Shown here: one piece after another, positions 1 through 64,000 of the stretch
Position numbering within the stretch: position 1 is the first letter of the stretch
Layout of the letters: each line of letters begins with the position of its first letter
Source of the DNA: Thermodesulfobium narugense DSM 14796
Lineage (GTDB): Bacteria; Thermodesulfobiota; Thermodesulfobiia; Thermodesulfobiales; Thermodesulfobiaceae
Reading direction: 5' to 3'
Length of the DNA stretch: 64,000 bases
Assembly: GCF_000212395.1 (NCBI RefSeq)
Contig: NC_015499.1
Coordinates: 1,437,421-1,501,420, forward strand
Notes under the pieces: generated by a model
What the model saw: only the letters and a program-made list of their open reading frames with translations
Database searches by the model: none
Told to the model about the DNA's origin: nothing
Translations under genes and position numbers: made by a program

Positions 1-666
1 TATGGTAGTAGAATCGTCCAAATAGCCATAAAGTATTGCGCCATCCGTAGAAAAGGCTTGAACTCTTCCAGATTCAAGTGCTGCCTTTATTTCTGGATAG
101 CTAGCAAATTCAAGTACATTAACCTTTATACCCTTTGCTTTAGCCTCAGCTTCTATTGCACCCTTTGTAGTTGCACTTTGTGCAACTCCAACAGTCTTGC
201 CATTTAAATCCGTAAAACTCTTAATTCCAGAGTCTTTCTTTACCAAAAGTGCTACCCCATCAGTAAAATATGGTATTGAAAAGTTGAAACTTTTTTCTCT
301 CTCAGGGGTAATAGTAAAGGTTGCAATAACCATATCAACTTCACCGTTGTCCAAAAGAGGTCCTCTTGTTTTAGGTGTAACAGCAATCAGGTTAACTTTA
401 TCGGGATTGCCAAGGATCTTTTTCGCCATTTCGTGAGCAATATCAATTTCAAAACCTTCAACTTTACCTGTTTTTGGATCTTTATATCCAAACTTTGGAA
501 CATCGTACTTTACACCCACATTAAGAACACCGCGATCTTTTATGGCCTTAATGTCTGGCGGTACCGCTGAGCTCTCCTGAGGCTTTTGTGCTTGTTGAGA
601 ACATCCAGCAATTACAAAGCCCAGAAGAACAATAAAGCCTAAAAATAAGAACTTCAAATTCTTCAT
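1..666 (-). CDS. Polar amino-acid ABC transporter substrate-binding lipoprotein (3' end outside window)
   Basis: The first 222 codons are visible and the reading frame runs off the window start. The N-terminus is a lipoprotein signal with a hydrophobic stretch and a lipobox Val-Ile-Ala-Gly-Cys, so Cys22 is the likely lipidated residue. The mature part has family 3 solute-binding hallmarks: a GVLNVGVKYDVPKFGYKD segment, then a LLVKKDSGIKSFTDLNGKTV segment. Of two close ATGs (672 and 666) the second is chosen, because AAGGAGG lies 7 bases upstream of it and only 1 base from the first. It lies 50 bases downstream of the ATPase gene on the same strand, so they are probably one operon; a permease would be expected beyond the window edge. 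Substrate is not readable; glutamine, glutamate or another polar amino acid is typical of the family. Confidence 0.9.
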   Translation of the reverse strand, partial: MKNLKFLFLGFIVLLGFVIAGCSQQAQKPQESSAVPPDIKAIKDRGVLNVGVKYDVPKFGYKDPKTGKVEGFEIDIAHEMAKKILGNPDKVNLIAVTPKTRGPLLDNGEVDMVIATFTITPEREKSFNFSIPYFTDGVALLVKKDSGIKSFTDLNGKTVGVAQSATTKGAIEAEAKAKGIKVNVLEFASYPEIKAALESGRVQAFSTDGAILYGYLDDSTTI

Positions 667-716
667 TTTCATTCCTCCTTTTTTGAATTTATTAAAATTT
701 CAAATGAAGACAAATC

Positions 717-1451
717 TTAAACCTGAATCTTATTAAGTTTTTCAAGAAAAGCTTGAGTTCTTTCGTGTTGAGGATTATTAAAAATCTGATCAGGAGTACC
801 TGTTTCCATAATCTGACCATCGTCCATAAAAACAATTCTGTCAGCAGCTTGTTTTGCAAATCCCATTTCGTGGGTTACCACAATCATCGTCATGCCCTCT
901 TTTGCAAGGGCTACCATAATATCAAGAACTTCCTGAATCATTTCGGGATCAAGAGCTGATGTGGGTTCATCAAACAGCAAAAGATCCGGTTTCATATTCA
1001 AAGCTCTTGCAATCGCAACTCTTTGCTGTTGCCCACCAGAAAGTTGAGACGGATATTTATTATATGCATCTTTTAAACCAACTTTCTCAAGAAGAGCAAT
1101 CGCGCTTTTTTCAACTTCATTTTTATCTCTTTTTTCAACAAGAATAGGTGCAAGCATTACATTTTCAAGCGCTGTCTTATGAGGATATAAGTTAAAATGC
1201 TGAAAAACCATGCCTATCTTTTGCCTTACTTTATTTAATTGAACTTTATTAGCAGTTATTTCTACTCCATTTACAAAGATCCTTCCTGATGAGGGTTTCT
1301 CTAAAAAGTTAATACATCTTATCAAAGTACTTTTTCCTGAACCACTAGGTCCCATTATCACTAGTCTTTCTTTAAACTTTACATGAAGATTAATATCTTT
1401 AAGAACGTGATGAGTACCAAAATACTTGTTTACATTTTCCATTTTTACCAT
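717..1451 (-). CDS. glnQ: Polar amino-acid ABC transporter ATP-binding protein (GlnQ/HisP type)
   Basis: ATPase that powers uptake of polar amino acids together with the adjacent binding protein. Residues 34-42 are the Walker A motif GPSGSGKST, the ABC signature LSGGQ is at about 137-141 and Walker B LLLFDEP at about 157-163, followed by a conserved switch His in VVTHEMGFA. The length, 244 residues, is normal for GlnQ. An upstream in-frame GTG at 1469 would add six residues, but a GGAGGG block at 1462-1467 sits 10 bases before the ATG at 1451, so the ATG is preferred. It is the first gene of a minus-strand operon and diverges from an ArsR-type regulator. An inverted repeat lies in its promoter (1504-1525). 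Confidence 0.93.
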
Positions 1452-1495
1452 AAAATTTTTGCCCTCCACAAATAAAAAGAAAACATTTGACTTAC

Positions 1496-1525
1496 ATTAT
1501 ACATTAAAACTCGATTAAGTTTTAA
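1496..1525 (-). promoter_or_regulatory. glnQ promoter with an overlapping inverted-repeat operator candidate
   Basis: On the minus strand a perfect TATAAT lies at 1501-1496, about 45 bases before the glnQ start. Immediately upstream, filling the spacer and reaching the -35 position, is the inverted repeat TTAAAACT-CGATTA-AGTTTTAA (1504-1525) with perfect 8-base arms. ArsR/SmtB-type repressors bind two-fold symmetric sites of about this spacing overlapping promoters, and such a regulator is encoded divergently at 1632. The pairing is inference; AT-rich DNA yields chance palindromes. Confidence 0.5.
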
Positions 1526-1631
1526 TTAAAATTTCATAAAATTTTATATAAGATATTTTTATACATTTTAAAGAAAAATTTGATATGATTATATTTAAAT
1601 CTATATTAATTTAATAACGGAGGTAAAAAAA

Positions 1632-1910
1632 TTGAATTTGGATCAGATTATTAAAATCTCTAATGCTTTAGCAAATGATTCAAGGTTTAAGATTCTTCAA
1701 TCGATCTCTTCAAACCCTAAAATTTCTTGCACTGAAGTTATCAAAGCTCTCGATATCACCCAACCCGCAGTCTCTCATCACTTAAAGATTTTAAACGATG
1801 CAGGTTTAATTGAAATAAACAGAAAGGGTCAATACGGCTTATGTTCTTTAAACAATGCCGTTCTTGAAGACTACCTAAAATCAATACAGAAAATATTTTT
1901 AAAAAAGTAA
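1632..1910 (+). CDS. Small ArsR-family winged-helix transcriptional regulator
   Basis: A 92-residue protein made up almost only of a winged-helix DNA-binding domain. The recognition-helix region ITQPAVSHHLKILNDAGLIEI (about residues 43-63) is the classical ArsR signature, and the preceding LANDSRFKILQSI matches the domain start. I see no Cys-Val-Cys metal site, so it may not be a metal sensor. The start is a TTG with a GGAGG block 8 bases upstream. It diverges from the amino-acid transporter operon, with a palindrome in the shared intergenic region, so control of that operon and of itself is likely. No ligand can be inferred. Confidence 0.85.
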   Translation: MNLDQIIKISNALANDSRFKILQSISSNPKISCTEVIKALDITQPAVSHHLKILNDAGLIEINRKGQYGLCSLNNAVLEDYLKSIQKIFLKK

Positions 1911-2030
1911 AATAAGGGTTTTTAAATCATATTAGTTTTAAAGCATACTATAACTTTTTCTTTTGATTTTTATTACTAAAAATTAAAGAATTAACTATTT
2001 TTTACTTTATGCCCAAGATTAATTAAGTGA

Positions 2031-2038
2031 TATATAAT
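2031..2038 (+). promoter_or_regulatory. Probable promoter of the LPS operon (-10 TATAAT)
   Basis: TATATAAT lies 15 bases before the GTG start of msbA. The preceding sequence TTAAGTGATA resembles the region before the -10 of the protease gene at 7921. No convincing -35 is visible. If used, the transcript would have an untranslated leader of fewer than 10 bases. Confidence 0.4.
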
Positions 2039-2052
2039 TTTATTCAGACATT

Positions 2053-3816
2053 GTGAAAAAAAAGGAGTTGAAAGATATATATTTTAGACTTTTAAAATAC
2101 TTGAAGCCATACATAAAGTATTTTATTTTGGCGCTATTTTTTATGTGTTTGGTTTCAGCAATTATGGTAGCTATTCCGTGGACTTTGAAGGTTCTGATAG
2201 ATTCTGCGTTAATAAAGAAAGATGCCTTTATTTTAAATATTTTGGCCCTTTCCATGATAGGCTTATATGTTATCAAAGGAATACTAAGCTTTTGTCAGAA
2301 TTATCTTATGATTTATATTACAAACAACGTTATATCTGATATTAGAGAACAATTTTTTTCTCATATGCAACTAATGCCTCTAGAATTCTTTAAAAGGCAT
2401 TCTACAGGTGAATTAATGTCTAGATTGACAAACGACACTTTTATTCTGCAACAAGTTTTTTCTACAGGGCTAGTAAGCTTAGTACTTGATACTCTTACTT
2501 TAATAGGGGTAGTTTGTTTTATATTTTATATTGATTGGAAATTAACAATGGCAACGATTTTTATTTTGCCTCTTGCATTCCTCGCAGTTCAAAAATTTGG
2601 CAGGAGGTTAAAGAGCGTTAGTTATAGAATTCAGGAGAGGTCTGCTGACGTCTTTGCAGTTTTGCAAGAGATTCTCTCCTCTATCAAAATTGTGCACGGT
2701 TTTGCAACCTATGAAAAAGAAAGCGAGCGCTTTAAGAAAATAAATAGAGAATCCGTTAAAGCAGTTTTAAAAGCTGGCAGACTAAATTCTATTTATACGC
2801 CAGTAATGGAACTATTAGGAGCAATGGGAATAGCAGCTGTATTTTGGTATGGCGGTTATAGAGTTATAAATGGCCATATGACTATAGGAGATCTTATGGC
2901 ATTTATTGGCTATATTGGTATCATCACCACTCCTGTGAGAAGAATGGGTTCAAATCTTGGAAATATCCAACAAGCAATGGCTGCCGCACATAGAATATTT
3001 TCTGTCCTTGATATAGAACCTAGCATAAAAGACAAAGAGGATGCAATCGAAATTAAAGAAATCAAGGGCATGATAGAATTTGACAACGTATGGTTCAAGT
3101 ATCCTGATGACGAAGAATATATTTTGAAGGGATTAAGCTTTAAAATAATGCCCGGTCAAGTTTTTGCAATTGTTGGACCTTCAGGAGCTGGTAAGACTAC
3201 GATTATTGATCTTATTATGAGGTTCTATGACCCTCAAAGTGGAAGCGTTAAAATTGACGGTTATGACGTAAGAGATTTATCTATGAGATCTCTTAGAAGA
3301 CATTTGGGGCTTGTACCTCAAGACGTTATACTTTTCAATACTACAATTTCTGAAAATATTTCATATGGAAAAAGTGATGCTACTACTGAAGATATAATAT
3401 GGGCTGCAAAAATTTCTAATGCACACGATTTTATTGATAAGATGGAAAAAGGTTATGACACTATTCTTGGCGAAAGAGGAGTAAGGTTTTCGGGTGGTGA
3501 AAGGCAAAGAATTTCTATTGCGCGCGCTGTAATAAAAAATCCAAAGATATTCTTGTTAGATGAAGCAACATCCAATCTTGACGCCTCCTCTGAATCTCAG
3601 TTTCAAGAAGCTCTTAAGAGAGTTTTAAAAGGAAGAACTACCATAATAGTAGCTCACAGGCTCTCAACAATAATATTTGCAGATAAAATACTGTATCTGG
3701 AAAATGGGAAAATAGTCGAAGAAGGTACCCACAGTGAACTAATGAACAAAGAAAATGGAAAATACAGGATGTTATTCGAGCTTCAAACAAAAGAAAATAT
3801 GTTCGCTTCCCTATGA
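2053..3816 (+). CDS. msbA: MsbA-type lipid A flippase, ABC exporter half-transporter
   Basis: Inner-membrane exporter fusing six transmembrane segments (about residues 20-300) to an ATPase. Walker A GPSGAGKTT is at 375-383, the signature FSGGERQR at about 479-486 and Walker B IFLLDEATS at about 499-507. At 587 residues it has the usual length for MsbA. The next gene encodes Kdo transferase and overlaps it by 4 bases, followed by lpxK and kdsB, which supports a role in flipping lipid A-core rather than drug export. The start is a GTG without a clear ribosome binding site; a TATAAT at 2033-2038 suggests a very short leader. The family is broad, so the assignment to MsbA rests mainly on context. 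Confidence 0.85.
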   Translation: MKKKELKDIYFRLLKYLKPYIKYFILALFFMCLVSAIMVAIPWTLKVLIDSALIKKDAFILNILALSMIGLYVIKGILSFCQNYLMIYITNNVISDIREQFFSHMQLMPLEFFKRHSTGELMSRLTNDTFILQQVFSTGLVSLVLDTLTLIGVVCFIFYIDWKLTMATIFILPLAFLAVQKFGRRLKSVSYRIQERSADVFAVLQEILSSIKIVHGFATYEKESERFKKINRESVKAVLKAGRLNSIYTPVMELLGAMGIAAVFWYGGYRVINGHMTIGDLMAFIGYIGIITTPVRRMGSNLGNIQQAMAAAHRIFSVLDIEPSIKDKEDAIEIKEIKGMIEFDNVWFKYPDDEEYILKGLSFKIMPGQVFAIVGPSGAGKTTIIDLIMRFYDPQSGSVKIDGYDVRDLSMRSLRRHLGLVPQDVILFNTTISENISYGKSDATTEDIIWAAKISNAHDFIDKMEKGYDTILGERGVRFSGGERQRISIARAVIKNPKIFLLDEATSNLDASSESQFQEALKRVLKGRTTIIVAHRLSTIIFADKILYLENGKIVEEGTHSELMNKENGKYRMLFELQTKENMFASL

Positions 3817-5108
3817 AATTTCGATCAATAATATATGATTTGCTATTATTAATTGCTTCAACATATGTTATTTTAAAATCTATCTCTAACGAAAGTTATA
3901 GAAAAACTATAAAATACAGGTTTACTCTTTCTCAAGATGAACCAGTGCTAAAAGAGTTTAAGAATCAGCAAAAAAAGAGCTCATTTAGTGGTTTGTGGAT
4001 TCATGCAGCTTCTGTAGGAGAAGTTCTGGGAGCTGTGAATCTTATTAGCAAAATAAGACAAGAATACGAAAATTATCCAATATTTCTTACTGTAACTAAT
4101 TATGCAGCGCTAAAACTAATTAGAGAAAAATACCATTACATAAATGTAAGAATATCTCCTCTGGATTTCAGCTGGCTAATCTCAAGACTGTGCTCTATAC
4201 TTCAAGTTCCAAATATTATCATTGTTGAAGCTGAGTATTGGCCTAATTTAATAGATATCTTTTCTAAACATGGGAGAATATTTCACGTCAGCACTAGATT
4301 TAGCAAAAAAGCTCTTAACAGATATAAGAACTTTAACTTTTTATTTAAAAATACATTTTCAAAAATTACAGCATTTTTTACAAAAACCGAAGAAGATAAT
4401 AATAATTTAATTAAATATGGAATAAATGAGAATAAAGTATTTACAGTCGGAGATATTAAAGCCTATCAAAGTTACAAAGATTTTTGTTCAGAAGAAAGTA
4501 TATTTGATCTAGTAGCAGGTAGCACCCACAAAGGCGAAGAATCAGTTCTGATCAACTTGTATTTGAAGTTTGAGAAAAATATATCACTCGCAATAGCTCC
4601 CAGACACCTTTCAAGATTGAACGAGATAATAGCTGAATTAAAAAGAAATGATATTAACTTCTTATTGTGGTCTAAAGATAAGGATTTTATAAAGAGAAAC
4701 CAAAACCAAAAATCAATAGTTTTGATAGATACAATGGGAGAGCTTTCTGATATATACGCTCTTGGTAAAATTGGGTTTGTTGGTGGGACGCTTCAAAAGA
4801 TTGGTGGACACAACTTATTTGAACCAGCAATATGTTCCAGGCCAGTACTTTTTGGGAAATATTATCAGAGACAATCTTTTATGGCAGATACATTACTAAA
4901 AGAAAATAAAGAAATTTCAAATAACACGTATAAAGGGGCTTATGTAGTAGAAAGTCTTGATCAATTCTATGATTTAGTAAAATATTTGCTTCAAAACAAT
5001 AACTGGCTTGAAGAAGGCAAGATAGCCAGAAAAAAGTTTGAATATGCCTCACATTCACTTGAGAGAACTTATAATTTACTAAAGGATAAGTTTAATGTTT
5101 TTGTATGA
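3813..5108 (+). CDS. waaA: 3-deoxy-D-manno-octulosonic acid (Kdo) transferase
   Basis: Family 30 glycosyltransferase that adds Kdo to lipid IVA at the cytoplasmic face of the inner membrane. An N-terminal membrane anchor precedes a segment with IHAASVGEVLGAVNLI (about residues 62-77), the family hallmark with the catalytic Glu. The C-terminal half has AGSTHKGEESVLI, a conserved IAPRHLSR motif and a GGHNLFEPA motif. The length, 431 residues, is typical. The ATG overlaps the msbA stop by 4 bases (ATGA), so translation is probably coupled. How many Kdo residues it adds cannot be told from sequence. Confidence 0.93.
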   Translation: MKFRSIIYDLLLLIASTYVILKSISNESYRKTIKYRFTLSQDEPVLKEFKNQQKKSSFSGLWIHAASVGEVLGAVNLISKIRQEYENYPIFLTVTNYAALKLIREKYHYINVRISPLDFSWLISRLCSILQVPNIIIVEAEYWPNLIDIFSKHGRIFHVSTRFSKKALNRYKNFNFLFKNTFSKITAFFTKTEEDNNNLIKYGINENKVFTVGDIKAYQSYKDFCSEESIFDLVAGSTHKGEESVLINLYLKFEKNISLAIAPRHLSRLNEIIAELKRNDINFLLWSKDKDFIKRNQNQKSIVLIDTMGELSDIYALGKIGFVGGTLQKIGGHNLFEPAICSRPVLFGKYYQRQSFMADTLLKENKEISNNTYKGAYVVESLDQFYDLVKYLLQNNNWLEEGKIARKKFEYASHSLERTYNLLKDKFNVFV

Positions 5109-6165
5109 AAGACTTTCTTTTTATTGGATAGAATGTGTTAAAAACGAGAAAAATAAAATATTTTTGTCATTTTTATCCTTTTTGAGCCATATATACAAGT
5201 TATTTGTTTTAAGAAGAAGGGAAAAAATCTTAGCTCTTCCAAAAAAGAAATTTAATTTAAAAGTTATTGGAGTTGGAAATATAGTTCTTGGTGGCACAGG
5301 AAAAACACCTTTGGTTATCTGGCTTACAAAGAAGAATTTAGAAAAAGGCTTACGAGTAGGAATTGTTTTTAGAGGATATGCAGGTGAAGCAAGAGGCACA
5401 TTACTAGTCCAAGATGGAAAAAATATCTTATCTACTCCTTATGTTGCAGGAGACGAGGCATACCTTGTTTCAAAAAAGGTGCCAGGTACAATAGTAATTG
5501 TAGATAGAGTCAAAGAAAGAGCTATTGAATTTCTTCAAAATGAATACAACTGCGATATTGTGATATTAGACGATGCGTATCAATATTGGAGCATAAAAAA
5601 AGATTTAGATATCGTAACTATCGATGCAATTAACCCATGGGGTTGTGGCTATATGTTTCCAAGAGGTTTTCTAAGAGAACCCAAAGAATCTTTAGCAAGA
5701 GCTAATGTAGTAGTAATATCAAGGTTTGATCTCATAGACCATAAAGATTTACTAAAATTAATGCAAGAGATAAGAGGTATAAATCCTAATACAAAAATAT
5801 TACTAATGAGGTATGTCTTTAAAAAACTGGTAGATATGTCATTATATAGAGAATATAATTTAAACGTCTTAAATGGCAAAAGAATTTTCGCATTTTGTGG
5901 TATCGGTAATCCCGATAGTTTTTTTCTTACATGCAAGAACTTAGGAATAAATATAGTTGGCTCAATGTCCTTTCCAGATCACACAAGATATTCGGAAAAG
6001 GATTTATTAAGGCTGTATAATAAATCAAAGACTCTAAATGTTGATGCTTTTTTGACTACAGAAAAGGATATAGTAAAATTTAACTTTTTAAAAAGTCCGA
6101 ACTTTTTATTATATGCACTATCAATCGAAGCAGAAATTTTTTCAGAAGGGAATAAAGATGTATAA
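5095..6165 (+). CDS. lpxK: Tetraacyldisaccharide 4'-kinase
   Basis: Phosphorylates the 4' position of the lipid A disaccharide precursor. An N-terminal hydrophobic stretch (about residues 20-40) anchors it to the membrane; the P-loop GGTGKT is at 66-71 after VIGVGNIVL, characteristic of LpxK. A conserved LDDAYQYWS segment at about 162 corresponds to the LDDGFQ motif, with Ala-Tyr in place of the usual Gly-Phe. The length is 356 residues. The ATG lies 14 bases inside waaA, with AAGGA 9 bases upstream. It overlaps kdsB by 8 bases. Sure of the family. Confidence 0.93.
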   Translation: MFLYERLSFYWIECVKNEKNKIFLSFLSFLSHIYKLFVLRRREKILALPKKKFNLKVIGVGNIVLGGTGKTPLVIWLTKKNLEKGLRVGIVFRGYAGEARGTLLVQDGKNILSTPYVAGDEAYLVSKKVPGTIVIVDRVKERAIEFLQNEYNCDIVILDDAYQYWSIKKDLDIVTIDAINPWGCGYMFPRGFLREPKESLARANVVVISRFDLIDHKDLLKLMQEIRGINPNTKILLMRYVFKKLVDMSLYREYNLNVLNGKRIFAFCGIGNPDSFFLTCKNLGINIVGSMSFPDHTRYSEKDLLRLYNKSKTLNVDAFLTTEKDIVKFNFLKSPNFLLYALSIEAEIFSEGNKDV

Positions 6166-6895
6166 AATTTTAGGTGTAATTCCTTCCAGATTAAAATCCA
6201 CAAGATTACCAGAGAAGCCATTAAGAAAAATTTTGAACAAGCCAATGATTCAATGGGTATATGAAGGAGCATCCAAAAGTAATTTGCTATCAAATCTTGT
6301 TATTGCTACTGACTCAGAAGCTATAGCAAATATAGCAACTACTTTTGGTGCAAAAACGCTTATGACATCAAAATCTTGTAGAAGTGGCACAGACAGAGTA
6401 GCTGAAGTTGCGAAAATGTTAACAGATTATGACATCATAGTAAATATTCAGGGCGATGAACCGATGGTAAACGACGTGATAGTTAATGCTCTTATAGAAC
6501 CGTTTTCGGATAAAGAGGTAAATATGACTTCGCTTATGACCACTATCAAACCAGAGGAGGAATCTGATCCTGCAGTAGTAAAGGTAGTGTGTAAAAAAAA
6601 TATGGATGCCTTATATTTTTCCAGGTATTCTATTCCATTTGATAGAGACGGTATTGGTATTACTAGATATAAGCATCTAGGCTTTTACGCTTATAAAAGA
6701 GACTTTTTACTAATGATTTCCAGTTTACCCCCTACTCCCCTAGAAAAAGCAGAATCTCTAGAGCAACTCAGAGTCCTTGAAAACGGTTTTTCAATTCGCA
6801 TGAATCTGATCCCTTTCAGCACAAAGAGCGTAGATACAATAGAAGATTTAATAGAAGTTGAAAGGATAATAAAAGAAAAGATTGAAAAATATTGA
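6158..6895 (+). CDS. kdsB: 3-deoxy-manno-octulosonate cytidylyltransferase (CMP-Kdo synthetase)
   Basis: Activates Kdo with CTP for the Kdo transferase encoded two genes upstream. The nucleotide-binding N-terminus IPSRLKSTRLPEKPL matches the pyrophosphorylase signature, followed by VIATDSEAIANIA, a VNIQGDEP motif (about residues 96-103) that binds Mg-CTP, and HLGFYAYKRDFL near the C-terminal third. An in-frame ATG 45 bases upstream lies deep in lpxK and gives a nonsensical N-terminus; the ATG at 6158 has AAGGG 7 bases before it and starts directly at the fold. 245 residues, normal for KdsB. It is part of the msbA-waaA-lpxK-kdsB-glycosyltransferase operon. Confidence 0.94.
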   Translation: MYKILGVIPSRLKSTRLPEKPLRKILNKPMIQWVYEGASKSNLLSNLVIATDSEAIANIATTFGAKTLMTSKSCRSGTDRVAEVAKMLTDYDIIVNIQGDEPMVNDVIVNALIEPFSDKEVNMTSLMTTIKPEEESDPAVVKVVCKKNMDALYFSRYSIPFDRDGIGITRYKHLGFYAYKRDFLLMISSLPPTPLEKAESLEQLRVLENGFSIRMNLIPFSTKSVDTIEDLIEVERIIKEKIEKY

Positions 6896-7910
6896 CATCA
6901 AAAATATTAAAAAAATAGGCGTAATAGTGGGTAATCCTGGGCTTGGTGACCTTCTGTTCTCTTTTCCTCTTTTTTCTAACTTAAGAAGAAATTTTCCTGA
7001 AGCAGAAATATACTTTATTGGGAACCTTAGAGAATATACAGAACCTTTAGTCTTAAGATCAAAAAATATTGACGACATAATTTACTATGAAGAGTACAAA
7101 GTCCAAAAGATTCCAGGAGATCTGCTTTATTTCTTCCTTAATTACAGAAAAGAAAAATTCGATCTGATATTCGATCTCCAAAGACACTTTTTAATAACGA
7201 CATTAACCAAATTTTCTGGGGTAAGAATATTTCAAAGCTTTTCAATGAAACAAATTTTTTCGACCTTCAAATCCGATGATTCACTCAGAAGAAAAGAACA
7301 CAATGCTTTGCATCACTTAAGACTTTTAGAACCTTTAGGGATAGTTCCAGATCTAATTTGTGAATTAAATTTATTTGAAATTGATTTTAAAAAACCAAAA
7401 ATTTTCTTAAAAGAAAAAAATATCGATAAGTTCGTTGCAATAGTAGCTTCTTCGGGATATGACCTAAAGAATTGGTCTCAAGAAAATTATATTCAGATTA
7501 TAAACTATCTGTACGAAAATTTTGGTTACAAATCAATTTTAATTGGATCTAAACAAGATAAAAAGGTTTTGGAAAAGATCTCAAATTTTACAAAAAATGC
7601 AATTACAATGCCTGATGATTTCAAAATTGAAGAAACTGCTGCACTACTCAAACTTTCTACGCTTACGGTAGGCAACGATTCTGGTCCTTTACACCTTGCA
7701 TCGTTTCAAAACATCCCTGTAATAGGACTTTATGGTTCAACAAATCCAAACCTTTGCGGCCCACTTGGAAAGAATTCGGTAGTTTTAAAAACTACCGTTA
7801 ACTGTGCACCATGCTCCCTTTATTCTTGCCCTTATAATATGAAGTGCATTGATCTTATAAGCATTGAGGATGTAAGTAAGACAATTTTGAAAATTTTAAA
7901 GTTAAAATAG
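6882..7910 (+). CDS. Family 9 glycosyltransferase, heptosyltransferase-like
   Basis: Likely adds an LPS core sugar. The N-terminal VIVGNPGLGDLLFSFPLF and the C-terminal GNDSGPLHLASFQNIPVIGLYG are the two signatures of ADP-heptose:LPS heptosyltransferases (GT9). The last 50 residues carry a Cys pattern CAPCSLYSC...C seen in many members. 342 residues. The start is a TTG overlapping the kdsB stop by 14 bases. It closes the LPS operon; the next gene has its own promoter. Whether it is WaaC- or WaaF-like, or uses a non-heptose donor, cannot be decided here, and no ADP-heptose synthesis genes are in the window. Confidence 0.85.
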   Translation: MKNIDIKNIKKIGVIVGNPGLGDLLFSFPLFSNLRRNFPEAEIYFIGNLREYTEPLVLRSKNIDDIIYYEEYKVQKIPGDLLYFFLNYRKEKFDLIFDLQRHFLITTLTKFSGVRIFQSFSMKQIFSTFKSDDSLRRKEHNALHHLRLLEPLGIVPDLICELNLFEIDFKKPKIFLKEKNIDKFVAIVASSGYDLKNWSQENYIQIINYLYENFGYKSILIGSKQDKKVLEKISNFTKNAITMPDDFKIEETAALLKLSTLTVGNDSGPLHLASFQNIPVIGLYGSTNPNLCGPLGKNSVVLKTTVNCAPCSLYSCPYNMKCIDLISIEDVSKTILKILKLK

Positions 7911-7917
7911 TGTTAAG

Positions 7918-7926
7918 TGATATAAT
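7918..7926 (+). promoter_or_regulatory. Extended -10 promoter of the carboxy-terminal protease gene
   Basis: TGATATAAT is a perfect extended -10 (TGnTATAAT), placed 36 bases before the ATG at 7963. No good -35 is seen, as expected for this promoter class. The same TGATATAAT precedes the MFS gene near 57701 on the minus strand. Confidence 0.55.
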
Positions 7927-7962
7927 TTTCATTATGTTTTTAATATTTTGAAAGGAGACGTC

Positions 7963-9123
7963 ATGGGCAAAAGGATTAAGTATGGCTTTATTTTGCTTTT
8001 GGTTTCAGTAATAGCGTTCTCGGCAGGTTTTACTCTAAAGAGCAATATGGCTTCAGGTAGCACCAATTGGGGAATGTTGCAGTACGTTTATAATCTTGTG
8101 GAAAATTATTATGTAGCACCTTCTACTTTAGATCCCACGAAACTTGTTCAGGGCGCAATCAGAGGTATGGTACAGGCAGTAGGCGACCCATATACAAGAT
8201 ACGTCGATCCAGAATCCTTTGCTCAGATGAAAGACCAACTAGAAGGATCGTTTAGCGGCATAGGTATTGAAATGGGAGTTAAGGACAAAAGTATAGTAGT
8301 CATAGCCCCTATTGAAGGAACTCCCGCATACAAAGCTGGAATAAAGGCAAATGATAGAATAGTTTCAGTAGATGGTAAACCAATTGATGGAATGGACATA
8401 AATCAAGTAGTAAAGCTGATTCGCGGACCGGTAGGAACTCAGGTAAAAATAGGGATAGAAAGAAAAGGAGAGCTTAAAGAATTTGACATTACAAGAGAAA
8501 CTATAGAGATTAATAGCGTTACATTTAGACCTATTACATATCAGATAGGATATTTGAGAATTAGCACGTTTAATGATAAGACATATGATGAATTCAAGTC
8601 TTATTTACCAGAAATAGAAAAAATGAAAGCGTTGATTTTAGATCTTAGGAACAATCCTGGTGGTACTGTAAAGACATGTCTGGACATCGCAGGATACTTT
8701 GTTGGGGACAACCCAGTAGTAATAACCGTAGACAGAAACGGCAATCAAACAAAGGTTTACTCTGCTTATAAGAATTCAAAGTTAGATATTCCTGTAGTAG
8801 TGCTTGTAAATGAAGGATCAGCTAGCGCCGCAGAAATCTTATCTGGTGCTATGAAAGACTACGGATATACCCTAATAGGTGAAAAAACTTTTGGTAAAGG
8901 ATTGATTCAATCAGTTATACCTTTGTATGACAATAGCGCTCTTGTAATAACAACTGAAAAATATTTAACTCCTTTAGGACATGATATTAATAAAGTAGGA
9001 ATAGAACCTAATATAATTATTCCAGATCCAAAGGATTGGCAGGATATAGGCAAAAATCCTGAAAAAGATCCCCAATTAAATGAGGCAATAAAAATCCTTC
9101 GTGAAAGAAATGGCATTTATTAA
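7963..9123 (+). CDS. Carboxy-terminal processing protease (S41 family, PDZ domain)
   Basis: Exported serine protease with a Ser-Lys dyad that trims C-termini of envelope proteins. A signal or anchor helix spans residues 7-25; a PDZ domain lies at about 95-175 (SGIGIEMGV...PAYKAGIKANDRIVSVDG); the protease core has LRNNPGG at 229-235, NEGSASAAEI with the likely nucleophile Ser288, and TFGKG with Lys312. 386 residues, normal for CtpA/CtpB. A TTG 15 bases upstream is in frame, but AGGAG at 7953-7957 overlaps that extension and sits 5 bases from the ATG at 7963, which is therefore chosen. Monocistronic, between an extended -10 promoter and a strong terminator. Confidence 0.94.
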   Translation: MGKRIKYGFILLLVSVIAFSAGFTLKSNMASGSTNWGMLQYVYNLVENYYVAPSTLDPTKLVQGAIRGMVQAVGDPYTRYVDPESFAQMKDQLEGSFSGIGIEMGVKDKSIVVIAPIEGTPAYKAGIKANDRIVSVDGKPIDGMDINQVVKLIRGPVGTQVKIGIERKGELKEFDITRETIEINSVTFRPITYQIGYLRISTFNDKTYDEFKSYLPEIEKMKALILDLRNNPGGTVKTCLDIAGYFVGDNPVVITVDRNGNQTKVYSAYKNSKLDIPVVVLVNEGSASAAEILSGAMKDYGYTLIGEKTFGKGLIQSVIPLYDNSALVITTEKYLTPLGHDINKVGIEPNIIIPDPKDWQDIGKNPEKDPQLNEAIKILRERNGIY

Positions 9124-9140
9124 TTAATTACTGTCTACAA

Positions 9141-9170
9141 AAAAAGGGCGCTCATCAGCGCCCTTTTTTA
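9141..9170. terminator. Bidirectional intrinsic terminator
   Basis: A GGGCGCT/AGCGCCC stem (9146-9152 and 9157-9163) with loop CATC is flanked by an A run on the left and a T run on the right, so it can end the protease transcript on the plus strand and the convergent hypothetical gene on the minus strand. Confidence 0.9.
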
Positions 9171-9182
9171 TTTGGTCTAAAT

Positions 9183-9590
9183 TTAATCTTCTTCTTGTTC
9201 TCCCTCAAAAAAATCTTTGTCCGAAATAGTATCCATTTGCCATTGAACTTCTTTATCTTCAGCATCCAAAGGATAAATTCTTATAGAAAAATCTGGAGTG
9301 AATAACTCGAAATAAGACGTATTTGTGTTTGGATCTGTATGTATCTGTAAATATTCAAAGCTATTTACATTTAAATAAATGCGACCATTCATTAGTATGC
9401 TTGAATTTGTAGCGTTATTATAAACCCTAAAAACTCTTCCTTCACCAGTTTTTTTTAGGCCGCTTGAGTCATACTGCTCGTATTTAACAAATAACAGATC
9501 AGATAAAATCCTTAACATATCCTTTTTTTGATATATAATACCGTCGTTTACAAAACAAGCAACTAAACCACTCTCAACTCGTTTTTGCAC
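9183..9590 (-). CDS. Hypothetical protein, 135 residues
   Basis: I do not recognise a family. The protein is soluble, without a signal peptide or membrane segment. The middle is rich in beta-type sequence (RVFRVYNNATNSSILMNGRI, then INVNSFEYL-like strands) and the C-terminus is very acidic, ending EGEQEED. It starts at a GTG with GAGGTG upstream. It is separate from the peroxiredoxin gene, with about 100 bases of AT-rich DNA between them, and ends at the shared bidirectional terminator. Coding is supported by its start signal, unbroken length and position rather than by homology. Confidence 0.65.
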   Translation of the reverse strand: MQKRVESGLVACFVNDGIIYQKKDMLRILSDLLFVKYEQYDSSGLKKTGEGRVFRVYNNATNSSILMNGRIYLNVNSFEYLQIHTDPNTNTSYFELFTPDFSIRIYPLDAEDKEVQWQMDTISDKDFFEGEQEED

Positions 9591-9696
9591 TTTTCACCTC
9601 ATAAATTTAAATTATCATATATAATATTCTATCATTTTTATATATGTTTGGTTACACTCAAAAGATGAAGATATTTAAAATTATCTAACTTCTAAT

Positions 9697-10155
9697 TTAT
9701 TTTCTTGATTTTAAGAAATCTATAATCTCATTAATGTCAGGAACTTCCTTTATAGGGTATATTTTTTTAAATATTACTTTATGAGATTCGTCAAGAAGTA
9801 TATTCACCCTGCCCGAAAAGCCAAAATCGCCTAAAAAAACGCCATATTGCTGCGCTAAGCCACCATGTGGCCAGAAATCACATAGCAAAGATATGTTCTT
9901 TATGCCAATTATATCTGCCCACGCCTTTTTGCAATAAACTGAGTCAACGCTGATACCCAAACAAACTGTGTTAAGAGACCTAAAGGTATCAAAGTTTTTC
10001 TCAAGCGACTTCATCTGTTCTTCGCACACAGGAGTAAATGCAAGAGGATGGAAAGATAAAAGAACATTTTTACCCTTTAAAGATTCAAGAGATACAACGC
10101 TGTCATTTTGATCTTTTAAAGAAAAGCTTATAGCTTCTGAACCTATCGATAACAT
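9697..10155 (-). CDS. Peroxiredoxin (AhpC/TSA family)
   Basis: Thiol peroxidase that reduces peroxides. The motif PLAFTPVCEEQM places the peroxidatic cysteine at Cys44, with the TxxC arrangement of the family. The thioredoxin fold can be followed from SFSLKDQNDSVVSLESLKGK to the C-terminal strand INILLDESHKVIFKK. 152 residues, in the size class of BCP/AhpE-type enzymes. Further Cys residues occur at about 64, 75 and 88, one of which might resolve the sulfenate, but the usual BCP spacing (five residues after the first Cys) is absent. Detoxification in an anaerobe is the likely role. Stand-alone gene. Confidence 0.88.
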   Translation of the reverse strand: MLSIGSEAISFSLKDQNDSVVSLESLKGKNVLLSFHPLAFTPVCEEQMKSLEKNFDTFRSLNTVCLGISVDSVYCKKAWADIIGIKNISLLCDFWPHGGLAQQYGVFLGDFGFSGRVNILLDESHKVIFKKIYPIKEVPDINEIIDFLKSRK

Positions 10156-10191
10156 TCTTTACCTCCACAGTTAAATTTTTACTGAAAATAA

Positions 10192-11364
10192 TTATACCTT
10201 AAGACTATTTCTAAAATATATAAAGCTTGCTACTGAGAAAAGTTGTGCAATCAATGAGAACATTACTAAGTATACTGGAGATATACCGTATAAAATTCCA
10301 CAAGCAAAGCTTCCAACAAACCAAAATACGCCTAGTAACGTGTTAAATATACCAAAGGCACTACCTCTTTTGTTAACAGGAACTATATTTGCCACTGCAG
10401 CCCTAATAATAGATTCAAGTGCTCCTAAACCAACCCCCCAACAAATCATTCCAACTACTATGAGATAAATTGATCTTGACAAAAATATTAGAGGATTTGC
10501 AAAAACTGATATAACAATTGCAAATAAAAGTGCAATAAATCCATTTTTATCAAAAAGTTTGCCAAATAAAATTGCACTCACTCCATCTACTCCCATAGCA
10601 AAGGCATATAGTAATGGTATCATCGGTTGTGATATTATCTCAGTCTTTTCAAGGTGAAATGCTATCAAAACAAAGTCCAAAAACCCAACCGCAAAGCCTA
10701 ACACACAAAAACAATATATCCAAAAAAGTTTTGGCAATCCTTTTGAATCAAGCTCTATTAAATTTATCTCCAACTTAGACGGAACAGGATATAAAAACCT
10801 CGATAAGAATAATATTCCTATTGCACACGATGCTGGTAAAAAGAGAAAAAAGAACGCATATCTAAAATTATTCTCTCCCAAAAAAAATAAAACTGAAGCT
10901 ACAAAAATAGGACCGCTAACAGCACCTATTTGATCGAGAAATTCATGAATTCCAAACCCCCAACCTCTTCCAACAGATTTTGTAGCAAAGGATAGCATTG
11001 CATCTTTAGGAGGCACTCTAATACCTTTTCCGATCCTTTCCGTCATCATTGGAAGTATTGCCCACTGCCAGAAAGGGAAAAAAGCTATTAATGGTACAGA
11101 TAGAAGATTAATAAAATAACCTACAATAGCTAGTACCCAGTATCTATGAGTTTTATCAGCAAGTCTTCCGGAAAAATATCTAATAGCATATCCTAGAAGT
11201 TCTCCCAGTCCGCCAATAAATCCTACTACTGCTGAACTGGCACCCAGTATCTCAAGATATTGTCCTGAGATTGATCTTGCCCCCTCATAAGTCATATCTG
11301 CAAATAAACTTAGTAGTCCTACAAGAATTATGAAAACAATTGACTTCTTTTTGATCTCGTCCAA
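10192..11364 (-). CDS. MFS transporter, 12 transmembrane segments
   Basis: Integral membrane permease of about 390 residues. The first loop GYAIRYFSGRLADKTHRYW (about residues 60-78) fits the MFS loop 2-3 signature, and a related LFGKLFDKNG motif sits in the second half, consistent with two six-helix bundles. The substrate is unknown; the family includes drug and sugar-phosphate exporters. An ATG ten codons upstream would include the ribosome binding site in the protein. A TTG at 11364 lies 5 bases after AAAGGGGGTG and is preferred. The ROK kinase gene ends 40 bases upstream on the same strand, so the two may be cotranscribed and linked to sugar handling. Confidence 0.8.
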   Translation of the reverse strand: MDEIKKKSIVFIILVGLLSLFADMTYEGARSISGQYLEILGASSAVVGFIGGLGELLGYAIRYFSGRLADKTHRYWVLAIVGYFINLLSVPLIAFFPFWQWAILPMMTERIGKGIRVPPKDAMLSFATKSVGRGWGFGIHEFLDQIGAVSGPIFVASVLFFLGENNFRYAFFFLFLPASCAIGILFLSRFLYPVPSKLEINLIELDSKGLPKLFWIYCFCVLGFAVGFLDFVLIAFHLEKTEIISQPMIPLLYAFAMGVDGVSAILFGKLFDKNGFIALLFAIVISVFANPLIFLSRSIYLIVVGMICWGVGLGALESIIRAAVANIVPVNKRGSAFGIFNTLLGVFWFVGSFACGILYGISPVYLVMFSLIAQLFSVASFIYFRNSLKV

Positions 11365-11404
11365 AAAAACACCCCCTTTAAAGTTAATCTTCAAAAAAGG
11401 ATTT

Positions 11405-12370
11405 TTAGAAAGAATCTACTATATCTAAATCTAACACGCTCCCATAAAGAGATGAATCGTCACCAAAAAAACTTTTCACTAACTTTATTTTATTTATTGG
11501 AGCCATTTTTACGTGTTCTTTCGCAAAGTTTCTAATTTCCTCAATAATATATTCCTGATTCGAAAGACCGCCTCCTAAAACTACGCATTCAGGGGAAAGT
11601 ATTGTGATGATGTTGCTAATTCCAATTCCAAGGTACATAATAGCCCTGTTAAGAATTTTCCATGATGTATCGTCTCCCTGACTGGATGCATAAAAAACGT
11701 CTTTTGCACTAATTGTGCCGTTCTTCTTGTAAATTTCGTAAAGAATGCCAGATTTCCTAACCAAAGCCTTAGAGGTTGCATCTCTTGAGATGGCATAACC
11801 TGAAGAAACAGCTTCTAAACATCCCCTGCTTCCACACCTACACTTTGGACCATTTGGAAGAACTATCTGGTGACCAAATTCTCCTGCACTATCCATAAAA
11901 CCTCTGTAAATCCTACCATTAATAATAATTCCCCCGCCTATTCCAGTAGACAGGGTAAAATAAACTAAGTTTTTATATCCCTTGCCAGAACCAATTTTGT
12001 ATTCAGCAAAGGCCGCAGCATTTGCATCGTTTTCAAGACGTACATAGGTATCAAATTTATTTTTAAAAAATTCACTAACTCTTACCTCACCCCAACCAGG
12101 CAAATTTGGTGGATCTTTTACTATGCCCAACTTTGTATCGCAAGGACCAGGAGCGGATATGCCGATTGCAAACTTTGAATTTGGTTTCTTTAAACTCAAA
12201 ATTTTTTTCGCAATCTCTTCCAATAACAACTTAGGATTATCTTTATAGCGGAAAGTTTCTATAACTTCCTTTTCTTCTAATTTAAAACTCCTTGAAAAGC
12301 GCCCCACCCTTGTTCTTGTGCCGCCGATATCAATGCCTATATAGTAATCAAATTGTGTTATGTCTGCCAT
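11405..12370 (-). CDS. ROK-family sugar kinase (glucokinase-like)
   Basis: Cytoplasmic ATP-dependent sugar kinase. The phosphate-binding motif IGIDIGGTRTRVG lies at residues 10-22, the sugar-binding region GISAPGP and ENDANAAAFAEY follow, and the ROK signature with zinc ligands is seen in GHQIVLPNGPKCRCGSRGCLEAVSSG (Cys-x-Cys-x4-Cys). There is no N-terminal winged-helix domain, so it is a kinase rather than a ROK repressor. An ATG 45 bases upstream is in frame, but a promoter lies between it and the ATG at 12370, which supports the shorter form of 321 residues. Glucose is the commonest substrate; not proven. Confidence 0.88.
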   Translation of the reverse strand: MADITQFDYYIGIDIGGTRTRVGRFSRSFKLEEKEVIETFRYKDNPKLLLEEIAKKILSLKKPNSKFAIGISAPGPCDTKLGIVKDPPNLPGWGEVRVSEFFKNKFDTYVRLENDANAAAFAEYKIGSGKGYKNLVYFTLSTGIGGGIIINGRIYRGFMDSAGEFGHQIVLPNGPKCRCGSRGCLEAVSSGYAISRDATSKALVRKSGILYEIYKKNGTISAKDVFYASSQGDDTSWKILNRAIMYLGIGISNIITILSPECVVLGGGLSNQEYIIEEIRNFAKEHVKMAPINKIKLVKSFFGDDSSLYGSVLDLDIVDSF

Positions 12371-12376
12371 ATCAAT

Positions 12377-12405
12377 ATTGTATATTATTTTTATTATTTT
12401 GTAAA
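12377..12405 (-). promoter_or_regulatory. Promoter of the ROK kinase gene; transcript probably leaderless
   Basis: On the minus strand TTTACA, a 17-base spacer, and TACAAT are followed by only six bases (ATTGAT) and then the ATG at 12370. Transcription would start at or next to the initiation codon. No Shine-Dalgarno sequence is present, which agrees with a leaderless mRNA. Confidence 0.5.
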
Positions 12406-12500
12406 AATTAAACATCTTTATAATGAAATATATAGTTTTACAATATATGTAGTAAATTAATATTTAAGACTAAAACTACCTAAAGAAGGGGTGAGAATTA

Positions 12501-12851
12501 GTGATAAATTTTTATAAATTTGGTTCTATAGAGATAAATGGCAAAGAGTATACAAAAGACCTGATTTTTACAAAGGATGAAATACTTGTTTATCCGTGGT
12601 GGAGGAAAGAAGGACATGTATTCTCTCTTTCTGATATTGAAAGTATACTTAATAAAGTAGAAAATGTTACACACATAATATGTGGAACCGGCGCATATGG
12701 AATGGTAAGAGTTGAAGATAATCTAATCAAATATTTTAAAGATGCAAAAAAGGAAGTTTTGGTATACAATACAAAAAAGGCTGCCGATAAGTTTAATGAG
12801 TTAATAAGTAACAATCATTCACCAATAGCACTCTTTCATCTTACTTGTTAA
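12501..12851 (+). CDS. Mth938-like domain protein (DUF498 family)
   Basis: A 116-residue small protein of the Mth938/AAMDC family, function unknown. The diagnostic segment is IICGTGAYGMVRV (about residues 58-70) followed by an alpha/beta half ending in the invariant HLTC. It starts at a GTG with AGGGG about nine bases upstream. It stands between the ROK kinase and the pilin cassettes with its own flanking gaps, so context does not help with function. Confidence 0.85.
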   Translation: MINFYKFGSIEINGKEYTKDLIFTKDEILVYPWWRKEGHVFSLSDIESILNKVENVTHIICGTGAYGMVRVEDNLIKYFKDAKKEVLVYNTKKAADKFNELISNNHSPIALFHLTC

Positions 12852-12878
12852 ATAAATTGATCTTTTATCTTTTTTTTG

Positions 12879-12893
12879 GTATATACTTAAAAT
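12879..12893 (+). promoter_or_regulatory. Promoter-like element of pilin cassette 1
   Basis: TTGGTATATACTTAA lies about 30 bases before the GTG of the first prepilin. The decamer ATATACTTAA recurs in the same position before cassette 2 (15284-15293), so both cassettes probably use one promoter type. Confidence 0.4.
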
Positions 12894-12921
12894 TAGTTAA
12901 CTAAAATATAGGGAGAAAAAA

Positions 12922-13290
12922 GTGAATAAAAGAGGGGTAACTTTGATAGAGCTTTTGGTTGCATCTGTTTTTTTGCTTGTTGCCCTCATCATTCTTGCTT
13001 GGGGTCTGTCATCATCCCTAAAGGCATCAACAAACAACTATATTCTAAATCAAGCTAATATACTTGCTGACTCTCAGATGGAAAGTTTAAGAGCTCTAAG
13101 TTTAGGGACTTCTGTAAACATTCAGAACCCAAATTACTGCGTTAATAATGGAAAGATATGCTTTAATCTAACCGCTGTCCGCTCAAAAGATCCAAACTCT
13201 AGCTGTGACATACTAAGTGTAACTGTCAGCGATACAAAATCACCTCCAAGGTTTAAGGACATAAATTTGCAATCTGAGGCGTGTCAATGA
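12922..13290 (+). CDS. Type IV minor prepilin, PilV-like (cassette 1)
   Basis: A 122-residue prepilin. The leader MNKRG is followed by VTLIELLVASVFLLVALIIL, giving cleavage after Gly5 and the conserved Glu at mature position 5, then a hydrophobic helix. The short globular part contains four Cys residues that could form disulfides. It starts at a GTG with GGGAG upstream, and its end overlaps the next gene by 4 bases. It is the first gene of the first of two adjacent minor-pilin cassettes. Minor pilins of this kind prime pilus assembly at the inner membrane and sit at the tip; which filament it serves is unknown. Confidence 0.87.
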   Translation: MNKRGVTLIELLVASVFLLVALIILAWGLSSSLKASTNNYILNQANILADSQMESLRALSLGTSVNIQNPNYCVNNGKICFNLTAVRSKDPNSSCDILSVTVSDTKSPPRFKDINLQSEACQ

Positions 13291-13880
13291 GAGAAAGAAG
13301 TGGTTTTACACTTACTGAGTTTTTGGTAGTTATTGTAATAGCATCAATGATTGCACTTGCTGTAATATATGCTTTATCAAGCGGCGGCAAATCATTTGTT
13401 AAAAATCAAGAAATAGACAATATATCTGTTAGTGTCCCAAACATTCTTTATAGTATGTCAAGAGAAATTAGAGAAGCTGGATATATAAACTTACAAAAAA
13501 ACCCAATCGCGATAGTAAATCCAAACGTAGTTTGTGCTCAGGGAAGTAGTGGTTATATATCCTTTAACCTTGATATTCCTACCTCTCAAAATCCTGATGG
13601 AACAGGCACATATAGCGTAGTGAAATATCAATTGCAAAATGGTAATCTATCAAGATGTGTAAACAATACAAATTGCACAACACTTAATCCCCCAAATGTT
13701 GTCTTTACAGATTTTTCGCCCACACTTGGGACAGTAAATTCAAGTGTTAATTTTGTTCCAAATCAGACAGACTCTTCAGGAAATTATAATATAGTCCAGA
13801 TTGGTATAACCGCAAAGTTAAAATCTGGTAATAATTCTTATACGTTCACAAAGGAGGTGAAGTTAAGAAATGTTCAGTAA
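13287..13880 (+). CDS. Type IV minor prepilin, PilW-like (cassette 1)
   Basis: A 197-residue prepilin. MRERSG is followed by FTLTEFLVVIVIASMIALAVI, so cleavage after Gly6 leaves Glu at mature position 5. The globular part has a PilW-like segment MSREIREAGYINLQKNPIAI. A Cys-x4-Cys pair and the motif NPPNVVF recur in the PilW-like protein of cassette 2. An in-frame GTG six bases upstream is rejected because GAGG lies 7 bases before the ATG at 13287, which also overlaps the preceding stop as ATGA. Second gene of cassette 1. Confidence 0.85.
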   Translation: MRERSGFTLTEFLVVIVIASMIALAVIYALSSGGKSFVKNQEIDNISVSVPNILYSMSREIREAGYINLQKNPIAIVNPNVVCAQGSSGYISFNLDIPTSQNPDGTGTYSVVKYQLQNGNLSRCVNNTNCTTLNPPNVVFTDFSPTLGTVNSSVNFVPNQTDSSGNYNIVQIGITAKLKSGNNSYTFTKEVKLRNVQ

Positions 13881-15231
13881 AAAACTTTCTGACAAAAGCG
13901 GGTTCGCTTTGCCAATTGCAATTGGAGCTTTAATATTTTTTATCATAGTAATTGGAGTATGGGCAGCTTTAAACCTATCTCTATTTAAAGCTTCCTCTGC
14001 ACAAACAGGCTCTGTTCAGGCTCTAGCTGCCTGCGAAGAAGGAGTATCCTATGCATCATCTAAAAATCTTCCAGTTGGAAACACGCAATATACTTCTAAA
14101 GAGGGTTTAAACGTAAACATTAGCATTACAAGTCCCTCTGGTTCTTCAAGTTATATTACAAAAATTATAACTGCATCTGTAAGCGCACCCCAAAAGAGAT
14201 CTGTAACAGTCTATCTGGGGAACGTAATTCCTGGTGCAGTTATCGCAAATGGGGATATAAATATGAACAGCAACTCAGAAATTACTACAAACAATCCAAA
14301 TATTCCTGGAGCACTTCTTAGTGGGACTCTAACAAAAGATTCAAACTCATCTGTTATAGGGCCTCCACAGTTTCTTCCAGACTTTACCCCTTATAAGAAC
14401 GCTATCCATCAGGTAGTCAGCAGTATGACTCCAAGCATACCACCAGCACCCACAAATTATACTTTACTTTCTAATTTCACTTGCGGTCAAACGTTGACGG
14501 GAAATTATATTTTGACGAGTAATCTTCCAAATAAATGTAATCTCACCATAAATGGCAATCTTGTAGTAAATTCTTCAAATTTTGTAATTGATACAAATAG
14601 TTCTCTCACTGTAAATGGTAATATGTGGTCAAATAACCTTAACCTGAACTCAAATGCCAGTCTAATTGTTAGCAAAAATTTATACGCAAACGGCAGCGTA
14701 ACAGATAATTCTAACTCACAGATTAATATAGCCAGCAACATTATTTTAACGGGTAGCAACTCAAACCTCATCTTAAACAGCAATTCAGATACAATTTCAG
14801 GAAGTATCATTACAACTGGAAATAATACCTCGGTAACATTCAACAGCAATTCTACTGTTGGCGGTAATATTGTAATTTATGATGGAAATTTAACCTTTAA
14901 CTCCAATGTACAAGGGTTAAATAATAATTTAATCTACGTGGGAGACAGTTCTGGCTCATCTTTGTTGGGCAATCTAACTATTAGTAGCAACAATACCATA
15001 AATGGTCTCGTCTACGCTTCTGGATCAGCCCAAATAGGAAAAACAACTGTACAGATGAATTCTAATTCAAATATAAATGGTGCCTTACTAGTAGAAAGCG
15101 GAAACTTACAAGTAAATGCTGGTAGTAGCATAGTTTATAATCCTGCTACTTTCAGTAATATAACCAATCTTTTGTCAAATTATTTAAGTGCTCCCATCAT
15201 TACAGGCTCATGGCATGAACCAGCATCTTAA
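13870..15231 (+). CDS. PilX-like pilus protein with Asn-rich beta-solenoid-type C-terminal region
   Basis: A 453-residue protein. The N-terminus has a prepilin-like leader ending Lys-Ser-Gly (residue 11) followed by FALPIAIGALIFFIIVIGVW, without the Glu at position 5, as in PilX/GspK-type proteins. From about residue 130 to 430 the sequence is built of short strands rich in Asn-Ser-Asn (for example NMNSNSEI, LNLNSNASLIV, LILNSNSDT, VTFNSNSTV, VQMNSNSNI), spaced roughly 20 residues apart, which suggests a parallel beta-helix with Asn ladders. A perfect AGGAGGTGA is 9 bases upstream of the ATG. Adhesin or surface-polymer function at the pilus tip is inference. Confidence 0.75.
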   Translation: MFSKKLSDKSGFALPIAIGALIFFIIVIGVWAALNLSLFKASSAQTGSVQALAACEEGVSYASSKNLPVGNTQYTSKEGLNVNISITSPSGSSSYITKIITASVSAPQKRSVTVYLGNVIPGAVIANGDINMNSNSEITTNNPNIPGALLSGTLTKDSNSSVIGPPQFLPDFTPYKNAIHQVVSSMTPSIPPAPTNYTLLSNFTCGQTLTGNYILTSNLPNKCNLTINGNLVVNSSNFVIDTNSSLTVNGNMWSNNLNLNSNASLIVSKNLYANGSVTDNSNSQINIASNIILTGSNSNLILNSNSDTISGSIITTGNNTSVTFNSNSTVGGNIVIYDGNLTFNSNVQGLNNNLIYVGDSSGSSLLGNLTISSNNTINGLVYASGSAQIGKTTVQMNSNSNINGALLVESGNLQVNAGSSIVYNPATFSNITNLLSNYLSAPIITGSWHEPAS

Positions 15232-15283
15232 ATTTGAATATTGTTAATATTGCAATTTATTTATTTTGTAATACAATTTGAGA

Positions 15284-15293
15284 TATACTTAAT
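15284..15293 (+). promoter_or_regulatory. Promoter-like element of pilin cassette 2
   Basis: ATATACTTAA preceded by TTTGAG, 18 bases before the ATG at 15312; identical to the decamer before cassette 1. TATACT would be the -10 hexamer. Confidence 0.4.
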
Positions 15294-15311
15294 CCTTAAG
15301 AAGGGGTTCTT

Positions 15312-15770
15312 ATGGCGTTTTTTAGCATGAAAAAAAATAAATTGGGTTTTACGCTAATAGAGCTGATGGTGGCGGCAGTTCTTCTCGCCTTTGGCCTTAT
15401 GACGCTTGCTGCTTCTCTATTAGGATCTATAAGAGCTCAAGAAGCAGCTGCGCAGCAAACAAACGCTCAAGGGTTGGTGAACCAAAAGCTAGCTCAGCTA
15501 TCTGCTATGGCAAATCTTCAAAATAGCTCTGATGTAACTGTTGGATGGAATACATTTCTTGCTCAAAATAATTCTACAGAAACAGTCACAATAAATCATT
15601 CTTTAACTGGTACTAGAAAGGTAACTATTATAGACAACAATCCAGGCACTCAATATGAATATGCAGATGTAATAGTAACAGTAAGCTATAATTGCGGCAA
15701 GCCTGGAGGAGCGCTTTGCCAGGTTCAGGGATTTGAGCATATAGATAAACCCCAAGCAGTTTCACCATGA
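15312..15770 (+). CDS. Type IV minor prepilin, PilV-like (cassette 2)
   Basis: A 152-residue prepilin. The leader of 12 residues ends Lys-Leu-Gly and is followed by FTLIELMVAAVLLAFGLMTL, with Glu at mature position 5. The Ala/Gln-rich stretch after the helix (RAQEAAAQQTNAQGLVNQKL) matches PilV-type minor pilins. AAGGGG lies 5 bases before the ATG; an internal ATG at 15327 would give a shorter leader but has no such site. It opens the second cassette, whose gene order mirrors the first (PilV, PilW, PilX), and overlaps the next gene by 4 bases. Confidence 0.87.
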   Translation: MAFFSMKKNKLGFTLIELMVAAVLLAFGLMTLAASLLGSIRAQEAAAQQTNAQGLVNQKLAQLSAMANLQNSSDVTVGWNTFLAQNNSTETVTINHSLTGTRKVTIIDNNPGTQYEYADVIVTVSYNCGKPGGALCQVQGFEHIDKPQAVSP

Positions 15771-16552
15771 GAAACAAGTCTGGCTTTACTCTTATAGAGT
15801 TAATGGTAACCCTGACCATACTTGTGATAATCACAGCTGGTGTTACAATCCTTCTTATCAATGCAAACAACACGCTTATCTCATCTCAAAATAGAAACAT
15901 TACAAGCTCTGCTGTCTCTACAGTTCAAACTCTTATGTCTAAGGATCTTGCTCTGGCCGGCAGGGGTGTAAATTTAGATGTTGGTCAAAGTATGGCAAAT
16001 GCTACTACTTTCGTGCCTGTTCAGACTGCTGGCGGAATAATCAGATTTAAGACTGCATGCGTTTATTATAATAGTTCAAATCAATACAATACTTCATATC
16101 AAATTGGGACAGATCCAAACAACCCTGTGTATGACGTTTCCTGTACTGCAAGAGATCTGGCGCCCAGAAAAGAGATAGAATATAGTTTAGAAAACAACCC
16201 AGATGGTTCAAAAAGTCTTCACAGAATAGTAACCTTTTATCAATCGGACTGGACTACAGTAGTAGGAAGCCCAATAGATAATGCTATAACACCAAAAAAC
16301 GTAAACGTAACAAATGTAACTGCTACGTGCTACAACTATTGTAGTAATTCAACTTGCTCATCTATAGTGAACCCTCCAAATGTTGTCGCTTGTTCAATAA
16401 ATAACACCAATCCAATAGATCTGAGTAAAAACGTGCAAAGCATTCAAATTTCCATTACATTGGAAGCAGACACAAAAATTAACCCCTCTTTAAGAGGAAG
16501 TCAAACAGGAACATTTCAGGTTACTCCAATCTTTCTTGTAAGGGGGAATTAA
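15767..16552 (+). CDS. Type IV minor prepilin, PilW-like (cassette 2)
   Basis: A 261-residue prepilin. MRNKSG precedes FTLIELMVTLTILVIITAGV, with Glu at mature position 5. The globular domain carries LMSKDLALAGRGVNLDVG, comparable to the conserved MSRDLRxAG region of PilW, and a Cys-rich patch CYNYCSNSTC followed by NPPNVVACS that recalls the cassette 1 homologue. Its ATG overlaps the preceding stop by 4 bases (ATGA). Likely forms a tip complex with the PilV- and PilX-like neighbours. Confidence 0.85.
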   Translation: MRNKSGFTLIELMVTLTILVIITAGVTILLINANNTLISSQNRNITSSAVSTVQTLMSKDLALAGRGVNLDVGQSMANATTFVPVQTAGGIIRFKTACVYYNSSNQYNTSYQIGTDPNNPVYDVSCTARDLAPRKEIEYSLENNPDGSKSLHRIVTFYQSDWTTVVGSPIDNAITPKNVNVTNVTATCYNYCSNSTCSSIVNPPNVVACSINNTNPIDLSKNVQSIQISITLEADTKINPSLRGSQTGTFQVTPIFLVRGN

Positions 16553-16554
16553 GC

Positions 16555-18678
16555 ATGAATAAAAATGGTTCAGCTTTGATAATCGTCTTAATAATTATGG
16601 CTTTGATATTAACTATTTCGGTAAGTTTAGCAGCTCTAGGACTAAATCCTATTAAATTTGCAGAGAAAAATGCCCTATACGATCAGGCTGTTTATGCAGC
16701 ACAGGATTTCTCGAGTCAGTATATAAACGCTATAAAACAGCAATTTATAGCAAACCAAGGACAACCTCCAGATCCAAACAGCTTAGGAATATCTACAAGT
16801 CTACAATACAATACAAGAGGTATAGGAAATCCCAATATAGAGGTGGATTTAGCAAGCGCTGATTATGTATTCTACCCTGATCAAACTAACTGGACAGATT
16901 GTCACTATGATCTTTCTTTTATAGCCAAGGATTTAAATAGTGGTAAAAATATATTGCAATACAACGTACACTTTGACATAAATAACTCTCCTCCAAACGC
17001 AGCTCTTCTCACCAATAAAGATTATAATTCAGGTGGAACATCCGGAGGCAACTGGTGGCTGGGAGGCTTTAGCAGGGTGGTAGGACCATATTACACAAAC
17101 GATAGCGTGGGCATCGCTTATTGGCAAAACGCAAACGCTAATACGAACCCTCCTACTGCACCGATGTTTGATGCTCTAAATAGATTCGTGCCCACGGCTC
17201 CAGCGCTTCCAGATTTGAGAGTTGGCGGAAACATTATATGGTATGGTACCCAACCTGTTAGTTCCTCAGACTGGAAAAAGATTGCCTATCAGGGAAATGT
17301 GGGCGTTCAGACAAATTACCCAAAATATTCTTTTGCACAAAACGTTTTGGGGAGAGGGGTCAATCTTTTACCAAATGAAGCGAAAGGAAACAGTACGCTA
17401 ACAGGCAGTAACAGCAGTTTTGTAGCTTTTAATAGCGGGTTTAGCTCTATTGTAGGAGGAAGTTATTATTCCCTATACATCAATCCAAGCGCAATAAATA
17501 GCAACTACTCTGTGGATCAATTCGAGTTCTCCTCTATGAGGATGAACTTTCAGGTTAACGGAATGTCTAAATATGCATCAATCTACAGAATTACTCTCTC
17601 ATCAGACTCAGGTAAAAGATATAGAATATGGCTAATAGATATACCAAGAGCAAGCGGTTCAACTGCTACTGACAGTGAACTATCTACAAAGATTTTTTAT
17701 GTTCAAAAATTTAATTATGGAAGTGGCAAATGGCAATATACAACAGATCCTCCATTTTCATCCTGCCCTCTTACTATAAATAGCGACAAGTGTAACCCTT
17801 ATGTAGTAACGGATAAAACAGACTTTAATCTAATATATATAAACGGTCACGTTCAAGAAATGCAAACAAGCACTCTGCCACAAGGAGATTATAACTCCTC
17901 AAGCGATCTTTATAACGCCCTAAAGCTTTCGGGTCATGGGAATGGTTCAAACGAAGACTTAGCAGATCTGGTTGCGGGGCAACCTCCTGCCAAGCCTAAA
18001 GATCCCAATAATCCCTGGCAATACTACGTGTCTGGAAGGCTTACTGTGGCAGCAGCGGGCGATATCGTAATTGGAGATGGTGGGACCAACTATCTTAATT
18101 ATAGCCTTACATATCCTGAAAGGCTCATTAATCCTGATGGGAGCTTTACATCTTATTCTGGGACAAATGACTCCAGATTTTTACTTGGGCTTGTGGCAAG
18201 GAATATATTCTTAAATGTAAAATCTAATGCCAATAAACCTCCTGCTAAGGCCGACTATGCCAATGATGGGGTAAACGTTTCTGACAATCAAACCTACTCA
18301 TTTGATGGGCAAATTCTTACCTTTGGGACTCAAACTGGGAATAATGACAATACTATAAAGGTGGGGGTATTTGATAATTATCACTATTATAGTAATGTTG
18401 CAAGCGGCGATCCTACGGACACCTCAAATTATCCATACTTCTCAGTGAATTATGGCAACGATAATTTGCTCGGCTATGCCCTCACAAGAGGTATGCTAGT
18501 TGAAAACTGGCATGGAGTATGGGGTTTCTTTAATGGTAGTGCTCTAACAAATGGTTATCAAGATGAATACGTATACGATAATCGCTTAAGATACTTTGTT
18601 ACTCCCTGGTTTCCTCTACCAAAAAATCCAAATATGCCGGCAAACTATAGCATGACGGTAGAGATAGTAAAACTATGA
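16555..18678 (+). CDS. Large PilX-like pilus protein (cassette 2)
   Basis: A 707-residue protein. MNKNG precedes SALIIVLIIMALILTISVSL, a prepilin-like signal without the Glu at position 5, as in PilX/GspK proteins. The huge extracellular part is rich in Asn, Tyr, Gly and Trp, lacks recognisable enzymatic motifs and includes SGRLTVAAAGDIVIGDG and LLGLVARNIFLNVKSN, segments seen in large PilX-type proteins. It starts two bases after the preceding stop and overlaps the next gene by 4 bases. PilX proteins are usually under 250 residues, so most of this one is probably a binding or tip domain. Confidence 0.75.
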   Translation: MNKNGSALIIVLIIMALILTISVSLAALGLNPIKFAEKNALYDQAVYAAQDFSSQYINAIKQQFIANQGQPPDPNSLGISTSLQYNTRGIGNPNIEVDLASADYVFYPDQTNWTDCHYDLSFIAKDLNSGKNILQYNVHFDINNSPPNAALLTNKDYNSGGTSGGNWWLGGFSRVVGPYYTNDSVGIAYWQNANANTNPPTAPMFDALNRFVPTAPALPDLRVGGNIIWYGTQPVSSSDWKKIAYQGNVGVQTNYPKYSFAQNVLGRGVNLLPNEAKGNSTLTGSNSSFVAFNSGFSSIVGGSYYSLYINPSAINSNYSVDQFEFSSMRMNFQVNGMSKYASIYRITLSSDSGKRYRIWLIDIPRASGSTATDSELSTKIFYVQKFNYGSGKWQYTTDPPFSSCPLTINSDKCNPYVVTDKTDFNLIYINGHVQEMQTSTLPQGDYNSSSDLYNALKLSGHGNGSNEDLADLVAGQPPAKPKDPNNPWQYYVSGRLTVAAAGDIVIGDGGTNYLNYSLTYPERLINPDGSFTSYSGTNDSRFLLGLVARNIFLNVKSNANKPPAKADYANDGVNVSDNQTYSFDGQILTFGTQTGNNDNTIKVGVFDNYHYYSNVASGDPTDTSNYPYFSVNYGNDNLLGYALTRGMLVENWHGVWGFFNGSALTNGYQDEYVYDNRLRYFVTPWFPLPKNPNMPANYSMTVEIVKL

Positions 18679-19025
18679 AATATTTACTTCTTAGTTTAAT
18701 CTTTTTATGTATATTATCTGGCGTATCTCATGCTCTTATGTGGAGTCCAGACGATCCAAATAGGCCGAAGGTTATGCCTGAAAGTAGTACTATGAGTAAC
18801 AAGAGCTCAAATAGCAGTCAGGGAGAGGCTACTTTACACTCAAATAATCAACATATTAATCAATCAAGTCAAATGCAAAACTATGCAGCTAACCAAAATT
18901 CAAATATAGTAAGTCAAAATTATAAAGCTATTAGCCCAAATGCTTTTTATTTGCAAATGCTCGCAATTTTTGTAGGAGTGGTTTTCAGTCTGTTTTTGTT
19001 TTTTAGGATATTAAAATCGAAGTAG
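18675..19025 (+). CDS. Small secreted/membrane-anchored protein of pilin cassette 2, unknown family
   Basis: A 116-residue protein. A signal peptide (MKYLLLSLIFLCILSGVSHA) is followed by a Ser/Asn/Gln-rich, probably disordered stretch (about residues 35-85) and a C-terminal membrane helix with a basic end (FVGVVFSLFLFFRILKSK). The topology suggests a periplasmic linker anchored at the inner membrane. The ATG overlaps the stop of the large PilX-like gene by 4 bases, so it is coupled to the cassette. I do not recognise it; it has no counterpart in cassette 1. Confidence 0.7.
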   Translation: MKYLLLSLIFLCILSGVSHALMWSPDDPNRPKVMPESSTMSNKSSNSSQGEATLHSNNQHINQSSQMQNYAANQNSNIVSQNYKAISPNAFYLQMLAIFVGVVFSLFLFFRILKSK

Positions 19026-19043
19026 AAATGAAGAATATTCTTC

Positions 19044-19073
19044 TTGACATTAGAAAATTTTTTGATATATTAA
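19044..19073 (+). promoter_or_regulatory. Promoter of the TonB-dependent receptor gene
   Basis: TTGACA at 19044-19049, an 18-base spacer and TATTAA at 19068-19073. Transcription from about 19080 would give a leader of about 125 bases that contains two hairpins before the start codon. Confidence 0.6.
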
Positions 19074-19102
19074 AATAAGATTAAAATTTTATTAGAAAAT
19101 AA

Positions 19103-19205
19103 ACTCTAAATGAATTAGAGTACTTTTAAATTTCTAAACTTAGTATTAAAGCCATGAAGGCTTCTTGTCTTCATGGTTTATTTTTTTAAGGGAGGTAGAG
19201 GATAT
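19103..19205 (+). promoter_or_regulatory. Candidate attenuator/riboswitch leader of the TonB-dependent receptor gene
   Basis: Two hairpins are visible. The first is ACTCTAA-ATGAA-TTAGAGT (19103-19121). The second pairs 19149-19159 (AAGCCATGAAG) with 19169-19179 (CTTCATGGTTT), loop of 9, and is followed by a run of seven T at 19181-19187 and then AAGGGAGG, the ribosome binding site. This is an intrinsic terminator shape directly before translation starts. The block AAAGCCATGAAGGCTT can instead fold as AAGCC-ATGAA-GGCTT, which would exclude the terminator. The same block and T run precede exbB. The hairpin also encodes a 11-residue reading frame (ATG 19154, stop 19187-19189). Confidence 0.6.
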
Positions 19206-21293
19206 TTGTTTATTGTGTTTGTTTTTTTGTTCTTTGCGTTTTTTTATTCAAGCTCGGCAGAAATTGGATTTTGTGATGATTCCTCTCAGTTTCAAGAAAT
19301 TGTAGTTTACGGGAACAAGGAAAAAGAGAAGAATGTAGATGTGGTAAACGTGTTCAAAGTAAACCCTGCTATGAGCTTTTCTATTACTGATTATCTCAAG
19401 GATATGGCAGGAGTAGAGATCTCAGAAAAATCTCTTCTGGGAGACACGGGCGATATAGTCAAAATAAGAGGTTTTGGCAATAACAGATTGAAAGTATTTG
19501 AGAATGGAAGAGATATCAATGCCACAGGCGTCTACGGCGGCTTTTATGTGGATTGGAGCACTATACCGCCAATAAACGTTGACTCTATTAAGGTTGTAAA
19601 AAGCGGTGTAGACGCAAAGCTTGGAGTTTTAGGCGGTGCAGTAGAGATTAAGAATAGAGTTCCAACTGGCACCCCGATAACAGAGTTATTTGGTTCATAT
19701 GGCACAAGGGATACTCAAAATTATAGATTTTATTACGAAAACAAGATAAAGGATATACCATTCAATATTTCTATCGATCATCTCTCTTCTGACCCATTTT
19801 TAAGAAACAACAATTTCCTCTCAAACTCTTTTAACTTTTCCACGGTTATTCCAAACGTTTTTGATGGCAAAATTAATGCCTCAGTCTATTATACAAAGGT
19901 AAAAAGAGGCCTTATAGTAAACAATAGAAAATCAAACGATCCTCAAAGTCCATTGTGGAATGTCCCAATTGATCCCTCATATCCTACATCACTTGGAGAA
20001 TTTATGCCGCCTGGCGGTGGTCCCACCAGGACGCCTGTAATGGGCGCTTATTGGCAAAAGGAAAAGACTCTTCTGGATCTTTCATATGAACGAGAAATAT
20101 TTGGCTGGCAGGCAAAATTCGCAGGCTTCACAAACAGAGAAGAAAGATACGAGGTAAATCCTGGGCTTCTTATAAGGGATCTAAAGCCTGACAAAACTGA
20201 TGGATTCTATATGGATTTTAGCAAGGATTTTTCAAAGCACCGCGTAAGATTTGGCTATTACTTTAAGAATCAGGGCTCAGGGGATACATTTATAATCTAT
20301 GAAAAGACAAATCCTCCTACTTACGACCAAAATAGCCCATCTAGTCAAAAGATAATTTACAATTCAGCATATCTTGATGACAGGTTTAAGATATCAAAGA
20401 AATCATCTATTTATATGGGTATAAGGTATGATAGCTTTCACGCAGAGGGAGCACCTATGTTGCAGGACGGAAGGGGGACCAACGTCCAGGGTATATCTCT
20501 CACAGGTAGTGCAATTACCCCAAGGATAAGTTTAGACTACGAACTAACCAAAAACGATACTGCAACGCTTTCAGTTTTCAAATCTGCAAGGATGCCCACT
20601 AATCCTGAATATTATTGGTGGCTTACAGGCTATAGTGGAGCAAAGCTCGCAAATGGCGCTCCTGCCCCCGGATATAGACCGGTAAATTATCTTTTAAAAC
20701 CAGAAAAAGAAAATGCAGTAGAACTTGGTATTAAAGGAAAGAGAATTGGATTTGACTACTCTATTAATGGCTATTATTACTGTATTCACGACTATATTAT
20801 GTTTCGAATTGATCCAAATCCTACAAACAGAGTGGCTTACAACGTAGATGAAGTAAATATGTATGGAGTTGAAACAACGCTCAAAAAGAAAATAAAGGGC
20901 ATTGATACAATACTAACATATACCTATCAGAGAAGCACAAAGGTTAACGATGCACTCGACAGCCAGCATCTGTTAAACGGTTTGGATTATTTTCCAAGAA
21001 ATATGGCAAATTTAACGTTTCAGAAAAAATTTGATAATGGCTTGATTTTAGATTTTGACAATCACTACGTATCAAAGCAAAATTTGCTGTATGCACCAAA
21101 TAGCAGTAAGCTTGAGCTTGTTTCGATAAAGCCTTATTATACTGCAGACCTTGGAATATCGTATCTTATGCCAAAGCACGACCTGAGGATGGATCTGATG
21201 ATCTATGACATTTTTAATAAGAAGTACCAAGAGGTATTTGGTTATCCAATGCCAGGAAGAAGCGTATTTGGATCTTTAACTCTAACTTTTTAA
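19206..21293 (+). CDS. TonB-dependent outer-membrane receptor
   Basis: Ligand-gated 22-strand barrel with an N-terminal plug. A signal peptide (residues 1 to about 18) precedes a TonB-box-like QEIVVYGN, then plug sequences (DYLKDMAGVEI, DIVKIRGFGNNRLKVFENG, IDSIKVVKSG-like, GAVEI). The C-terminus GRSVFGSLTLTF ends in aromatic Phe, as needed for barrel assembly. About 695 residues. An ATG at 19173 is in frame but lies inside the leader hairpin; a TTG at 19206, ten bases after GGGAGG, is preferred, with a GTG at 19215 as alternative. The exbB-exbD-tonB operon that would energise it is 3 kb downstream and shares its leader. Substrate unknown. Confidence 0.88.
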   Translation: MFIVFVFLFFAFFYSSSAEIGFCDDSSQFQEIVVYGNKEKEKNVDVVNVFKVNPAMSFSITDYLKDMAGVEISEKSLLGDTGDIVKIRGFGNNRLKVFENGRDINATGVYGGFYVDWSTIPPINVDSIKVVKSGVDAKLGVLGGAVEIKNRVPTGTPITELFGSYGTRDTQNYRFYYENKIKDIPFNISIDHLSSDPFLRNNNFLSNSFNFSTVIPNVFDGKINASVYYTKVKRGLIVNNRKSNDPQSPLWNVPIDPSYPTSLGEFMPPGGGPTRTPVMGAYWQKEKTLLDLSYEREIFGWQAKFAGFTNREERYEVNPGLLIRDLKPDKTDGFYMDFSKDFSKHRVRFGYYFKNQGSGDTFIIYEKTNPPTYDQNSPSSQKIIYNSAYLDDRFKISKKSSIYMGIRYDSFHAEGAPMLQDGRGTNVQGISLTGSAITPRISLDYELTKNDTATLSVFKSARMPTNPEYYWWLTGYSGAKLANGAPAPGYRPVNYLLKPEKENAVELGIKGKRIGFDYSINGYYYCIHDYIMFRIDPNPTNRVAYNVDEVNMYGVETTLKKKIKGIDTILTYTYQRSTKVNDALDSQHLLNGLDYFPRNMANLTFQKKFDNGLILDFDNHYVSKQNLLYAPNSSKLELVSIKPYYTADLGISYLMPKHDLRMDLMIYDIFNKKYQEVFGYPMPGRSVFGSLTLTF

Positions 21294-21302
21294 CCACTTA
21301 AA

Positions 21303-21330
21303 AGCCCTCAAATTCTTGAGTTTGGGGGCT
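21303..21330. terminator. Hairpin between convergent TonB receptor and trmO genes
   Basis: AGCCCTCAAA pairs with TTTGGGGGCT (one G-U wobble), loop of 8. On the minus strand it is followed by a short T run, so it fits best as the trmO terminator; it may also stop read-through from the receptor gene. Confidence 0.55.
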
Positions 21331-21739
21331 ACAACTCTTTATACTCTACGTAGGGTTTTATGTCCAGAATGGGCGTGCCATCCAACATATCAAGTCTTCT
21401 AACCTTTATTATATTATCTGATTTATCTAAAACCTCAAGTACAGAAAATCCTATTGGGTTTGGCCTATAAGGCGAACATATACTGAACACTCCTTTTTGT
21501 ATGCCTATATGAGGGGGGTATTGAATAAGCTTTTCCTGAGAGAACGGAGGTGATTTGTGAAAACAAAAGATTACACATATCTTTTCCTTTGGCTTTATAT
21601 CCCTTATTCCATCTTTATATTCAGGGGATATAACCAGCTCCCCTTCAACGTCAGAAACACTCCAGTGTCTGGGAATGCTCTCGGAACTATTTTTCACATA
21701 ACCAATAGGTACAAATTTGCATTCAATTTTATCTTCCAT
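21329..21739 (-). CDS. trmO: tRNA (N6-threonylcarbamoyladenosine-37) N6-methyltransferase TrmO
   Basis: SAM-dependent methyltransferase of the TrmO (TsaA/YaeB) beta-barrel family, which methylates t6A at position 37 of threonine tRNAs. The family signature SPYRPNPIGFSVLEV (about residues 85-99), the preceding HKSPPFS segment and the later RLDMLDGTPILDIKPYV are all present. 136 residues, close to the single-domain length. An in-frame ATG 18 bases upstream would put the ribosome binding site AAAAAGGAG inside the gene; the ATG at 21739 lies 6 bases after it and is chosen. The enzyme that helps make its substrate, TsaD, is encoded at 62233. Confidence 0.9.
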   Translation of the reverse strand: MEDKIECKFVPIGYVKNSSESIPRHWSVSDVEGELVISPEYKDGIRDIKPKEKICVIFCFHKSPPFSQEKLIQYPPHIGIQKGVFSICSPYRPNPIGFSVLEVLDKSDNIIKVRRLDMLDGTPILDIKPYVEYKEL

Positions 21740-21795
21740 AGATTTCTCCTTTTTCATATATTTTGAAATTATACTCTCTTTTTATAAAACGTTAA

Positions 21796-22473
21796 TTAAT
21801 CTTCTAATACAAATCTAATAGGCAAAATTGCTCTTGACTTAACAAATATCCCATTTTCTGTAGCCGCCTTAAAAGTTGACTGTTTTACAGCATTAATAGC
21901 TGCCTGTGCAAAATCATCATTCGTACTATCTATCACCCTAACGCCTATAAGTCGGCCATTTTCGTCAATTAATAACTCTAATACTACCTTTCCTTCAATC
22001 CCCAACCTTTTCTCTCTAACAGGATATTCTGGAATCACTCTTCTTATAAATTTCGGACCATCTGACGAACCAAATGACTTTGAATATATTTTATTGCCCA
22101 TTTCTCTCTGAGAACCATCTTTGATACCCTCACCTCTTTTGTCAGCACTTATAAAACCACTGTTAACTTGACCCGGAACATCTACACTTGAAACCTGATT
22201 AGTCGATAAATTAGTTATACTTACAGTTTGGGTATTATCAGAAACTTTTTGAGGATTTTGTTCAATTACATTTTTCTCCAAAGTCTTGCTACTCTTATCC
22301 TCATTAATCTTTTTGCTTAAATCTTTTTGACTCTCTTGAAGAGAATTTAGACTCATAATGAATATTGGTTCACTCTTTATAACGTTCGCCGCACCTAATA
22401 GAAAAACGCTGCCAAAGAGTAGTAAGTGAAATATTATGGAAAATATAAAGCTAAGAGAGAAGCGTTTGTTCAA
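21796..22473 (-). CDS. tonB: TonB energy-transducing protein
   Basis: Inner-membrane protein that spans the periplasm and transmits proton-motive force to outer-membrane receptors. An N-terminal membrane anchor (about residues 7-30) is followed by a Lys/Gln/Ser-rich linker, without the Pro-Lys repeats of enterobacterial TonB, and a C-terminal TonB domain with RRVIPEYPVREKRLGIEGKV and FAQAAINAVKQSTFKAA. 225 residues. It starts at a TTG overlapping the exbD stop by 4 bases. Third gene of the exbB-exbD-tonB operon. Confidence 0.92.
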   Translation of the reverse strand: MNKRFSLSFIFSIIFHLLLFGSVFLLGAANVIKSEPIFIMSLNSLQESQKDLSKKINEDKSSKTLEKNVIEQNPQKVSDNTQTVSITNLSTNQVSSVDVPGQVNSGFISADKRGEGIKDGSQREMGNKIYSKSFGSSDGPKFIRRVIPEYPVREKRLGIEGKVVLELLIDENGRLIGVRVIDSTNDDFAQAAINAVKQSTFKAATENGIFVKSRAILPIRFVLED

Positions 22474-22880
22474 ACTCTCTCATCCTTGAGCGTTTCTATG
22501 TTGTATCTTTCTATTCCTGCTGCCCTACACGCATCAATAGCCTTTACAACATAATCAAAATGAGTATTTTTATCAGCACGAATTTTTATAACTATATTCG
22601 GGTTATTTGCTCTAAGTGTTCTTAGAACTTCAGTAATTAATTTTGGATCAGTTTTGTCTTCATTAATAAACATCGTTCCATCACTTTTTATTGTAAGCGA
22701 AATATCTTTAAGATCTTCCTTTATAACTGCAGTTTTAGCTTGTGGCAAATCAATCGGAATAGCACCCTGAGCTATTAAAGTCGCAGTAACCAAAAATATT
22801 ATAAGAATGACTAAGACAACATCTACCAATGGAACAACGTTTATTTCTGCTATCTCGTCATCATGGTTTGGATTGTGCAT
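22470..22880 (-). CDS. exbD: Biopolymer transport protein ExbD
   Basis: Component of the ExbB-ExbD proton channel. The single membrane helix contains INVVPLVDVVLVILIIFLV, with the essential Asp in the PLVDVV motif, followed by a periplasmic domain ending in a KAIDACRAAGIERYNIET segment typical of ExbD/TolR. 136 residues. Two ATGs are possible; the one at 22880 has AGGAG nine bases upstream, whereas the upstream ATG at 22898 overlaps that site. It overlaps exbB by 20 bases and tonB by 4, so the three genes are translationally coupled. Confidence 0.92.
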   Translation of the reverse strand: MHNPNHDDEIAEINVVPLVDVVLVILIIFLVTATLIAQGAIPIDLPQAKTAVIKEDLKDISLTIKSDGTMFINEDKTDPKLITEVLRTLRANNPNIVIKIRADKNTHFDYVVKAIDACRAAGIERYNIETLKDERV

Positions 22881-23316
22881 TATTAGCGTGCTCCTCATAT
22901 ATATAGCTCAAATCTCTTGCCTTTCTAACGAAATAGTTATATGCAATTACACACGGTACAGCGACAAATAGCCCTAGTGCAGTAGAGCTAAGAGCTTCAG
23001 CAATTCCATTCATTACTATTCTTACTCCAAAATCTTGAGAAAAGGCAAGATCGTGAAACGCCTTCATAATTCCAAGTACCGTACCAAACAAGCCTATAAA
23101 TGGTGCATTACTTCCGACAGTTGCAAAAAAACCAAGTCTTTTATTAAGATTTGATCGCAGATCTGAAGGAGTATAACTAAAGAGCTCTTTTTCTATTTTT
23201 CTCATAAAAAAAATCTTTTCTAAAATAAAAGCGACAGATAAAATGCTTAAAATTATTAAAAGCACTAAAACAGGGTCCCCACCTACCATTGCAAGATTTA
23301 ATATTAGTTTTGCCAA
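22861..23316 (-). CDS. exbB: ExbB/MotA/TolQ family proton channel protein
   Basis: Membrane protein with three helices; GSNAPFIGLFGTVLGIMKAF (about residues 70-89) and GIAEALSSTALGLFVAVP are the conserved pore-lining segments. 151 residues. The preferred start is a TTG five bases after AGGAGGG. An ATG 60 bases upstream (23376) is in frame without a stop and would add 20 residues, but these are encoded by the terminator-like leader hairpin and are not ExbB-like. First gene of exbB-exbD-tonB. The related receptor gene at 19206 shares the leader. Confidence 0.9.
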   Translation of the reverse strand: MAKLILNLAMVGGDPVLVLLIILSILSVAFILEKIFFMRKIEKELFSYTPSDLRSNLNKRLGFFATVGSNAPFIGLFGTVLGIMKAFHDLAFSQDFGVRIVMNGIAEALSSTALGLFVAVPCVIAYNYFVRKARDLSYIYEEHANNAQSKP

Positions 23317-23398
23317 ACTATCCCTCCTAAAAAAATAAGCCATAAAAGCATGCGCACTTCTTGCACAAGCCTTCATGGCTTTGTCCTAAAGCTTTAAT
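23317..23398 (-). promoter_or_regulatory. Candidate attenuator/riboswitch leader of exbB-exbD-tonB
   Basis: Minus-strand leader of about 82 bases. It contains AAAGCCATGAAGGCTT, identical over 16 bases to the receptor leader, then an inner GC-rich part (TGTGC...GCGCA), then a 3' arm ending TTTATGGCTT that pairs with the block, then TTATTTTTTTA and the ribosome binding site AGGAGGG. The 16-base block can alternatively fold on itself (AAGCC-ATGAA-GGCTT). Layout and sequence of the T run and binding site match those before the TonB-dependent receptor. Confidence 0.6.
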
Positions 23399-23404
23399 TT
23401 TATA

Positions 23405-23432
23405 ATTTTATCAAATTCGATCCAAAAGTCAA
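23405..23432 (-). promoter_or_regulatory. Promoter of exbB-exbD-tonB
   Basis: TTGACT (23432-23427), 16-base spacer, TAAAAT (23410-23405) on the minus strand; the predicted start near 23398 gives a leader that begins just upstream of the shared hairpin block. Confidence 0.6.
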
Positions 23433-23520
23433 ACTTTTTTTCATCATATTTTTCGCTATTTATCAGTTTAAAACTTCATATGTTATTATATTAATATTCC
23501 AAAGCACATTGGGGGTAAAT

Positions 23521-24195
23521 ATGAAAAGGCTATATGTAGTTTTAATTTTTTTATTTTTTATAACTTTAAACACAAATTTAGCTTTTGCAAATATAGAGTT
23601 ACTAGGACCAGGTAAGTCAAGCCCCCCTGGGGATTATATATCCAATCTTAATCCCGTTCTAACCTGGAACTCTGATAAAAATAACTCATATTTTAAAGTT
23701 ACTATATATATCAGAGATAACAATTCTTTAGTGCCAAAAATTGTTAGGGAATGGCTTTTTATAAAAGATACATCTCTCAGGGTTCCAGATGGCGTTTTGT
23801 TGCCAAACAAAACTTATTTTTGGACAGTTACTGATATGCAAAGCTCTACTACAAATAATTATCTTTATTTCACCACTGTAAGTCCAATAATAGTTGAAAT
23901 TCTTGAACCAGGATCTGAAACTCCACCTGGCTCTTTTGTTAACGTAGATGATTTAAAATTTATTTGGAAGTCTGAAAACGCAGACAAAATTAATTTGATA
24001 GTATTAAGAGTTGAAAAGGAAGGAAAAACTACTATACTATCAAAAGAGTTTAATTCAAACGAAAATGAATTTGACGTCTCAAGCAATCCCGATATTAAAA
24101 AGCTCTTTACCAATGGCGATTATGAATTTTACATTGTTGCCACATCAGGAAATAACACAAAGGTAACATCAAGCAAATTTTTTAGGATAAAATAG
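23521..24195 (+). CDS. Secreted protein with two Fn3-like repeats, unknown function
   Basis: A 224-residue exported protein. A signal peptide (residues 1 to about 23, ending AFA) precedes two similar domains, each opening with a related motif: IELLGPGKSSPPGDYISNLN and VEILEPGSETPPGSFVNVDD, followed by a Trp-containing strand and FTTVSP- or FRIK-type ends. The arrangement resembles fibronectin-type or Ig-like beta sandwiches. A TTG 12 bases upstream is in frame, but its codons are the GGGGGT ribosome binding site, so the ATG at 23521 is chosen. It leads the plus-strand cluster; no function can be named. Confidence 0.7.
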   Translation: MKRLYVVLIFLFFITLNTNLAFANIELLGPGKSSPPGDYISNLNPVLTWNSDKNNSYFKVTIYIRDNNSLVPKIVREWLFIKDTSLRVPDGVLLPNKTYFWTVTDMQSSTTNNYLYFTTVSPIIVEILEPGSETPPGSFVNVDDLKFIWKSENADKINLIVLRVEKEGKTTILSKEFNSNENEFDVSSNPDIKKLFTNGDYEFYIVATSGNNTKVTSSKFFRIK

Positions 24196-24229
24196 CTACT
24201 AAATATTATATTTTTCAGGAGAGTTGGTT

Positions 24230-24733
24230 ATGGATAAAGACAATAAATTGAAGATAAATGATTTAGATATAAAACTAATAAGGCTTCTACAAGAAGATAT
24301 CCCCTTAGTAGAAAGGCCTTTTTTAGAAATATCAAAAAAGTTAAACATACCTGAAAAGGAAGTAATTTCTTGGATAAAAAAGTCTCTAAATAGTGGTCTG
24401 ATGAGAAGATTCGGAGCAAGAATTAGTCACAGAAAGATAGGTATAAATGCCAATCCAATGATAGCCTGGAAAATTCCCGAATCAAGAATAGAAGAATGTG
24501 GAAATATCCTTGCAAAAAATCCAGATGTAACTCACTGCTATGAACGAGCAACTTCAGAAGAATGGCCATATAACATCTATACAATGATACACTGCAAAAG
24601 TAAGTCAGAAGCAGACAAAATTGCCAAAAGTCTATCAGATCAGATAAAAGTATCTGACTATATCTTGTTATACAGCATAAAGGAATTAAAAAAGACCCAT
24701 ATGGCTTATTTTACAGATAAAAAGGGTAAATAA
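24230..24733 (+). CDS. Siroheme decarboxylase-type protein (AhbA/AhbB, Lrp/AsnC-like)
   Basis: Siroheme decarboxylases convert siroheme to didecarboxysiroheme in the alternative heme pathway of sulfate reducers and archaea. A winged-helix half (residues 8-60: LDIKLIRLLQEDIPLVERPF) is joined to an AsnC-like half. The segments MRRFGARISHRKIGINANPM and VTHCYERATSEEWPYNIYTM, with its His and Trp-Pro-Tyr-Asn, are typical of the Ahb/NirDLGH group and not of amino-acid regulators. 167 residues. The ATG at 24230 lies 7-8 bases after CAGGAG; the TTG at 24224 is too close. Nine bases separate it from the hemL frame. Only one subunit is in the window; active AhbAB has two. Confidence 0.85.
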   Translation: MDKDNKLKINDLDIKLIRLLQEDIPLVERPFLEISKKLNIPEKEVISWIKKSLNSGLMRRFGARISHRKIGINANPMIAWKIPESRIEECGNILAKNPDVTHCYERATSEEWPYNIYTMIHCKSKSEADKIAKSLSDQIKVSDYILLYSIKELKKTHMAYFTDKKGK

Positions 24734-24750
24734 AAAAGGGAGTGAAAAAT

Positions 24751-26034
24751 TTGTCTTTTGAAAAATCAAAAGAACTTTACAACGAAGCAAGAAAGTATAT
24801 ACCTGGTGGAGTAAACTCACCAGTCAGAGCATTTAAAGCTGTTGGTTGTGACCCTGTTTTTATAAAAAGCGCCAAAAAAGCTTATTTACATGATGAAGAT
24901 TCAAACAAATACATAGATTATGTTTGTTCTTGGGGTCCACTTATTTTTGGTCATGCAAATAAGAAAATTATAAAATCTGTTGAAGAATCCTTATACCACG
25001 GCTTCACTTACGGTGCTCCTACAAAAGTTGAAGTTGAGTTAGCTAAACTTATATCGAAGTGCGTTCCTAGCATTGAAAAAGTAAGATTAGTATCCTCGGG
25101 CACAGAAGCCACAATGACCGCTATCAGGTTGGCAAGAGCATACACAAAAAGAGATAAAATAATCAAATTCAAGGGTTGTTACCACGGCCACGCTGACAGC
25201 TTTCTTGTACAAATGGGCTCAGGAGGACTTACTTTTTCTACTCCTACCTCACCAGGTGTTCTTGAAGACGTAGCGAAAAATACTCTACTGGCCAACTACA
25301 ACAACAAAGAGGATATAAAAAACCTCTTCAACACCTTTAAGAATCAGGTCAGTGCAGTAATAGTAGAACCAGTAGCAGGAAATATGGGCATAGTAAAGCC
25401 AGAAGATGGCTTCCTCAACTTTTTGGCCGAAATTACACGTGAAAATGGATCACTTTTAATATTCGACGAAGTTATTACTGGCTTTAGATTAGGGCTCAGT
25501 GGCGCACAGGGGATTTATAACGTTAAGCCTGACATTACAACTTTAGGAAAAATTATAGGAGGAGGATTCCCTCTTGCTGCATTTGGTGGAAGAACTGAAA
25601 TAATGAATTTGCTCTCCCCTGAAGGTCCAGTTTATCAGGCGGGCACATTATCTGGAAACCCAATAGCCTGCACAGCTGGGATAACTACCATAAAGATGCT
25701 TTTAGAAGACCCCCCATACGATAAATTAGAAAAAAATACCAAATATCTTACAGAAGAAATGAAAAATATATTCAAAAAATACTCAATAGATGTATATATT
25801 TCACAGTGTGGTTCAATGTTCACCCCCTTTTTCTGCAGTGAAAAGGTTATAGATCTTGATTCGGCAACAAAGTCAAACACACAAATATATTCAAAATTCT
25901 TTCAGGGACTTTTAAATAACGGCATATATCCACCAGCATCTCAATTTGAGGCTTGGTTTGTTTCTACAGCTCACTCACTAAAAGATATTGATGCCACCCT
26001 TGAGGCAATTGAAAATGTTGCCAAAAATCTCTAA
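24751..26034 (+). CDS. hemL: Glutamate-1-semialdehyde 2,1-aminomutase
   Basis: PLP enzyme of the C5 pathway that makes 5-aminolevulinate, the first tetrapyrrole precursor. The N-terminus ELYNEARKYIPGGVNSPVRAF and the lysine segment TTLGKIIGGGFPLAAFGGR (Schiff-base Lys at about 263) are diagnostic, along with SSGTEATMTAIRLARA and YHGHADSF. 427 residues, normal length. A GTG nine bases upstream sits one base from AGGGAG; the TTG at 24751 is 8 bases from GGAG and gives the usual N-terminus. Cotranscription with the siroheme decarboxylase gene links it to siroheme and heme synthesis. Confidence 0.95.
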   Translation: MSFEKSKELYNEARKYIPGGVNSPVRAFKAVGCDPVFIKSAKKAYLHDEDSNKYIDYVCSWGPLIFGHANKKIIKSVEESLYHGFTYGAPTKVEVELAKLISKCVPSIEKVRLVSSGTEATMTAIRLARAYTKRDKIIKFKGCYHGHADSFLVQMGSGGLTFSTPTSPGVLEDVAKNTLLANYNNKEDIKNLFNTFKNQVSAVIVEPVAGNMGIVKPEDGFLNFLAEITRENGSLLIFDEVITGFRLGLSGAQGIYNVKPDITTLGKIIGGGFPLAAFGGRTEIMNLLSPEGPVYQAGTLSGNPIACTAGITTIKMLLEDPPYDKLEKNTKYLTEEMKNIFKKYSIDVYISQCGSMFTPFFCSEKVIDLDSATKSNTQIYSKFFQGLLNNGIYPPASQFEAWFVSTAHSLKDIDATLEAIENVAKNL

Positions 26035-26161
26035 AAACAATTTAATCCTTGGTGTCGCCGTACTTTTTGCATTAAGCGTTCTTATACCCATAATTTCAAA
26101 AATACTATTATTTTCTATAGCTTTCCTCTTAATCTACCAATACTTATTAAAAAGAAAATAA
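26015..26161 (+). CDS. Small membrane protein, 48 residues, coupled to hemL and phosphoesterase
   Basis: An ORF in the gap between hemL and the next gene. It starts at an ATG inside the hemL end with GAGG nine bases upstream. The product begins MLPKISKNN, has one long or two short hydrophobic segments (LILGVAVLFALSVLIPII and ILLFSIAFLLIYQYLL) and ends with the basic LKRK. Its stop TAA shares the A with the ATG of the phosphoesterase gene (TAATG), an arrangement typical of coupled translation. It fills a 126-base gap almost exactly. Function unknown; the coding call rests on start signal, composition and junctions. Confidence 0.6.
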   Translation: MLPKISKNNLILGVAVLFALSVLIPIISKILLFSIAFLLIYQYLLKRK

Positions 26162-26871
26162 TGAAGGTTATTGCAATAAGCGACGTTCACACTCCTCAAT
26201 ATTTATGGATGTTAAAGAAAAAATTAGAAACGTTAGACAATGATGTTGATCTTATAATTGGAGCAGGAGATTTGATATACAAGGGGGCAAGTCTGGCTAT
26301 TAATAGCTTAACTTCAACAATTGTCCATAAGTTTAACAAATTTGTACCATTTTTTACGTGTTTTGGAAATGAAGAGTATTTCAACACTGAGCCAAAATTA
26401 AAAAAGCTTAAGTATCCTATTTATTTAGATACAGATTTTATAAAATTAGGAAATCCTGAATGGACATTTTTCTTTACAAGAGGTATTTTGGCACAACCTA
26501 CTGCCTGGCAGAAAAAGCATATGAAAGATGCAGAAGGAATTTACGAAAGAAAGTTAGGTGAAATACGATCTATAATTGAAAGTCTAAAAAAGCAAACTAA
26601 CAGAATAGTTTATGTAAGTCACTACGCTCCAACATACAGAACATTGGAAGGAGAAAACGAAGAAAGTTTAGAATTATTGGGAAGTGACAAGGTTGAGAAA
26701 ATAATATTAGAATTTAATATCCCTCTTGCAATACACGGACACTCGCATCACTCAATCAAACCTATTGTAAATATTGGAAAATCAACTATAATAAACGCTG
26801 CTATAATGGTTAACAAAATTATCCCGGTTATAATTTTAGAGGACGGTGTGAAAATTGAGCATATTAGATAA
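26161..26871 (+). CDS. Metallophosphoesterase (calcineurin-like)
   Basis: Two-metal phosphoesterase of 236 residues. Metal ligands are seen in SDVHTP (Asp8, His10), GAGDLIYKG, the GNEEYF motif (in place of GNHD/E), VSHYAPT and the C-terminal HGHSHHS. The fold is the YfcE/archaeal type of small phosphodiesterase, but the substrate is unknown; cyclic nucleotides, RNA ends or nucleotide sugars are all possible. The canonical His of GNHE is replaced by Glu, which is unusual and may affect activity. It overlaps the 48-residue ORF by one base and cysteine synthase by 17 bases. Confidence 0.85.
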   Translation: MKVIAISDVHTPQYLWMLKKKLETLDNDVDLIIGAGDLIYKGASLAINSLTSTIVHKFNKFVPFFTCFGNEEYFNTEPKLKKLKYPIYLDTDFIKLGNPEWTFFFTRGILAQPTAWQKKHMKDAEGIYERKLGEIRSIIESLKKQTNRIVYVSHYAPTYRTLEGENEESLELLGSDKVEKIILEFNIPLAIHGHSHHSIKPIVNIGKSTIINAAIMVNKIIPVIILEDGVKIEHIR

Positions 26872-27742
26872 TGTCGGAAATACTCCTTTAATAAAGCTCA
26901 GTAGTTTTAGCGATAAAAATATATTTGGAAAATGGGAAGCAAAAAATCCTATGGGTTCAATAAAAGACAGAGCAGCCCTAAATATGATAGAAACAGCGAT
27001 CAAAGAAGGAAAAATTACCTCTGAAACCACAGTAGTAGAAGCTACGTCCGGAAATACAGGAATAGGACTTGCTTTTGTTTGTGCAGTTAAGGATATCAAG
27101 CTAAGAATTTATCTCCCAGAACACATGAGCGAAGAGAGAAAAAAGATCTTAAAGGCATTTGGCACTCAGCTGATTCTTACTCCAAAAGATGAAGGTATTT
27201 CTGGTTCTGTGATAGCTGCAAAGGAGTTTGCAAAATCAACCAATGCATTCTATGTTGATCAGTTTAACAACCCATCTAACGCTATGGCACACTATATTAG
27301 TACTGCTCCCGAAATATATAGAGATATGAAAGGAGAAATTGGGGCGATCGTTTGCCCAATAGGAAGTGCAGGCACTATAACGGGCATTGGAAACTTCATA
27401 AAATCAATAAATAAAGAAATAAAAATAATAGGGGTAGAACCAGAGTTAAGTCCAACAATTAAAAAAGGCATCAGTGCACCTCACAAAATTCAAGGTATAG
27501 CACCTGGCTTTGTCCCTGGCATATACAATCCTAATGTCGTAGACGACATTATATGCATATCAGATGAAGAAGCATACGAAATGACCAGATATTTAGCAAA
27601 AAAAGAGGGCCTTTTCGTAGGTATATCATCAGGAGCAAGCGTGGCCGCATCTTTAAAACTTAACATTGAAAAACCAATAGTCGCTATACTTCCAGATACG
27701 GGAGAAAGATATCTTTCAGTAGAAAATCTATTCAATGCATAG
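26855..27742 (+). CDS. Cysteine synthase (O-acetylserine sulfhydrylase family)
   Basis: PLP-dependent beta-replacement enzyme. The N-terminus VGNTPLIKL, the PLP lysine in NPMGSIKDRAA (Lys37), the phosphate-independent EATSGNTGIGLAFV loop and the GSAGTITGIGNF PLP-phosphate loop are all present, as is the late GISSGASVAA. 295 residues, slightly short of CysK (about 310) and near CysM. It starts at a TTG with GGTG six bases upstream, 17 bases inside the phosphoesterase gene. The next gene encodes a PP-loop ATPase that may use sulfur derived from cysteine. Confidence 0.92.
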   Translation: MSILDNVGNTPLIKLSSFSDKNIFGKWEAKNPMGSIKDRAALNMIETAIKEGKITSETTVVEATSGNTGIGLAFVCAVKDIKLRIYLPEHMSEERKKILKAFGTQLILTPKDEGISGSVIAAKEFAKSTNAFYVDQFNNPSNAMAHYISTAPEIYRDMKGEIGAIVCPIGSAGTITGIGNFIKSINKEIKIIGVEPELSPTIKKGISAPHKIQGIAPGFVPGIYNPNVVDDIICISDEEAYEMTRYLAKKEGLFVGISSGASVAASLKLNIEKPIVAILPDTGERYLSVENLFNA

Positions 27743-28709
27743 GGCATTACTTCTTTTTTCAGGAGGTTTAGACTCCCTAGTTGCAGGGAGAATTATACAG
27801 GATCAAAATATTGATGTCATTCCAATAAAGTTTACTACCCCCTTTTTCGAATCTGATGAAAAAGTTAAATTATATGCAAGAGAAGCAGGATTAAAAAATC
27901 CAATATTTTTTGATATTACTGATCAGTTTTTTAAAATATTAAAGAATCCAAAATACGGTTTCGGAAGGTCTCTTAACCCTTGCATAGATTGCCATAAATT
28001 AATGATCGAGGAAAGCATAAAATTGCTTAAGCATTTTGGCGCATCATTTGTTATAACCGGAGAGGTCGTAGGCGAAAGACCAATGTCACAAAATAAAAAA
28101 AGTTTAAAATTAGTTGCAAATAATTACTCAGATTTAGTGCTAAGACCACTTTCAGCTAAACTCTTACCAGAAACCAGTATCGAAAGGTCTAAAATTGTAA
28201 ATAGGGAACTTCTTGAAGACATCTCAGGAAGATCGCGAAAGAGACAAAAGGAACTTGCAAACCTTTTAAACATAAAAAGATATCCGGCACCAGCTGGAGG
28301 CTGCATCCTTACAGAAAAACAATTTGGAAACAAGATTAAGAAATTAATTGAGCTAGACATGTTAACAGCAGATTTTTGTAAACTCATAAAAAATTCAAGA
28401 GTACTTTTTGTTGAGAAATACAATAATCTCCTAATAACTGGCCGATGCGAAAGAGAAAACCAAATGATTCAAGATTACGCAAATAAGCTTGGAATCACTT
28501 ACTTTATGCCAAAAAATGACAAAGGAAGCTATCTTTTACCTTTGAAAGAGGCAGTAAGTGAAGAAGAAAGCATTTTCTATGCTAAAATTACAGCATCGTT
28601 CAACGATGAAAAGGGAAAAGAAATTGAAATAGTTCTTTCTGACAAAGATCAGAGCTTCAATGTCTTTCAATTGGACAGAGAAGAAATAAACAAGTTTTTA
28701 TTTACATAA
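27735..28709 (+). CDS. PP-loop ATPase, MnmA/ThiI-like RNA-thiolation family
   Basis: A 324-residue N-type ATP pyrophosphatase. The PP-loop LLFSGGLDSLVAG (Ser9-Gly-Gly-Leu-Asp13-Ser) activates an RNA base or acceptor as an adenylate. A CIDC pair (Cys83, Cys86) lies before ITGEVVGERPMSQNK, and a later YPAPAGGCILTEKQF motif carries another Cys. The C-terminal 100 residues resemble the NFACT-R_2/DUF814-type domain seen in this group, a weaker call. It probably thiolates tRNA, but is not canonical MnmA or ThiI, since the length and C-terminal domain differ. It overlaps cysteine synthase by 8 bases, which makes a shared sulfur pathway plausible. Confidence 0.78.
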   Translation: MHRALLLFSGGLDSLVAGRIIQDQNIDVIPIKFTTPFFESDEKVKLYAREAGLKNPIFFDITDQFFKILKNPKYGFGRSLNPCIDCHKLMIEESIKLLKHFGASFVITGEVVGERPMSQNKKSLKLVANNYSDLVLRPLSAKLLPETSIERSKIVNRELLEDISGRSRKRQKELANLLNIKRYPAPAGGCILTEKQFGNKIKKLIELDMLTADFCKLIKNSRVLFVEKYNNLLITGRCERENQMIQDYANKLGITYFMPKNDKGSYLLPLKEAVSEEESIFYAKITASFNDEKGKEIEIVLSDKDQSFNVFQLDREEINKFLFT

Positions 28710-28724
28710 TATTAATTTTAATAA

Positions 28725-29006
28725 TTAGATAGTTGTTCCAAATATGCCCTGCCAGGTCACTTCAACGAATACACACAAAACCTATATGAAAATCTGGCTT
28801 ATAAAATTGACAATGATCTTTTAAATATCGCTAAAGAGTCTACAAAAAATTTACAGCTTGAGAACTCTTTCAAGGCTATAAAATTGGACGAAGAATTTGG
28901 TCTACCCACAATGCCCACGATAAAGACAGGAACAGTTGTTGCTGGCGACGACTATTGGATCTGGTGGAATAGGTTTCTGTCGATTATCCACCAGTTATCT
29001 TGGTGA
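28725..29006 (+). pseudogene. Decayed ORF remnant without a start codon
   Basis: One frame stays open for 93 codons after an in-frame TAA at 28722-28724, with no ATG, GTG or TTG near its beginning. The text (for example ALPGHFNEYTQNLYENLAYK, later EEFGLPTMPTIKTG and ending YWIWWNRFLSIIHQLSW) reads like genuine protein with mixed composition rather than random AT-rich translation. Its last 23 bases overlap the convergent small gene at 28984. It may be the 3' end of a gene whose front was deleted. I do not recognise the family. Confidence 0.45.
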
Positions 29007-29307
29007 TATCTTTTTCAAAATAATTCTTTGCGAAATCAGCGACCTTTTCTTTAGTAATATCTCCTTCAATAGTGCCAATATTTACACCAGAAACGCTTAA
29101 ATCCCAATCTACCATCCAGGCTCTTCTCGCCTCAATTTTAACAAAAGTGCCATCAGAAAACCAAACTTTATAAACCTTATAAAAAACAAATTGATCGCTT
29201 TCCGCTCTGGCTGGCACATTGGTATTCAACACAAAGTCGTAAGAAGTAAAAATAAATGTTGACACGCAAAGGATACACAAAAATATTAAAAGTCTCAAAA
29301 ATTTCAT
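28984..29307 (-). CDS. Small secreted protein, unknown function
   Basis: A 107-residue protein. An N-terminal hydrophobic signal (MKFLRLLIFLCILCVSTFIF) suggests export, with a possible cleavage after PARA. The mature part contains VYKVWFSDGTFVKIEARRAWMVDW and ends in a Lys-rich helix DITKEKVADFAKNYFEKDITK. The start is well supported: GGGAGG followed by ATAG and ATG. No family recognised. It is downstream of the binding lipoprotein gene on the same strand, with 66 bases between, and could be cotranscribed. Confidence 0.65.
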   Translation of the reverse strand: MKFLRLLIFLCILCVSTFIFTSYDFVLNTNVPARAESDQFVFYKVYKVWFSDGTFVKIEARRAWMVDWDLSVSGVNIGTIEGDITKEKVADFAKNYFEKDITKITGG

Positions 29308-29373
29308 CTATCCTCCCGGAATTTTTATTTTTATAAAGTAAATTCTATCACACCTATTTTATTACTTCAAAAT

Positions 29374-30951
29374 CTAAACTTTAATCCTTTCAACATATAT
29401 TCTCTCTGGATAAACAATAAGCCCGGAAGGACCTGGTTTAGAGAGTCCCTTTACCCAATTTCTATAAGCCACAATACTTTTTGGGTACCAAAGAAATACA
29501 TACGGTTGATCTTGAACTATAATCTCATATACTCTTCTATAAATCTTCTTTCTTTCTTCCTGATCAATTGTTTGCCTGCCCAATATAATTAATCTATCTA
29601 CTTCTGGATTATTATAACCATTTAGATTAAACCCATTAGGATACTCTTTTGAATACCATATCCCATATGGATCCGGATCAAGACCCAGACCCCAGCCCAT
29701 TATTGTGGCATCAAAATCCTTTTTTTCTGAAGTCAATCTTTGTAAAAGGCTGCTCCACTCTAAAGTAACCAAATCCATCTTTATTCCTCTTTTTTCAAGG
29801 TATTGTTGAATAATAACTCCAGCCATCTCTCTGTCTTTACTGCCCTGTCTTATAAGACAGGTAAATCTAAATAGTTGGTTATTTTTATACCTTAATCCAT
29901 CAGGACCTCTTTTCCAGCCAGTACTATCAAGAATTTCATCCGCCTTTTCAGGATTATATTCCGGATACCATATCCCTTCAGGATAAGACCAATCAAGCGG
30001 ACATGTTGGATAGTTAAGCGCTCCTCCATAACCCATCAACACCGCTTTTACAAGAGCATCTTTATCAATTGAATGACTAATTGCAAGTCTAACGTTTCTG
30101 TCTTCAAACAAACTATTTTTCAGGTTAAACCCAAAATAAGTATAAGCCTTTATAGGATAAGAAACAACTGTACTAGTTGGATCTTCTTTTATCCAAGCCA
30201 CATCCTTTGGTCTGAGATCAACCATATCTATTTCACCTGTTTCATAAGAAAAAACTTGTGAGTTACTATCAGGAATTATTTTCATAATTAAAGAATTTAA
30301 TAGTGGTTTTCCCCTATAATATCTTTTATTAGGCTCAAGCAATATTCTGTCAGCAACCTGCCATTTTTTCATAACAAAAGGACCCGTTCCAATTGGCATT
30401 CTATTAAAATCAGATATATTTATGTCCTGATTTTCCAATATATGCTTGGGTAATATCCCTATTCCTAGATTAGACATAAATGGCGAAAAAACCCCTGGCA
30501 AGACAAAATCAACAGTAAAATCATCAACCTTTATAATTTTTATAGGCACATTATCTACAATCATGTCAGATCTTCTAACAGTATTTGTTTTTGGATCAAG
30601 AATTTTTTCATACGTAAAAACGACATCATCAGCTGTCAATCTAACACCGTCGTGAAAATAAACATCCTTTCTCAAAACAATTCTGTACACCAAGCCATTA
30701 TTTAAAATTTTTATACTCTCAGCTAAATCTGGTCGGATCTTTTGATCTTCATCAACCCTTATAATTCCATTGAAAAGAAAATCTATAACAGAAAAAGAGG
30801 CTGAATCAGAAGCAAGTATAGGATTAAGGGTTACAGGATCGCTTCCTAAAGACAAAACAAGGCTGTCCCTAGGAAGGTTCACTGCAGAACAACCAGAAAC
30901 AAGAGAGAAACCAGACAAAGCTAAAAAAGTTAAAAAATTCCTTCTAGTCAA
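29374..30951 (-). CDS. Peptide/nickel-type ABC transporter substrate-binding lipoprotein (SBP family 5)
   Basis: A 525-residue extracytoplasmic binding protein. Its N-terminus MTRRNFLTFLALSGFSLVSGC combines a twin-Arg start with a lipobox (Cys21). Family 5 features follow: LVLSLGSDPVTLNPILASDS, LRKDVYFHDGVRLTADDVVFTYEKI (about residues 94-118), RLAISHSIDKDALVKAV and the late IVQDQPYVFLWYP. The start is a TTG with GGAG upstream. No permease or ATPase of the Opp/Dpp type is nearby, so the gene is an orphan here and the partners must be elsewhere. Oligopeptides, nickel chelates or other solutes are possible. Confidence 0.88.
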   Translation of the reverse strand: MTRRNFLTFLALSGFSLVSGCSAVNLPRDSLVLSLGSDPVTLNPILASDSASFSVIDFLFNGIIRVDEDQKIRPDLAESIKILNNGLVYRIVLRKDVYFHDGVRLTADDVVFTYEKILDPKTNTVRRSDMIVDNVPIKIIKVDDFTVDFVLPGVFSPFMSNLGIGILPKHILENQDINISDFNRMPIGTGPFVMKKWQVADRILLEPNKRYYRGKPLLNSLIMKIIPDSNSQVFSYETGEIDMVDLRPKDVAWIKEDPTSTVVSYPIKAYTYFGFNLKNSLFEDRNVRLAISHSIDKDALVKAVLMGYGGALNYPTCPLDWSYPEGIWYPEYNPEKADEILDSTGWKRGPDGLRYKNNQLFRFTCLIRQGSKDREMAGVIIQQYLEKRGIKMDLVTLEWSSLLQRLTSEKKDFDATIMGWGLGLDPDPYGIWYSKEYPNGFNLNGYNNPEVDRLIILGRQTIDQEERKKIYRRVYEIIVQDQPYVFLWYPKSIVAYRNWVKGLSKPGPSGLIVYPERIYVERIKV

Positions 30952-30986
30952 GATATCTCCAATTCTTAAGTTTTTTAAACACGGCT

Positions 30987-31015
30987 ATTATAATATAATG
31001 ATGTCAAATAAACAA
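30987..31015 (-). promoter_or_regulatory. Promoter of the SBP family 5 gene
   Basis: Minus-strand TTGTTT, a 17-base spacer and a perfect TATAAT, 36 bases before the TTG start. It lies in the divergent gap shared with the Ldh2-type gene. Confidence 0.6.
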
Positions 31016-31056
31016 TTATCTTTGTACATCAATTTAATTTTAGGAGGAGGAGAAAT

Positions 31057-32115
31057 TTGAAAATCAGATTTGATCAAAAAGAACTTGTAGAATGGGCAAC
31101 ACAAGTATTAAAAAAAACATCCATGCCTGAATCAGATGCAAAAACTACAGCTACAATCCTTGTCAAAGCGGATCTGAGAGGAATTGAAACACATGGTCTG
31201 GCAAGGTTACCTATTTATGTTGAAAGAATAAAAAAGGGCGGTATAAACCCAAAACCAAACTTTAAGATCCTAAAAGAAACTTCAGCAACTTCTTTAATTG
31301 ATGCTGACAGTGCAATGGGCCAGGTAGCAGGACAATTTGCCATGTCAAAAGCCATTGAAAAAGCAAACCAAACTTCTGTTGGCATTTCATCAGTTCGAAA
31401 TGGCAACCATTTTGGAATAGTTGCTCATTACCTTGAAATGGCATTAAATAAAAATATGTTTGGTATAGCTACTACAAACACATCCCCTCTCCTCGCTCCC
31501 TTTGGTGGCAGAAAGGCGATCCTTGGCACTAACCCAATTGCCTTTGGATTTCCAGGAGGACAATTTCACCCAATAATTCTAGACATGGCCTCCTCGGTAA
31601 CATCTAGAGGAAGGATAAAAATAGCACAGTTAAACAATGAGAAAATACCTCTTACTTGGGCTGTTGACGAAAGAGGAATCCCTACCGATGACCCAAATGA
31701 AGCTTTAAAAGGCGCCTTGCTTCCATTTGGGGCCCATAAAGGTTACGGATTGGCTGTAATAGGCGATATTTTAAGCTCAGTATTAAGTGGTGCAGGTTAT
31801 CTCATTCATACAGGAGAACTTTATAAAGAACCAGAAAAACCTCAAAACTTAGGATTCTTTATGATGGCTGTAAAATTAGAAGCCTTTATAGATATAGATG
31901 AATTCAATGAAAGAATAACAGATTTTATCAAGACAATTAAAGAATCTCCCAAAGCTGAGGGTACAAAAGAAATATTTATGCCAGGAGAAATTGAATATAT
32001 TAGAGAATCAGAAAATATAAAAGAAGGAACTCCTTTAGGTGAAAACGTAGTAAAAGAACTAAAAGAATTGGGAAATTCAGTAGGAATAGAATTTAATTTA
32101 ACGCCAAAAAACTAA
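31057..32115 (+). CDS. Ldh2/malate dehydrogenase type 2 family NAD(P)-dependent oxidoreductase
   Basis: Oxidoreductase of the Ldh2 family (malate, lactate, ureidoglycolate, sulfolactate). Family segments: DLRGIETHGLARLPIYVERIKKGGINPKP (about residues 46-74, including the catalytic His), SVGISSVRNGNHFGIVAHYLEMA, FGGRKAILGTNPIAFGFP and LPFGAHKGYGLAVIGDIL. 352 residues, typical. It starts at a TTG behind AGGAGGAGG. The neighbouring operon oxidises 2-hydroxy acids, so malate, lactate or sulfolactate are the best guesses, but substrate cannot be read from sequence. Monocistronic, with a strong terminator. Confidence 0.87.
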   Translation: MKIRFDQKELVEWATQVLKKTSMPESDAKTTATILVKADLRGIETHGLARLPIYVERIKKGGINPKPNFKILKETSATSLIDADSAMGQVAGQFAMSKAIEKANQTSVGISSVRNGNHFGIVAHYLEMALNKNMFGIATTNTSPLLAPFGGRKAILGTNPIAFGFPGGQFHPIILDMASSVTSRGRIKIAQLNNEKIPLTWAVDERGIPTDDPNEALKGALLPFGAHKGYGLAVIGDILSSVLSGAGYLIHTGELYKEPEKPQNLGFFMMAVKLEAFIDIDEFNERITDFIKTIKESPKAEGTKEIFMPGEIEYIRESENIKEGTPLGENVVKELKELGNSVGIEFNLTPKN

Positions 32116-32127
32116 AGTAAAATAACT

Positions 32128-32161
32128 AAAAACCCCGCGAAATTAAATTCACGGGGTTTTT
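32128..32161. terminator. Bidirectional intrinsic terminator
   Basis: AAAAACCCCG pairs perfectly with CGGGGTTTTT across a 14-base loop. The A and T tails form part of the stem, so it can end both the Ldh2-type gene and the convergent catabolic operon. Confidence 0.88.
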
Positions 32162-32172
32162 AATGTGTATGA

Positions 32173-33234
32173 TTATAAATCAAGGGCTTTACTAATAGCT
32201 TTTAAGTCCACAAACTCCTCTACCATAGTAGTTGCCCTCTGGATCTTTTTCTCTTCTCTGATGCGAGCTCTACCAAAAACTCTCTCTACGAGCTCAACTA
32301 CAGTAAGAGTATCTTGCTTTACAAGAACAATAGGAACACCTGCATCCTCAGCTTTAGCTAAAACGACATTGCTTGGGTAAAAGTTTCCTGTTAAAATAAG
32401 TACTTTAGTAGGCGTTTCCAAAGCAGCCATTTGAATATCTGACCTATCTCCACCAGTTATAACAGCCTTATTTATTACTCGTCTAAAGTACCTAAGAGCG
32501 TTATCTACACTCATAGCACCAACAAGAAATCTCTCAACTAGTTCATCAAGTTTGTCTTCCTGACAAAGTATTTCACCATTTAATACCTCGACCAACTCAC
32601 GGATGCTGATAGACTTCAAAGTTTCATCCTGAGGAATTGCTCCAAGGAAATTAATGCCCTTACCCGTCAGATATGGGATCAAGAGTCTGTGATGATATTC
32701 TCTACAAGCTTGTGTTCCACCTGTTACAACAAAGCCTATAAGTCTGTCTTTAAAGATCTCTTTCGCTTCAAGAATGTGATCTGCAAGAATGTCTGTTTCG
32801 CACCTTGCAACTACTATTACCTTTAGATCTAGCAGTTCGGCTACATCTTTTGGAGCAAGGTTATACATCTTGCCCTCTGTAAAGTTACCTACTCCCTCTA
32901 CGAGAATGACGTCGTTTTTGCTTGAAAGTTTTTCATAGTTTTCCTTTACCTGTTTTGTAATGTCTGTCACCTGAGATTTTAGAAACAGGACAGCTAAATC
33001 AGGCGTCATTACAACAGGCACCATTTCATCAAGAGGATCTTTTAAACCCAATGCCTTACGAGCAGAAACGGCATCCTCGTCTGTCAACAAACCCTCTTCT
33101 CTTGTTGGGAGATTTCCAAGAGGCTTAAAATACGAAATCTTCTTCCCCTGAGTTTGGAAATTTCTTCCAACTCCCAAAAGCACTGTGCTCTTTCCCACAA
33201 ACGATTCTGGTGATACAAAGTAAAGCCCTTTCAT
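32173..33234 (-). CDS. Phosphotransacetylase-like regulatory protein (AAA_26 plus DRTGG domains)
   Basis: A 353-residue protein that resembles the N-terminal, non-catalytic part of large phosphotransacetylases: a BioD-like P-loop domain (YFVSPESFVGKSTVLLGVG, residues 5-23; later VILVEGVGNF) followed by a DRTGG domain (about 200-310, with VITGGDRSDIQMAALETPTKVLILTGN). The catalytic PTA_PTB domain is missing. It overlaps the ADP-forming acetyl-CoA synthetase gene by 4 bases, which suggests a nucleotide-sensing regulatory subunit or partner for that enzyme. Family annotation is firm; the role is inference. Confidence 0.82.
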   Translation of the reverse strand: MKGLYFVSPESFVGKSTVLLGVGRNFQTQGKKISYFKPLGNLPTREEGLLTDEDAVSARKALGLKDPLDEMVPVVMTPDLAVLFLKSQVTDITKQVKENYEKLSSKNDVILVEGVGNFTEGKMYNLAPKDVAELLDLKVIVVARCETDILADHILEAKEIFKDRLIGFVVTGGTQACREYHHRLLIPYLTGKGINFLGAIPQDETLKSISIRELVEVLNGEILCQEDKLDELVERFLVGAMSVDNALRYFRRVINKAVITGGDRSDIQMAALETPTKVLILTGNFYPSNVVLAKAEDAGVPIVLVKQDTLTVVELVERVFGRARIREEKKIQRATTMVEEFVDLKAISKALDL

Positions 33235-35339
33235 TCTGTCCCACCTCCAACGGTTAATCTCATATCAATCGCTACCGCTCCCTCTTCAAACACCCTCAAT
33301 GGATTGATGTCCAATTCTACAATTTCCGGGAAATCGGTAACCAGATTTGATACTCTTAGTATAGCATCAACAATCGCATTTTGATCAACGCCCTTTTCAC
33401 CTCTTGCGCCCGAAAGCAGTTTAAAGGACTTAATTTCCCTAATCATATTCATTGCGTCACTCTCAGAAACAGGAACTATTCTAAAGGAAACGTCTTTTAG
33501 GACTTCTACATAGATACCCCCAAGACCGAACATAATCATATGTCCAAATTGAGGATCTTTAACAGAACCTATTATTACATCTTTGCCAGGAGGGAGCATT
33601 TGTTGAACTGATACACCCCATATTTCAGCATCGGGGAAATATCTTCTAACAGATATCATAATATCATCAAAGGCTCTAATTACTTCATCTTTATTTCTAA
33701 GACCTACCTTTACTCCGCCTACGTCAGTCTTATGCAAAATGTCAGGAGATGCTATTTTCATAACTACAGGAAAACCTAATTCCTCGGCAAAGTCACTTGC
33801 TTCAAGACTAGTAGTTGCAAGAAGCGTTTTTGGGAGAGTAAAACCATATCCCTCAAATACCTCTCTTACTTCCCAGTCACCCAAACTTGGTCTTCTGCTT
33901 CTATCTTCTGATCTCAAAGACTTTTCAGCCAGTTCAAACTTCGTATCAAACTTCCTATATACAGGCTCAGGTTTATTCAACCAGATTCTTCTGTCGTGCA
34001 TAGATTTGAAAACAAATCCTGCCCTTTCTGGAAACGAGTAATTTGGCACGCTATTTTCCATTAAGTATTTTGTTGCAGCTGATATTGTTTTTCCACCCAT
34101 AAATATTGAAAAAATTGGTTTTTTAGGGTCTTTAGCCTTAACAATACTTTCAGCAGTTTCATTTACCTGAGTATAAACCTGAGGAGTGAGTATTACCATA
34201 GCCCCATCAACATTCTCATCTCTCAAAACTTTGCTAAGAGCAAATTCATATCTATCGGCAAGGGCATCACCAAGCACATCTACAGGATTATAAACTGCAG
34301 CAGCAGAAGGAAGGTTTTTCCTCAATTCTTCTACTGTATCGTTCGAGAGAGTTGCAAGTCTCAATCCAAAATTCTCAATAGCATCAGATGCCATAATACC
34401 AGGCCCACCAGCATTAGTAATAATAGCAATATTATTTCCGTTTAAAAGTGGTTGATATGCAAAACCAATAGCAAGGTCAAACAGATCTTCTACCGTAGAT
34501 GCCCTTATAACACCGCACTGCTTAAAAGCAGAAGTATAAGCCTGATCAGAACCAGCAAGAGAACCAGTATGGCTTGTTGCAGCCTTTGCTCCAGCAGCTG
34601 TAGTACCTGATTTTAGAACTATTATAGGTTTTACTTTAGACGTTTTATATGCTATATCCATAAAGGCTCTTCCATTATCGATGCTTTCTAAGTACATTAA
34701 TATTACATCTGTATCATTATCATCCTTTAGAACTTCCAAAAGATCTATTTCATTCACATCAGCCTTGTTCCCAATACTAATAAATTTTGAAAACCCAATA
34801 TCGTTAGCAGCAGCCCAGTCCATAATTGCAGTAGCAAAAGCACCAGACTGTGATATGAAACCAATATTGCCTTTCTTTGGCATAAATGAAGCAAATGAAG
34901 CGTTAATGCTATTATGCGTATCAATTAAGCCTAAAACATTTGGACCAACAAGCCTGATGTTATTTGATTTAACTATTTCTTTTAATTCTCTTTCTAGCTT
35001 TGCACCTTCTAAACCTGTCTCTTTAAATCCAGCTGTAATAACTATGGCCCCTTTTACACCTTTTTGAGCACACTCTCTCATAACAGGATTAACAAATTTT
35101 GAAGGAATAACAAACACAACAAGATCTAAATCATCTGGGATATCTAAAACGCTTTTATAACACTTGTAACCCAAAATATAATCAGCCTTAGGGTTAATTG
35201 GATAAATATTTCCTTTATATCCACCATCAATTACGTTTTTTAATACCGCATAGCCTAATTTTTTTTCTTCGCTTGATGCACCAATTATTGCAATAGATCT
35301 TGGCTTAAAAAACATATCCAATCTGTCCATTTTATACAC
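33231..35339 (-). CDS. ADP-forming acetate-CoA ligase, fused alpha and beta subunits
   Basis: Converts acetyl-CoA, ADP and phosphate to acetate, CoA and ATP, conserving energy at substrate level. The alpha part has a CoA-binding Rossmann domain (RSIAIIGASSEEKKLGYAV) and ligase-CoA domains with the phospho-His in KAATSHTGSLAGSDQAY (His at about 257); the beta part is an ATP-grasp domain (about residues 480-700; PVVMKIASPDILHKTDVGGV). 702 residues, as for fused Acd enzymes. Three starts are in frame; the GTG at 35339 is 4 bases after GGAGG and the ATG at 35330 is 13 bases after it, so either is possible. It sits between the glcE-like and Pta-like genes in one operon. Confidence 0.9.
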   Translation of the reverse strand: MYKMDRLDMFFKPRSIAIIGASSEEKKLGYAVLKNVIDGGYKGNIYPINPKADYILGYKCYKSVLDIPDDLDLVVFVIPSKFVNPVMRECAQKGVKGAIVITAGFKETGLEGAKLERELKEIVKSNNIRLVGPNVLGLIDTHNSINASFASFMPKKGNIGFISQSGAFATAIMDWAAANDIGFSKFISIGNKADVNEIDLLEVLKDDNDTDVILMYLESIDNGRAFMDIAYKTSKVKPIIVLKSGTTAAGAKAATSHTGSLAGSDQAYTSAFKQCGVIRASTVEDLFDLAIGFAYQPLLNGNNIAIITNAGGPGIMASDAIENFGLRLATLSNDTVEELRKNLPSAAAVYNPVDVLGDALADRYEFALSKVLRDENVDGAMVILTPQVYTQVNETAESIVKAKDPKKPIFSIFMGGKTISAATKYLMENSVPNYSFPERAGFVFKSMHDRRIWLNKPEPVYRKFDTKFELAEKSLRSEDRSRRPSLGDWEVREVFEGYGFTLPKTLLATTSLEASDFAEELGFPVVMKIASPDILHKTDVGGVKVGLRNKDEVIRAFDDIMISVRRYFPDAEIWGVSVQQMLPPGKDVIIGSVKDPQFGHMIMFGLGGIYVEVLKDVSFRIVPVSESDAMNMIREIKSFKLLSGARGEKGVDQNAIVDAILRVSNLVTDFPEIVELDINPLRVFEEGAVAIDMRLTVGGGTE

Positions 35340-35389
35340 ATCGCCTCCATAAATTTTTAGTACCAACGAATATATTTATAAAACCCCAA

Positions 35390-36631
35390 CTAGAAAACGT
35401 ACCTATCAGGAGAAAGAATAAAATTAGGATCTACTGACTTTTTCAAAGAGTTCATTAGTTCCACATAAACTTTGCCTGATTTTTCAAGAAACAATTTTCT
35501 CTTTGGTTGTATTCCTAGCTGTCTTTCTGCAATTAATGAGCCTTTTTGATCCAAAACTATCTTATAGATTTCATCATTTGCTAATGGAATTCGTTCCCTA
35601 AAAACAAGCATTCCCCCATCCTGAGCGTGAAGCAAAAAATCATAATTTTTTCCTTCCAAATATTTCAAAAAACTTGGGCAAGATTTAATTGGAAGCGTAA
35701 CGTCATCAGCAAAAAGTTTGTCATTTAATGACCTACTTCCCATGCTTAGTCTGTTTTCATACATAAAAGTAAAATCTTTTCCTTCAAATATTTGTGCCTC
35801 ACTTGACTTGCCAAATTTTAAAATCTCTTGCTTTAGTCTTTCTACCTCCAATTCTCTTCCCTCTATTAAAATAAACGCTGAGTATTTTGAATCAACTTTA
35901 AGAATATAATTCGCAATTTTGTTGCTCATAAAATCAAGCGCACTAGCAAATACCTTCAAAGAATCAAATTCTCTTTTAAAACTGAAAAATTCATCAACTG
36001 ATTCGAAAGGCAAAATTATTATTGATCTTTTCTCAGGTAACGGGAGAAGTTTGTACATTAACTTAGTAAATATCCCTAAGGTACCCTCGCTACCAATCCA
36101 AGCTATTTTTGCGTCATATCCGGAAACGTTTTTAACAGTTTTCCCCCCAAGCGTAACGATACCGTGAACAGGATTGACAACTTCAATTTGCATCGTGTTA
36201 AGCCTTGTATCTGAATATTTTGCAAATCTCATGCCCTGATAATTTTCTCCTGCTGCCCCACCAGCAGTTCCATTATAAGAAGAAAAAGAATCAATTGGAA
36301 AATAAAAACCAGATCCTTCAACCTCAGAATAAATATCTTTTAGCTTGGTTCCAGGTTCCACAGTAAGTACTAAGTCATGAGTATCCATTTCAATAATTTT
36401 ATTCATTTTGGAGAAATCAATAACTAATGAGTCCTTTACAGCCTTACTACCACCAGACAAACTACTCATTGAACCTCTCGGAATAACTTTTATCTTCTCC
36501 TTATTTGCCCAAAGAAGAGCTTCAAGCACATCCTTGTTATTTTCAGGATAAATTACAGAGTAAGGCGTTTCATCGTTGAAAGGCATATTTTTATCAAACA
36601 AATTTTTTTCTATCTTTTCAGTCTCTACCAA
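35390..36631 (-). CDS. FAD-binding oxidase subunit, GlcE-like
   Basis: A 413-residue flavoprotein of the FAD_binding_4 type. The N-terminal PCMH-type domain shows VIPRGSMSSLSGGSKAV, LVLTVEPGTKLKDI, GTAGGAAGENYQGMRFAKYSD and WIGSEGTLGIFTKL (about residue 185), the usual FAD-contacting segments. It is shorter than GlcD-type enzymes and lacks their extended C-terminal domain, matching glycolate oxidase subunit GlcE. The start is a TTG with GGAG nine bases upstream. It follows the glcF-like gene by 48 bases. With GlcD- and GlcF-like partners it probably forms a membrane-associated 2-hydroxy-acid dehydrogenase that feeds electrons to the quinone pool. Confidence 0.85.
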   Translation of the reverse strand: MVETEKIEKNLFDKNMPFNDETPYSVIYPENNKDVLEALLWANKEKIKVIPRGSMSSLSGGSKAVKDSLVIDFSKMNKIIEMDTHDLVLTVEPGTKLKDIYSEVEGSGFYFPIDSFSSYNGTAGGAAGENYQGMRFAKYSDTRLNTMQIEVVNPVHGIVTLGGKTVKNVSGYDAKIAWIGSEGTLGIFTKLMYKLLPLPEKRSIIILPFESVDEFFSFKREFDSLKVFASALDFMSNKIANYILKVDSKYSAFILIEGRELEVERLKQEILKFGKSSEAQIFEGKDFTFMYENRLSMGSRSLNDKLFADDVTLPIKSCPSFLKYLEGKNYDFLLHAQDGGMLVFRERIPLANDEIYKIVLDQKGSLIAERQLGIQPKRKLFLEKSGKVYVELMNSLKKSVDPNFILSPDRYVF

Positions 36632-36679
36632 GTATTTTCACTCCTTTCTCTAATAAAGCTGGTCAAAACACATCAAAGT

Positions 36680-37987
36680 TCATTGCCCTTTGCCTTTTTT
36701 GATCTCGTCCCACAAAAGACAAACTGTATGTTTTGTATCAATATTTAATCTTTCTTGTTTAAGAGCACCTGAAATTTGTGCCCTACAGCCAGGACATCCA
36801 AGAGCCACAACCTTTGCCCCAGTATTTTTTATAGTTTCTCTCTTTCTGTTGGCTACGCTGGTAGAAATATCTTGATAATAGACTGTAAATCCTCCTCCTT
36901 CACCACAACACTTTGTGGAGTTTTCCATTTCTACAAATTCATAAGAAGGCATTATGTTCAAAAGTTCTCTAGGTTGATTAAATACTCCCTGAAGTCTGTT
37001 CAAATGGCAGGCATCGTGATAAGTTACCTTTTCCTTTTCCTTTATATTCTTTGGCATCATCTTTTTCAAATCGTCAAGATGTTTCTCAGCCAAAAATTCA
37101 GATATATCATAGACCTTTGCACCAAGAGTGTTTATATTATCTTCTTTTGTCATCTCAGGATAAACATCTTTCAAACCAGACCCTCCTGTAGCACAAGAAA
37201 TTATGATTGCATCTAATTTGTATTTTTTAAAAGCACTTGAATTTTGCACTATCTTTTGTTTCAGAGTTTCAAAATCCCCTGCGCCATAGTGAGGAAAACC
37301 ACAACATCCCTGATCTTTTGGGATTATTACTCTATAACCCAAAGAAAGAAGAACGTTTACTGAAGCCTCAGCAACATCCTGGAATACACTGTTTTGGGCA
37401 CAACCCACAAAATATCCAACATCTCCTATGACTTTACTCTTCGGCTCAAGTATCTCAGGGAATCTGTCCATAAAAGATCTCGAAGGAATGTCTGGCAAAT
37501 CCACAAAAGAGAGTCTTTCAACGCTCTTCCCTAACATTTTCGGTATTGACAAAGACCTTGCAAGACTAAAAAGTTTTAACCTATTTGCAAGAGAGAGAAC
37601 ACCAGTTAAAGAAGAAAGCTTCCCTTCACCCAAAAGCTTTCTGTATATTATAGATTTAATCCAAGGCATATCATATCTCTTTACCATCTCAGCACGTGCA
37701 GCAGCAAAGACCTTATCGGGAGAAAGTCCTACTGGACAGGCTTGAGCACATGCGTGACAAAGCAAGCACTTGTTAAAAATCATTTCAATTTTATGATTGG
37801 GTTCGAGTTTGCCGTGCAACAAAGCTTCTGAGAGGGCAAGCTTGCCTCTTGCGCAACCTGTCTCAAGAGAATCTTCATAATAGACAGGGCATGTACTCTG
37901 ACACATTCCACATTTCATACACCTAATTATTTGTTCTTCATAATATCCTTCTATTAGAGGCAAAGAATTAACATTAGATGTAGTCAA
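36680..37987 (-). CDS. Iron-sulfur subunit of 2-hydroxy-acid oxidase, GlcF-like
   Basis: A 435-residue electron-transfer subunit. Two 4Fe-4S motifs lie near the N-terminus: CMKCGMCQSTCP and CLLCHACAQACP. Two Cys-rich CCG domains follow, with GCCGFPHYG and STKCCGEGGGF near the C-terminus, as in GlcF, LldE and HdrB-type proteins. An upstream ATG at 38011 would put the ribosome binding site inside the gene; the TTG at 37987 is six bases after AAGGAGG and is preferred. It overlaps the glcD-like gene by 14 bases. Confidence 0.9.
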   Translation of the reverse strand: MTTSNVNSLPLIEGYYEEQIIRCMKCGMCQSTCPVYYEDSLETGCARGKLALSEALLHGKLEPNHKIEMIFNKCLLCHACAQACPVGLSPDKVFAAARAEMVKRYDMPWIKSIIYRKLLGEGKLSSLTGVLSLANRLKLFSLARSLSIPKMLGKSVERLSFVDLPDIPSRSFMDRFPEILEPKSKVIGDVGYFVGCAQNSVFQDVAEASVNVLLSLGYRVIIPKDQGCCGFPHYGAGDFETLKQKIVQNSSAFKKYKLDAIIISCATGGSGLKDVYPEMTKEDNINTLGAKVYDISEFLAEKHLDDLKKMMPKNIKEKEKVTYHDACHLNRLQGVFNQPRELLNIMPSYEFVEMENSTKCCGEGGGFTVYYQDISTSVANRKRETIKNTGAKVVALGCPGCRAQISGALKQERLNIDTKHTVCLLWDEIKKGKGQ

Positions 37988-39380
37988 GGTGAACCTCCTT
38001 AGTACATACAATCTTGTTTGGGTTTAATTTGTTATCCGGATCAAGCGCTTTCTTTATATCTCTAAAAAAGCTAAGCCCCTCTTTTTTAAATTCCTTTTCC
38101 ATAAAAGGCGCTTTCACTATGCCTATTCCATGTTCACCTGTCAAGGTCCCTCCTAGTTCTATACAATAATTAAATATTTCTTTAATAGCCATATCAACTT
38201 TTTTCATCTCTTCTTTATTTCTTCTATCAACCAGAATTGTCGGGTGAAGATTTCCATCCCCAGCATGGCCAAAACTTCCTATCATCAAATTATACCTGTC
38301 CTGAACATCGTGAATTTTTTCAAGCATCTGAGGAACCTTACTTCTTGGAACAGTAGCATCCTCTAATATAGTAGTAGGCTTAAGCCTCGCAAGGACTGGC
38401 AAGGCAGCCCTTCTTGCTTCCATAAGTTCCATTCTTTCAGTATCATTTTTAGCAACAGAAATCGACCTTGCGCCTACGTCCATACATACTTTTTCTAGAA
38501 TTTTTGCTGAGGTTTCTACATCTTCTGGTTCTCCATCAACCTCTATAAGTAAAAGTGCCTCAATATCTCTCGGAAGGCCAATTTTTTTAAAGTCTTCTAC
38601 TGCATTAATAGTTATCTTGTCTAAAAATTCCATTGTAGATGGAATAATCTTATTTTCTATAATCTTTGCTACTGCAGTTCCAGCTTTAACTACGCTGTCG
38701 TATAATACCAAGAGAGTTTTTTTTGTTTTTGCAGGATAAATAAGCTTTACAGCAATCTTAGTTATTATCCCAAGCGTCCCCTCCGAACCAACGAATAAAT
38801 GAGTTAAGTCAAATCCAGGAGAGCTTCTTAACGAGGAAAAATTTCCTGTTGTTATAATATCTCCATTAGGAAGAACTACCTCCAAACCTATAATATAATC
38901 CTTTGTAGTACCATATTTTAGTGCCCTAAGACCTCCTGCACCTTCAGAAACACATCCTCCAATAGTAGCAACTGCAAGACTTCCAGGATCAGGAGGATAA
39001 AAGAGTCCTTTTTTTGCGACTTCAGAGTCAAGAGTAGCAGCTATCACGCCCGGCTCAACTATAGCTATTCTATTTTCAATATCTATATCTATAATTCTGT
39101 TCAATCTGTTTAATTCTATAACTATACCGCCATCAGCTGGAATTGAACCACCGCTAAGATTTGTCCCTGAACCTCTTGGATAAACGTTTATATTGTTCTT
39201 TCTAGCAAATTTTATTATCTTTGCAATATCTTCAGCACTATGTACAATTACAACCAGATCAGGAACTCTATGCAATTGAGTAGCATCATATGAGTAAAGC
39301 ATAAGTTCACTTGGATCTGTCAAAACGTTTGAACTTCCAACAATATCTATTAGTTCGTTTATTTTAATTTTGTCCAGCAA
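37974..39380 (-). CDS. FAD-linked 2-hydroxy-acid dehydrogenase, GlcD/D-lactate dehydrogenase type
   Basis: Catalytic flavoprotein of 468 residues. FAD_binding_4 motifs: NINVYPRGSGTNLSGGSIPADGG, ENRIAIVEPGVIAATLD, GSLAVATIGGCVSEGAGGLRALKYG and FVGSEGTLGIITKI. The C-terminal FAD-oxidase domain ends with the conserved GSFGHAGDGNLHPTI and GGTLTGEHGIGIVKAPF, supplying His ligands. The annotated start is the TTG at 39380, seven bases after AGGAGG; a longer ATG form would contain the binding site. First gene of the five-gene operon down to 32173. Substrate may be D-lactate or glycolate; D-lactate fits a sulfate reducer. Confidence 0.9.
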   Translation of the reverse strand: MLDKIKINELIDIVGSSNVLTDPSELMLYSYDATQLHRVPDLVVIVHSAEDIAKIIKFARKNNINVYPRGSGTNLSGGSIPADGGIVIELNRLNRIIDIDIENRIAIVEPGVIAATLDSEVAKKGLFYPPDPGSLAVATIGGCVSEGAGGLRALKYGTTKDYIIGLEVVLPNGDIITTGNFSSLRSSPGFDLTHLFVGSEGTLGIITKIAVKLIYPAKTKKTLLVLYDSVVKAGTAVAKIIENKIIPSTMEFLDKITINAVEDFKKIGLPRDIEALLLIEVDGEPEDVETSAKILEKVCMDVGARSISVAKNDTERMELMEARRAALPVLARLKPTTILEDATVPRSKVPQMLEKIHDVQDRYNLMIGSFGHAGDGNLHPTILVDRRNKEEMKKVDMAIKEIFNYCIELGGTLTGEHGIGIVKAPFMEKEFKKEGLSFFRDIKKALDPDNKLNPNKIVCTKEVHLDYI

Positions 39381-39401
39381 AATATCACCTCCTAATAGCA
39401 T

Positions 39402-39589
39402 TTTACAACTATTTTTTAAATAAATTGTATGTTGTTAAATTCAGACAATTCGCAACATTATATGTGGTATTTCATAGTGAAATATACCAGAAGGTTAAAA
39501 TCTTTGCTGAATTTTATGTTTTTATTTAAAATAAATCTTTAACGATAAGAGGTCTGAATATAACCTAAAGTCTTGAATCTGTAAGCAGT
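39402..39589. other. Non-coding gap upstream of the glcD-like operon
   Basis: AT-rich gap of 188 bases. On the minus strand it holds CATATAAT at about 39457-39464, a possible -10 for the operon, and an imperfect hairpin GGTATTTCA-tag-TGAAATATACC (39473-39496 region). I see no ORF with a start signal and no strong terminator after ubiE. Confidence 0.4.
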
Positions 39590-40279
39590 TTATTGCTTTA
39601 CTGCAATATAAATAGTACTAACCCCCGCACATACATGTGCAATATAAACCTTTTTAAAGCCTACACTTTTTAGTAAAAGGGCAATCTTTTCGGGTGACAA
39701 AAAAGCTCTAAGAGATTGCCCAAGATACTCATATTCTTCTCTACAACCTATCTTACCCCCAAAAAAGGGCAAAATTTTATCTAAATAAAGCCAAAACAAA
39801 TTCTTAAAAACCTTTGGCTCAGAAAGTTCAAGAAAGCCAAAAACTCCTGGTTTCTTTGTAATCCTGTATATCTCTTTAAAAGATTTCTCTACATCTTCCA
39901 GATTTCTAACAGTATAAGAAGAAACAACAGCACCAAAAGATTCATTTTCAAAAGGCATGTCTTCAGCAAAAGATTTTACAATTTCTACATCTTTAATTTT
40001 TTTTCTCTCTAACCTATATCTTAATTTTTCAATCATGTTATCGTTTATATCAAGAGCTACAACTTTAACATCTGGAAATTTTTTTTTGATCAAAAAAACC
40101 AGATCGCCTGTTCCGCTTCCTATATCAAGAACGTCTGAGCCTTTATAAAATTTAAAAGTTTCCTTTACAAGCAAGTTTTTCCAATCTCTGTGCATGCCAA
40201 AGGTCATGAAATCATTCATATAATCATAAACATTTGATATTTTAGAAAACGTTTCCAAAACTAATTCTTTTTTTGGCAC
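39590..40279 (-). CDS. menG: Demethylmenaquinone methyltransferase (UbiE/MenG family)
   Basis: SAM-dependent C-methyltransferase of quinone synthesis, 229 residues. The N-terminal YDYMNDFMTFGMHRDWKN is the UbiE/Coq5 signature, followed by the SAM-binding VLDIGSGTGDLVFLI (about residues 50-64), the second signature YTVRNLEDVEKSFKEIYRI and the C-terminal YEYLGQSLRAF region. A GTG start lies one base after the fabF stop, with GAGG just upstream, so it is the last gene of the fatty-acid operon. In an anaerobe the quinone is most likely menaquinone, so menG is preferred over ubiE. Confidence 0.88.
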   Translation of the reverse strand: MPKKELVLETFSKISNVYDYMNDFMTFGMHRDWKNLLVKETFKFYKGSDVLDIGSGTGDLVFLIKKKFPDVKVVALDINDNMIEKLRYRLERKKIKDVEIVKSFAEDMPFENESFGAVVSSYTVRNLEDVEKSFKEIYRITKKPGVFGFLELSEPKVFKNLFWLYLDKILPFFGGKIGCREEYEYLGQSLRAFLSPEKIALLLKSVGFKKVYIAHVCAGVSTIYIAVKQ

Positions 40280-40280
40280 T

Positions 40281-41525
40281 TTAGCCTCTAAACTTTTTAA
40301 TTATCAAGCAGGCATTATGTCCGCCAAATCCAAAGGAATTAGATATAGCATATTCACACCTTTTCATTTCCTGCCCCTTATTTGGCACAAGATTCAACCC
40401 TTCAGCCTCATCACAAGGATCGTCAAGATTGATGGTAGGTGGCGCAAAATTTTCCCTCAAAGACATAATAGTAGCAATTAGTTCTACAGCACCAGCTGCA
40501 CCGAGCAAATGTCCTATCATCGACTTATTTGAAGTAATAAAAATATTTTTTGCGTGTTCCTTAAAAACTCTCTTTATAGCTTTCAACTCACCTTCATCGC
40601 CTGCAGGAGTGCTTGTTGCATGCGCATTCACCAAATCTATTTCTTCATATGATATAGCTGCATCCTTCAAGGCCCTATTTATACACGTATATGCGCCATC
40701 ACCTGAAGGATCCGGGGCTGCCATATGATATGCATCGCAAGATGCGCCGTAACCCACAAGTTCGGCATAAATCTTAGCACCTCTTTTTAAAGCATGTTCC
40801 AACTCCTCTAAAACTATTATGCCAGATCCCTCTCCCATTACAAAGCCATCTCTTGACTTATCAAATGGCCTGCTTGCAAGTTCTGGCGTATCGTTTCTAC
40901 AGGTAGACAATGCCCTCATCACACAAAAACCATTTATTGCAAGTGGTGTAACAGCAGCCTCTGCTCCCCCACAAAGCATTACATCTGCATCTCCGTAAAC
41001 TATACTTCTAAATGCCTCTCCAATAGCGTGATTACTTGAAGCACAGGCAGAAACAGGTGCAAAGTTGGGACCTTTTAGTCCAAACTTAATAGCTACGTAG
41101 CCGGAAGCCATATTTACAATCATCATAGGAACCATAAATGGCGATCCTTTCATTGGCCCTTTTTCATAAAGTACCACAGCTTGTTCTTCCATAATATCTA
41201 TTCCGCCAACGCCTGAACCAATACATACGCCTATATTGGTTCTATCTGCTACATCTAAAAGACCTGAATCTTCCATTGCTTCTTGAGCAGCAGCAACAGC
41301 AAATTGAACAAACTTAGAAGTACGTCTTACATCCTTTTTATCAAAATATCTTTCAGGAGCAAAGTTTTTTACCCTACCAGCAATCATAGATGGAAATACT
41401 TGCTTAAAATCGTCAATTCTTATTATGCCACTTTTTCCATTTTTAAGCATATTCCAAAATGTATCTACATCATTGCCAAGCGGGGTAACACAGCCCATTC
41501 CTGTAATAACTACACGTTTTTTCAT
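40281..41525 (-). CDS. fabF: Beta-ketoacyl-ACP synthase II
   Basis: Condensing enzyme of fatty-acid elongation, 414 residues. The N-terminus RVVITGMGCVTPLGNDV, the nucleophile in APVSACASSNHAIGEA (Cys at about 165) and the two catalytic His motifs NAHATSTPAGDEGE and NKSMIGHLLGAAGAVE are complete, and the C-terminal NSFGFGGHN is present. It overlaps the FabK-type gene by 4 bases. Its position in the operon and length support FabF rather than FabB. Confidence 0.95.
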   Translation of the reverse strand: MKKRVVITGMGCVTPLGNDVDTFWNMLKNGKSGIIRIDDFKQVFPSMIAGRVKNFAPERYFDKKDVRRTSKFVQFAVAAAQEAMEDSGLLDVADRTNIGVCIGSGVGGIDIMEEQAVVLYEKGPMKGSPFMVPMMIVNMASGYVAIKFGLKGPNFAPVSACASSNHAIGEAFRSIVYGDADVMLCGGAEAAVTPLAINGFCVMRALSTCRNDTPELASRPFDKSRDGFVMGEGSGIIVLEELEHALKRGAKIYAELVGYGASCDAYHMAAPDPSGDGAYTCINRALKDAAISYEEIDLVNAHATSTPAGDEGELKAIKRVFKEHAKNIFITSNKSMIGHLLGAAGAVELIATIMSLRENFAPPTINLDDPCDEAEGLNLVPNKGQEMKRCEYAISNSFGFGGHNACLIIKKFRG

Positions 41526-42487
41526 GACAGCTCCTCCTCGGCTTCACGTACAAAATTTTCTATAATTGTCTTCACGGGAAGAATATCATTATACCTGAAA
41601 ACGTTTGAACCGCTGAAGAAAAGTCCATTTTCATAATCACCAAGCCTTGCCGATTCTAGAGCTAATCTAATACAAAACGATCGAGTACACTTTTTAATAC
41701 AACCCTCACATACTTTCGGCTTAGGGGGATTGCCTTCAATAATCTTTTTTGATAACGGAGTAAGAATGGCCCTTCCGGGAAAGCCCACCGAACTCATTAT
41801 CTTAACTACATCTTCAGCTTTTGCTTCTAATAGTACTTTTTTAAAGACAGGGCTAACATCACATTCTTCTGAAAGAACAAACCTTGTGGCTACCTGAACT
41901 CCACTGGCACCCATCTTCAAAGCCCTGGCCATTTCTTTGCCAGAATAAATTCCACCAGCTACTATAAGCGGAATAGAAATAACTTCCAAAATTTCAGGCA
42001 TAATGTCCCAGGTAGATCTGTCAGTCCCCAAATGACCTCCTGCTTCTGTACCTTCAAGTATTATCGCACTTGCTCCCAACTTCTCGGCAAGTTTGGCCAA
42101 TTTAGCAGAAGAAACAATGGGTAAAATCGGTGTTTCAGATTCTTTAGCCCATTTATAGATATCTCTCGAAAACCCGGCACCAGTAGCAATAAAATCAATT
42201 CCCTCTGCAATAGCTGTTTTAACTACTCTCTCAAATTCGCTATAAGCAAACATTACGTTTATGCCAATAGCTCCATTACCTTCAGAAATCTCTCTTGCTA
42301 ATCTGATTTGATTTATAAGTTCTTCGTCACCCATACCTGTTGCCGCAATAATGCCACCTGCACCTTCCCTTGCTACAGCTCCTGCAAGGGGCGCAGTCGA
42401 TACCCTAATAGCCATTCCCCCCTGCAAAATCGGCAGGGGGATCGTTATTTTCCCAAACTTAAGTGGTTTAAGGATGCTGCTCTTCAA
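41522..42487 (-). CDS. fabK: FMN-dependent enoyl-ACP reductase II (FabK) / nitronate monooxygenase family
   Basis: A 321-residue TIM-barrel flavoprotein. Family segments: LPILQGGMAIRVSTAPLAGAVA, INVMFAYSEFE, EGTEAGGHLG (about residues 145-154) and PLIVAGGIYSGKEMARALKMGASGVQVATRFVLSEEC. The sequence alone fits both FabK and nitronate monooxygenases; lying between acpP and fabF, with no other enoyl reductase visible, it is best called FabK. A Cys cluster CEGCIKKCTRSFC near residue 260 occurs in part of the wider family. TTG start with GGAG ten bases upstream. Confidence 0.78.
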   Translation of the reverse strand: MKSSILKPLKFGKITIPLPILQGGMAIRVSTAPLAGAVAREGAGGIIAATGMGDEELINQIRLAREISEGNGAIGINVMFAYSEFERVVKTAIAEGIDFIATGAGFSRDIYKWAKESETPILPIVSSAKLAKLAEKLGASAIILEGTEAGGHLGTDRSTWDIMPEILEVISIPLIVAGGIYSGKEMARALKMGASGVQVATRFVLSEECDVSPVFKKVLLEAKAEDVVKIMSSVGFPGRAILTPLSKKIIEGNPPKPKVCEGCIKKCTRSFCIRLALESARLGDYENGLFFSGSNVFRYNDILPVKTIIENFVREAEEELS

Positions 42488-42558
42488 ATTTCGCTAACTC
42501 CTAAAAAAATTTATAATAACCAAACAAATTTTTAAATTTATTTAAAAAACACGAATTC

Positions 42559-42804
42559 CTATTCTCCTACTTTCTCGTATAGGAATTTTACAGCATCTCC
42601 AACAGTTTTAATTTTCTCAACCTCTTTATCTGGAATTTCAACTCCAAATTCCTCCTCGAAAGCCATAACCATCTCAACTGTGTCTAACGAGTCAGCTCCC
42701 AAATCGTCAACAAAGGAAGAATTCATCTCTATTGTTCCCTCTTCTATTCCAAGCTGATTTGAAATAATCTTTTTAACTCTATCAAATATTTCGTTTTCAC
42801 TCAT
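42559..42804 (-). CDS. acpP: Acyl carrier protein
   Basis: An acidic 81-residue four-helix carrier. The phosphopantetheine Ser lies in [21 protein letters not shown] (Ser at about 39). The ATG at 42804 is preceded by GGAGGTGAATTTA with proper spacing; a start three codons earlier would overlap that site. It lies between fabG and the FabK-type gene, with a 71-base AT-rich gap after it. Confidence 0.96.
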
Positions 42805-42825
42805 TAAATTCACCTCCTTTCAAAT

Positions 42826-43563
42826 TTAAAACATGCCACCATTTACAGAAATAATCTGCCCAGTTACGTAATTCGCAGAATTAGCCAACCACAACGCAAC
42901 TTCTGCAACGTCTTCAGGAGTACCGAGCCTACCTAGGGCAATCGATGAAAGTAATTTGTTCCTTATCTCATCAGAAAGCCCTGAGGTCATATCTGTAACA
43001 ATATAACCAGGAGCAATAGAATTGACAAGTATTCCTCTTGAACCCAGTTCTTTTGCAAGAGATTTCGTCAACCCAAATAATCCCGATTTTGAAGCAGAAT
43101 AATTAGCCTGACCTGGATTTCCTATTTGCCCAATAACTGAAGAAATATTTATAATTCTGCCGCTCTTTTGTTTTATCATTCTTTTAGCTGCCTCCTTCGA
43201 ACACAAAAAAGCAGCTTTAAGGTTCACATCTATTACTTCATCCCATTGGGATTCTGTCATTCTTAATATTAATGCATCTCTTGTTATGCCAGCATTATTC
43301 ACAAGGATGTCTATTCTGCCAAATAAAGTGTCTACTTGTTCAAAAAGCGCTTTCACTTCACTTTCTTTTTCAACTGATGCCTTAAAAATTTCAACTGTAC
43401 AACCCATACTAACTAATTCTTCTTTAATTTTCTTAGCTGCTTCATCGTTAGAGGCATAATTAATCAAAACTTTCGCCCCCTCCACAGCAAAGGCTTTAGC
43501 TATAGCCTTACCTATACCTCTGCTTGAACCAGTAACTATGGCCACCTTTCCTTCTAACGTCAT
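42826..43563 (-). CDS. fabG: 3-oxoacyl-ACP reductase
   Basis: NADPH-dependent short-chain dehydrogenase, 245 residues. The cofactor motif TGSSRGIGKAIA (about residues 11-22), NNAG at about 88 and the catalytic NISSVIGQIGNPGQANYSASKSG (Ser, Tyr-x3-Lys) are all present, and the C-terminus YVTGQIISVNGGMF is typical of FabG. It follows fabD by six bases and precedes acpP by 21 bases. Confidence 0.95.
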   Translation of the reverse strand: MTLEGKVAIVTGSSRGIGKAIAKAFAVEGAKVLINYASNDEAAKKIKEELVSMGCTVEIFKASVEKESEVKALFEQVDTLFGRIDILVNNAGITRDALILRMTESQWDEVIDVNLKAAFLCSKEAAKRMIKQKSGRIINISSVIGQIGNPGQANYSASKSGLFGLTKSLAKELGSRGILVNSIAPGYIVTDMTSGLSDEIRNKLLSSIALGRLGTPEDVAEVALWLANSANYVTGQIISVNGGMF

Positions 43564-43569
43564 GTCTAA

Positions 43570-44460
43570 TCACTCTCCATCTAAGGCACTGCACTCTAGT
43601 TTAGTCCAGCGCCTTAACATTGTTGTAAGTATATTTTTGGGACCAACTTCAACACAACTTTCATATCCATCACGAATAATATTCTCAATAGTATCAGTCC
43701 ACTTTACTGGACTAATTATTTGCTTTGACAAAATATCTGGAATATCTTTATTATCTTTATAAGGAAGCCCATCAATATTTTTATAAACTGGAATTTTAAA
43801 ATCTTTAAATTCCAAACTCTCTAAAAATTTTCTAAATTCCTTTGCTGCGTCCTCCATCAGAGGAGAATGAAATGCACCTTCTACTTTTAACTTTATAGCT
43901 TTCTTTATCTCAAAACTTTTATAATTTTCCAAAACCCAGTCTATTGCACTGTTTTCACCCGAAACTACTATTTGCTGATTAGAATTTTCATTTGCTACAA
44001 CACACACACCAAAGCGTGAAGCCTCTTTACAAAGAGATTCAATCATCTTTATATCAAATCCCAGCAAAGCTACCATACTACCTCCACGTTTTGCGGCGCA
44101 CTCACCCATAAGACGTCCTCTAACATAAACAGATTTCAGAGCATCTTTGAAGGAAAGTACACCTGAAGCAACCAGAGCTCCATATTCACCAAGACTATGA
44201 CCGGCTGAAGCCTCAAAACAAAAGTCCTTATCAGTTAGATCTTTCAAAAAACCTAAGCTTGTAGCTAAAATAGCAACTTGTGAAACATTAGTAGGCAACA
44301 AAGATTCCTCAGATGTTGACATTAATTTTAATATATTTGTCAAATCTAAATCTTCTAACATTTTTCTTATAAATTCTTGCGACTTTTCGCTCAACTTTAA
44401 GTGCATATTCAAATATTGAGATCCCTGTCCTGGAAAGAGCAAAACAGTCTTTTTACTCAT
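43570..44460 (-). CDS. fabD: Malonyl-CoA:ACP transacylase
   Basis: Loads malonate onto ACP. 296 residues. The N-terminal LFPGQGSQYLNM, the nucleophile motif GHSLGEYGALVASGVL (Ser at about 88) and the later VEGAFHSPLM (catalytic His) are as expected; the YKNIDG and VEVGPKNILTTMLRR segments complete the family. Slightly shorter than usual (about 310). It overlaps fabH by 4 bases. Confidence 0.94.
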   Translation of the reverse strand: MSKKTVLLFPGQGSQYLNMHLKLSEKSQEFIRKMLEDLDLTNILKLMSTSEESLLPTNVSQVAILATSLGFLKDLTDKDFCFEASAGHSLGEYGALVASGVLSFKDALKSVYVRGRLMGECAAKRGGSMVALLGFDIKMIESLCKEASRFGVCVVANENSNQQIVVSGENSAIDWVLENYKSFEIKKAIKLKVEGAFHSPLMEDAAKEFRKFLESLEFKDFKIPVYKNIDGLPYKDNKDIPDILSKQIISPVKWTDTIENIIRDGYESCVEVGPKNILTTMLRRWTKLECSALDGE

Positions 44461-45437
44461 AAAGATATCAACCCCGATCCAAATGCAAAACCGGCTCCAA
44501 ACGCAGCAAGAACTATTTTATCGCCCGATCTGATAACGCCAGATCTATAGGCTTCGTCAATAGCAATAGGTATTGATGCTGCAGAAGTATTGCCAAAGCG
44601 TTCCACATTCACATAAAACTTTTCGTTATCTAGCTTAAGATGTTTTCTTACAGATTCTATTATCCTCTTGTTTGCCTGATGAGGAACAATCTTTGATATA
44701 TCATCAAAGCTTAATTTTGATTCTTCAATAACATTCTTTACGGATTGGACCATAGACCTTACAGCGAATTTAAAAACCTCCTGTCCGTTCATTTGTATAG
44801 TTGGCAATCTTTTTTGAGAAGTTCCAAAGCGATCGTGATCGCTAGAACCACTTCCAGATATCTTCAGGTGATCTGCTCCACTTCCATCACTTCCCAAAAA
44901 AAACCACCACTCATTGCCAGGCTTACTCTTCAAAATACAGGCGCCCGCACCATCTCCAAAAAGTATTGCAGTCTTTCTATCGGACCAGTCAATAAATCTT
45001 GTAAGAATATCTGCTCCAATAACCGCAACACATTTGTAAGCATTGTTTTGTATAAATTGTGCTCCTACACAAAGTGCATATACAAAACCAGTACATGCCA
45101 GAGACAAATCAAAAGCAGCTGCTTTTTTTGCTCCAATAGCATCCTGTACTATACACGCAGTAGCAGGGAAAAGCATATCTGGAGAAGACGTTGCCACAAT
45201 AATTAGATCAATTTCATCAGGTTTTACGTTTCCTAATTTTAATGCATTTTGCAAAGCAGTAATAGCCAAATTAGACGTTTTTTCTCCTCTACATGCAACA
45301 TGTCTTTTTAATATACCAGTTCTCTCTCTTATCCACTCATCAGAGGTCAAAACCATACCTTCAAGCTCAAAATTTGTAACTACGCCTTCAGGTACACATG
45401 AACCCCAACCGTATATTCCTACGTCTTTAACTTTCAC
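44457..45437 (-). CDS. fabH: 3-oxoacyl-ACP synthase III
   Basis: Initiates fatty-acid synthesis from acetyl-CoA and malonyl-ACP. 326 residues. The catalytic triad is visible: Cys in FDLSLACTGFVYAL (about residue 115), His in IVPHQANKRIIE and Asn in ERFGNTSAASIP. It starts at a GTG 11 bases inside plsX, with AGG very close, so translation is probably coupled. Length and order plsX-fabH-fabD-fabG are classical. Confidence 0.95.
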   Translation of the reverse strand: MKVKDVGIYGWGSCVPEGVVTNFELEGMVLTSDEWIRERTGILKRHVACRGEKTSNLAITALQNALKLGNVKPDEIDLIIVATSSPDMLFPATACIVQDAIGAKKAAAFDLSLACTGFVYALCVGAQFIQNNAYKCVAVIGADILTRFIDWSDRKTAILFGDGAGACILKSKPGNEWWFFLGSDGSGADHLKISGSGSSDHDRFGTSQKRLPTIQMNGQEVFKFAVRSMVQSVKNVIEESKLSFDDISKIVPHQANKRIIESVRKHLKLDNEKFYVNVERFGNTSAASIPIAIDEAYRSGVIRSGDKIVLAAFGAGFAFGSGLISL

Positions 45438-46422
45438 CTACGATTTTTACCTTTTCTATTAGATTTTCAGAACAAAGCTTTACAGTCTGTAATATAGCAT
45501 TCTTCGCTGCAATACGTCCACTTCTTCCATGCCCAATCAAAAAAACCTTCTTTACACCCAAAAGAGGGGCAGCACCATAATTGGAGTAATCAGCACGTTT
45601 CACTATTCTTGCCAAAGCAGGATATAAAAGCATTCCGCCTAATCTTGTCATAAAACTTTGTCTTATAGCATCTCTCATTTCATATCTTAAATAATCTGAA
45701 ACTCCTTCTGTAGTTTTCAAAAAAATATTTCCAATAAATCCATCACAAACGAGAATGCTACACTTACCAAAAAAAGCATCCTTTCCTTCCATATTTCCAA
45801 CAAAATTAATATCACTTCTCGAAAGAAGCTCATATGACTCTTGCCTTAGTCTGTCCCCCTTGCTTTTTTCTTCTCCCACATTAAAAAGACCTACACTTGG
45901 ATCTTCAAAGCCAAGAAATTTCATATATACGCTGCCCATTCTAGCAAAATCCAAAATATTTTTGGGCTTTACGTCAACATTTGCTCCTGCATCAATTAGA
46001 AGAAACCCCCCTTGCTTTGAAGGCAAAAGAACACCTATAGCAGGTCTCTCAATACCTTTTAGCCTACCTATCCCCAATGTGCCTGCTACCAAACAACCAC
46101 CAGTGCTACCCAAAGATATACAACCAGAAGCAAATCCTTCATTAACTAAATCTACCATCTTATGCAAGTTAGAACCTTTTTTTTCTTTCCAAGCTTTTAC
46201 AGGCTCATCATCCATTTCAAAAACGTTTTCACAAGTAATTTCTTTTAATCTGCCAGAAGACAAAAAAGGATTTAAGATTTTTTGGTATCTATCAAAAACG
46301 TCTTTTGTAGCTACAGCATAAGTAATAAAATCCGATCTCGTTTCCATTGCAAGAACGAGACCGCGCACAGTCTCCTCTGGTGCTTTATCTCCGCCTAAAA
46401 GGTCAAAAGCTATAGAAATCAA
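45427..46422 (-). CDS. plsX: Phosphate acyltransferase PlsX
   Basis: Makes acyl-phosphate from acyl-ACP for phospholipid synthesis. 331 residues. The N-terminal IAFDLLGGDKAPEETVRG (the usual DxMGGD with Leu in place of Met), LGSTGGCLVAGTLGIGRLKGIERPAIG (about residues 102-128), the DAGANVDVKP motif and the late GAAPLLGVKKVFLIGHGRS are conserved. TTG start. It follows rpmF by 22 bases in the order found in many bacteria. Confidence 0.95.
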   Translation of the reverse strand: MISIAFDLLGGDKAPEETVRGLVLAMETRSDFITYAVATKDVFDRYQKILNPFLSSGRLKEITCENVFEMDDEPVKAWKEKKGSNLHKMVDLVNEGFASGCISLGSTGGCLVAGTLGIGRLKGIERPAIGVLLPSKQGGFLLIDAGANVDVKPKNILDFARMGSVYMKFLGFEDPSVGLFNVGEEKSKGDRLRQESYELLSRSDINFVGNMEGKDAFFGKCSILVCDGFIGNIFLKTTEGVSDYLRYEMRDAIRQSFMTRLGGMLLYPALARIVKRADYSNYGAAPLLGVKKVFLIGHGRSGRIAAKNAILQTVKLCSENLIEKVKIVGES

Positions 46423-46444
46423 GTTGTTATATTCTTACCTTAAA

Positions 46445-46642
46445 TTATTCTTCCGCCTTTTCTGCTTTGGTTGTAAGTACAACCCTTCCTCTATACGTTC
46501 CACATTTAGAACATGCTCTATGCGCAAGTGTTGGGGCCCCACAATGAGGACAACCAATAATATTTGGTAAATCTCCTTCTATAATATACGGTCTTCTAGT
46601 ATTTTGACGCATTTTAGAACGACGCTTTTTTGGTACTCCCAC
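46445..46642 (-). CDS. rpmF: 50S ribosomal protein L32
   Basis: A 65-residue ribosomal protein. The N-terminal GVPKKRRSKMRQNTRR is the L32 signature, followed by a zinc ribbon CPHCGAP...CSKCGTYRG with all four Cys. The GTG at 46642 lies nine bases after AGGAGG; the frame remains open upstream within the DUF177 gene, but that extension is not L32-like. It overlaps DUF177 by 29 bases. Confidence 0.95.
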   Translation of the reverse strand: MGVPKKRRSKMRQNTRRPYIIEGDLPNIIGCPHCGAPTLAHRACSKCGTYRGRVVLTTKAEKAEE

Positions 46643-47039
46643 TAATATTAACCTCCTTAATATCTTCTCTACAAAGAACACAAACAGGTTTCATTGGAAA
46701 CCACAACAAAAACTCCTGCCTCAATAGCTCCGAAAGATCAATTTCTTTACCATGAATTGCAAATTGATCCTCATTAGGCTTACCCTTAACAAATTCATCG
46801 TTAAGCTCAAACTCAATCTTCTGCTTAAACTTATTAAGACAGATTGCACACTCCATCACAAGCGTTCCCTTAATTTTGCCCTGTACCAATATAGCTTTTC
46901 CTACATTTGTCAAAGTCAAATCAAAATCAATTGGCGAACAAAATTCAAGAGAGGGCTCGTCAAATTGAGCAGCTTCTTGAGTCTTAATTCTAATACTGCT
47001 TCCCACATCATCAAGGATTTGCGAGACATCTACTCTCAT
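46614..47039 (-). CDS. DUF177/YceD family protein
   Basis: A 141-residue YceD-type protein, found next to rpmF in most bacteria and implicated in rRNA or ribosome metabolism. The conserved VMECAICLNKFKQKIEFELNDEF (with the Cys-x2-Cys) and the C-terminal EIDLSELLRQEFLLWFPMKPVC are present, ending with a second CVLC pair. First gene of the rpmF-plsX-fab operon and only about 20 bases downstream of a perfect consensus promoter. Confidence 0.9.
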   Translation of the reverse strand: MRVDVSQILDDVGSSIRIKTQEAAQFDEPSLEFCSPIDFDLTLTNVGKAILVQGKIKGTLVMECAICLNKFKQKIEFELNDEFVKGKPNEDQFAIHGKEIDLSELLRQEFLLWFPMKPVCVLCREDIKEVNISGSTKKASF

Positions 47040-47066
47040 CTGAAACCCTACCTTTCAAACGAAGCT

Positions 47067-47095
47067 ATTATAAAAACCCTTTTAAAAATTGTCAA
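47067..47095 (-). promoter_or_regulatory. Perfect consensus promoter of the DUF177-rpmF-plsX-fab operon
   Basis: Minus-strand TTGACA, exactly 17 bases, TATAAT: a full match to the sigma-70 consensus with ideal spacing. The predicted start near 47060 is about 20 bases before the ATG of the DUF177 gene. The -35 reaches to within a few bases of the MOSC gene end. Confidence 0.85.
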
Positions 47096-47098
47096 ACA

Positions 47099-47548
47099 TC
47101 AAATGTCAAAATCTACAATATCACCTACACAAACCTTACCACCTTTTAAAACTTTACAAAATACGCCCTCTTTTAACATCTGATTGTGAGGTCTATTAAA
47201 CTGCAAATATCTAGATTTTTCAAGATGCTCATTTGGCCCCTTGCCTATTTCAACTATTTGTAATATAGCCTCTTGTCCAATTTTAAATTTAGTACCTATA
47301 CCCATCTTATATACATCTATTCCTTCAACTGTAATATTATCAGCATAGTCGCCTGGCTTCAAGTTAAGTTCTTTTGCAATTCCTTTTGAATACGTAGAGA
47401 GGCTTGATACACTAATTTGTCTTTGAGAAAGACCAGCATGCGCATCTCCAACTGCGCCATAATTTTCAATAAGTTCAATGCATTGAACGCTGCTTTTCGG
47501 AACTCCTCTTTCAGTTGAAATAGCACAGTTTACAACTTTGCCTTTCAA
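47099..47548 (-). CDS. MOSC domain protein
   Basis: A 149-residue stand-alone MOSC (molybdenum cofactor sulfurase C-terminal) domain. Family segments include GAVGDAHAGLSQRQISVSSLSTY, DYADNITVEGIDVYKMGIGTKF and the late HNQMLKEGVFCKVLKGGKVCVGD; two Cys residues occur in the last 20 residues, one in FCKVL. MOSC domains transfer sulfur or handle the molybdenum/tungsten cofactor; its exact role here is unknown. TTG start five bases after AGGAGG. A separate promoter separates it from the fatty-acid operon downstream. Confidence 0.87.
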   Translation of the reverse strand: MKGKVVNCAISTERGVPKSSVQCIELIENYGAVGDAHAGLSQRQISVSSLSTYSKGIAKELNLKPGDYADNITVEGIDVYKMGIGTKFKIGQEAILQIVEIGKGPNEHLEKSRYLQFNRPHNQMLKEGVFCKVLKGGKVCVGDIVDFDI

Positions 47549-47717
47549 AATATCCTCCTAAGCAATTCAAATATTTATTTGTGGCTTGTTCTTAATTATT
47601 TATGTTATTTTTATTCTACTACAAATTATTTATTTTTTTTGAAAGGTAAAAACAATTATATTACTAGTATAATTAATATGTTGGAAATAAAGTATTTATT
47701 ATTTAAGGAGGACATCT

Positions 47718-48986
47718 TTGCAGCAGACAGGCTACTTATTTATTTTTCTTGTGATAACAGTAAATTTGTTTGGAGTTTTCTTAGAATTTTTAAATCTCAG
47801 GAATATTAACATAAATAATTTAGAAAAAATTAAAAAAATATTCACTGTGGAAAATCCAACATCCTTAATAAAATACCAAAAGTCAAAAATAGCTATTCAA
47901 ATAGTTAAAGGAGTTGTAGAGATCCTTGTATTTTTTTATTTGTTTGCAACAAATATTATCCAATCAATATCAAAAGAAATATATAAGCTCCAAACATTTG
48001 AATTTATAAAGGCCTTTTTATTATTTGTCTCTTTTTACGTAGCACTTAAAGTAGTTGAGTTGCCCTTTATTATTATTGATACCTTCTACATTGAAAAATT
48101 TTTCGGCTTTAGTAAAATAACAAAAAAATTGTTTTTAAAGGATATGTGCCTGCAAACAATTTTGGGAGCAATTTTGCTTTTTGTGGTCTTGTTCATAATA
48201 ATAAACTTTATATGCATATCAGGGCCAATTTGGTGGATATTATCTTCTTGTTTTCTTATATTGTTAAGCTTTTTTATTCTATATATCTATCCCATATTTA
48301 TTGCCCCAATGTTTAACAAGTTCACACCTCTAACAGATACAGAATTGGAATTAAAGATAAAGGATATTCTGGAAAAAACAGGGTTTTCCCTTGAAAACGT
48401 CTACGTAATGGACGCATCAAAGAGATCGACTCACTCAAATGCATATTTTACAGGTTTTGGAAAGAAAAAAAGATTGGTCCTATTTGATACATTTCTTAAA
48501 AATCACAATCACTCTGAGATAATATCAGTTCTATCTCACGAATTAGGTCATTTCAAACACAATCACATTATTAAAATGTTCTTGCTAAACGCTTTAGTAA
48601 TATTTTTGGCCATGTTTGTTAGCGAAAAACTGCTTCAAATGAACTTTGTAACTAATATCTTTGGTTTTAACAATTCTTTGTATAACAAAATATTTATAAT
48701 ATTCACAATATTCTTGCCTCTTGGAAACATTATTTTTAATTTGATATTTATGCCTATATTGAGATTAAATGAATATCAAGCGGATGAATTTGCGATAAAA
48801 CTAACTATGGATCCCGAAACTTTTAAAAATACTCTTGTTAAATTATACAAAGATAACCTATCAAATCCTGTACCTCACCCACTCTATGTATTCTTCAACT
48901 ATTCACATCCGCCTTTAGTAGAAAGAATAAGACACATATTTAGCTTTTATGACAAATACAAAGCCAACTTAAAAAAATCTACCTAA
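47718..48986 (+). CDS. M48 family metallopeptidase, Ste24/CaaX protease-like
   Basis: A 422-residue integral membrane zinc protease. An N-terminal multi-helix M48_N region is followed by the active site VLSHELGHFKHNH (HExxH, about residues 275-287) and a distal Glu in NEYQADEFAIKLT. The C-terminal NYSHPPLVERIRHI is typical of the Ste24 type. In bacteria such proteins serve membrane-protein quality control. TTG start with AAGGAGG six bases upstream. Stand-alone gene, divergent from the MOSC gene. Confidence 0.88.
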   Translation: MQQTGYLFIFLVITVNLFGVFLEFLNLRNININNLEKIKKIFTVENPTSLIKYQKSKIAIQIVKGVVEILVFFYLFATNIIQSISKEIYKLQTFEFIKAFLLFVSFYVALKVVELPFIIIDTFYIEKFFGFSKITKKLFLKDMCLQTILGAILLFVVLFIIINFICISGPIWWILSSCFLILLSFFILYIYPIFIAPMFNKFTPLTDTELELKIKDILEKTGFSLENVYVMDASKRSTHSNAYFTGFGKKKRLVLFDTFLKNHNHSEIISVLSHELGHFKHNHIIKMFLLNALVIFLAMFVSEKLLQMNFVTNIFGFNNSLYNKIFIIFTIFLPLGNIIFNLIFMPILRLNEYQADEFAIKLTMDPETFKNTLVKLYKDNLSNPVPHPLYVFFNYSHPPLVERIRHIFSFYDKYKANLKKST

Positions 48987-49150
48987 TCTATCTTAGCTCT
49001 TAAGTATTGAACAGGTCATTCTATCTTTTGTTTTAACACCTTTGCTGCATGCAGCAGCCAATACGGATTCCTAAGGAGCTCTCTCCTACGCCTCCAACAG
49101 AACGAGTTAGATAGTGTGTAACGTGATCCCAGGAATAAATTATCTAACTT
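48987..49150. other. Non-coding gap with several inverted repeats and raised GC
   Basis: This 164-base gap lies between two convergent genes. Its middle is clearly richer in G and C than its surroundings. It holds a perfect 14-base palindrome TGCTGCATGCAGCA (49043-49056), a hairpin AGGAG-CTCT-CTCCT (49074-49087) and a 9-base inverted repeat AGTTAGATA/TATCTAACT (49105-49113 and 49141-49149). No ORF with a start signal is evident. It could be a structured RNA, a terminator region or the worn end of a mobile element. Confidence 0.45.
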
Positions 49151-51856
49151 CTATTTTACTCCTATTTGCCACCAATTTACTCTATTATTTTTTTGTTGTT
49201 TTATTTGATACATTGCAACATCAGCCTTTCTAATTAATTCGTCTGGTTTAGTCGAATCAATCGGGTAAATTGATGCTCCAAGTGACATTCCAATTTTTAC
49301 ACTTTTTCCAGGTATTAATTCGAACTCTTCTTCAATTGCAAGATGCATCCTACTAAAAGCGCTCTCTAGTTGATTTATATATTCTTCGCCAGTAAGCTCT
49401 TCTATTACAACTATAAATTCGTCTCCGCCAATCCTTGTCACCAGGTCACTAGATCTAAGATTTAGTCGAAGCCTATTTGCAAATTCTTTAAGAAGTTTGT
49501 CTCCCATGCTGTGGCCAAAAGTATCGTTTACAACTTTGAAATCGTCAAGATCTATCATGCAAACTGCAAACATATTTTTATTTCTTTTCGCTCTTGCCAC
49601 AACATATTGTAAATCTTCCATTAAAGCTCTTCTATTTGGCAGATTTGTAAGAGGATCATTTCTCGCCTGATCGTGCAGCTTAATCTCCAAATTAAATCTA
49701 TCTGTAACGTCAATAAGTGTCCAGATGGCTAATTCTTCATCTCTTATTTTTACAAGACGAAGTCCTATGTCGCAGTAAATCTCTTTTTTATTCTGCGTTA
49801 TCATCTTTACATTATTTATAAATGCCTTTTTATAGTCTTTCGCATCAAAATAAACTTTCTTTAGCTTTTCATAATCGTTTGCAGAAGAAAACAAGATTTC
49901 CATAGATTTTCCCATTAAATTATTAATCGAATGATACTCAAAAATGTTTAAAGCCCTTGAATTTACGTTAATTATGTTTTCTTCTCTAGTCATTAAAACT
50001 CCAGCCAATGTGTTCTCAAGAAGGGCTTCCTGAATAACCATAAGATTTCGTTCAGTTTGCAAAAGTTCAATTCTTTCTAAACCATTAGAAATATCTCTTG
50101 CTAAATCTTCTAAAACATCTTTTAGTTCTGAATCAAAATAATTAATTTCATCACTTGCTAAAACAAAAATAGCATACAACTTCTCATGAAAATATATTGG
50201 CAGACCGGCCACAGACCTAACCCCTAAAGCTAAAAGCTTTTCTTTTATGCCTTTAGACACATCAAATTCTTCATAAGATTGTATATAGGCAGGCTTTTTT
50301 TCGTTCCAAACATAAGACATTACGTTTTTAATTATGCTCTCTTCTAAATCTACGCTAAAATCAATTCTCTCTAAAAAATCAGCATTTCCTGACCTTGCAA
50401 AAAAAACTATTTTGTCTTCTCGATCTGGATGTGCTATATAAGAAAAAAGCATTCTTGTATAATAAAGAGTAAGATCACATACAGATTGAAAAAGGTCTTT
50501 CTCAGACTCCGTGCTTAAGATTATTTTATTCACACTTGCTCTAAGAGTATTAATTCTCGATAACTTCTTTAACTGATTTACATATTCATGTTCTTTTTCC
50601 CTTTGCATCTGATACCTTTCAGTAACGTCAAAAAAGGTCCATACAGTAACTGCATTCATTAGATTTTCTTTTTCGTTTATAGCTCCACCAGAAATATCAC
50701 AAATTAAATACCCCCCATCAGCCCTTAAAAGTTTAACGTCTCTTAACTGAGCAGTCTTTTTAGTAGTAAGTTCCTCATAAAGTTTTCCTATCCTTTCAAA
50801 ATGATCATCGTCAAAATACAATATCTTGGAACTTTTTCCAACAAGATCGCTCATATTTTTATATCCAAGCATCTCTAAAAATCTCTTGTTAACTGATAAA
50901 ATTACTCTATTTTTCACTACAACTATCCCAGCAAGGGTGTGCTCTACCATTGCGTTATTGAAAGCCTGTCCTCTTTCTATTTGATTCTTTAAAACAGAAA
51001 ATAGTAATACAGCAAAACTCATTGCACAAGAAAAAACTTCAGCATCAAAAATAGGGCTTCCTTTCATAAGAAAATAATATGGTCCAAACCCAAACACAGT
51101 CGCATAAAACATTAACAAAAATACTAAAGCAATGAGAAAATATGTAATAAGAAAATCAAGACTGAACACAGACCATACAGTTGGCAAAATTACAACAAAT
51201 AAGAGTCCTATTCTTATGCCATTATCTAAATTTGGTGACATAAAGCAAAAGTGCCAAAGAACAAGAGTTAGAAAAGTAAGTATAAAAAATTCTACAAAGT
51301 CTTTCTTTGATTTAAATACGTTTTTTAAATTTTTCCGCTTAATCCAGAGCAAATAAAGAAAGGGTGTAATGGATATGATGGTAGCAAATTCTGATATAAA
51401 CCAGTTCTCTATAAAACTTAATAAATCACTATAAAGAATCTTTTCGCAGATTAGAAAGATATATGAAACGCATAAAGAAGAAACAAGCGGTTTAATGATG
51501 GATAAAAAAACTGCAAAAATCAGGAAATTTTTAACATCCTTGAATACATCGCTAAAATCAAATCTTAATCTTTTCATAATAAGAAGACTAATCAAAAGTG
51601 CAAAAGTATCTGCAAAAGCTACAAAAAATGAAAAATTTATCCCCCAATTAAAAAACAATATATTAGCAAAATATAATCCCAAAAATATGCCAAGAAGGGG
51701 GTACTCTTTCCATATGAGCACTGAAAAAACTGCAAGGGCATCCGGTGGCCAGAAAGGGGAGATGCCAGAAAACAAAATAGAAGGTATCCATGAAAGCAAT
51801 AGATAACCTAAGAGTATGATAATATTTAATAAAATAAATTTTTTAATTTTTGGCAT
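49151..51856 (-). CDS. Diguanylate cyclase with MASE1, PAS, GAF, PAS and GGDEF domains
   Basis: A 901-residue membrane sensor that makes cyclic di-GMP. Residues 1 to about 290 are a MASE1-type domain with about eight membrane helices (starts LSWIPSILFSGISPFWPPDALAVF). A PAS domain follows (about 297-415), then GAF-like (about 440-600), a second PAS (about 605-725) and a GGDEF domain (about 735-895) with the active-site RIGGDEFIVVIEEL and the DPLTNLPNRRALMEDL entrance. The GGDEF motif is intact, so the enzyme should be active; no RxxD inhibitory site is obvious before it. The stop lies just left of a 9-base inverted repeat. The ligand of the sensor part is unknown. Confidence 0.88.
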   Translation of the reverse strand: MPKIKKFILLNIIILLGYLLLSWIPSILFSGISPFWPPDALAVFSVLIWKEYPLLGIFLGLYFANILFFNWGINFSFFVAFADTFALLISLLIMKRLRFDFSDVFKDVKNFLIFAVFLSIIKPLVSSLCVSYIFLICEKILYSDLLSFIENWFISEFATIISITPFLYLLWIKRKNLKNVFKSKKDFVEFFILTFLTLVLWHFCFMSPNLDNGIRIGLLFVVILPTVWSVFSLDFLITYFLIALVFLLMFYATVFGFGPYYFLMKGSPIFDAEVFSCAMSFAVLLFSVLKNQIERGQAFNNAMVEHTLAGIVVVKNRVILSVNKRFLEMLGYKNMSDLVGKSSKILYFDDDHFERIGKLYEELTTKKTAQLRDVKLLRADGGYLICDISGGAINEKENLMNAVTVWTFFDVTERYQMQREKEHEYVNQLKKLSRINTLRASVNKIILSTESEKDLFQSVCDLTLYYTRMLFSYIAHPDREDKIVFFARSGNADFLERIDFSVDLEESIIKNVMSYVWNEKKPAYIQSYEEFDVSKGIKEKLLALGVRSVAGLPIYFHEKLYAIFVLASDEINYFDSELKDVLEDLARDISNGLERIELLQTERNLMVIQEALLENTLAGVLMTREENIINVNSRALNIFEYHSINNLMGKSMEILFSSANDYEKLKKVYFDAKDYKKAFINNVKMITQNKKEIYCDIGLRLVKIRDEELAIWTLIDVTDRFNLEIKLHDQARNDPLTNLPNRRALMEDLQYVVARAKRNKNMFAVCMIDLDDFKVVNDTFGHSMGDKLLKEFANRLRLNLRSSDLVTRIGGDEFIVVIEELTGEEYINQLESAFSRMHLAIEEEFELIPGKSVKIGMSLGASIYPIDSTKPDELIRKADVAMYQIKQQKNNRVNWWQIGVK

Positions 51857-51925
51857 ATTCTTTCAATTCGGAAAAACAAGATAAACTTTATATTATCACA
51901 AAAATTCTAAAAAAGTAAAAAATTA

Positions 51926-54205
51926 TTACTTTATTAACTCTTTTCCAACACATATCTGACCAAGTGCAATAGACGAATCGTTTAAAGGAACTCTATGGGG
52001 TAAAAAAACCTCAAAACCAAAAAGCTCTAAAACTTCCCAAATCCTTTTCAACAAAATTTTATTTACAAATGACCCACCACATAAAACAACTTTTTTGACT
52101 TTGTATTTATCATAGATAGCCTGGACACAATTTACGCTAATTTCTGAAACAGCGTTGTGAAAGGATAAAGCAATATCTTCGACAGGCACACCTTTTTCTT
52201 TTAACTCCAAAATATTTTTAACTATTTCCTTTACAGGGACTTCAATTTCACCTGACAAATCAAGCTCTATTTTTAACGGATATATCTTCTTCCCAACTAA
52301 GGCTAATTCTTCCAATTTTTGTGCTGCTTCAGCTTCTGTACTGACTACGCTTGAAACTCCCAATATTGCAGCGATACCATCAAAAAGCCTTCCAATACTA
52401 CAACTTAGCGGACAATTTATATTCCTTTTTAACATGTTTAAGACAATTTCTATATTCTCTTTATTATCAAAATTTATATATTTCGTCACTTCTTTGTTAT
52501 TCAACCCTAAATCATAGAGTAAAGAGAGGCCTATTCTATATACTTCTTTAATTGCCTTCTCGGATCCTGGCAGCTTAAAGTATGAAAAGTGAGCAGCTCT
52601 TTTAAACTCTTTCCTGTTAGCAAGCAAAAACTCACTACCCCATATTTTAGAATCTAAACCATATCCTGTTCCATCAAATGCAACCCCAATAACCTCATCC
52701 TCTATACCATGTTCTTCCATCACAGCTGCAACATGTGCATGATGATGTTGAATAAAAAACCTTTGTGAATTATTAGATATCTCATTAGTAAGCCTCGTTG
52801 TAAAATAATTTGGGTGCATATCAGAAATGAAGATTTCGGGTTTTATATCGAAAACTTTCTCAAAGTGTTTTAGGGTATTTTTAAAAACGTTGTAAGTATC
52901 TACAGATTCAAGGTCTCCAAGATACTGGCTCAAAAAAATTACATTGTCTTTAGATAGCGCAAAACTGCTCTTTAGATCAGCTCCTGCTGCAAAAATATGT
53001 TTATTAAATTTTTTTGTAAAAAAAGGCACTGGAACGAAACCTCTCGAACGTCTAATAAAGAATTCCTTTTCATTTAAGACAAACATTACGCTGTCATCAC
53101 TTTGGATTGCAATTTCTCTATTGTACGTGACGAAGTAGTCAGCAATATTACAAAGTTTTTCAAAAGCAACGTCATCTTTATAGACTATTGGTTCATCAGA
53201 CAAATTTGCACTTGTCATAACTAGAACCATAGATTTGCCTTTATCAAAAAGTAAATACTGAAATGGAGTATAAGGAAGCATTATTCCAATATAGGTTAGA
53301 TGTGGTGCAATATATTTGCTGATCTTTTCTAAAGCAATTTCTTTTTGTTTCAATAAAACTATAGGTCTTGCTCGTGAGGTTAGAAGTTCTAGTTCCTTTT
53401 TTGTTGTATATAAAAAATCTTTAATAGTCTCAATATTTGCCATGAGAGCAAATGGCTTAAATGGTCTTCTTTTTCTCTTTCTTAGTTCTAACACAGCTTC
53501 GTCATTTTTTGCATCAACAGCAAGGTGAAATCCCCCTACACCCTTAATTGCAATTATTTTTCCTTTCATCAAGAGATTATAGGTCTCTTGTACTACATCG
53601 TCAACTTTCTCTTTAATCAGGTTTTTGTCTTTATCATATAAATAAACGCTAGGACCACACAAAGGACATGCAGTAGGTTGGGTATGAAATCTTCTGTCAA
53701 GCGGATCAAGATATTCTTTTTTACATTCAGGACAAAGTTCAAAATGGTTCATTGTAGTATTTTTTCTGTCATAGGGTATGTCATATATAATGCTAAATCT
53801 AGGTCCACAGTTTGTGCAGGTTATAAAAGGATAGTGAAATCTTCTATCGTTTTTATCGAATAACTCTCTAAGGCAATCATCACATATATTTGTATCAGGA
53901 GATATAAAAGTCGTCTTTTTGTCAGTTTGTTTGCTCTTTTCAATAACAAAATCTTTATATCCTACCATTTCTCTCTTTTCTGAACGAATGCTGTTTACTA
54001 CTGCTAGAGGAGGAAAGTCGTTTTTTATCGCTATCAAAAATTTATCGAGTTTTTCTTCTTCCCCCTCAACCTCAATAGTTACACCTTCGGTATCGTTCAA
54101 ACAATAACCATTTAAAGATAGTTCTTTAGCAAGTCTATATATGAAGGGCCTAAAACCAACTCCTTGAACTATTCCTTCTACTCTTACAAAGACATGTTTT
54201 AGCAT
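51926..54205 (-). CDS. hypF: Carbamoyltransferase HypF (hydrogenase maturation)
   Basis: Makes the carbamoyl group that becomes the cyanide ligands of [NiFe]-hydrogenases. 759 residues, full length. An N-terminal acylphosphatase domain (VEGIVQGVGFRPFIYRLA, residues 8-25) is followed by two zinc-finger pairs (CDDCLREL...CTNCGPRF and CPECKKEY...CPLCGP), a YrdC-like domain (about 195-375; KGVGGFHLAVDA) and a Kae1-like carbamoyl transfer domain with HHHAHVAAVMEEHG and GVAFDGTGYG. No other hyp genes are in the window. The ATG has no ribosome binding site; the promoter suggests a leaderless transcript. Confidence 0.95.
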   Translation of the reverse strand: MLKHVFVRVEGIVQGVGFRPFIYRLAKELSLNGYCLNDTEGVTIEVEGEEEKLDKFLIAIKNDFPPLAVVNSIRSEKREMVGYKDFVIEKSKQTDKKTTFISPDTNICDDCLRELFDKNDRRFHYPFITCTNCGPRFSIIYDIPYDRKNTTMNHFELCPECKKEYLDPLDRRFHTQPTACPLCGPSVYLYDKDKNLIKEKVDDVVQETYNLLMKGKIIAIKGVGGFHLAVDAKNDEAVLELRKRKRRPFKPFALMANIETIKDFLYTTKKELELLTSRARPIVLLKQKEIALEKISKYIAPHLTYIGIMLPYTPFQYLLFDKGKSMVLVMTSANLSDEPIVYKDDVAFEKLCNIADYFVTYNREIAIQSDDSVMFVLNEKEFFIRRSRGFVPVPFFTKKFNKHIFAAGADLKSSFALSKDNVIFLSQYLGDLESVDTYNVFKNTLKHFEKVFDIKPEIFISDMHPNYFTTRLTNEISNNSQRFFIQHHHAHVAAVMEEHGIEDEVIGVAFDGTGYGLDSKIWGSEFLLANRKEFKRAAHFSYFKLPGSEKAIKEVYRIGLSLLYDLGLNNKEVTKYINFDNKENIEIVLNMLKRNINCPLSCSIGRLFDGIAAILGVSSVVSTEAEAAQKLEELALVGKKIYPLKIELDLSGEIEVPVKEIVKNILELKEKGVPVEDIALSFHNAVSEISVNCVQAIYDKYKVKKVVLCGGSFVNKILLKRIWEVLELFGFEVFLPHRVPLNDSSIALGQICVGKELIK

Positions 54206-54211
54206 ATGTAA

Positions 54212-54240
54212 ATGATATCAATTTGTAAAAAAAATAGCAA
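54212..54240 (-). promoter_or_regulatory. Promoter of hypF; transcript probably leaderless
   Basis: On the minus strand TTGCTA, a 17-base spacer (including eight T), TATCAT, then six bases and the ATG at 54205. No Shine-Dalgarno sequence precedes the ATG. The geometry equals that of the ROK kinase promoter at 12377-12405. Confidence 0.4.
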
Positions 54241-54393
54241 CAATTTCGATTCTAATTAAATCCTAAAAACTATTTGGTTTTGAAATTTACCTTGCTCTCA
54301 TAATTTGTTCTATTACTGAACCAAATATTAAAAGTTGTATAAAGATACGCTTACATTTAGAAAGATCCGCTATTTCCATGCAATCTCCTCTAA

Positions 54394-54427
54394 ATTATTG
54401 AGGGCGTTTAAAAGCGCCCCCAATAAT
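54394..54427 (-). terminator. Hairpin downstream of the APC permease gene
   Basis: A 13-base-pair stem (ATTATTGGGGGCG with CGCCCTCAATAAT on the minus strand, one G-U) with an 8-base loop lies 30 bases after the permease stop. The following T run is weak. The rest of the 250-base gap (54206-54457) holds the hypF promoter and otherwise nothing I can support. Confidence 0.6.
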
Positions 54428-54457
54428 AATTTTTATTATTATTTTATATATTATTAA

Positions 54458-56047
54458 CTATTTTGCAGCAAATTTTGATACTTCGTCACCTCTTTCTTCT
54501 ACTATTTCCTTTATGTCATCAGTATAATGTGCACTATTTACAGCCCAGAAGAAGAAAACTATAGATACAAGAATTAATATAAATTGATCAAACGGATATT
54601 CTATGATTCCGAGTCCTTCAAAGTGCTTACTTCCAATGTAGCTCATAAGGGCAACAAAAAGCATGTAACATATAAGCCATATCCCTGACCTTACATTCTT
54701 GCCAAGATCCTTCTTCAGCTCATCTCTGGTAGCTACAAAATAGAAATAAAGCAAAAATGCAATCAAGTCTACAGCAATTAGAACTGAAACGTTTGACCAT
54801 CCACTCCAGTCTATGAGAAGAGTACACACAATGAATGCTATCAAAGATATAAGGGTTATAGGTTCAGCTTTAAATGGCCTATAAAGATTTGGAGCAAATT
54901 TTCTAAGACTTACCGCACTTACAGGACCAATCATATAAGTCAACACAATTGCGTTTGAAACAACACCTACTAATTTATTCCATGATGGGAAAGGAGCAGT
55001 CCATATTAAAGCTAAAATCAAGCTTAGCCAGAGGGCATATCTCGGAACGCCAGTCTTTTCATCAACTTTTACAAATACCTTCCAGAAAATACCGTTTAGC
55101 GATTGAGCGTTTATAATTCTTGACGTTGAAGTCATGTAGATTAGACCCGTGCCAGAAGGAGATATTACAGCATCGGCAAATACTATAGCAGCTAACCAAT
55201 GAATGTTCAACAATAGTAGTATTTCAGCAAAAGGCGATCTGAAATTAATATGTCCCCAACCCTTTGCAATCTCTTGGGGAGGCAAAGACCCTACAAATAC
55301 CAACTGCAAACAAACGTACAATACTATTGCTAGCCCTACAGCCATAGCTACAGCTAGTGGAACATCCCTTGTTGGATTTTTCGCCTCTCCTGCAAGGTTT
55401 ACAGCCTGTCTAAATCCTAAGTATGCAAAAACTATACCGCCACTTGAAACGGCAGCCAAAACAGCAGGAAATCCAAATGGGGCAAATCCTCCATGTTGAG
55501 TAAGATTTGCTGGGTTAAAGCAGGTAAACAAAACTAACACCGTTGCAGTTGGAGTAAAAAACTTAAATATCGTAATAATTGTATTAGTTTTGCCAGCAAT
55601 TCTTATACTCCAGTAGTTTAACAAGAAATAAATTACTATTACACCCATCGTAAACAGCCAACCTACAAATGTTACTTGATGATTATTGTACAAAAATGGC
55701 AAATAGGAACTTGCAAACTGAACTGTTGCAAGAGCTTCAATGGCTATAACTGAAGAGTCACCTATAATTAATGCAACAGCCAAAGCATAGCTCACAAAGT
55801 TCCCGTGGGTATATTGTGGGTATCGAATCAAAGAGCCCGATTCTGGAAGCATTCCTGAAAGCTCAGCATAAACTAAAGCAATAAAAAATACACAAATTCC
55901 ACCAATTACCCATGCAAAAACTGCAGCAGGCCCAGCAAGATTGGCTGCTTTTTGTGAAGCAAAAAGCCAGCCAGAACCTACTATTCCACCCAGGCCTAAC
56001 ATAGTTAGATCTAGAAGATTTAGCTCCTTTTTTAGTTTTGACTTCAA
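54458..56047 (-). CDS. APC superfamily amino-acid permease
   Basis: A 529-residue membrane transporter with about 12 helices and an extended C-terminus. The first helix carries LTMLGLGGIVGSGWLFAS, the APC signature with the unwound Gly-rich segment, and a FAYLGFRQAVNLAGEAKNPTRDVPLAV segment (about residues 210-237) is the conserved substrate-path region. An ATG nine bases upstream touches the AAGGAG site, so the TTG at 56047 (nine bases after it) is the start. Upstream is a 200-base leader with a second strong binding site and a 4-codon mini-ORF. Substrate unknown; probably an amino acid or amine. Confidence 0.85.
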   Translation of the reverse strand: MKSKLKKELNLLDLTMLGLGGIVGSGWLFASQKAANLAGPAAVFAWVIGGICVFFIALVYAELSGMLPESGSLIRYPQYTHGNFVSYALAVALIIGDSSVIAIEALATVQFASSYLPFLYNNHQVTFVGWLFTMGVIVIYFLLNYWSIRIAGKTNTIITIFKFFTPTATVLVLFTCFNPANLTQHGGFAPFGFPAVLAAVSSGGIVFAYLGFRQAVNLAGEAKNPTRDVPLAVAMAVGLAIVLYVCLQLVFVGSLPPQEIAKGWGHINFRSPFAEILLLLNIHWLAAIVFADAVISPSGTGLIYMTSTSRIINAQSLNGIFWKVFVKVDEKTGVPRYALWLSLILALIWTAPFPSWNKLVGVVSNAIVLTYMIGPVSAVSLRKFAPNLYRPFKAEPITLISLIAFIVCTLLIDWSGWSNVSVLIAVDLIAFLLYFYFVATRDELKKDLGKNVRSGIWLICYMLFVALMSYIGSKHFEGLGIIEYPFDQFILILVSIVFFFWAVNSAHYTDDIKEIVEERGDEVSKFAAK

Positions 56048-56132
56048 AATCTTCATCTCCTTTTACTAAAATTCATACATAGATCTAACTTAATCTTTAA
56101 GAAAAGTTTTTCTTTTCCTGAAGACTAAGCCC

Positions 56133-56160
56133 CTACACCAGGTCCATCTTCCCTCCTTTC
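56133..56160 (-). promoter_or_regulatory. Upstream Shine-Dalgarno block with 4-codon mini-ORF in the permease leader
   Basis: GAAAGGAGGGAAG (56160-56148) is followed directly by ATG-GAC-CTG-GTG-TAG (56147-56133, Met-Asp-Leu-Val), about 100 bases before the permease start. The block is close to the mRNA-stabilising STAB-SD of Bacillus thuringiensis cry3A (GAAAGGAGGGAT). It may bind ribosomes and protect the mRNA 5' end or regulate the permease. Confidence 0.45.
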
Positions 56161-56228
56161 TTAAGAACTCTTTCTTTAGAACCTAATTGCCCAAAAAAAC
56201 AAAGTTCTTTATTTTATTTCACAATCTT

Positions 56229-56259
56229 TTCCAGGTGGGAATATTAGTCCCACCTGGAA
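56229..56259 (-). terminator. Strong hairpin downstream of the MFS gene
   Basis: A perfect 12-base-pair stem (TTCCAGGTGGGA with TCCCACCTGGAA, 7-base loop) begins 12 bases after the MFS stop. On the minus strand no clear T run follows, so it may stabilise the 3' end of a processed mRNA as much as terminate. Confidence 0.6.
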
Positions 56260-56270
56260 ATTTATTGTTT

Positions 56271-57563
56271 TTAAGCCTTAAATTGTTCTCTATCCGGATG
56301 ATGAAACAAGAGTACACCAACCACTGATGTAAGGTTAAGAAATAGCAAAAATCCAAAAGCACCTACAAAGGAACCTGTAACCTGAACGATCAAACCTGTC
56401 AAAGTAGATGCAATAAGTCCTGCTACAGCAAACCCAAAATCCATTATTCCAAGTGCCGTTCCTGATCTTTGTCTTATGACGTCAATGTTCGTAGCGTAAT
56501 AATTTGGATTTGCAGCCATACCCAATCCAACCGCCAAAGCAATAAATATCATCGCAATATTTACATCGTGATAAAGCATGATAGGAATAAGGCTTAAACC
56601 ACTTAAAAGTTGACTTATCCAGATTGGATGTGAGCGAGCTTTTCTTAGACTCTTCGTAGCTGCAAGTATCCTGTCAGAAAGCCTGCCATCAAGGAACAAC
56701 AAAATTGTAGCTAAAGCCCATGGCAAAACCGTAAATAAGCCAATTTTCATAACATTCATGTGATAAGTCTTATCCAAAAATGTCGGTAACCATCCCATAA
56801 AGAAAAACAAATTATAACCAAATACAAAAAAGGCCCAATCGTTAGATAAAAGCGTGGGATTAGTAAGTAAAAATTTCCAAAGACCTTTTGGTACCTTAGT
56901 GTGTTCGCGCCTAATCTCAAGGCTTGTTCTATTTCTATCAACATTAGCTTCTTCTCTAATATAAGCTAGCTCTGCATCGTTTACAAATTTTGACCTTTCT
57001 GGAAAGTTTCTAAAGAAATAAAGCCAAACAGGTGCCCAAATCATACCTACAATACCAAGAATCATAAACATAACTTGCCATCCAAATAATGTTGAAAGAG
57101 ATGTAACTATTGGTCCACCAATCATTAGTGCGAAAGGAACAGCAACCAAACCATTTGCTAAAGCAGTAGACCTTTCTTTTAGTGGAAGCCAATCGCCTAC
57201 TACCCTATTCATTGCAGGAAAGTTTGGGCCTTCGGCCAAACCAAGAAGTAGTCTCACAATAAAAAGATATGCTAATCCTGTTGCAAAAGCTGTTGAAAAT
57301 ATGCTTGCCGACCAAATTAGTGCTCCCCAAAACCAAACCTTTCTAGCTCCCCAATTATCAACAAGCAATCCACCCACAAACACCATCAAAGCATAGCCAA
57401 TATTAAAAGCTCCCAAAGTTAAACCGATGTCCTCTGGACTCAAATGAAATAATTTACTCAAAATTGGCATTGCAAATGCAATTGCACTTCTGTCTACATA
57501 GTTAATAACTGTAATAAAAAAGACTAAACCGATAATTACCCACCTGAAATTCGTCTTGCTCAT
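56271..57563 (-). CDS. MFS transporter, anion:cation symporter (ACS) family
   Basis: A 430-residue, 12-helix permease. The N-terminus FITVINYVDRSAIAFAMPIL and GALNIGYALMVFVGGLLVDNWGARKVW-type loop (here LGAFNIGYALMVFVGG then LVDNWGARKVWFWG), plus LLLGLAEGPNFPAMNRVVGDWLPLKERS, are typical of ACS members that carry hexuronates, galactonate, phthalate or other organic anions. The ATG is seven bases after AAGGGGG. The same-strand APC permease follows after a hairpin. An organic acid substrate would fit the catabolic operon, but this is inference. Confidence 0.87.
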   Translation of the reverse strand: MSKTNFRWVIIGLVFFITVINYVDRSAIAFAMPILSKLFHLSPEDIGLTLGAFNIGYALMVFVGGLLVDNWGARKVWFWGALIWSASIFSTAFATGLAYLFIVRLLLGLAEGPNFPAMNRVVGDWLPLKERSTALANGLVAVPFALMIGGPIVTSLSTLFGWQVMFMILGIVGMIWAPVWLYFFRNFPERSKFVNDAELAYIREEANVDRNRTSLEIRREHTKVPKGLWKFLLTNPTLLSNDWAFFVFGYNLFFFMGWLPTFLDKTYHMNVMKIGLFTVLPWALATILLFLDGRLSDRILAATKSLRKARSHPIWISQLLSGLSLIPIMLYHDVNIAMIFIALAVGLGMAANPNYYATNIDVIRQRSGTALGIMDFGFAVAGLIASTLTGLIVQVTGSFVGAFGFLLFLNLTSVVGVLLFHHPDREQFKA

Positions 57564-58035
57564 TCACTGACCCCCTTAAATAGATAAAATAAAAAAATTT
57601 GAAAAATTTTTACAATCCCTATTTCAACCTCCCTTCTATCAGAATTGTCTGCCATTTTCTAACAGTACTTAAAAAGACCTACTTTATATAAGTCTTTAAA
57701 ATTATATCATTCAAATTTAAAAAATATATATACACAATTTTTATCAATTATTTAAAAATTACTAATTGAATTTAAATTTCTTTCAACAAATTTTATTTTA
57801 TTTCAAGCCATTTCTAATATTTTTTTAGAATTTCAAAATTATTAAAATATTATTTTTTTTATATATATTTTTATTTTTTAAAAATTTATAAATTAAGTAT
57901 ATTATTATCACAATCAAAAAATATTACCTAAATTTTCTTTCAAAAAATTTTCATTTAAAAAAGATCTTAAAACATTCTCAGGAGAGGGCATTGCAGGAAG
58001 TAAACATGATAAAATATGAAGCAAAAATTAAAGAC
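57564..58035. other. Very AT-rich intergenic region with the MFS promoter
   Basis: About 470 bases without a supported gene. On the minus strand an extended -10 TGATATAAT lies at 57709-57701, a 5' hairpin (AAAGAC/GGTCTTT region, 57670-57698) follows, and AGAAGGGAGGTT (57637-57626) resembles a Shine-Dalgarno block 63 bases before the MFS start. From about 57710 to 57960 the sequence is almost pure A and T, with nothing else I can support. Confidence 0.5.
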
Positions 58036-58055
58036 CCCCCTGATTTCTCAGGGGG
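58036..58055 (-). terminator. Intrinsic terminator of the SLH porin gene
   Basis: Perfect stem CCCCCTGA/TCAGGGGG with a four-base loop; on the minus strand it is followed by a T-rich stretch (GTCTTTAATTTTTG). Confidence 0.88.
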
Positions 58056-58069
58056 CTGAAGTTAAGTTT

Positions 58070-59701
58070 TTAGAACTTTACGTCCATCTGAATATAGTAT
58101 CTTTGATCCTTATCAACTTGGTCTGGGTTGAAGGTATAATACCAACCGTTCACAAAATCAGAATTATATGGCTTCTTGCCTTTCCAATAGTCGTAGTTAA
58201 GAGTTAAGGTTGCGTTTTTTGCTATTGGGAGCGTGTAGTAGACGTTGTAGTAGTCTTTGTAATCAGTTGAGCCCATAGTATTGATTATCATCGGATTGTA
58301 CCACTTGTTGTTACCGAACCAGAAGTCGCCTGTAATAGCTCCTACTGGAAGAGGAATGGTAGCGCCTATTCTGAATGCTCCGCCATTTACAGAGTTAACT
58401 CCCATCAAACGATCTCCACTCACATCATAGCTTGGCATATCAATTGAAGTACCATTGTATCCTGCCCACATATTTACGTTATAAATATTCCAGTTAGCTA
58501 TTATTGCCCACCAATTGAATTTTCCATATGTAAGAGGTGGGTAATTAGAAATAAAGTTTAATATATTATTATTTCCATAATTAATAGAATAATCCAAGCC
58601 GCCAAAACAGTTAAATTTATTAATATTGCCGTAGTCTGCTTCTAAACCAATAGCGTCAAAGAGCTTCGTCTTGAGGTTCAAGATATACACATCTTTGTCT
58701 TTAAGACCGCTCTCCTCTTGTGAAGAGGTAATAGAGCCTGCATCAAAGAGCTTGACCCATGCTGCAGAAACTGAGGTGGATGGTAGCATATTGCTAAGAT
58801 CGAATACCACCATTCCACCCTCTGTGCCTGTGTCCATAAATAGGTTGCTGTAATATGCTCCTGAATCCATAGTAGGAAGTCTGCCAAGGACGAAGGTTAC
58901 AGGATATGGGTTAAGAGTCCATGTGATGTAAGATCTCTCTACATAAAGAGTGTTGCTATCGTCGTTATAACCGGTAAGAGATGCATAAATTGGATTGCTA
59001 TTAGAAGATCCGTTGCTGTTTACTCCAGCATTCTTCTCCATAGTAAGCCTTGCGTTAAATGATATGTTGTCTGCAACCGGCGCTGCAACGTTTAATCTAA
59101 CTCTATAACGCATAAAGGTATTGTTCTTTTGATCAGGAAATTCAGTTGTAGCTGGATTATAATCAGTTACACCAAGCGTAATAAATCCATTTTGAGAAGC
59201 ATTTGAAGTAACTACAGGATATACATTCCACACATCACCACGCCAAACTGATGCAAGCTTATAATATGTCGCCTTTTCGCTGCCAAATCTAAATCTTGCA
59301 TCTCCTGTGAAGTTCACAGTGTCAAGAGCTGCTTTTTTCTCAAGTGCTGCAACTCTGACGTTTAGCGATGCAAGCTCTGATTTAAACTCTTCTGCTAACT
59401 TCATAAGTGTTGCGATGTCGTTAGCATTTAACTGGATCTTTTGATCCTGAGCGTTTTGACCTTTTTCATAGGTGTCGAGCATTCTTGCAACTACCATTGC
59501 CATCTCATAACGAGTGGCTGTTCTTTCGCCTCTAAAAGTTGAGTCGCCATAACCAATGACCAATCCTTTTGCTGCTAAATCTTGCACTGCTTTGTATGCC
59601 CAGGAATTAGCTGGTACATCTGAGAATGGTCCTGCCATAGCTGGAACTGCAAGGGAGGCGAGAAGTGATGCTAATAAAAAGACAAAAGCTAATTTTCTCA
59701 T
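58070..59701 (-). CDS. SLH-domain outer-membrane porin
   Basis: A 543-residue outer-membrane protein. Signal peptide 1 to about 23 (cleavage after AMA), one SLH domain (about 24-75: GPFSDVPANSWAYKAVQDLAAKGLVIGYGDSTFRG), a coiled coil (about 78-125: ELASLNVRVAALEKK) and a beta-barrel ending in the aromatic YYIQMDVKF. This is the layout of Omp-alpha/porin fusions of Thermotogae, Negativicutes, Deinococcus and cyanobacteria, where SLH ties the outer membrane to the cell wall. The AAGGGGG site is 10 to 15 bases upstream of the ATG, and a long leader carries a second SD-like block. Probably highly expressed. Confidence 0.92.
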   Translation of the reverse strand: MRKLAFVFLLASLLASLAVPAMAGPFSDVPANSWAYKAVQDLAAKGLVIGYGDSTFRGERTATRYEMAMVVARMLDTYEKGQNAQDQKIQLNANDIATLMKLAEEFKSELASLNVRVAALEKKAALDTVNFTGDARFRFGSEKATYYKLASVWRGDVWNVYPVVTSNASQNGFITLGVTDYNPATTEFPDQKNNTFMRYRVRLNVAAPVADNISFNARLTMEKNAGVNSNGSSNSNPIYASLTGYNDDSNTLYVERSYITWTLNPYPVTFVLGRLPTMDSGAYYSNLFMDTGTEGGMVVFDLSNMLPSTSVSAAWVKLFDAGSITSSQEESGLKDKDVYILNLKTKLFDAIGLEADYGNINKFNCFGGLDYSINYGNNNILNFISNYPPLTYGKFNWWAIIANWNIYNVNMWAGYNGTSIDMPSYDVSGDRLMGVNSVNGGAFRIGATIPLPVGAITGDFWFGNNKWYNPMIINTMGSTDYKDYYNVYYTLPIAKNATLTLNYDYWKGKKPYNSDFVNGWYYTFNPDQVDKDQRYYIQMDVKF

Positions 59702-59779
59702 CTTCTGAATTACCCCCTTTAGGAAATATTGTTTACCATAATAAAAGCCTTCTACATTTCTTAAGCCTAATATGTAAAG

Positions 59780-59867
59780 CCTCCCTCCTCTTTCTGAAGA
59801 ATGCTTAAGATATATACAAAGATGCTTTTATTGAACTAAGATTAGTATTTAAAACAATATTTGTCAA
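59780..59867 (-). promoter_or_regulatory. SLH porin promoter and purine-rich leader block
   Basis: TTGACA (59867-59862), a 17-base spacer and TAATCT (59844-59839) on the minus strand give a start near 59832 and a 131-base leader. In it lies GAAAGAGGAGGGAGG (59794-59780), a Shine-Dalgarno-like block 79 bases before the ATG, flanked by the arms CTTAAGC and GCTTAAG that could present it in a loop. Confidence 0.55.
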
Positions 59868-59937
59868 GTGCCATAGATGTAATTGTAAAAAGACAATTCT
59901 AAGCAAAATATTTATGAGAAGATATTATTGAAGAGAT

Positions 59938-60810
59938 CTAAATTTTTAGATCAACTTCCATCACAGAACCAGCTCTAAAATCATTCGATACATAGAATCC
60001 CATTCTTTTCAGAGCAGCCTGACTGACGTTATTTGAGTCTTTAAAATTATAAATTGTTGCTGTATTCTGAAGGCTTATCGTCCCAATATTCATATCCTTT
60101 AGGGAATGTAGTTGATCGCTGCCAGAGGGATCTTTGGTTAATATGGTTAGCTTGCTATATACAAGATCCCCTTCATCTATAAAGCCATTGTGATCAGAGT
60201 CATAAGCGCTTAGCTCGTTAAAGCCATTGCCTGTATTTGGCCCAAAGAGCTCGCTGCCGTTGTTGATGACACCATCGTTATTTTTGTCCAGCGCAAGAAA
60301 GCCGCTGCCATTTGTAGGAAAGCTTATCTGTACGGGCTTGCCGTCTGAATTTAGATCAAATGAATAAGTCTTTTCTGAAAAGGCAATAGTATTGTTTTGG
60401 AAATTTATCACCAGTGGATCCACGTTTTTTGCATCTCCAGCGCTGATAGATGTAGAATTTTCCTGAAAGAACTCCCTGCCCAGATTTAGATTTAGATTAA
60501 TTGGAATTTCTTGACCCGCAGCAGTCGTCAGTGTTCCAGACGCGCTGAAGTTAAGGGATTCAACCTCGTGCAGCGATTCATTTTTTGTAAAAATCATTCC
60601 CCAATTGTTGCCGCTACTTTGAGCTACATTTGGTTGGATTGCAGTTTAAAGATCGCCAAAAGCTTTCTTTAAACCATCGTTCAAAATATCTGCAGTGCTT
60701 AATTTTCCATTTGAATTATTGTTAAAAATTTGCAATTTCTCATTTTTTACAACGCTCTTTTCATAAGAAGAGACAGATTGCAAATTTACATTTGATTTTG
60801 AAATTATCAT
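59938..60810 (-). pseudogene. EF-hand-type calcium-binding protein gene interrupted by an in-frame TAA
   Basis: The ATG at 60810 has a good AAGGAG site and opens a frame that reaches a TAA at 60648-60646 after 54 codons. The same frame continues without shift for 17 codons to an ATG at 60597 and on to 59938. The downstream 219 residues have two calcium-loop motifs, LDKNNDGVINNGSELFG and YDSDHNGFIDEGD, typical of EF-hand proteins in anaerobic diderms. Either a nonsense mutation split the gene, the stop is read through, or the short form is made from 60597 (GGGG just before it). No signal peptide is seen in either part. Confidence 0.7.
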
Positions 60811-60968
60811 TTTTCTCTCCTTAGATCCTTTTCTCAGTTTATCTACATTTGCTCTTTATACTTTTAATTTCAATTAGCTTTATACCAAAATATAATTTAA
60901 AAAATGTGAAAAGTCGGTATTATACAAGGATTTAATTAGAAGAGTGCAGAAATTTTTTTGTGAGTTGA

Positions 60969-62228
60969 TTAGGTTTGCAAGAGCAAAAGCGCATTTAAAT
61001 ATATGACGATTATTGCGATTATCCAAAGGATAGCATTTAAGAATCTGGAATTTTTGTACATGCCCATAACTCTTGCTTGAGAGGTAAGATATAGCTGCAA
61101 AATAATCGTAATAGGAAGCTGAAAGCTAAGGAGTACCTGAGATAACAAAAGCCCCTGAAACGGGTCTGATGTGAAAAACATTAAAATCAGAGCAAAAAAT
61201 ACTGTTATGAATATCCCGCCCTTAGTATGGATATCCTTTACGTCATACGGTTCAGAAAACATCCCGGCAAGTATAGTCCCCCCAGCCATAGATGCAGTGA
61301 TAGATGATGAAAAACCAGAAAACAGCAAAGCCAGAGCAAATACAAGAGATGACGTATCGCCAATCAGTGGCACAAGGATCTTTTGCGCCTTTTGGAGCTC
61401 GTCTACGTGAAGTCCATGTGCAAAAAAGGTTGCCGCAGCCAGGATGATCATCGCACTATTTATAGCCCATCCTATGCCCATCGAAAAAATAGTGTCAAAA
61501 TATGACATCTTAACCTGTTTTTTGAATTTTTTTTCATCGCTTACGTCAAATTTTCTGCTTTGTATTATCTCAGAGTGCAAAAACAAGTTATGAGGCATTA
61601 CTACCGCACCCAATACGCTTAAAATTACAAAAATTGATCCGTGAGGTATACTGGGCATCACCCAGCCAATAGCAGCAGCTCTCCAGTCTACATTTATGAT
61701 TGAAAGCTCGTATATAAAAGAAAAACCTATCAGTGAAACAAACGCTATAATATATCTTTCAATGTGTGCATACGACTGTGAATATAGCATGAAGACAACA
61801 ATCAGACTCGTGAGAACAACACCTATTATCAGAGGTATCTTAAATAACATATTAAGAGCTATCGCCGCCCCCAAAACCTCTGCAAAATAGGTAAAAACGC
61901 AGGCAATCAGTGCAGTTCCAAGAATAAAGTAACCATATATCGGCTTTAGAAACTTCATGGTTGCCTCAGACATACAAAGCCCCGTAACCATACCTATCTT
62001 TGATGCATTTTGCTGCAACAAAATTAGCATTATTGTGGAAAGAGTAACCATCCAAAGCAAACTATAAGAATAGTCAGAGCCAGCAGCAATGTTTGATGCC
62101 CAGTTGCCAGGATCTATAAATCCAACAGTAATTAGAATGCCGGGACCAAGATATTTTGACCAATTTAATACAGTTAGATTTGCCTTGTGCTTGGTTTTAA
62201 AATCTTTAAATATAGAAGCTAGATCCAA
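60969..62228 (-). CDS. Nramp family divalent metal ion transporter
   Basis: Proton-coupled Mn2+/Fe2+ transporter, 419 residues and 11 helices. The metal-binding motif in helix 1 is TVGFIDPGNWASNIAAGSDYSYSLLW (Asp-Pro-Gly-Asn), and helix 6 carries LGAVVMPHNLFLHSEI (MPHN). Helix 1 usually reads DPGN with Met in MPH, so the metal site is intact. It follows tsaD by four bases and is probably cotranscribed. Whether iron or manganese is carried cannot be told; the gene could be named mntH by homology. Confidence 0.9.
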   Translation of the reverse strand: MDLASIFKDFKTKHKANLTVLNWSKYLGPGILITVGFIDPGNWASNIAAGSDYSYSLLWMVTLSTIMLILLQQNASKIGMVTGLCMSEATMKFLKPIYGYFILGTALIACVFTYFAEVLGAAIALNMLFKIPLIIGVVLTSLIVVFMLYSQSYAHIERYIIAFVSLIGFSFIYELSIINVDWRAAAIGWVMPSIPHGSIFVILSVLGAVVMPHNLFLHSEIIQSRKFDVSDEKKFKKQVKMSYFDTIFSMGIGWAINSAMIILAAATFFAHGLHVDELQKAQKILVPLIGDTSSLVFALALLFSGFSSSITASMAGGTILAGMFSEPYDVKDIHTKGGIFITVFFALILMFFTSDPFQGLLLSQVLLSFQLPITIILQLYLTSQARVMGMYKNSRFLNAILWIIAIIVIYLNALLLLQT

Positions 62229-62232
62229 GTCG

Positions 62233-63204
62233 TCAAATCTTCCAATCTGGTCTATAATCTAGACTCAAATCGTCAGAAATTCCTCTAAGGGTCTTATCAT
62301 ATCCACAAATTGCCACCATGGCAGCGTTGTCAGCGCAAAATTTTGGAGACGGTACCATCATGCCAAGGCCATATTTTTTACAAATTTCTTCAACCTTATT
62401 CCTTAGAATGCCGTTTGCCGCAACACCCCCTCCTAACACTATTTCCTTTATCTGATAGTCTTCTATCACTTTTTCAATCTTTGTAGAAAGAGAGCTAAAA
62501 AGAGAATTTTGCAGTCCAAGTGCAAATGAAGGATAATCCTCTTTTGAAGAAATTTTTCTAAATTCTCTCAAAGCAGCCGTCTTTATCCCACTAAAGCTCA
62601 TCATATAACCTTCCATTTTAAGCCTCGATATCTTGATTTCACCTTTAGCGCTCTGAGATAATCTCTCTATCTCGCTCCCTGCAGGGTATGATATGCCCAT
62701 CTCTCTTCCTATCTTGTCAATGACCTCTCCTATTGCATCATCCACTGTCCAACCTATCCTTTCGTATACACCCCACCCACTCCATAAAATTATCTCGGTA
62801 TGACCACCAGAGACTATTACTCCCAATGTAGGAAACTTAGGATAGCGATATTCCAACAAGCAAGCTAGCAAGTGAGCTTCAAGGTGATTAACTCCAACTA
62901 TTTTCACATTCTCACAAAGCGCTATAGTTTTTGCAAAACAAAGTCCCAATGAAAGAGAGCCAGGAAGTCCTGGACCTACAGTTACAGCTACTACATCAAT
63001 TTTTTCGCTAAATTTTTCTTTTATTATTTCATAAAGCGGCAAAAGTGTCTTAAAGTGTTCCCGAGAAGCTACTTCAGGCACTACACCACCAAATTTTTTA
63101 TGAACTTCTTCTTGAGTAGATCTTACTTCGCAAATTAACGATCCATCCTTTACAACAGCAATGCCTGTATCGTCACAGGACGTTTCTATACCAAGAACTA
63201 TCAT
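62233..63204 (-). CDS. tsaD: tRNA N6-adenosine threonylcarbamoyltransferase
   Basis: Catalytic subunit for t6A37 synthesis, 323 residues. The ASKHA motifs are intact: VLGIETSCDDTGIAVV, the metal-binding VNHLEAHLLACL (His-x3-His), VSGGHTEIILW and the late CADNAAMVA. FGGVVPEVASREHF is typical of the bacterial form. It is preceded by the phenylacetate-CoA ligase gene by 15 bases and followed by the Nramp gene after four bases. TrmO, encoded at 21329, acts on the same modified base. Confidence 0.96.
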   Translation of the reverse strand: MIVLGIETSCDDTGIAVVKDGSLICEVRSTQEEVHKKFGGVVPEVASREHFKTLLPLYEIIKEKFSEKIDVVAVTVGPGLPGSLSLGLCFAKTIALCENVKIVGVNHLEAHLLACLLEYRYPKFPTLGVIVSGGHTEIILWSGWGVYERIGWTVDDAIGEVIDKIGREMGISYPAGSEIERLSQSAKGEIKISRLKMEGYMMSFSGIKTAALREFRKISSKEDYPSFALGLQNSLFSSLSTKIEKVIEDYQIKEIVLGGGVAANGILRNKVEEICKKYGLGMMVPSPKFCADNAAMVAICGYDKTLRGISDDLSLDYRPDWKI

Positions 63205-63219
63205 TTATTTAAAACTCCT

Positions 63220-64000
63220 TTAAGGGCTTAATTTTCTCTTGTCCACCACCCTTTTTGCCTTTCCGCTAGATCTCTCTATAGTCTTTGGTTCAACAAGCCT
63301 AAGCTTTACGTCTATCCCAAGAACTGATTTTAGTTTATGGGTAAGTCCTCTTTCCATCTCCACTAAAGACCTCATCTTATCTTGAAAGATATTATCTGAT
63401 ACTTCAACAAAAACCTCTATAATATCCAGATGATTTTTTCTGTCCAAAACTATTTGATAGTGAGGCAATACTCCTTGAGTGCTAATTAAGACCTCCTCAA
63501 TTTGAGAAGGAAAGACGTTAACACCTCTTACAATAAGCATATCGTCCGTTCTGCCCTTTATCTTGCCTATCCTTGCCATAGTTCTACCACAACCACAGGG
63601 TTCTTCAATAAGATATGTAATGTCTCTTGTCCTATATCTGATGATGGGCAGTGCTTCTTTGGTAAGTGATGTAATTACCAATTCTCCCACTTCTCCAGGT
63701 TCTACCGGCTCTAATGTCTCAGGATCTATGATCTCCACCAGGAAGTGATCCTCCCAGATGTGCATGCCGGATTTTAGCTGACACTCACCTGCCACTCCAG
63801 GCCCCATTATTTCAGATAGTCCATAATTGTCTGTTGCAATAATTCCAAGACTTGACTCCAGTTCTTTTCTGATCTCTTCCGTCCATGGTTCAGCTCCAAA
63901 AAACCCTACTCTCAATTTTAAGTCTTCTCTCTTTATATTCATATCCTTCATAACTTCAGCCAGGTGAAGAGTATACGATGGGGTTCCTATTATAGCCGTA
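63220..64000 (-). CDS. Phenylacetate-CoA ligase family adenylate-forming enzyme (5' end outside window)
   Basis: The C-terminal 259 codons are visible; the frame is open to the window end. Conserved parts: [17 protein letters not shown], the adenylation motif [17 protein letters not shown], an acidic loop and YRTRDITYL, then the C-terminal hinge [29 protein letters not shown]. These are PaaK hallmarks. In anaerobes such enzymes activate phenylacetate or indoleacetate from aromatic amino acids; the specific substrate is not readable. Probably the first visible gene of a tsaD-Nramp transcript. Confidence 0.9.

Follow-up and report, generated by a model that had tools for sequence, protein, structure and literature searches.

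A recurrent leader element before TonB-system and metal-uptake genes of Thermodesulfobium narugense and other anaerobes: a candidate transcription attenuator for nickel scarcity

The window, a 64,000-nucleotide stretch of the Thermodesulfobium narugense genome, contains a gene for a TonB-dependent receptor and, on the opposite strand, a run of exbB, exbD and tonB closed by a gene for a TrmO-domain protein (Table 1). No NCBIfam model scored past its cut-off on the receptor. A run of prepilin-like genes (pilus minor pilins) at 12922-18678 lies immediately 5' of the receptor leader.

The initial annotation had placed a promoter before the receptor gene at 19044-19073, which is present, with a span two positions shorter at its 3' end in the consensus scan. 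The terminator hairpin and the seven T directly before the ribosome binding site AAGGGAGG were confirmed. The 16-base block AAAGCCATGAAGGCTT, located at 19148-19163 (+), does recur on the opposite strand before exbB (23382-23367), together with the T run and, following it, the ribosome binding site AGGAGGG. The start of the interval first singled out, 19103, coincides with the start of hairpin P1, which had not been mentioned at the time. The exbB leader leaves no room for P1 between its promoter and hairpin P2.

Table 1. Features of the two leaders and their genes, in window positions
Feature	Position	Strand	Basis
Promoter of the TonB-dependent receptor gene, TTGACA-16-TATATT, extended -10	19044..19071	+	Consensus scan 11/12, TG before second hexamer
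Hairpin P1, ACTCTAA-ATGAA-TTAGAGT, loop AUGAA at 19110-19114	19103..19121	+	Sequence; compensatory changes, three congeners
Hairpin P2, antiterminator form, AAGCC-AUGAA-GGCUU	19149..19163	+	Growing-chain fold; covariation in 49 diverse sites
Intrinsic terminator, 13-bp stem 19149-19179, seven T 19181-19187	19149..19187	+	Folding, covariation, model R2 41.8 bits
Ribosome binding site AAGGGAGG	19188..19195	+	Sequence
TonB-dependent receptor, TTG start, signal peptide	19206..21293	+	PF00593 + PF07715
Promoter of exbB-exbD-tonB, TTGACT-16-TAAAAT	23405..23432	-	Consensus scan 10/12, TG before second hexamer
Hairpin P2, exbB leader	23367..23381	-	Sequence, covariation
Intrinsic terminator of exbB leader, stem 23381-23337, seven T 23335-23329	23329..23381	-	Folding; 49.7 bits
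exbB, TTG start	22861..23316	-	PF01618
exbD	22470..22898	-	PF02472
tonB	21796..22473	-	PF03544
TrmO-domain protein, final gene of the exbB-exbD-tonB run	21329..21757	-	PF01980

In the receptor leader, the terminator and P2 are mutually exclusive, the same strand forming P2 and the 5' arm of the terminator. This leader holds two terminator-like sites (the hairpin and a mini-hairpin inside it) versus 0.0 +/- 0.1 in shuffled sequences, and the folding z-scores of the two leaders were -3.35 and -4.35, with none of the shuffles folding equally well. A hairpin and a U run lie between promoter and gene together with an alternative fold, the arrangement of an intrinsic terminator that could work as an attenuator. 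Folding of the growing chain displayed that P2 forms at leader nucleotides 88-97 and is replaced by the terminator at nucleotides 100-106; P2 alone is worth -5.7 kcal/mol and the terminators -17.9 to -27.8 kcal/mol. Since P2 forms first and is then replaced by the terminator, a loop-binding factor that held P2 would cause read-through. A leader peptide reading the ATG AAG GCT in P2 was considered and rejected, as frames and lengths differ between sites; an in-frame fusion of the P2 ATG to exbB exists in the T. narugense genome and in the congener G002 (170-aa open reading frame) and is not found in G003.

Members elsewhere in the genome were located with the 15-base core, allowing up to two mismatches, and with a covariance model built from the sites of the genus. 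The exact core occurs genome-wide only at the receptor and exbB sites; with up to two mismatches it occurs at 12 places, among which the cbiM, CooC-like and hydrogenase sites proved to be further members. Altogether, six operons of this genome carry the element, which besides the two in the window precedes cbiMQO; a CooC/MinD-like ATPase gene that has genes for a FecBCD-type ABC transporter and a methyltransferase behind it; the genes for an [FeFe] hydrogenase, a small subunit and cytochrome b; and a porin-like gene whose P2 stem is changed to GUC-ACGAA-GAC. P1 occurs in the leaders of the receptor, hydrogenase and CooC-like genes; those of exbB and cbiM lack it, their predicted transcription starts leaving it no room. 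In G002, the receptor, exbB-exbD-tonB and CooC-like/FecBCD/methyltransferase operons form one cluster with three elements. Within the genus, the 3' arm tracks the conserved 5' arm mostly by G-U-compatible, pairing-preserving changes, and compensatory changes in P1 of the receptor leader separate the Thermodesulfobium species (three congeners).

Several neighbouring features were observed at these sites. Beside the [FeFe] hydrogenase operon lie hydF, hydE, NifH-like and nitrogenase-component-1-like genes (L042 1821-7288), and a SAM methyltransferase closes the FecBCD-type operon (L041 6523-7119, -). Methyltransferases recur beside the element elsewhere, the TrmO-domain gene being the last of its run in the window. 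A separate conserved short unit (L069 ~1470-1560, L065 and L073, corresponding to G000:C1:1817772 and two congeners) consists of a -10-like TATAAT, GGGTTCCCCCCACAGCACGG and a terminator GGCCATGAAGG...CTTCATGGCC; it resembles a small RNA with a C run.

Beyond the genus, an exact pattern that fixes the P2 core was scanned against about 85,000 species genomes and matched at least 115 stretches or contigs, mainly from sulfate reducers (Desulfobacterota), Nitrospirota and Clostridia, with a few spirochaetes and some probable chance matches among those listed. Conservation of the core in this wider set is partly due to selection by the pattern, and the independent evidence is given by the pairs outside it and by the later model matches. 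Across 49 diverse sites, P2 has the consensus AGCC-AYGAA-GGCU and covaries, its pair 2-14, outside the search pattern, being AU in 19, GC in 10, GU in 5, UA in 2 and CG in 1; at all sites it doubles as the 5' arm of the terminator, whose stem displays 38 cells changed on both sides and a score reached by none of 500 shuffles. The model matches extended this with the compensated stems ACC-AYGAA-GGU and GUC-ACGAA-GAC and with the loops AGGAA and AAGAA, the loop mostly remaining ANGAA. Both the alternative folds and this covariation support the suggestion that AAGCC-ATGAA-GGCTT competes with the terminator in a two-state attenuator.

The loop is shared by the upstream hairpins. P1 hairpins with NGAA or NNGAA loops occur at 54 of 121 sites, where shuffles give 1.6. 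Most of them stand 40-60 nt upstream of P2, with AGAA, AUGAA, AAGAA and UGAA as the commonest loops, and P1 with NYGAA loops occurs at 28 sites compared with at most three for permuted loops. At roughly half of the sites other than exbB and cbiM, P1 was not detected. The terminator tip, too, carries a GAA-containing loop more often than expected (35 of 101 versus 14.7).

A covariance model built mostly from the sites of other organisms found convincing matches in the window only at the exbB and receptor leaders (scores in Table 1), the next reaching 15.8 bits. Model R2 detected the element in 55 of 97 Desulfobacteria (Desulfosarcina class) genomes and, in the Algoriphagus-class control, in one of 99, that one preselected by the pattern; several copies per genome are common among carriers. 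Among the 88 genes downstream of the matches listed, CbiM (10), FmdE (9), DUF4198 (8), TonB receptors (8), SBP_bac_5 (6), ECF (5), TonB_C (3) and ExbB (2) were found. NikA/NikB-like transporters (SBP_bac_5 being NikA-like) and methyltransferases follow the element as well. LarE, which makes a nickel cofactor, comes after two sites scoring over the model cut-off, and a CobN-type chelatase follows one element, close to genes for MoxR/ChlI-like AAA proteins and an ABC transporter (L263 6251-15503). Covarying homologues, whose lack would have refuted the initial reading, do occur before other TonB-system genes, and before many metal-uptake genes besides; the proposal of one attenuator common to receptor and energiser is supported. 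Genes for DUF3842 proteins often adjoin the element and CbiM (L085, L141, L160, L263). An element and a gene closely resembling those of L101 and L138 (Desulfobacteraceae, deltaproteobacterial MAGs) were also seen in L121, a contig titled Candidatus Diapherotrites, which may reflect a binning error.

The anatomy, alternative folds, covariation, shared loop, recurrence and gene context are computational results. Considering them together, the element is probably a cis-acting transcription attenuator that ties metal-acquisition genes to the scarcity of nickel, less likely cobalt, through a trans-acting factor. Termination of the leaders in the cell would then be conditional. After leaving the promoter, the polymerase would transcribe P1, where present, with its ANGAA/NGAA loop, and then P2. 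Unheld, P2 would be invaded by the 3' arm within about 15 nt and its strand would refold into the far more stable terminator, so that the polymerase would stop in the U run immediately ahead of the ribosome binding site. Under metal scarcity, a candidate trans-acting factor, most likely a metal-free RNA-binding protein, would recognise the ANGAA loops of P1 and P2 and keep P2 folded, so that uptake genes, or nickel-sparing ones like that of [FeFe] hydrogenase, would be transcribed. That the signal is nickel, that scarcity turns the genes on and that the sensor is a protein are inferred here from sequence and gene context. Scarcity of nickel, or possibly of cobalt, is a likelier signal than iron siderophores, SAM or cobalamin.

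In anaerobes, nickel is limiting for hydrogenases, CO dehydrogenase and related enzymes. The presence of LarE, NikA/NikB-like transporters and [FeFe] hydrogenase among the predicted targets suggests nickel scarcity, and in Desulfovibrio desulfuricans, NikR sites were predicted to govern the hydAB operon, which places an [FeFe] hydrogenase in the nickel regulon (PMC545781). NikR itself (NikR_C) was not found in the T. narugense genome, nor in any of 80 Desulfobacteria genomes tested with positive controls; these genomes include element-positive and element-negative ones alike, so the result describes a vacant role rather than a genome-by-genome match.

Several proteins were searched for as partners, with some error to be expected wherever absence is called on a draft genome. 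FmdE, the second commonest target, was rejected as a regulator, as it was not found in the element-bearing genomes G041, G047, G051-G053, G114, G115 and G121, and so was CsrA, which is present in 21 of 29 searched carriers and was not found in eight, the loop of the element being ANGAA. The gene neighbourhoods of eight stretches with several sites each revealed no shared regulator gene. T. narugense has a single ANTAR gene, which codes for a REC-ANTAR response regulator and lies downstream of a HisKA_2/HWE kinase gene (L046 1462-3136; G000:C1 ~953500).

Antitermination of the ANTAR type, in which a REC-ANTAR protein such as that at G000:C1:953481 would bind P1 and P2, has a layout that the element matches where P1 is present, a pair of hairpins with like loops of which the second overlaps the terminator (PMC3369931), and it would draw on the single ANTAR gene with its upstream HisKA_2 kinase in the home genome and on the one ANTAR gene each in three congeners. 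However, the element has a five-base loop with G in third position, not the six-base loop with A in first and G in fourth position, the linker between P1 and P2 is 27 nt versus 5-12 in eut, and PF03861, detected in 11 of 20 element-bearing genomes including T. narugense, was not found in the other nine, six of them isolates, which leaves this mechanism quite improbable. Direct sensing, with P1 and P2 binding a metal ion or metal complex through identical loops and no protein, would agree with the pairing of like-looped hairpins, with the compact conserved loop and with the searches for ANTAR, FmdE and CsrA, from which no universal protein partner emerged. Such a riboswitch is nevertheless unlikely: binding that stabilises P2 would switch the uptake genes on in plentiful metal, which is the wrong sign, P1 is missing at several sites, and the element is very small for a metal aptamer. 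The regulatory logic is easier to reconcile with a protein partner than with a classical riboswitch, as P2-stabilising binding turns the genes on and uptake genes should be on in metal scarcity.

The identity of the metal is a separate matter. CbiM and CobN among the targets mean that cobalt may be sensed, and a cobalt or corrinoid-related signal would account for the CbiM family being among the commonest targets, for the T. narugense CbiM scoring above the NCBIfam 'cobalt transporter CbiM' cut-off and for the CobN chelatase adjoining one site; against it stand the nickel-cofactor enzyme LarE at two sites, [FeFe] hydrogenase as a nickel-sparing target and the NikA/NikB-like transporters, and we give it a small, though not negligible, probability. 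On another view, the shared sequence is fortuitous and the sites are plain terminators under no regulation, or a DNA operator. The hairpins are indeed good intrinsic terminators and the block is partly palindromic, yet the hairpins sit between promoter and ribosome binding site, the 5' arm is kept and most changes in the 3' arm preserve the pairing, and the P1 stems vary around constant loops, unlike a DNA operator; this view is very improbable.

The preferred reading of nickel-starvation antitermination can be extended to a class, in which a metal-responsive RNA-binding protein acting on the ANGAA loops of tandem hairpins would control nickel uptake and nickel-sparing genes across the sulfate reducers, Nitrospirota and Clostridia, groups in which at least some members lack NikR; in this broader form we give it an even chance. 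If it is true, a widespread regulatory RNA takes the place of NikR in Desulfobacteria, the targets of the element mark nickel transporters and receptors where sequence cannot tell the substrate, and its partner is a new metal sensor acting on RNA. The candidate family of nickel/cobalt-uptake attenuators in anaerobes is apparently undescribed, in line with the initial impression of a leader without a described family: a search of Rfam at the gathering score returned nothing for the window and nothing overlapping the element in 18 related loci, relaxing the limit to E = 10 yielded weak matches only, SQ1002_RNA for example (21.7 bits versus a gathering score of 128), and no description was found in openly licensed papers.

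Some known systems resemble the element in part. CsrA/Rsm sites carry ANGGA in hairpin loops, and they share the short hairpins and an A-N-G-purine loop, whereas the element has an ANGAA loop and would act by terminator exclusion. The NiCo (czcD) riboswitch has in common the transition-metal theme and leader-RNA control of transcription, but its anatomy differs, the element precedes mostly uptake genes, and no Rfam match was obtained. The NikR regulon of other deltaproteobacteria likewise covers nickel transporter genes and, by prediction in D. desulfuricans, those of an [FeFe] hydrogenase (PMC545781), through a DNA-binding repressor in place of the RNA attenuator proposed here. Where P1 is present, the layout also resembles that of the ANTAR-target RNAs, whose hexaloops need A1 and G4 (PMC8934654, PMC3369931). 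Their dual-hexaloop antiterminators (eut, nasF, amiE) comprise two small like-looped hairpins, the second overlapping the 5' arm of a terminator, where binding would prevent termination; the element differs in its ANGAA/NGAA loop, its longer linker, its optional first hairpin and its metal genes instead of eut, nas or ami.
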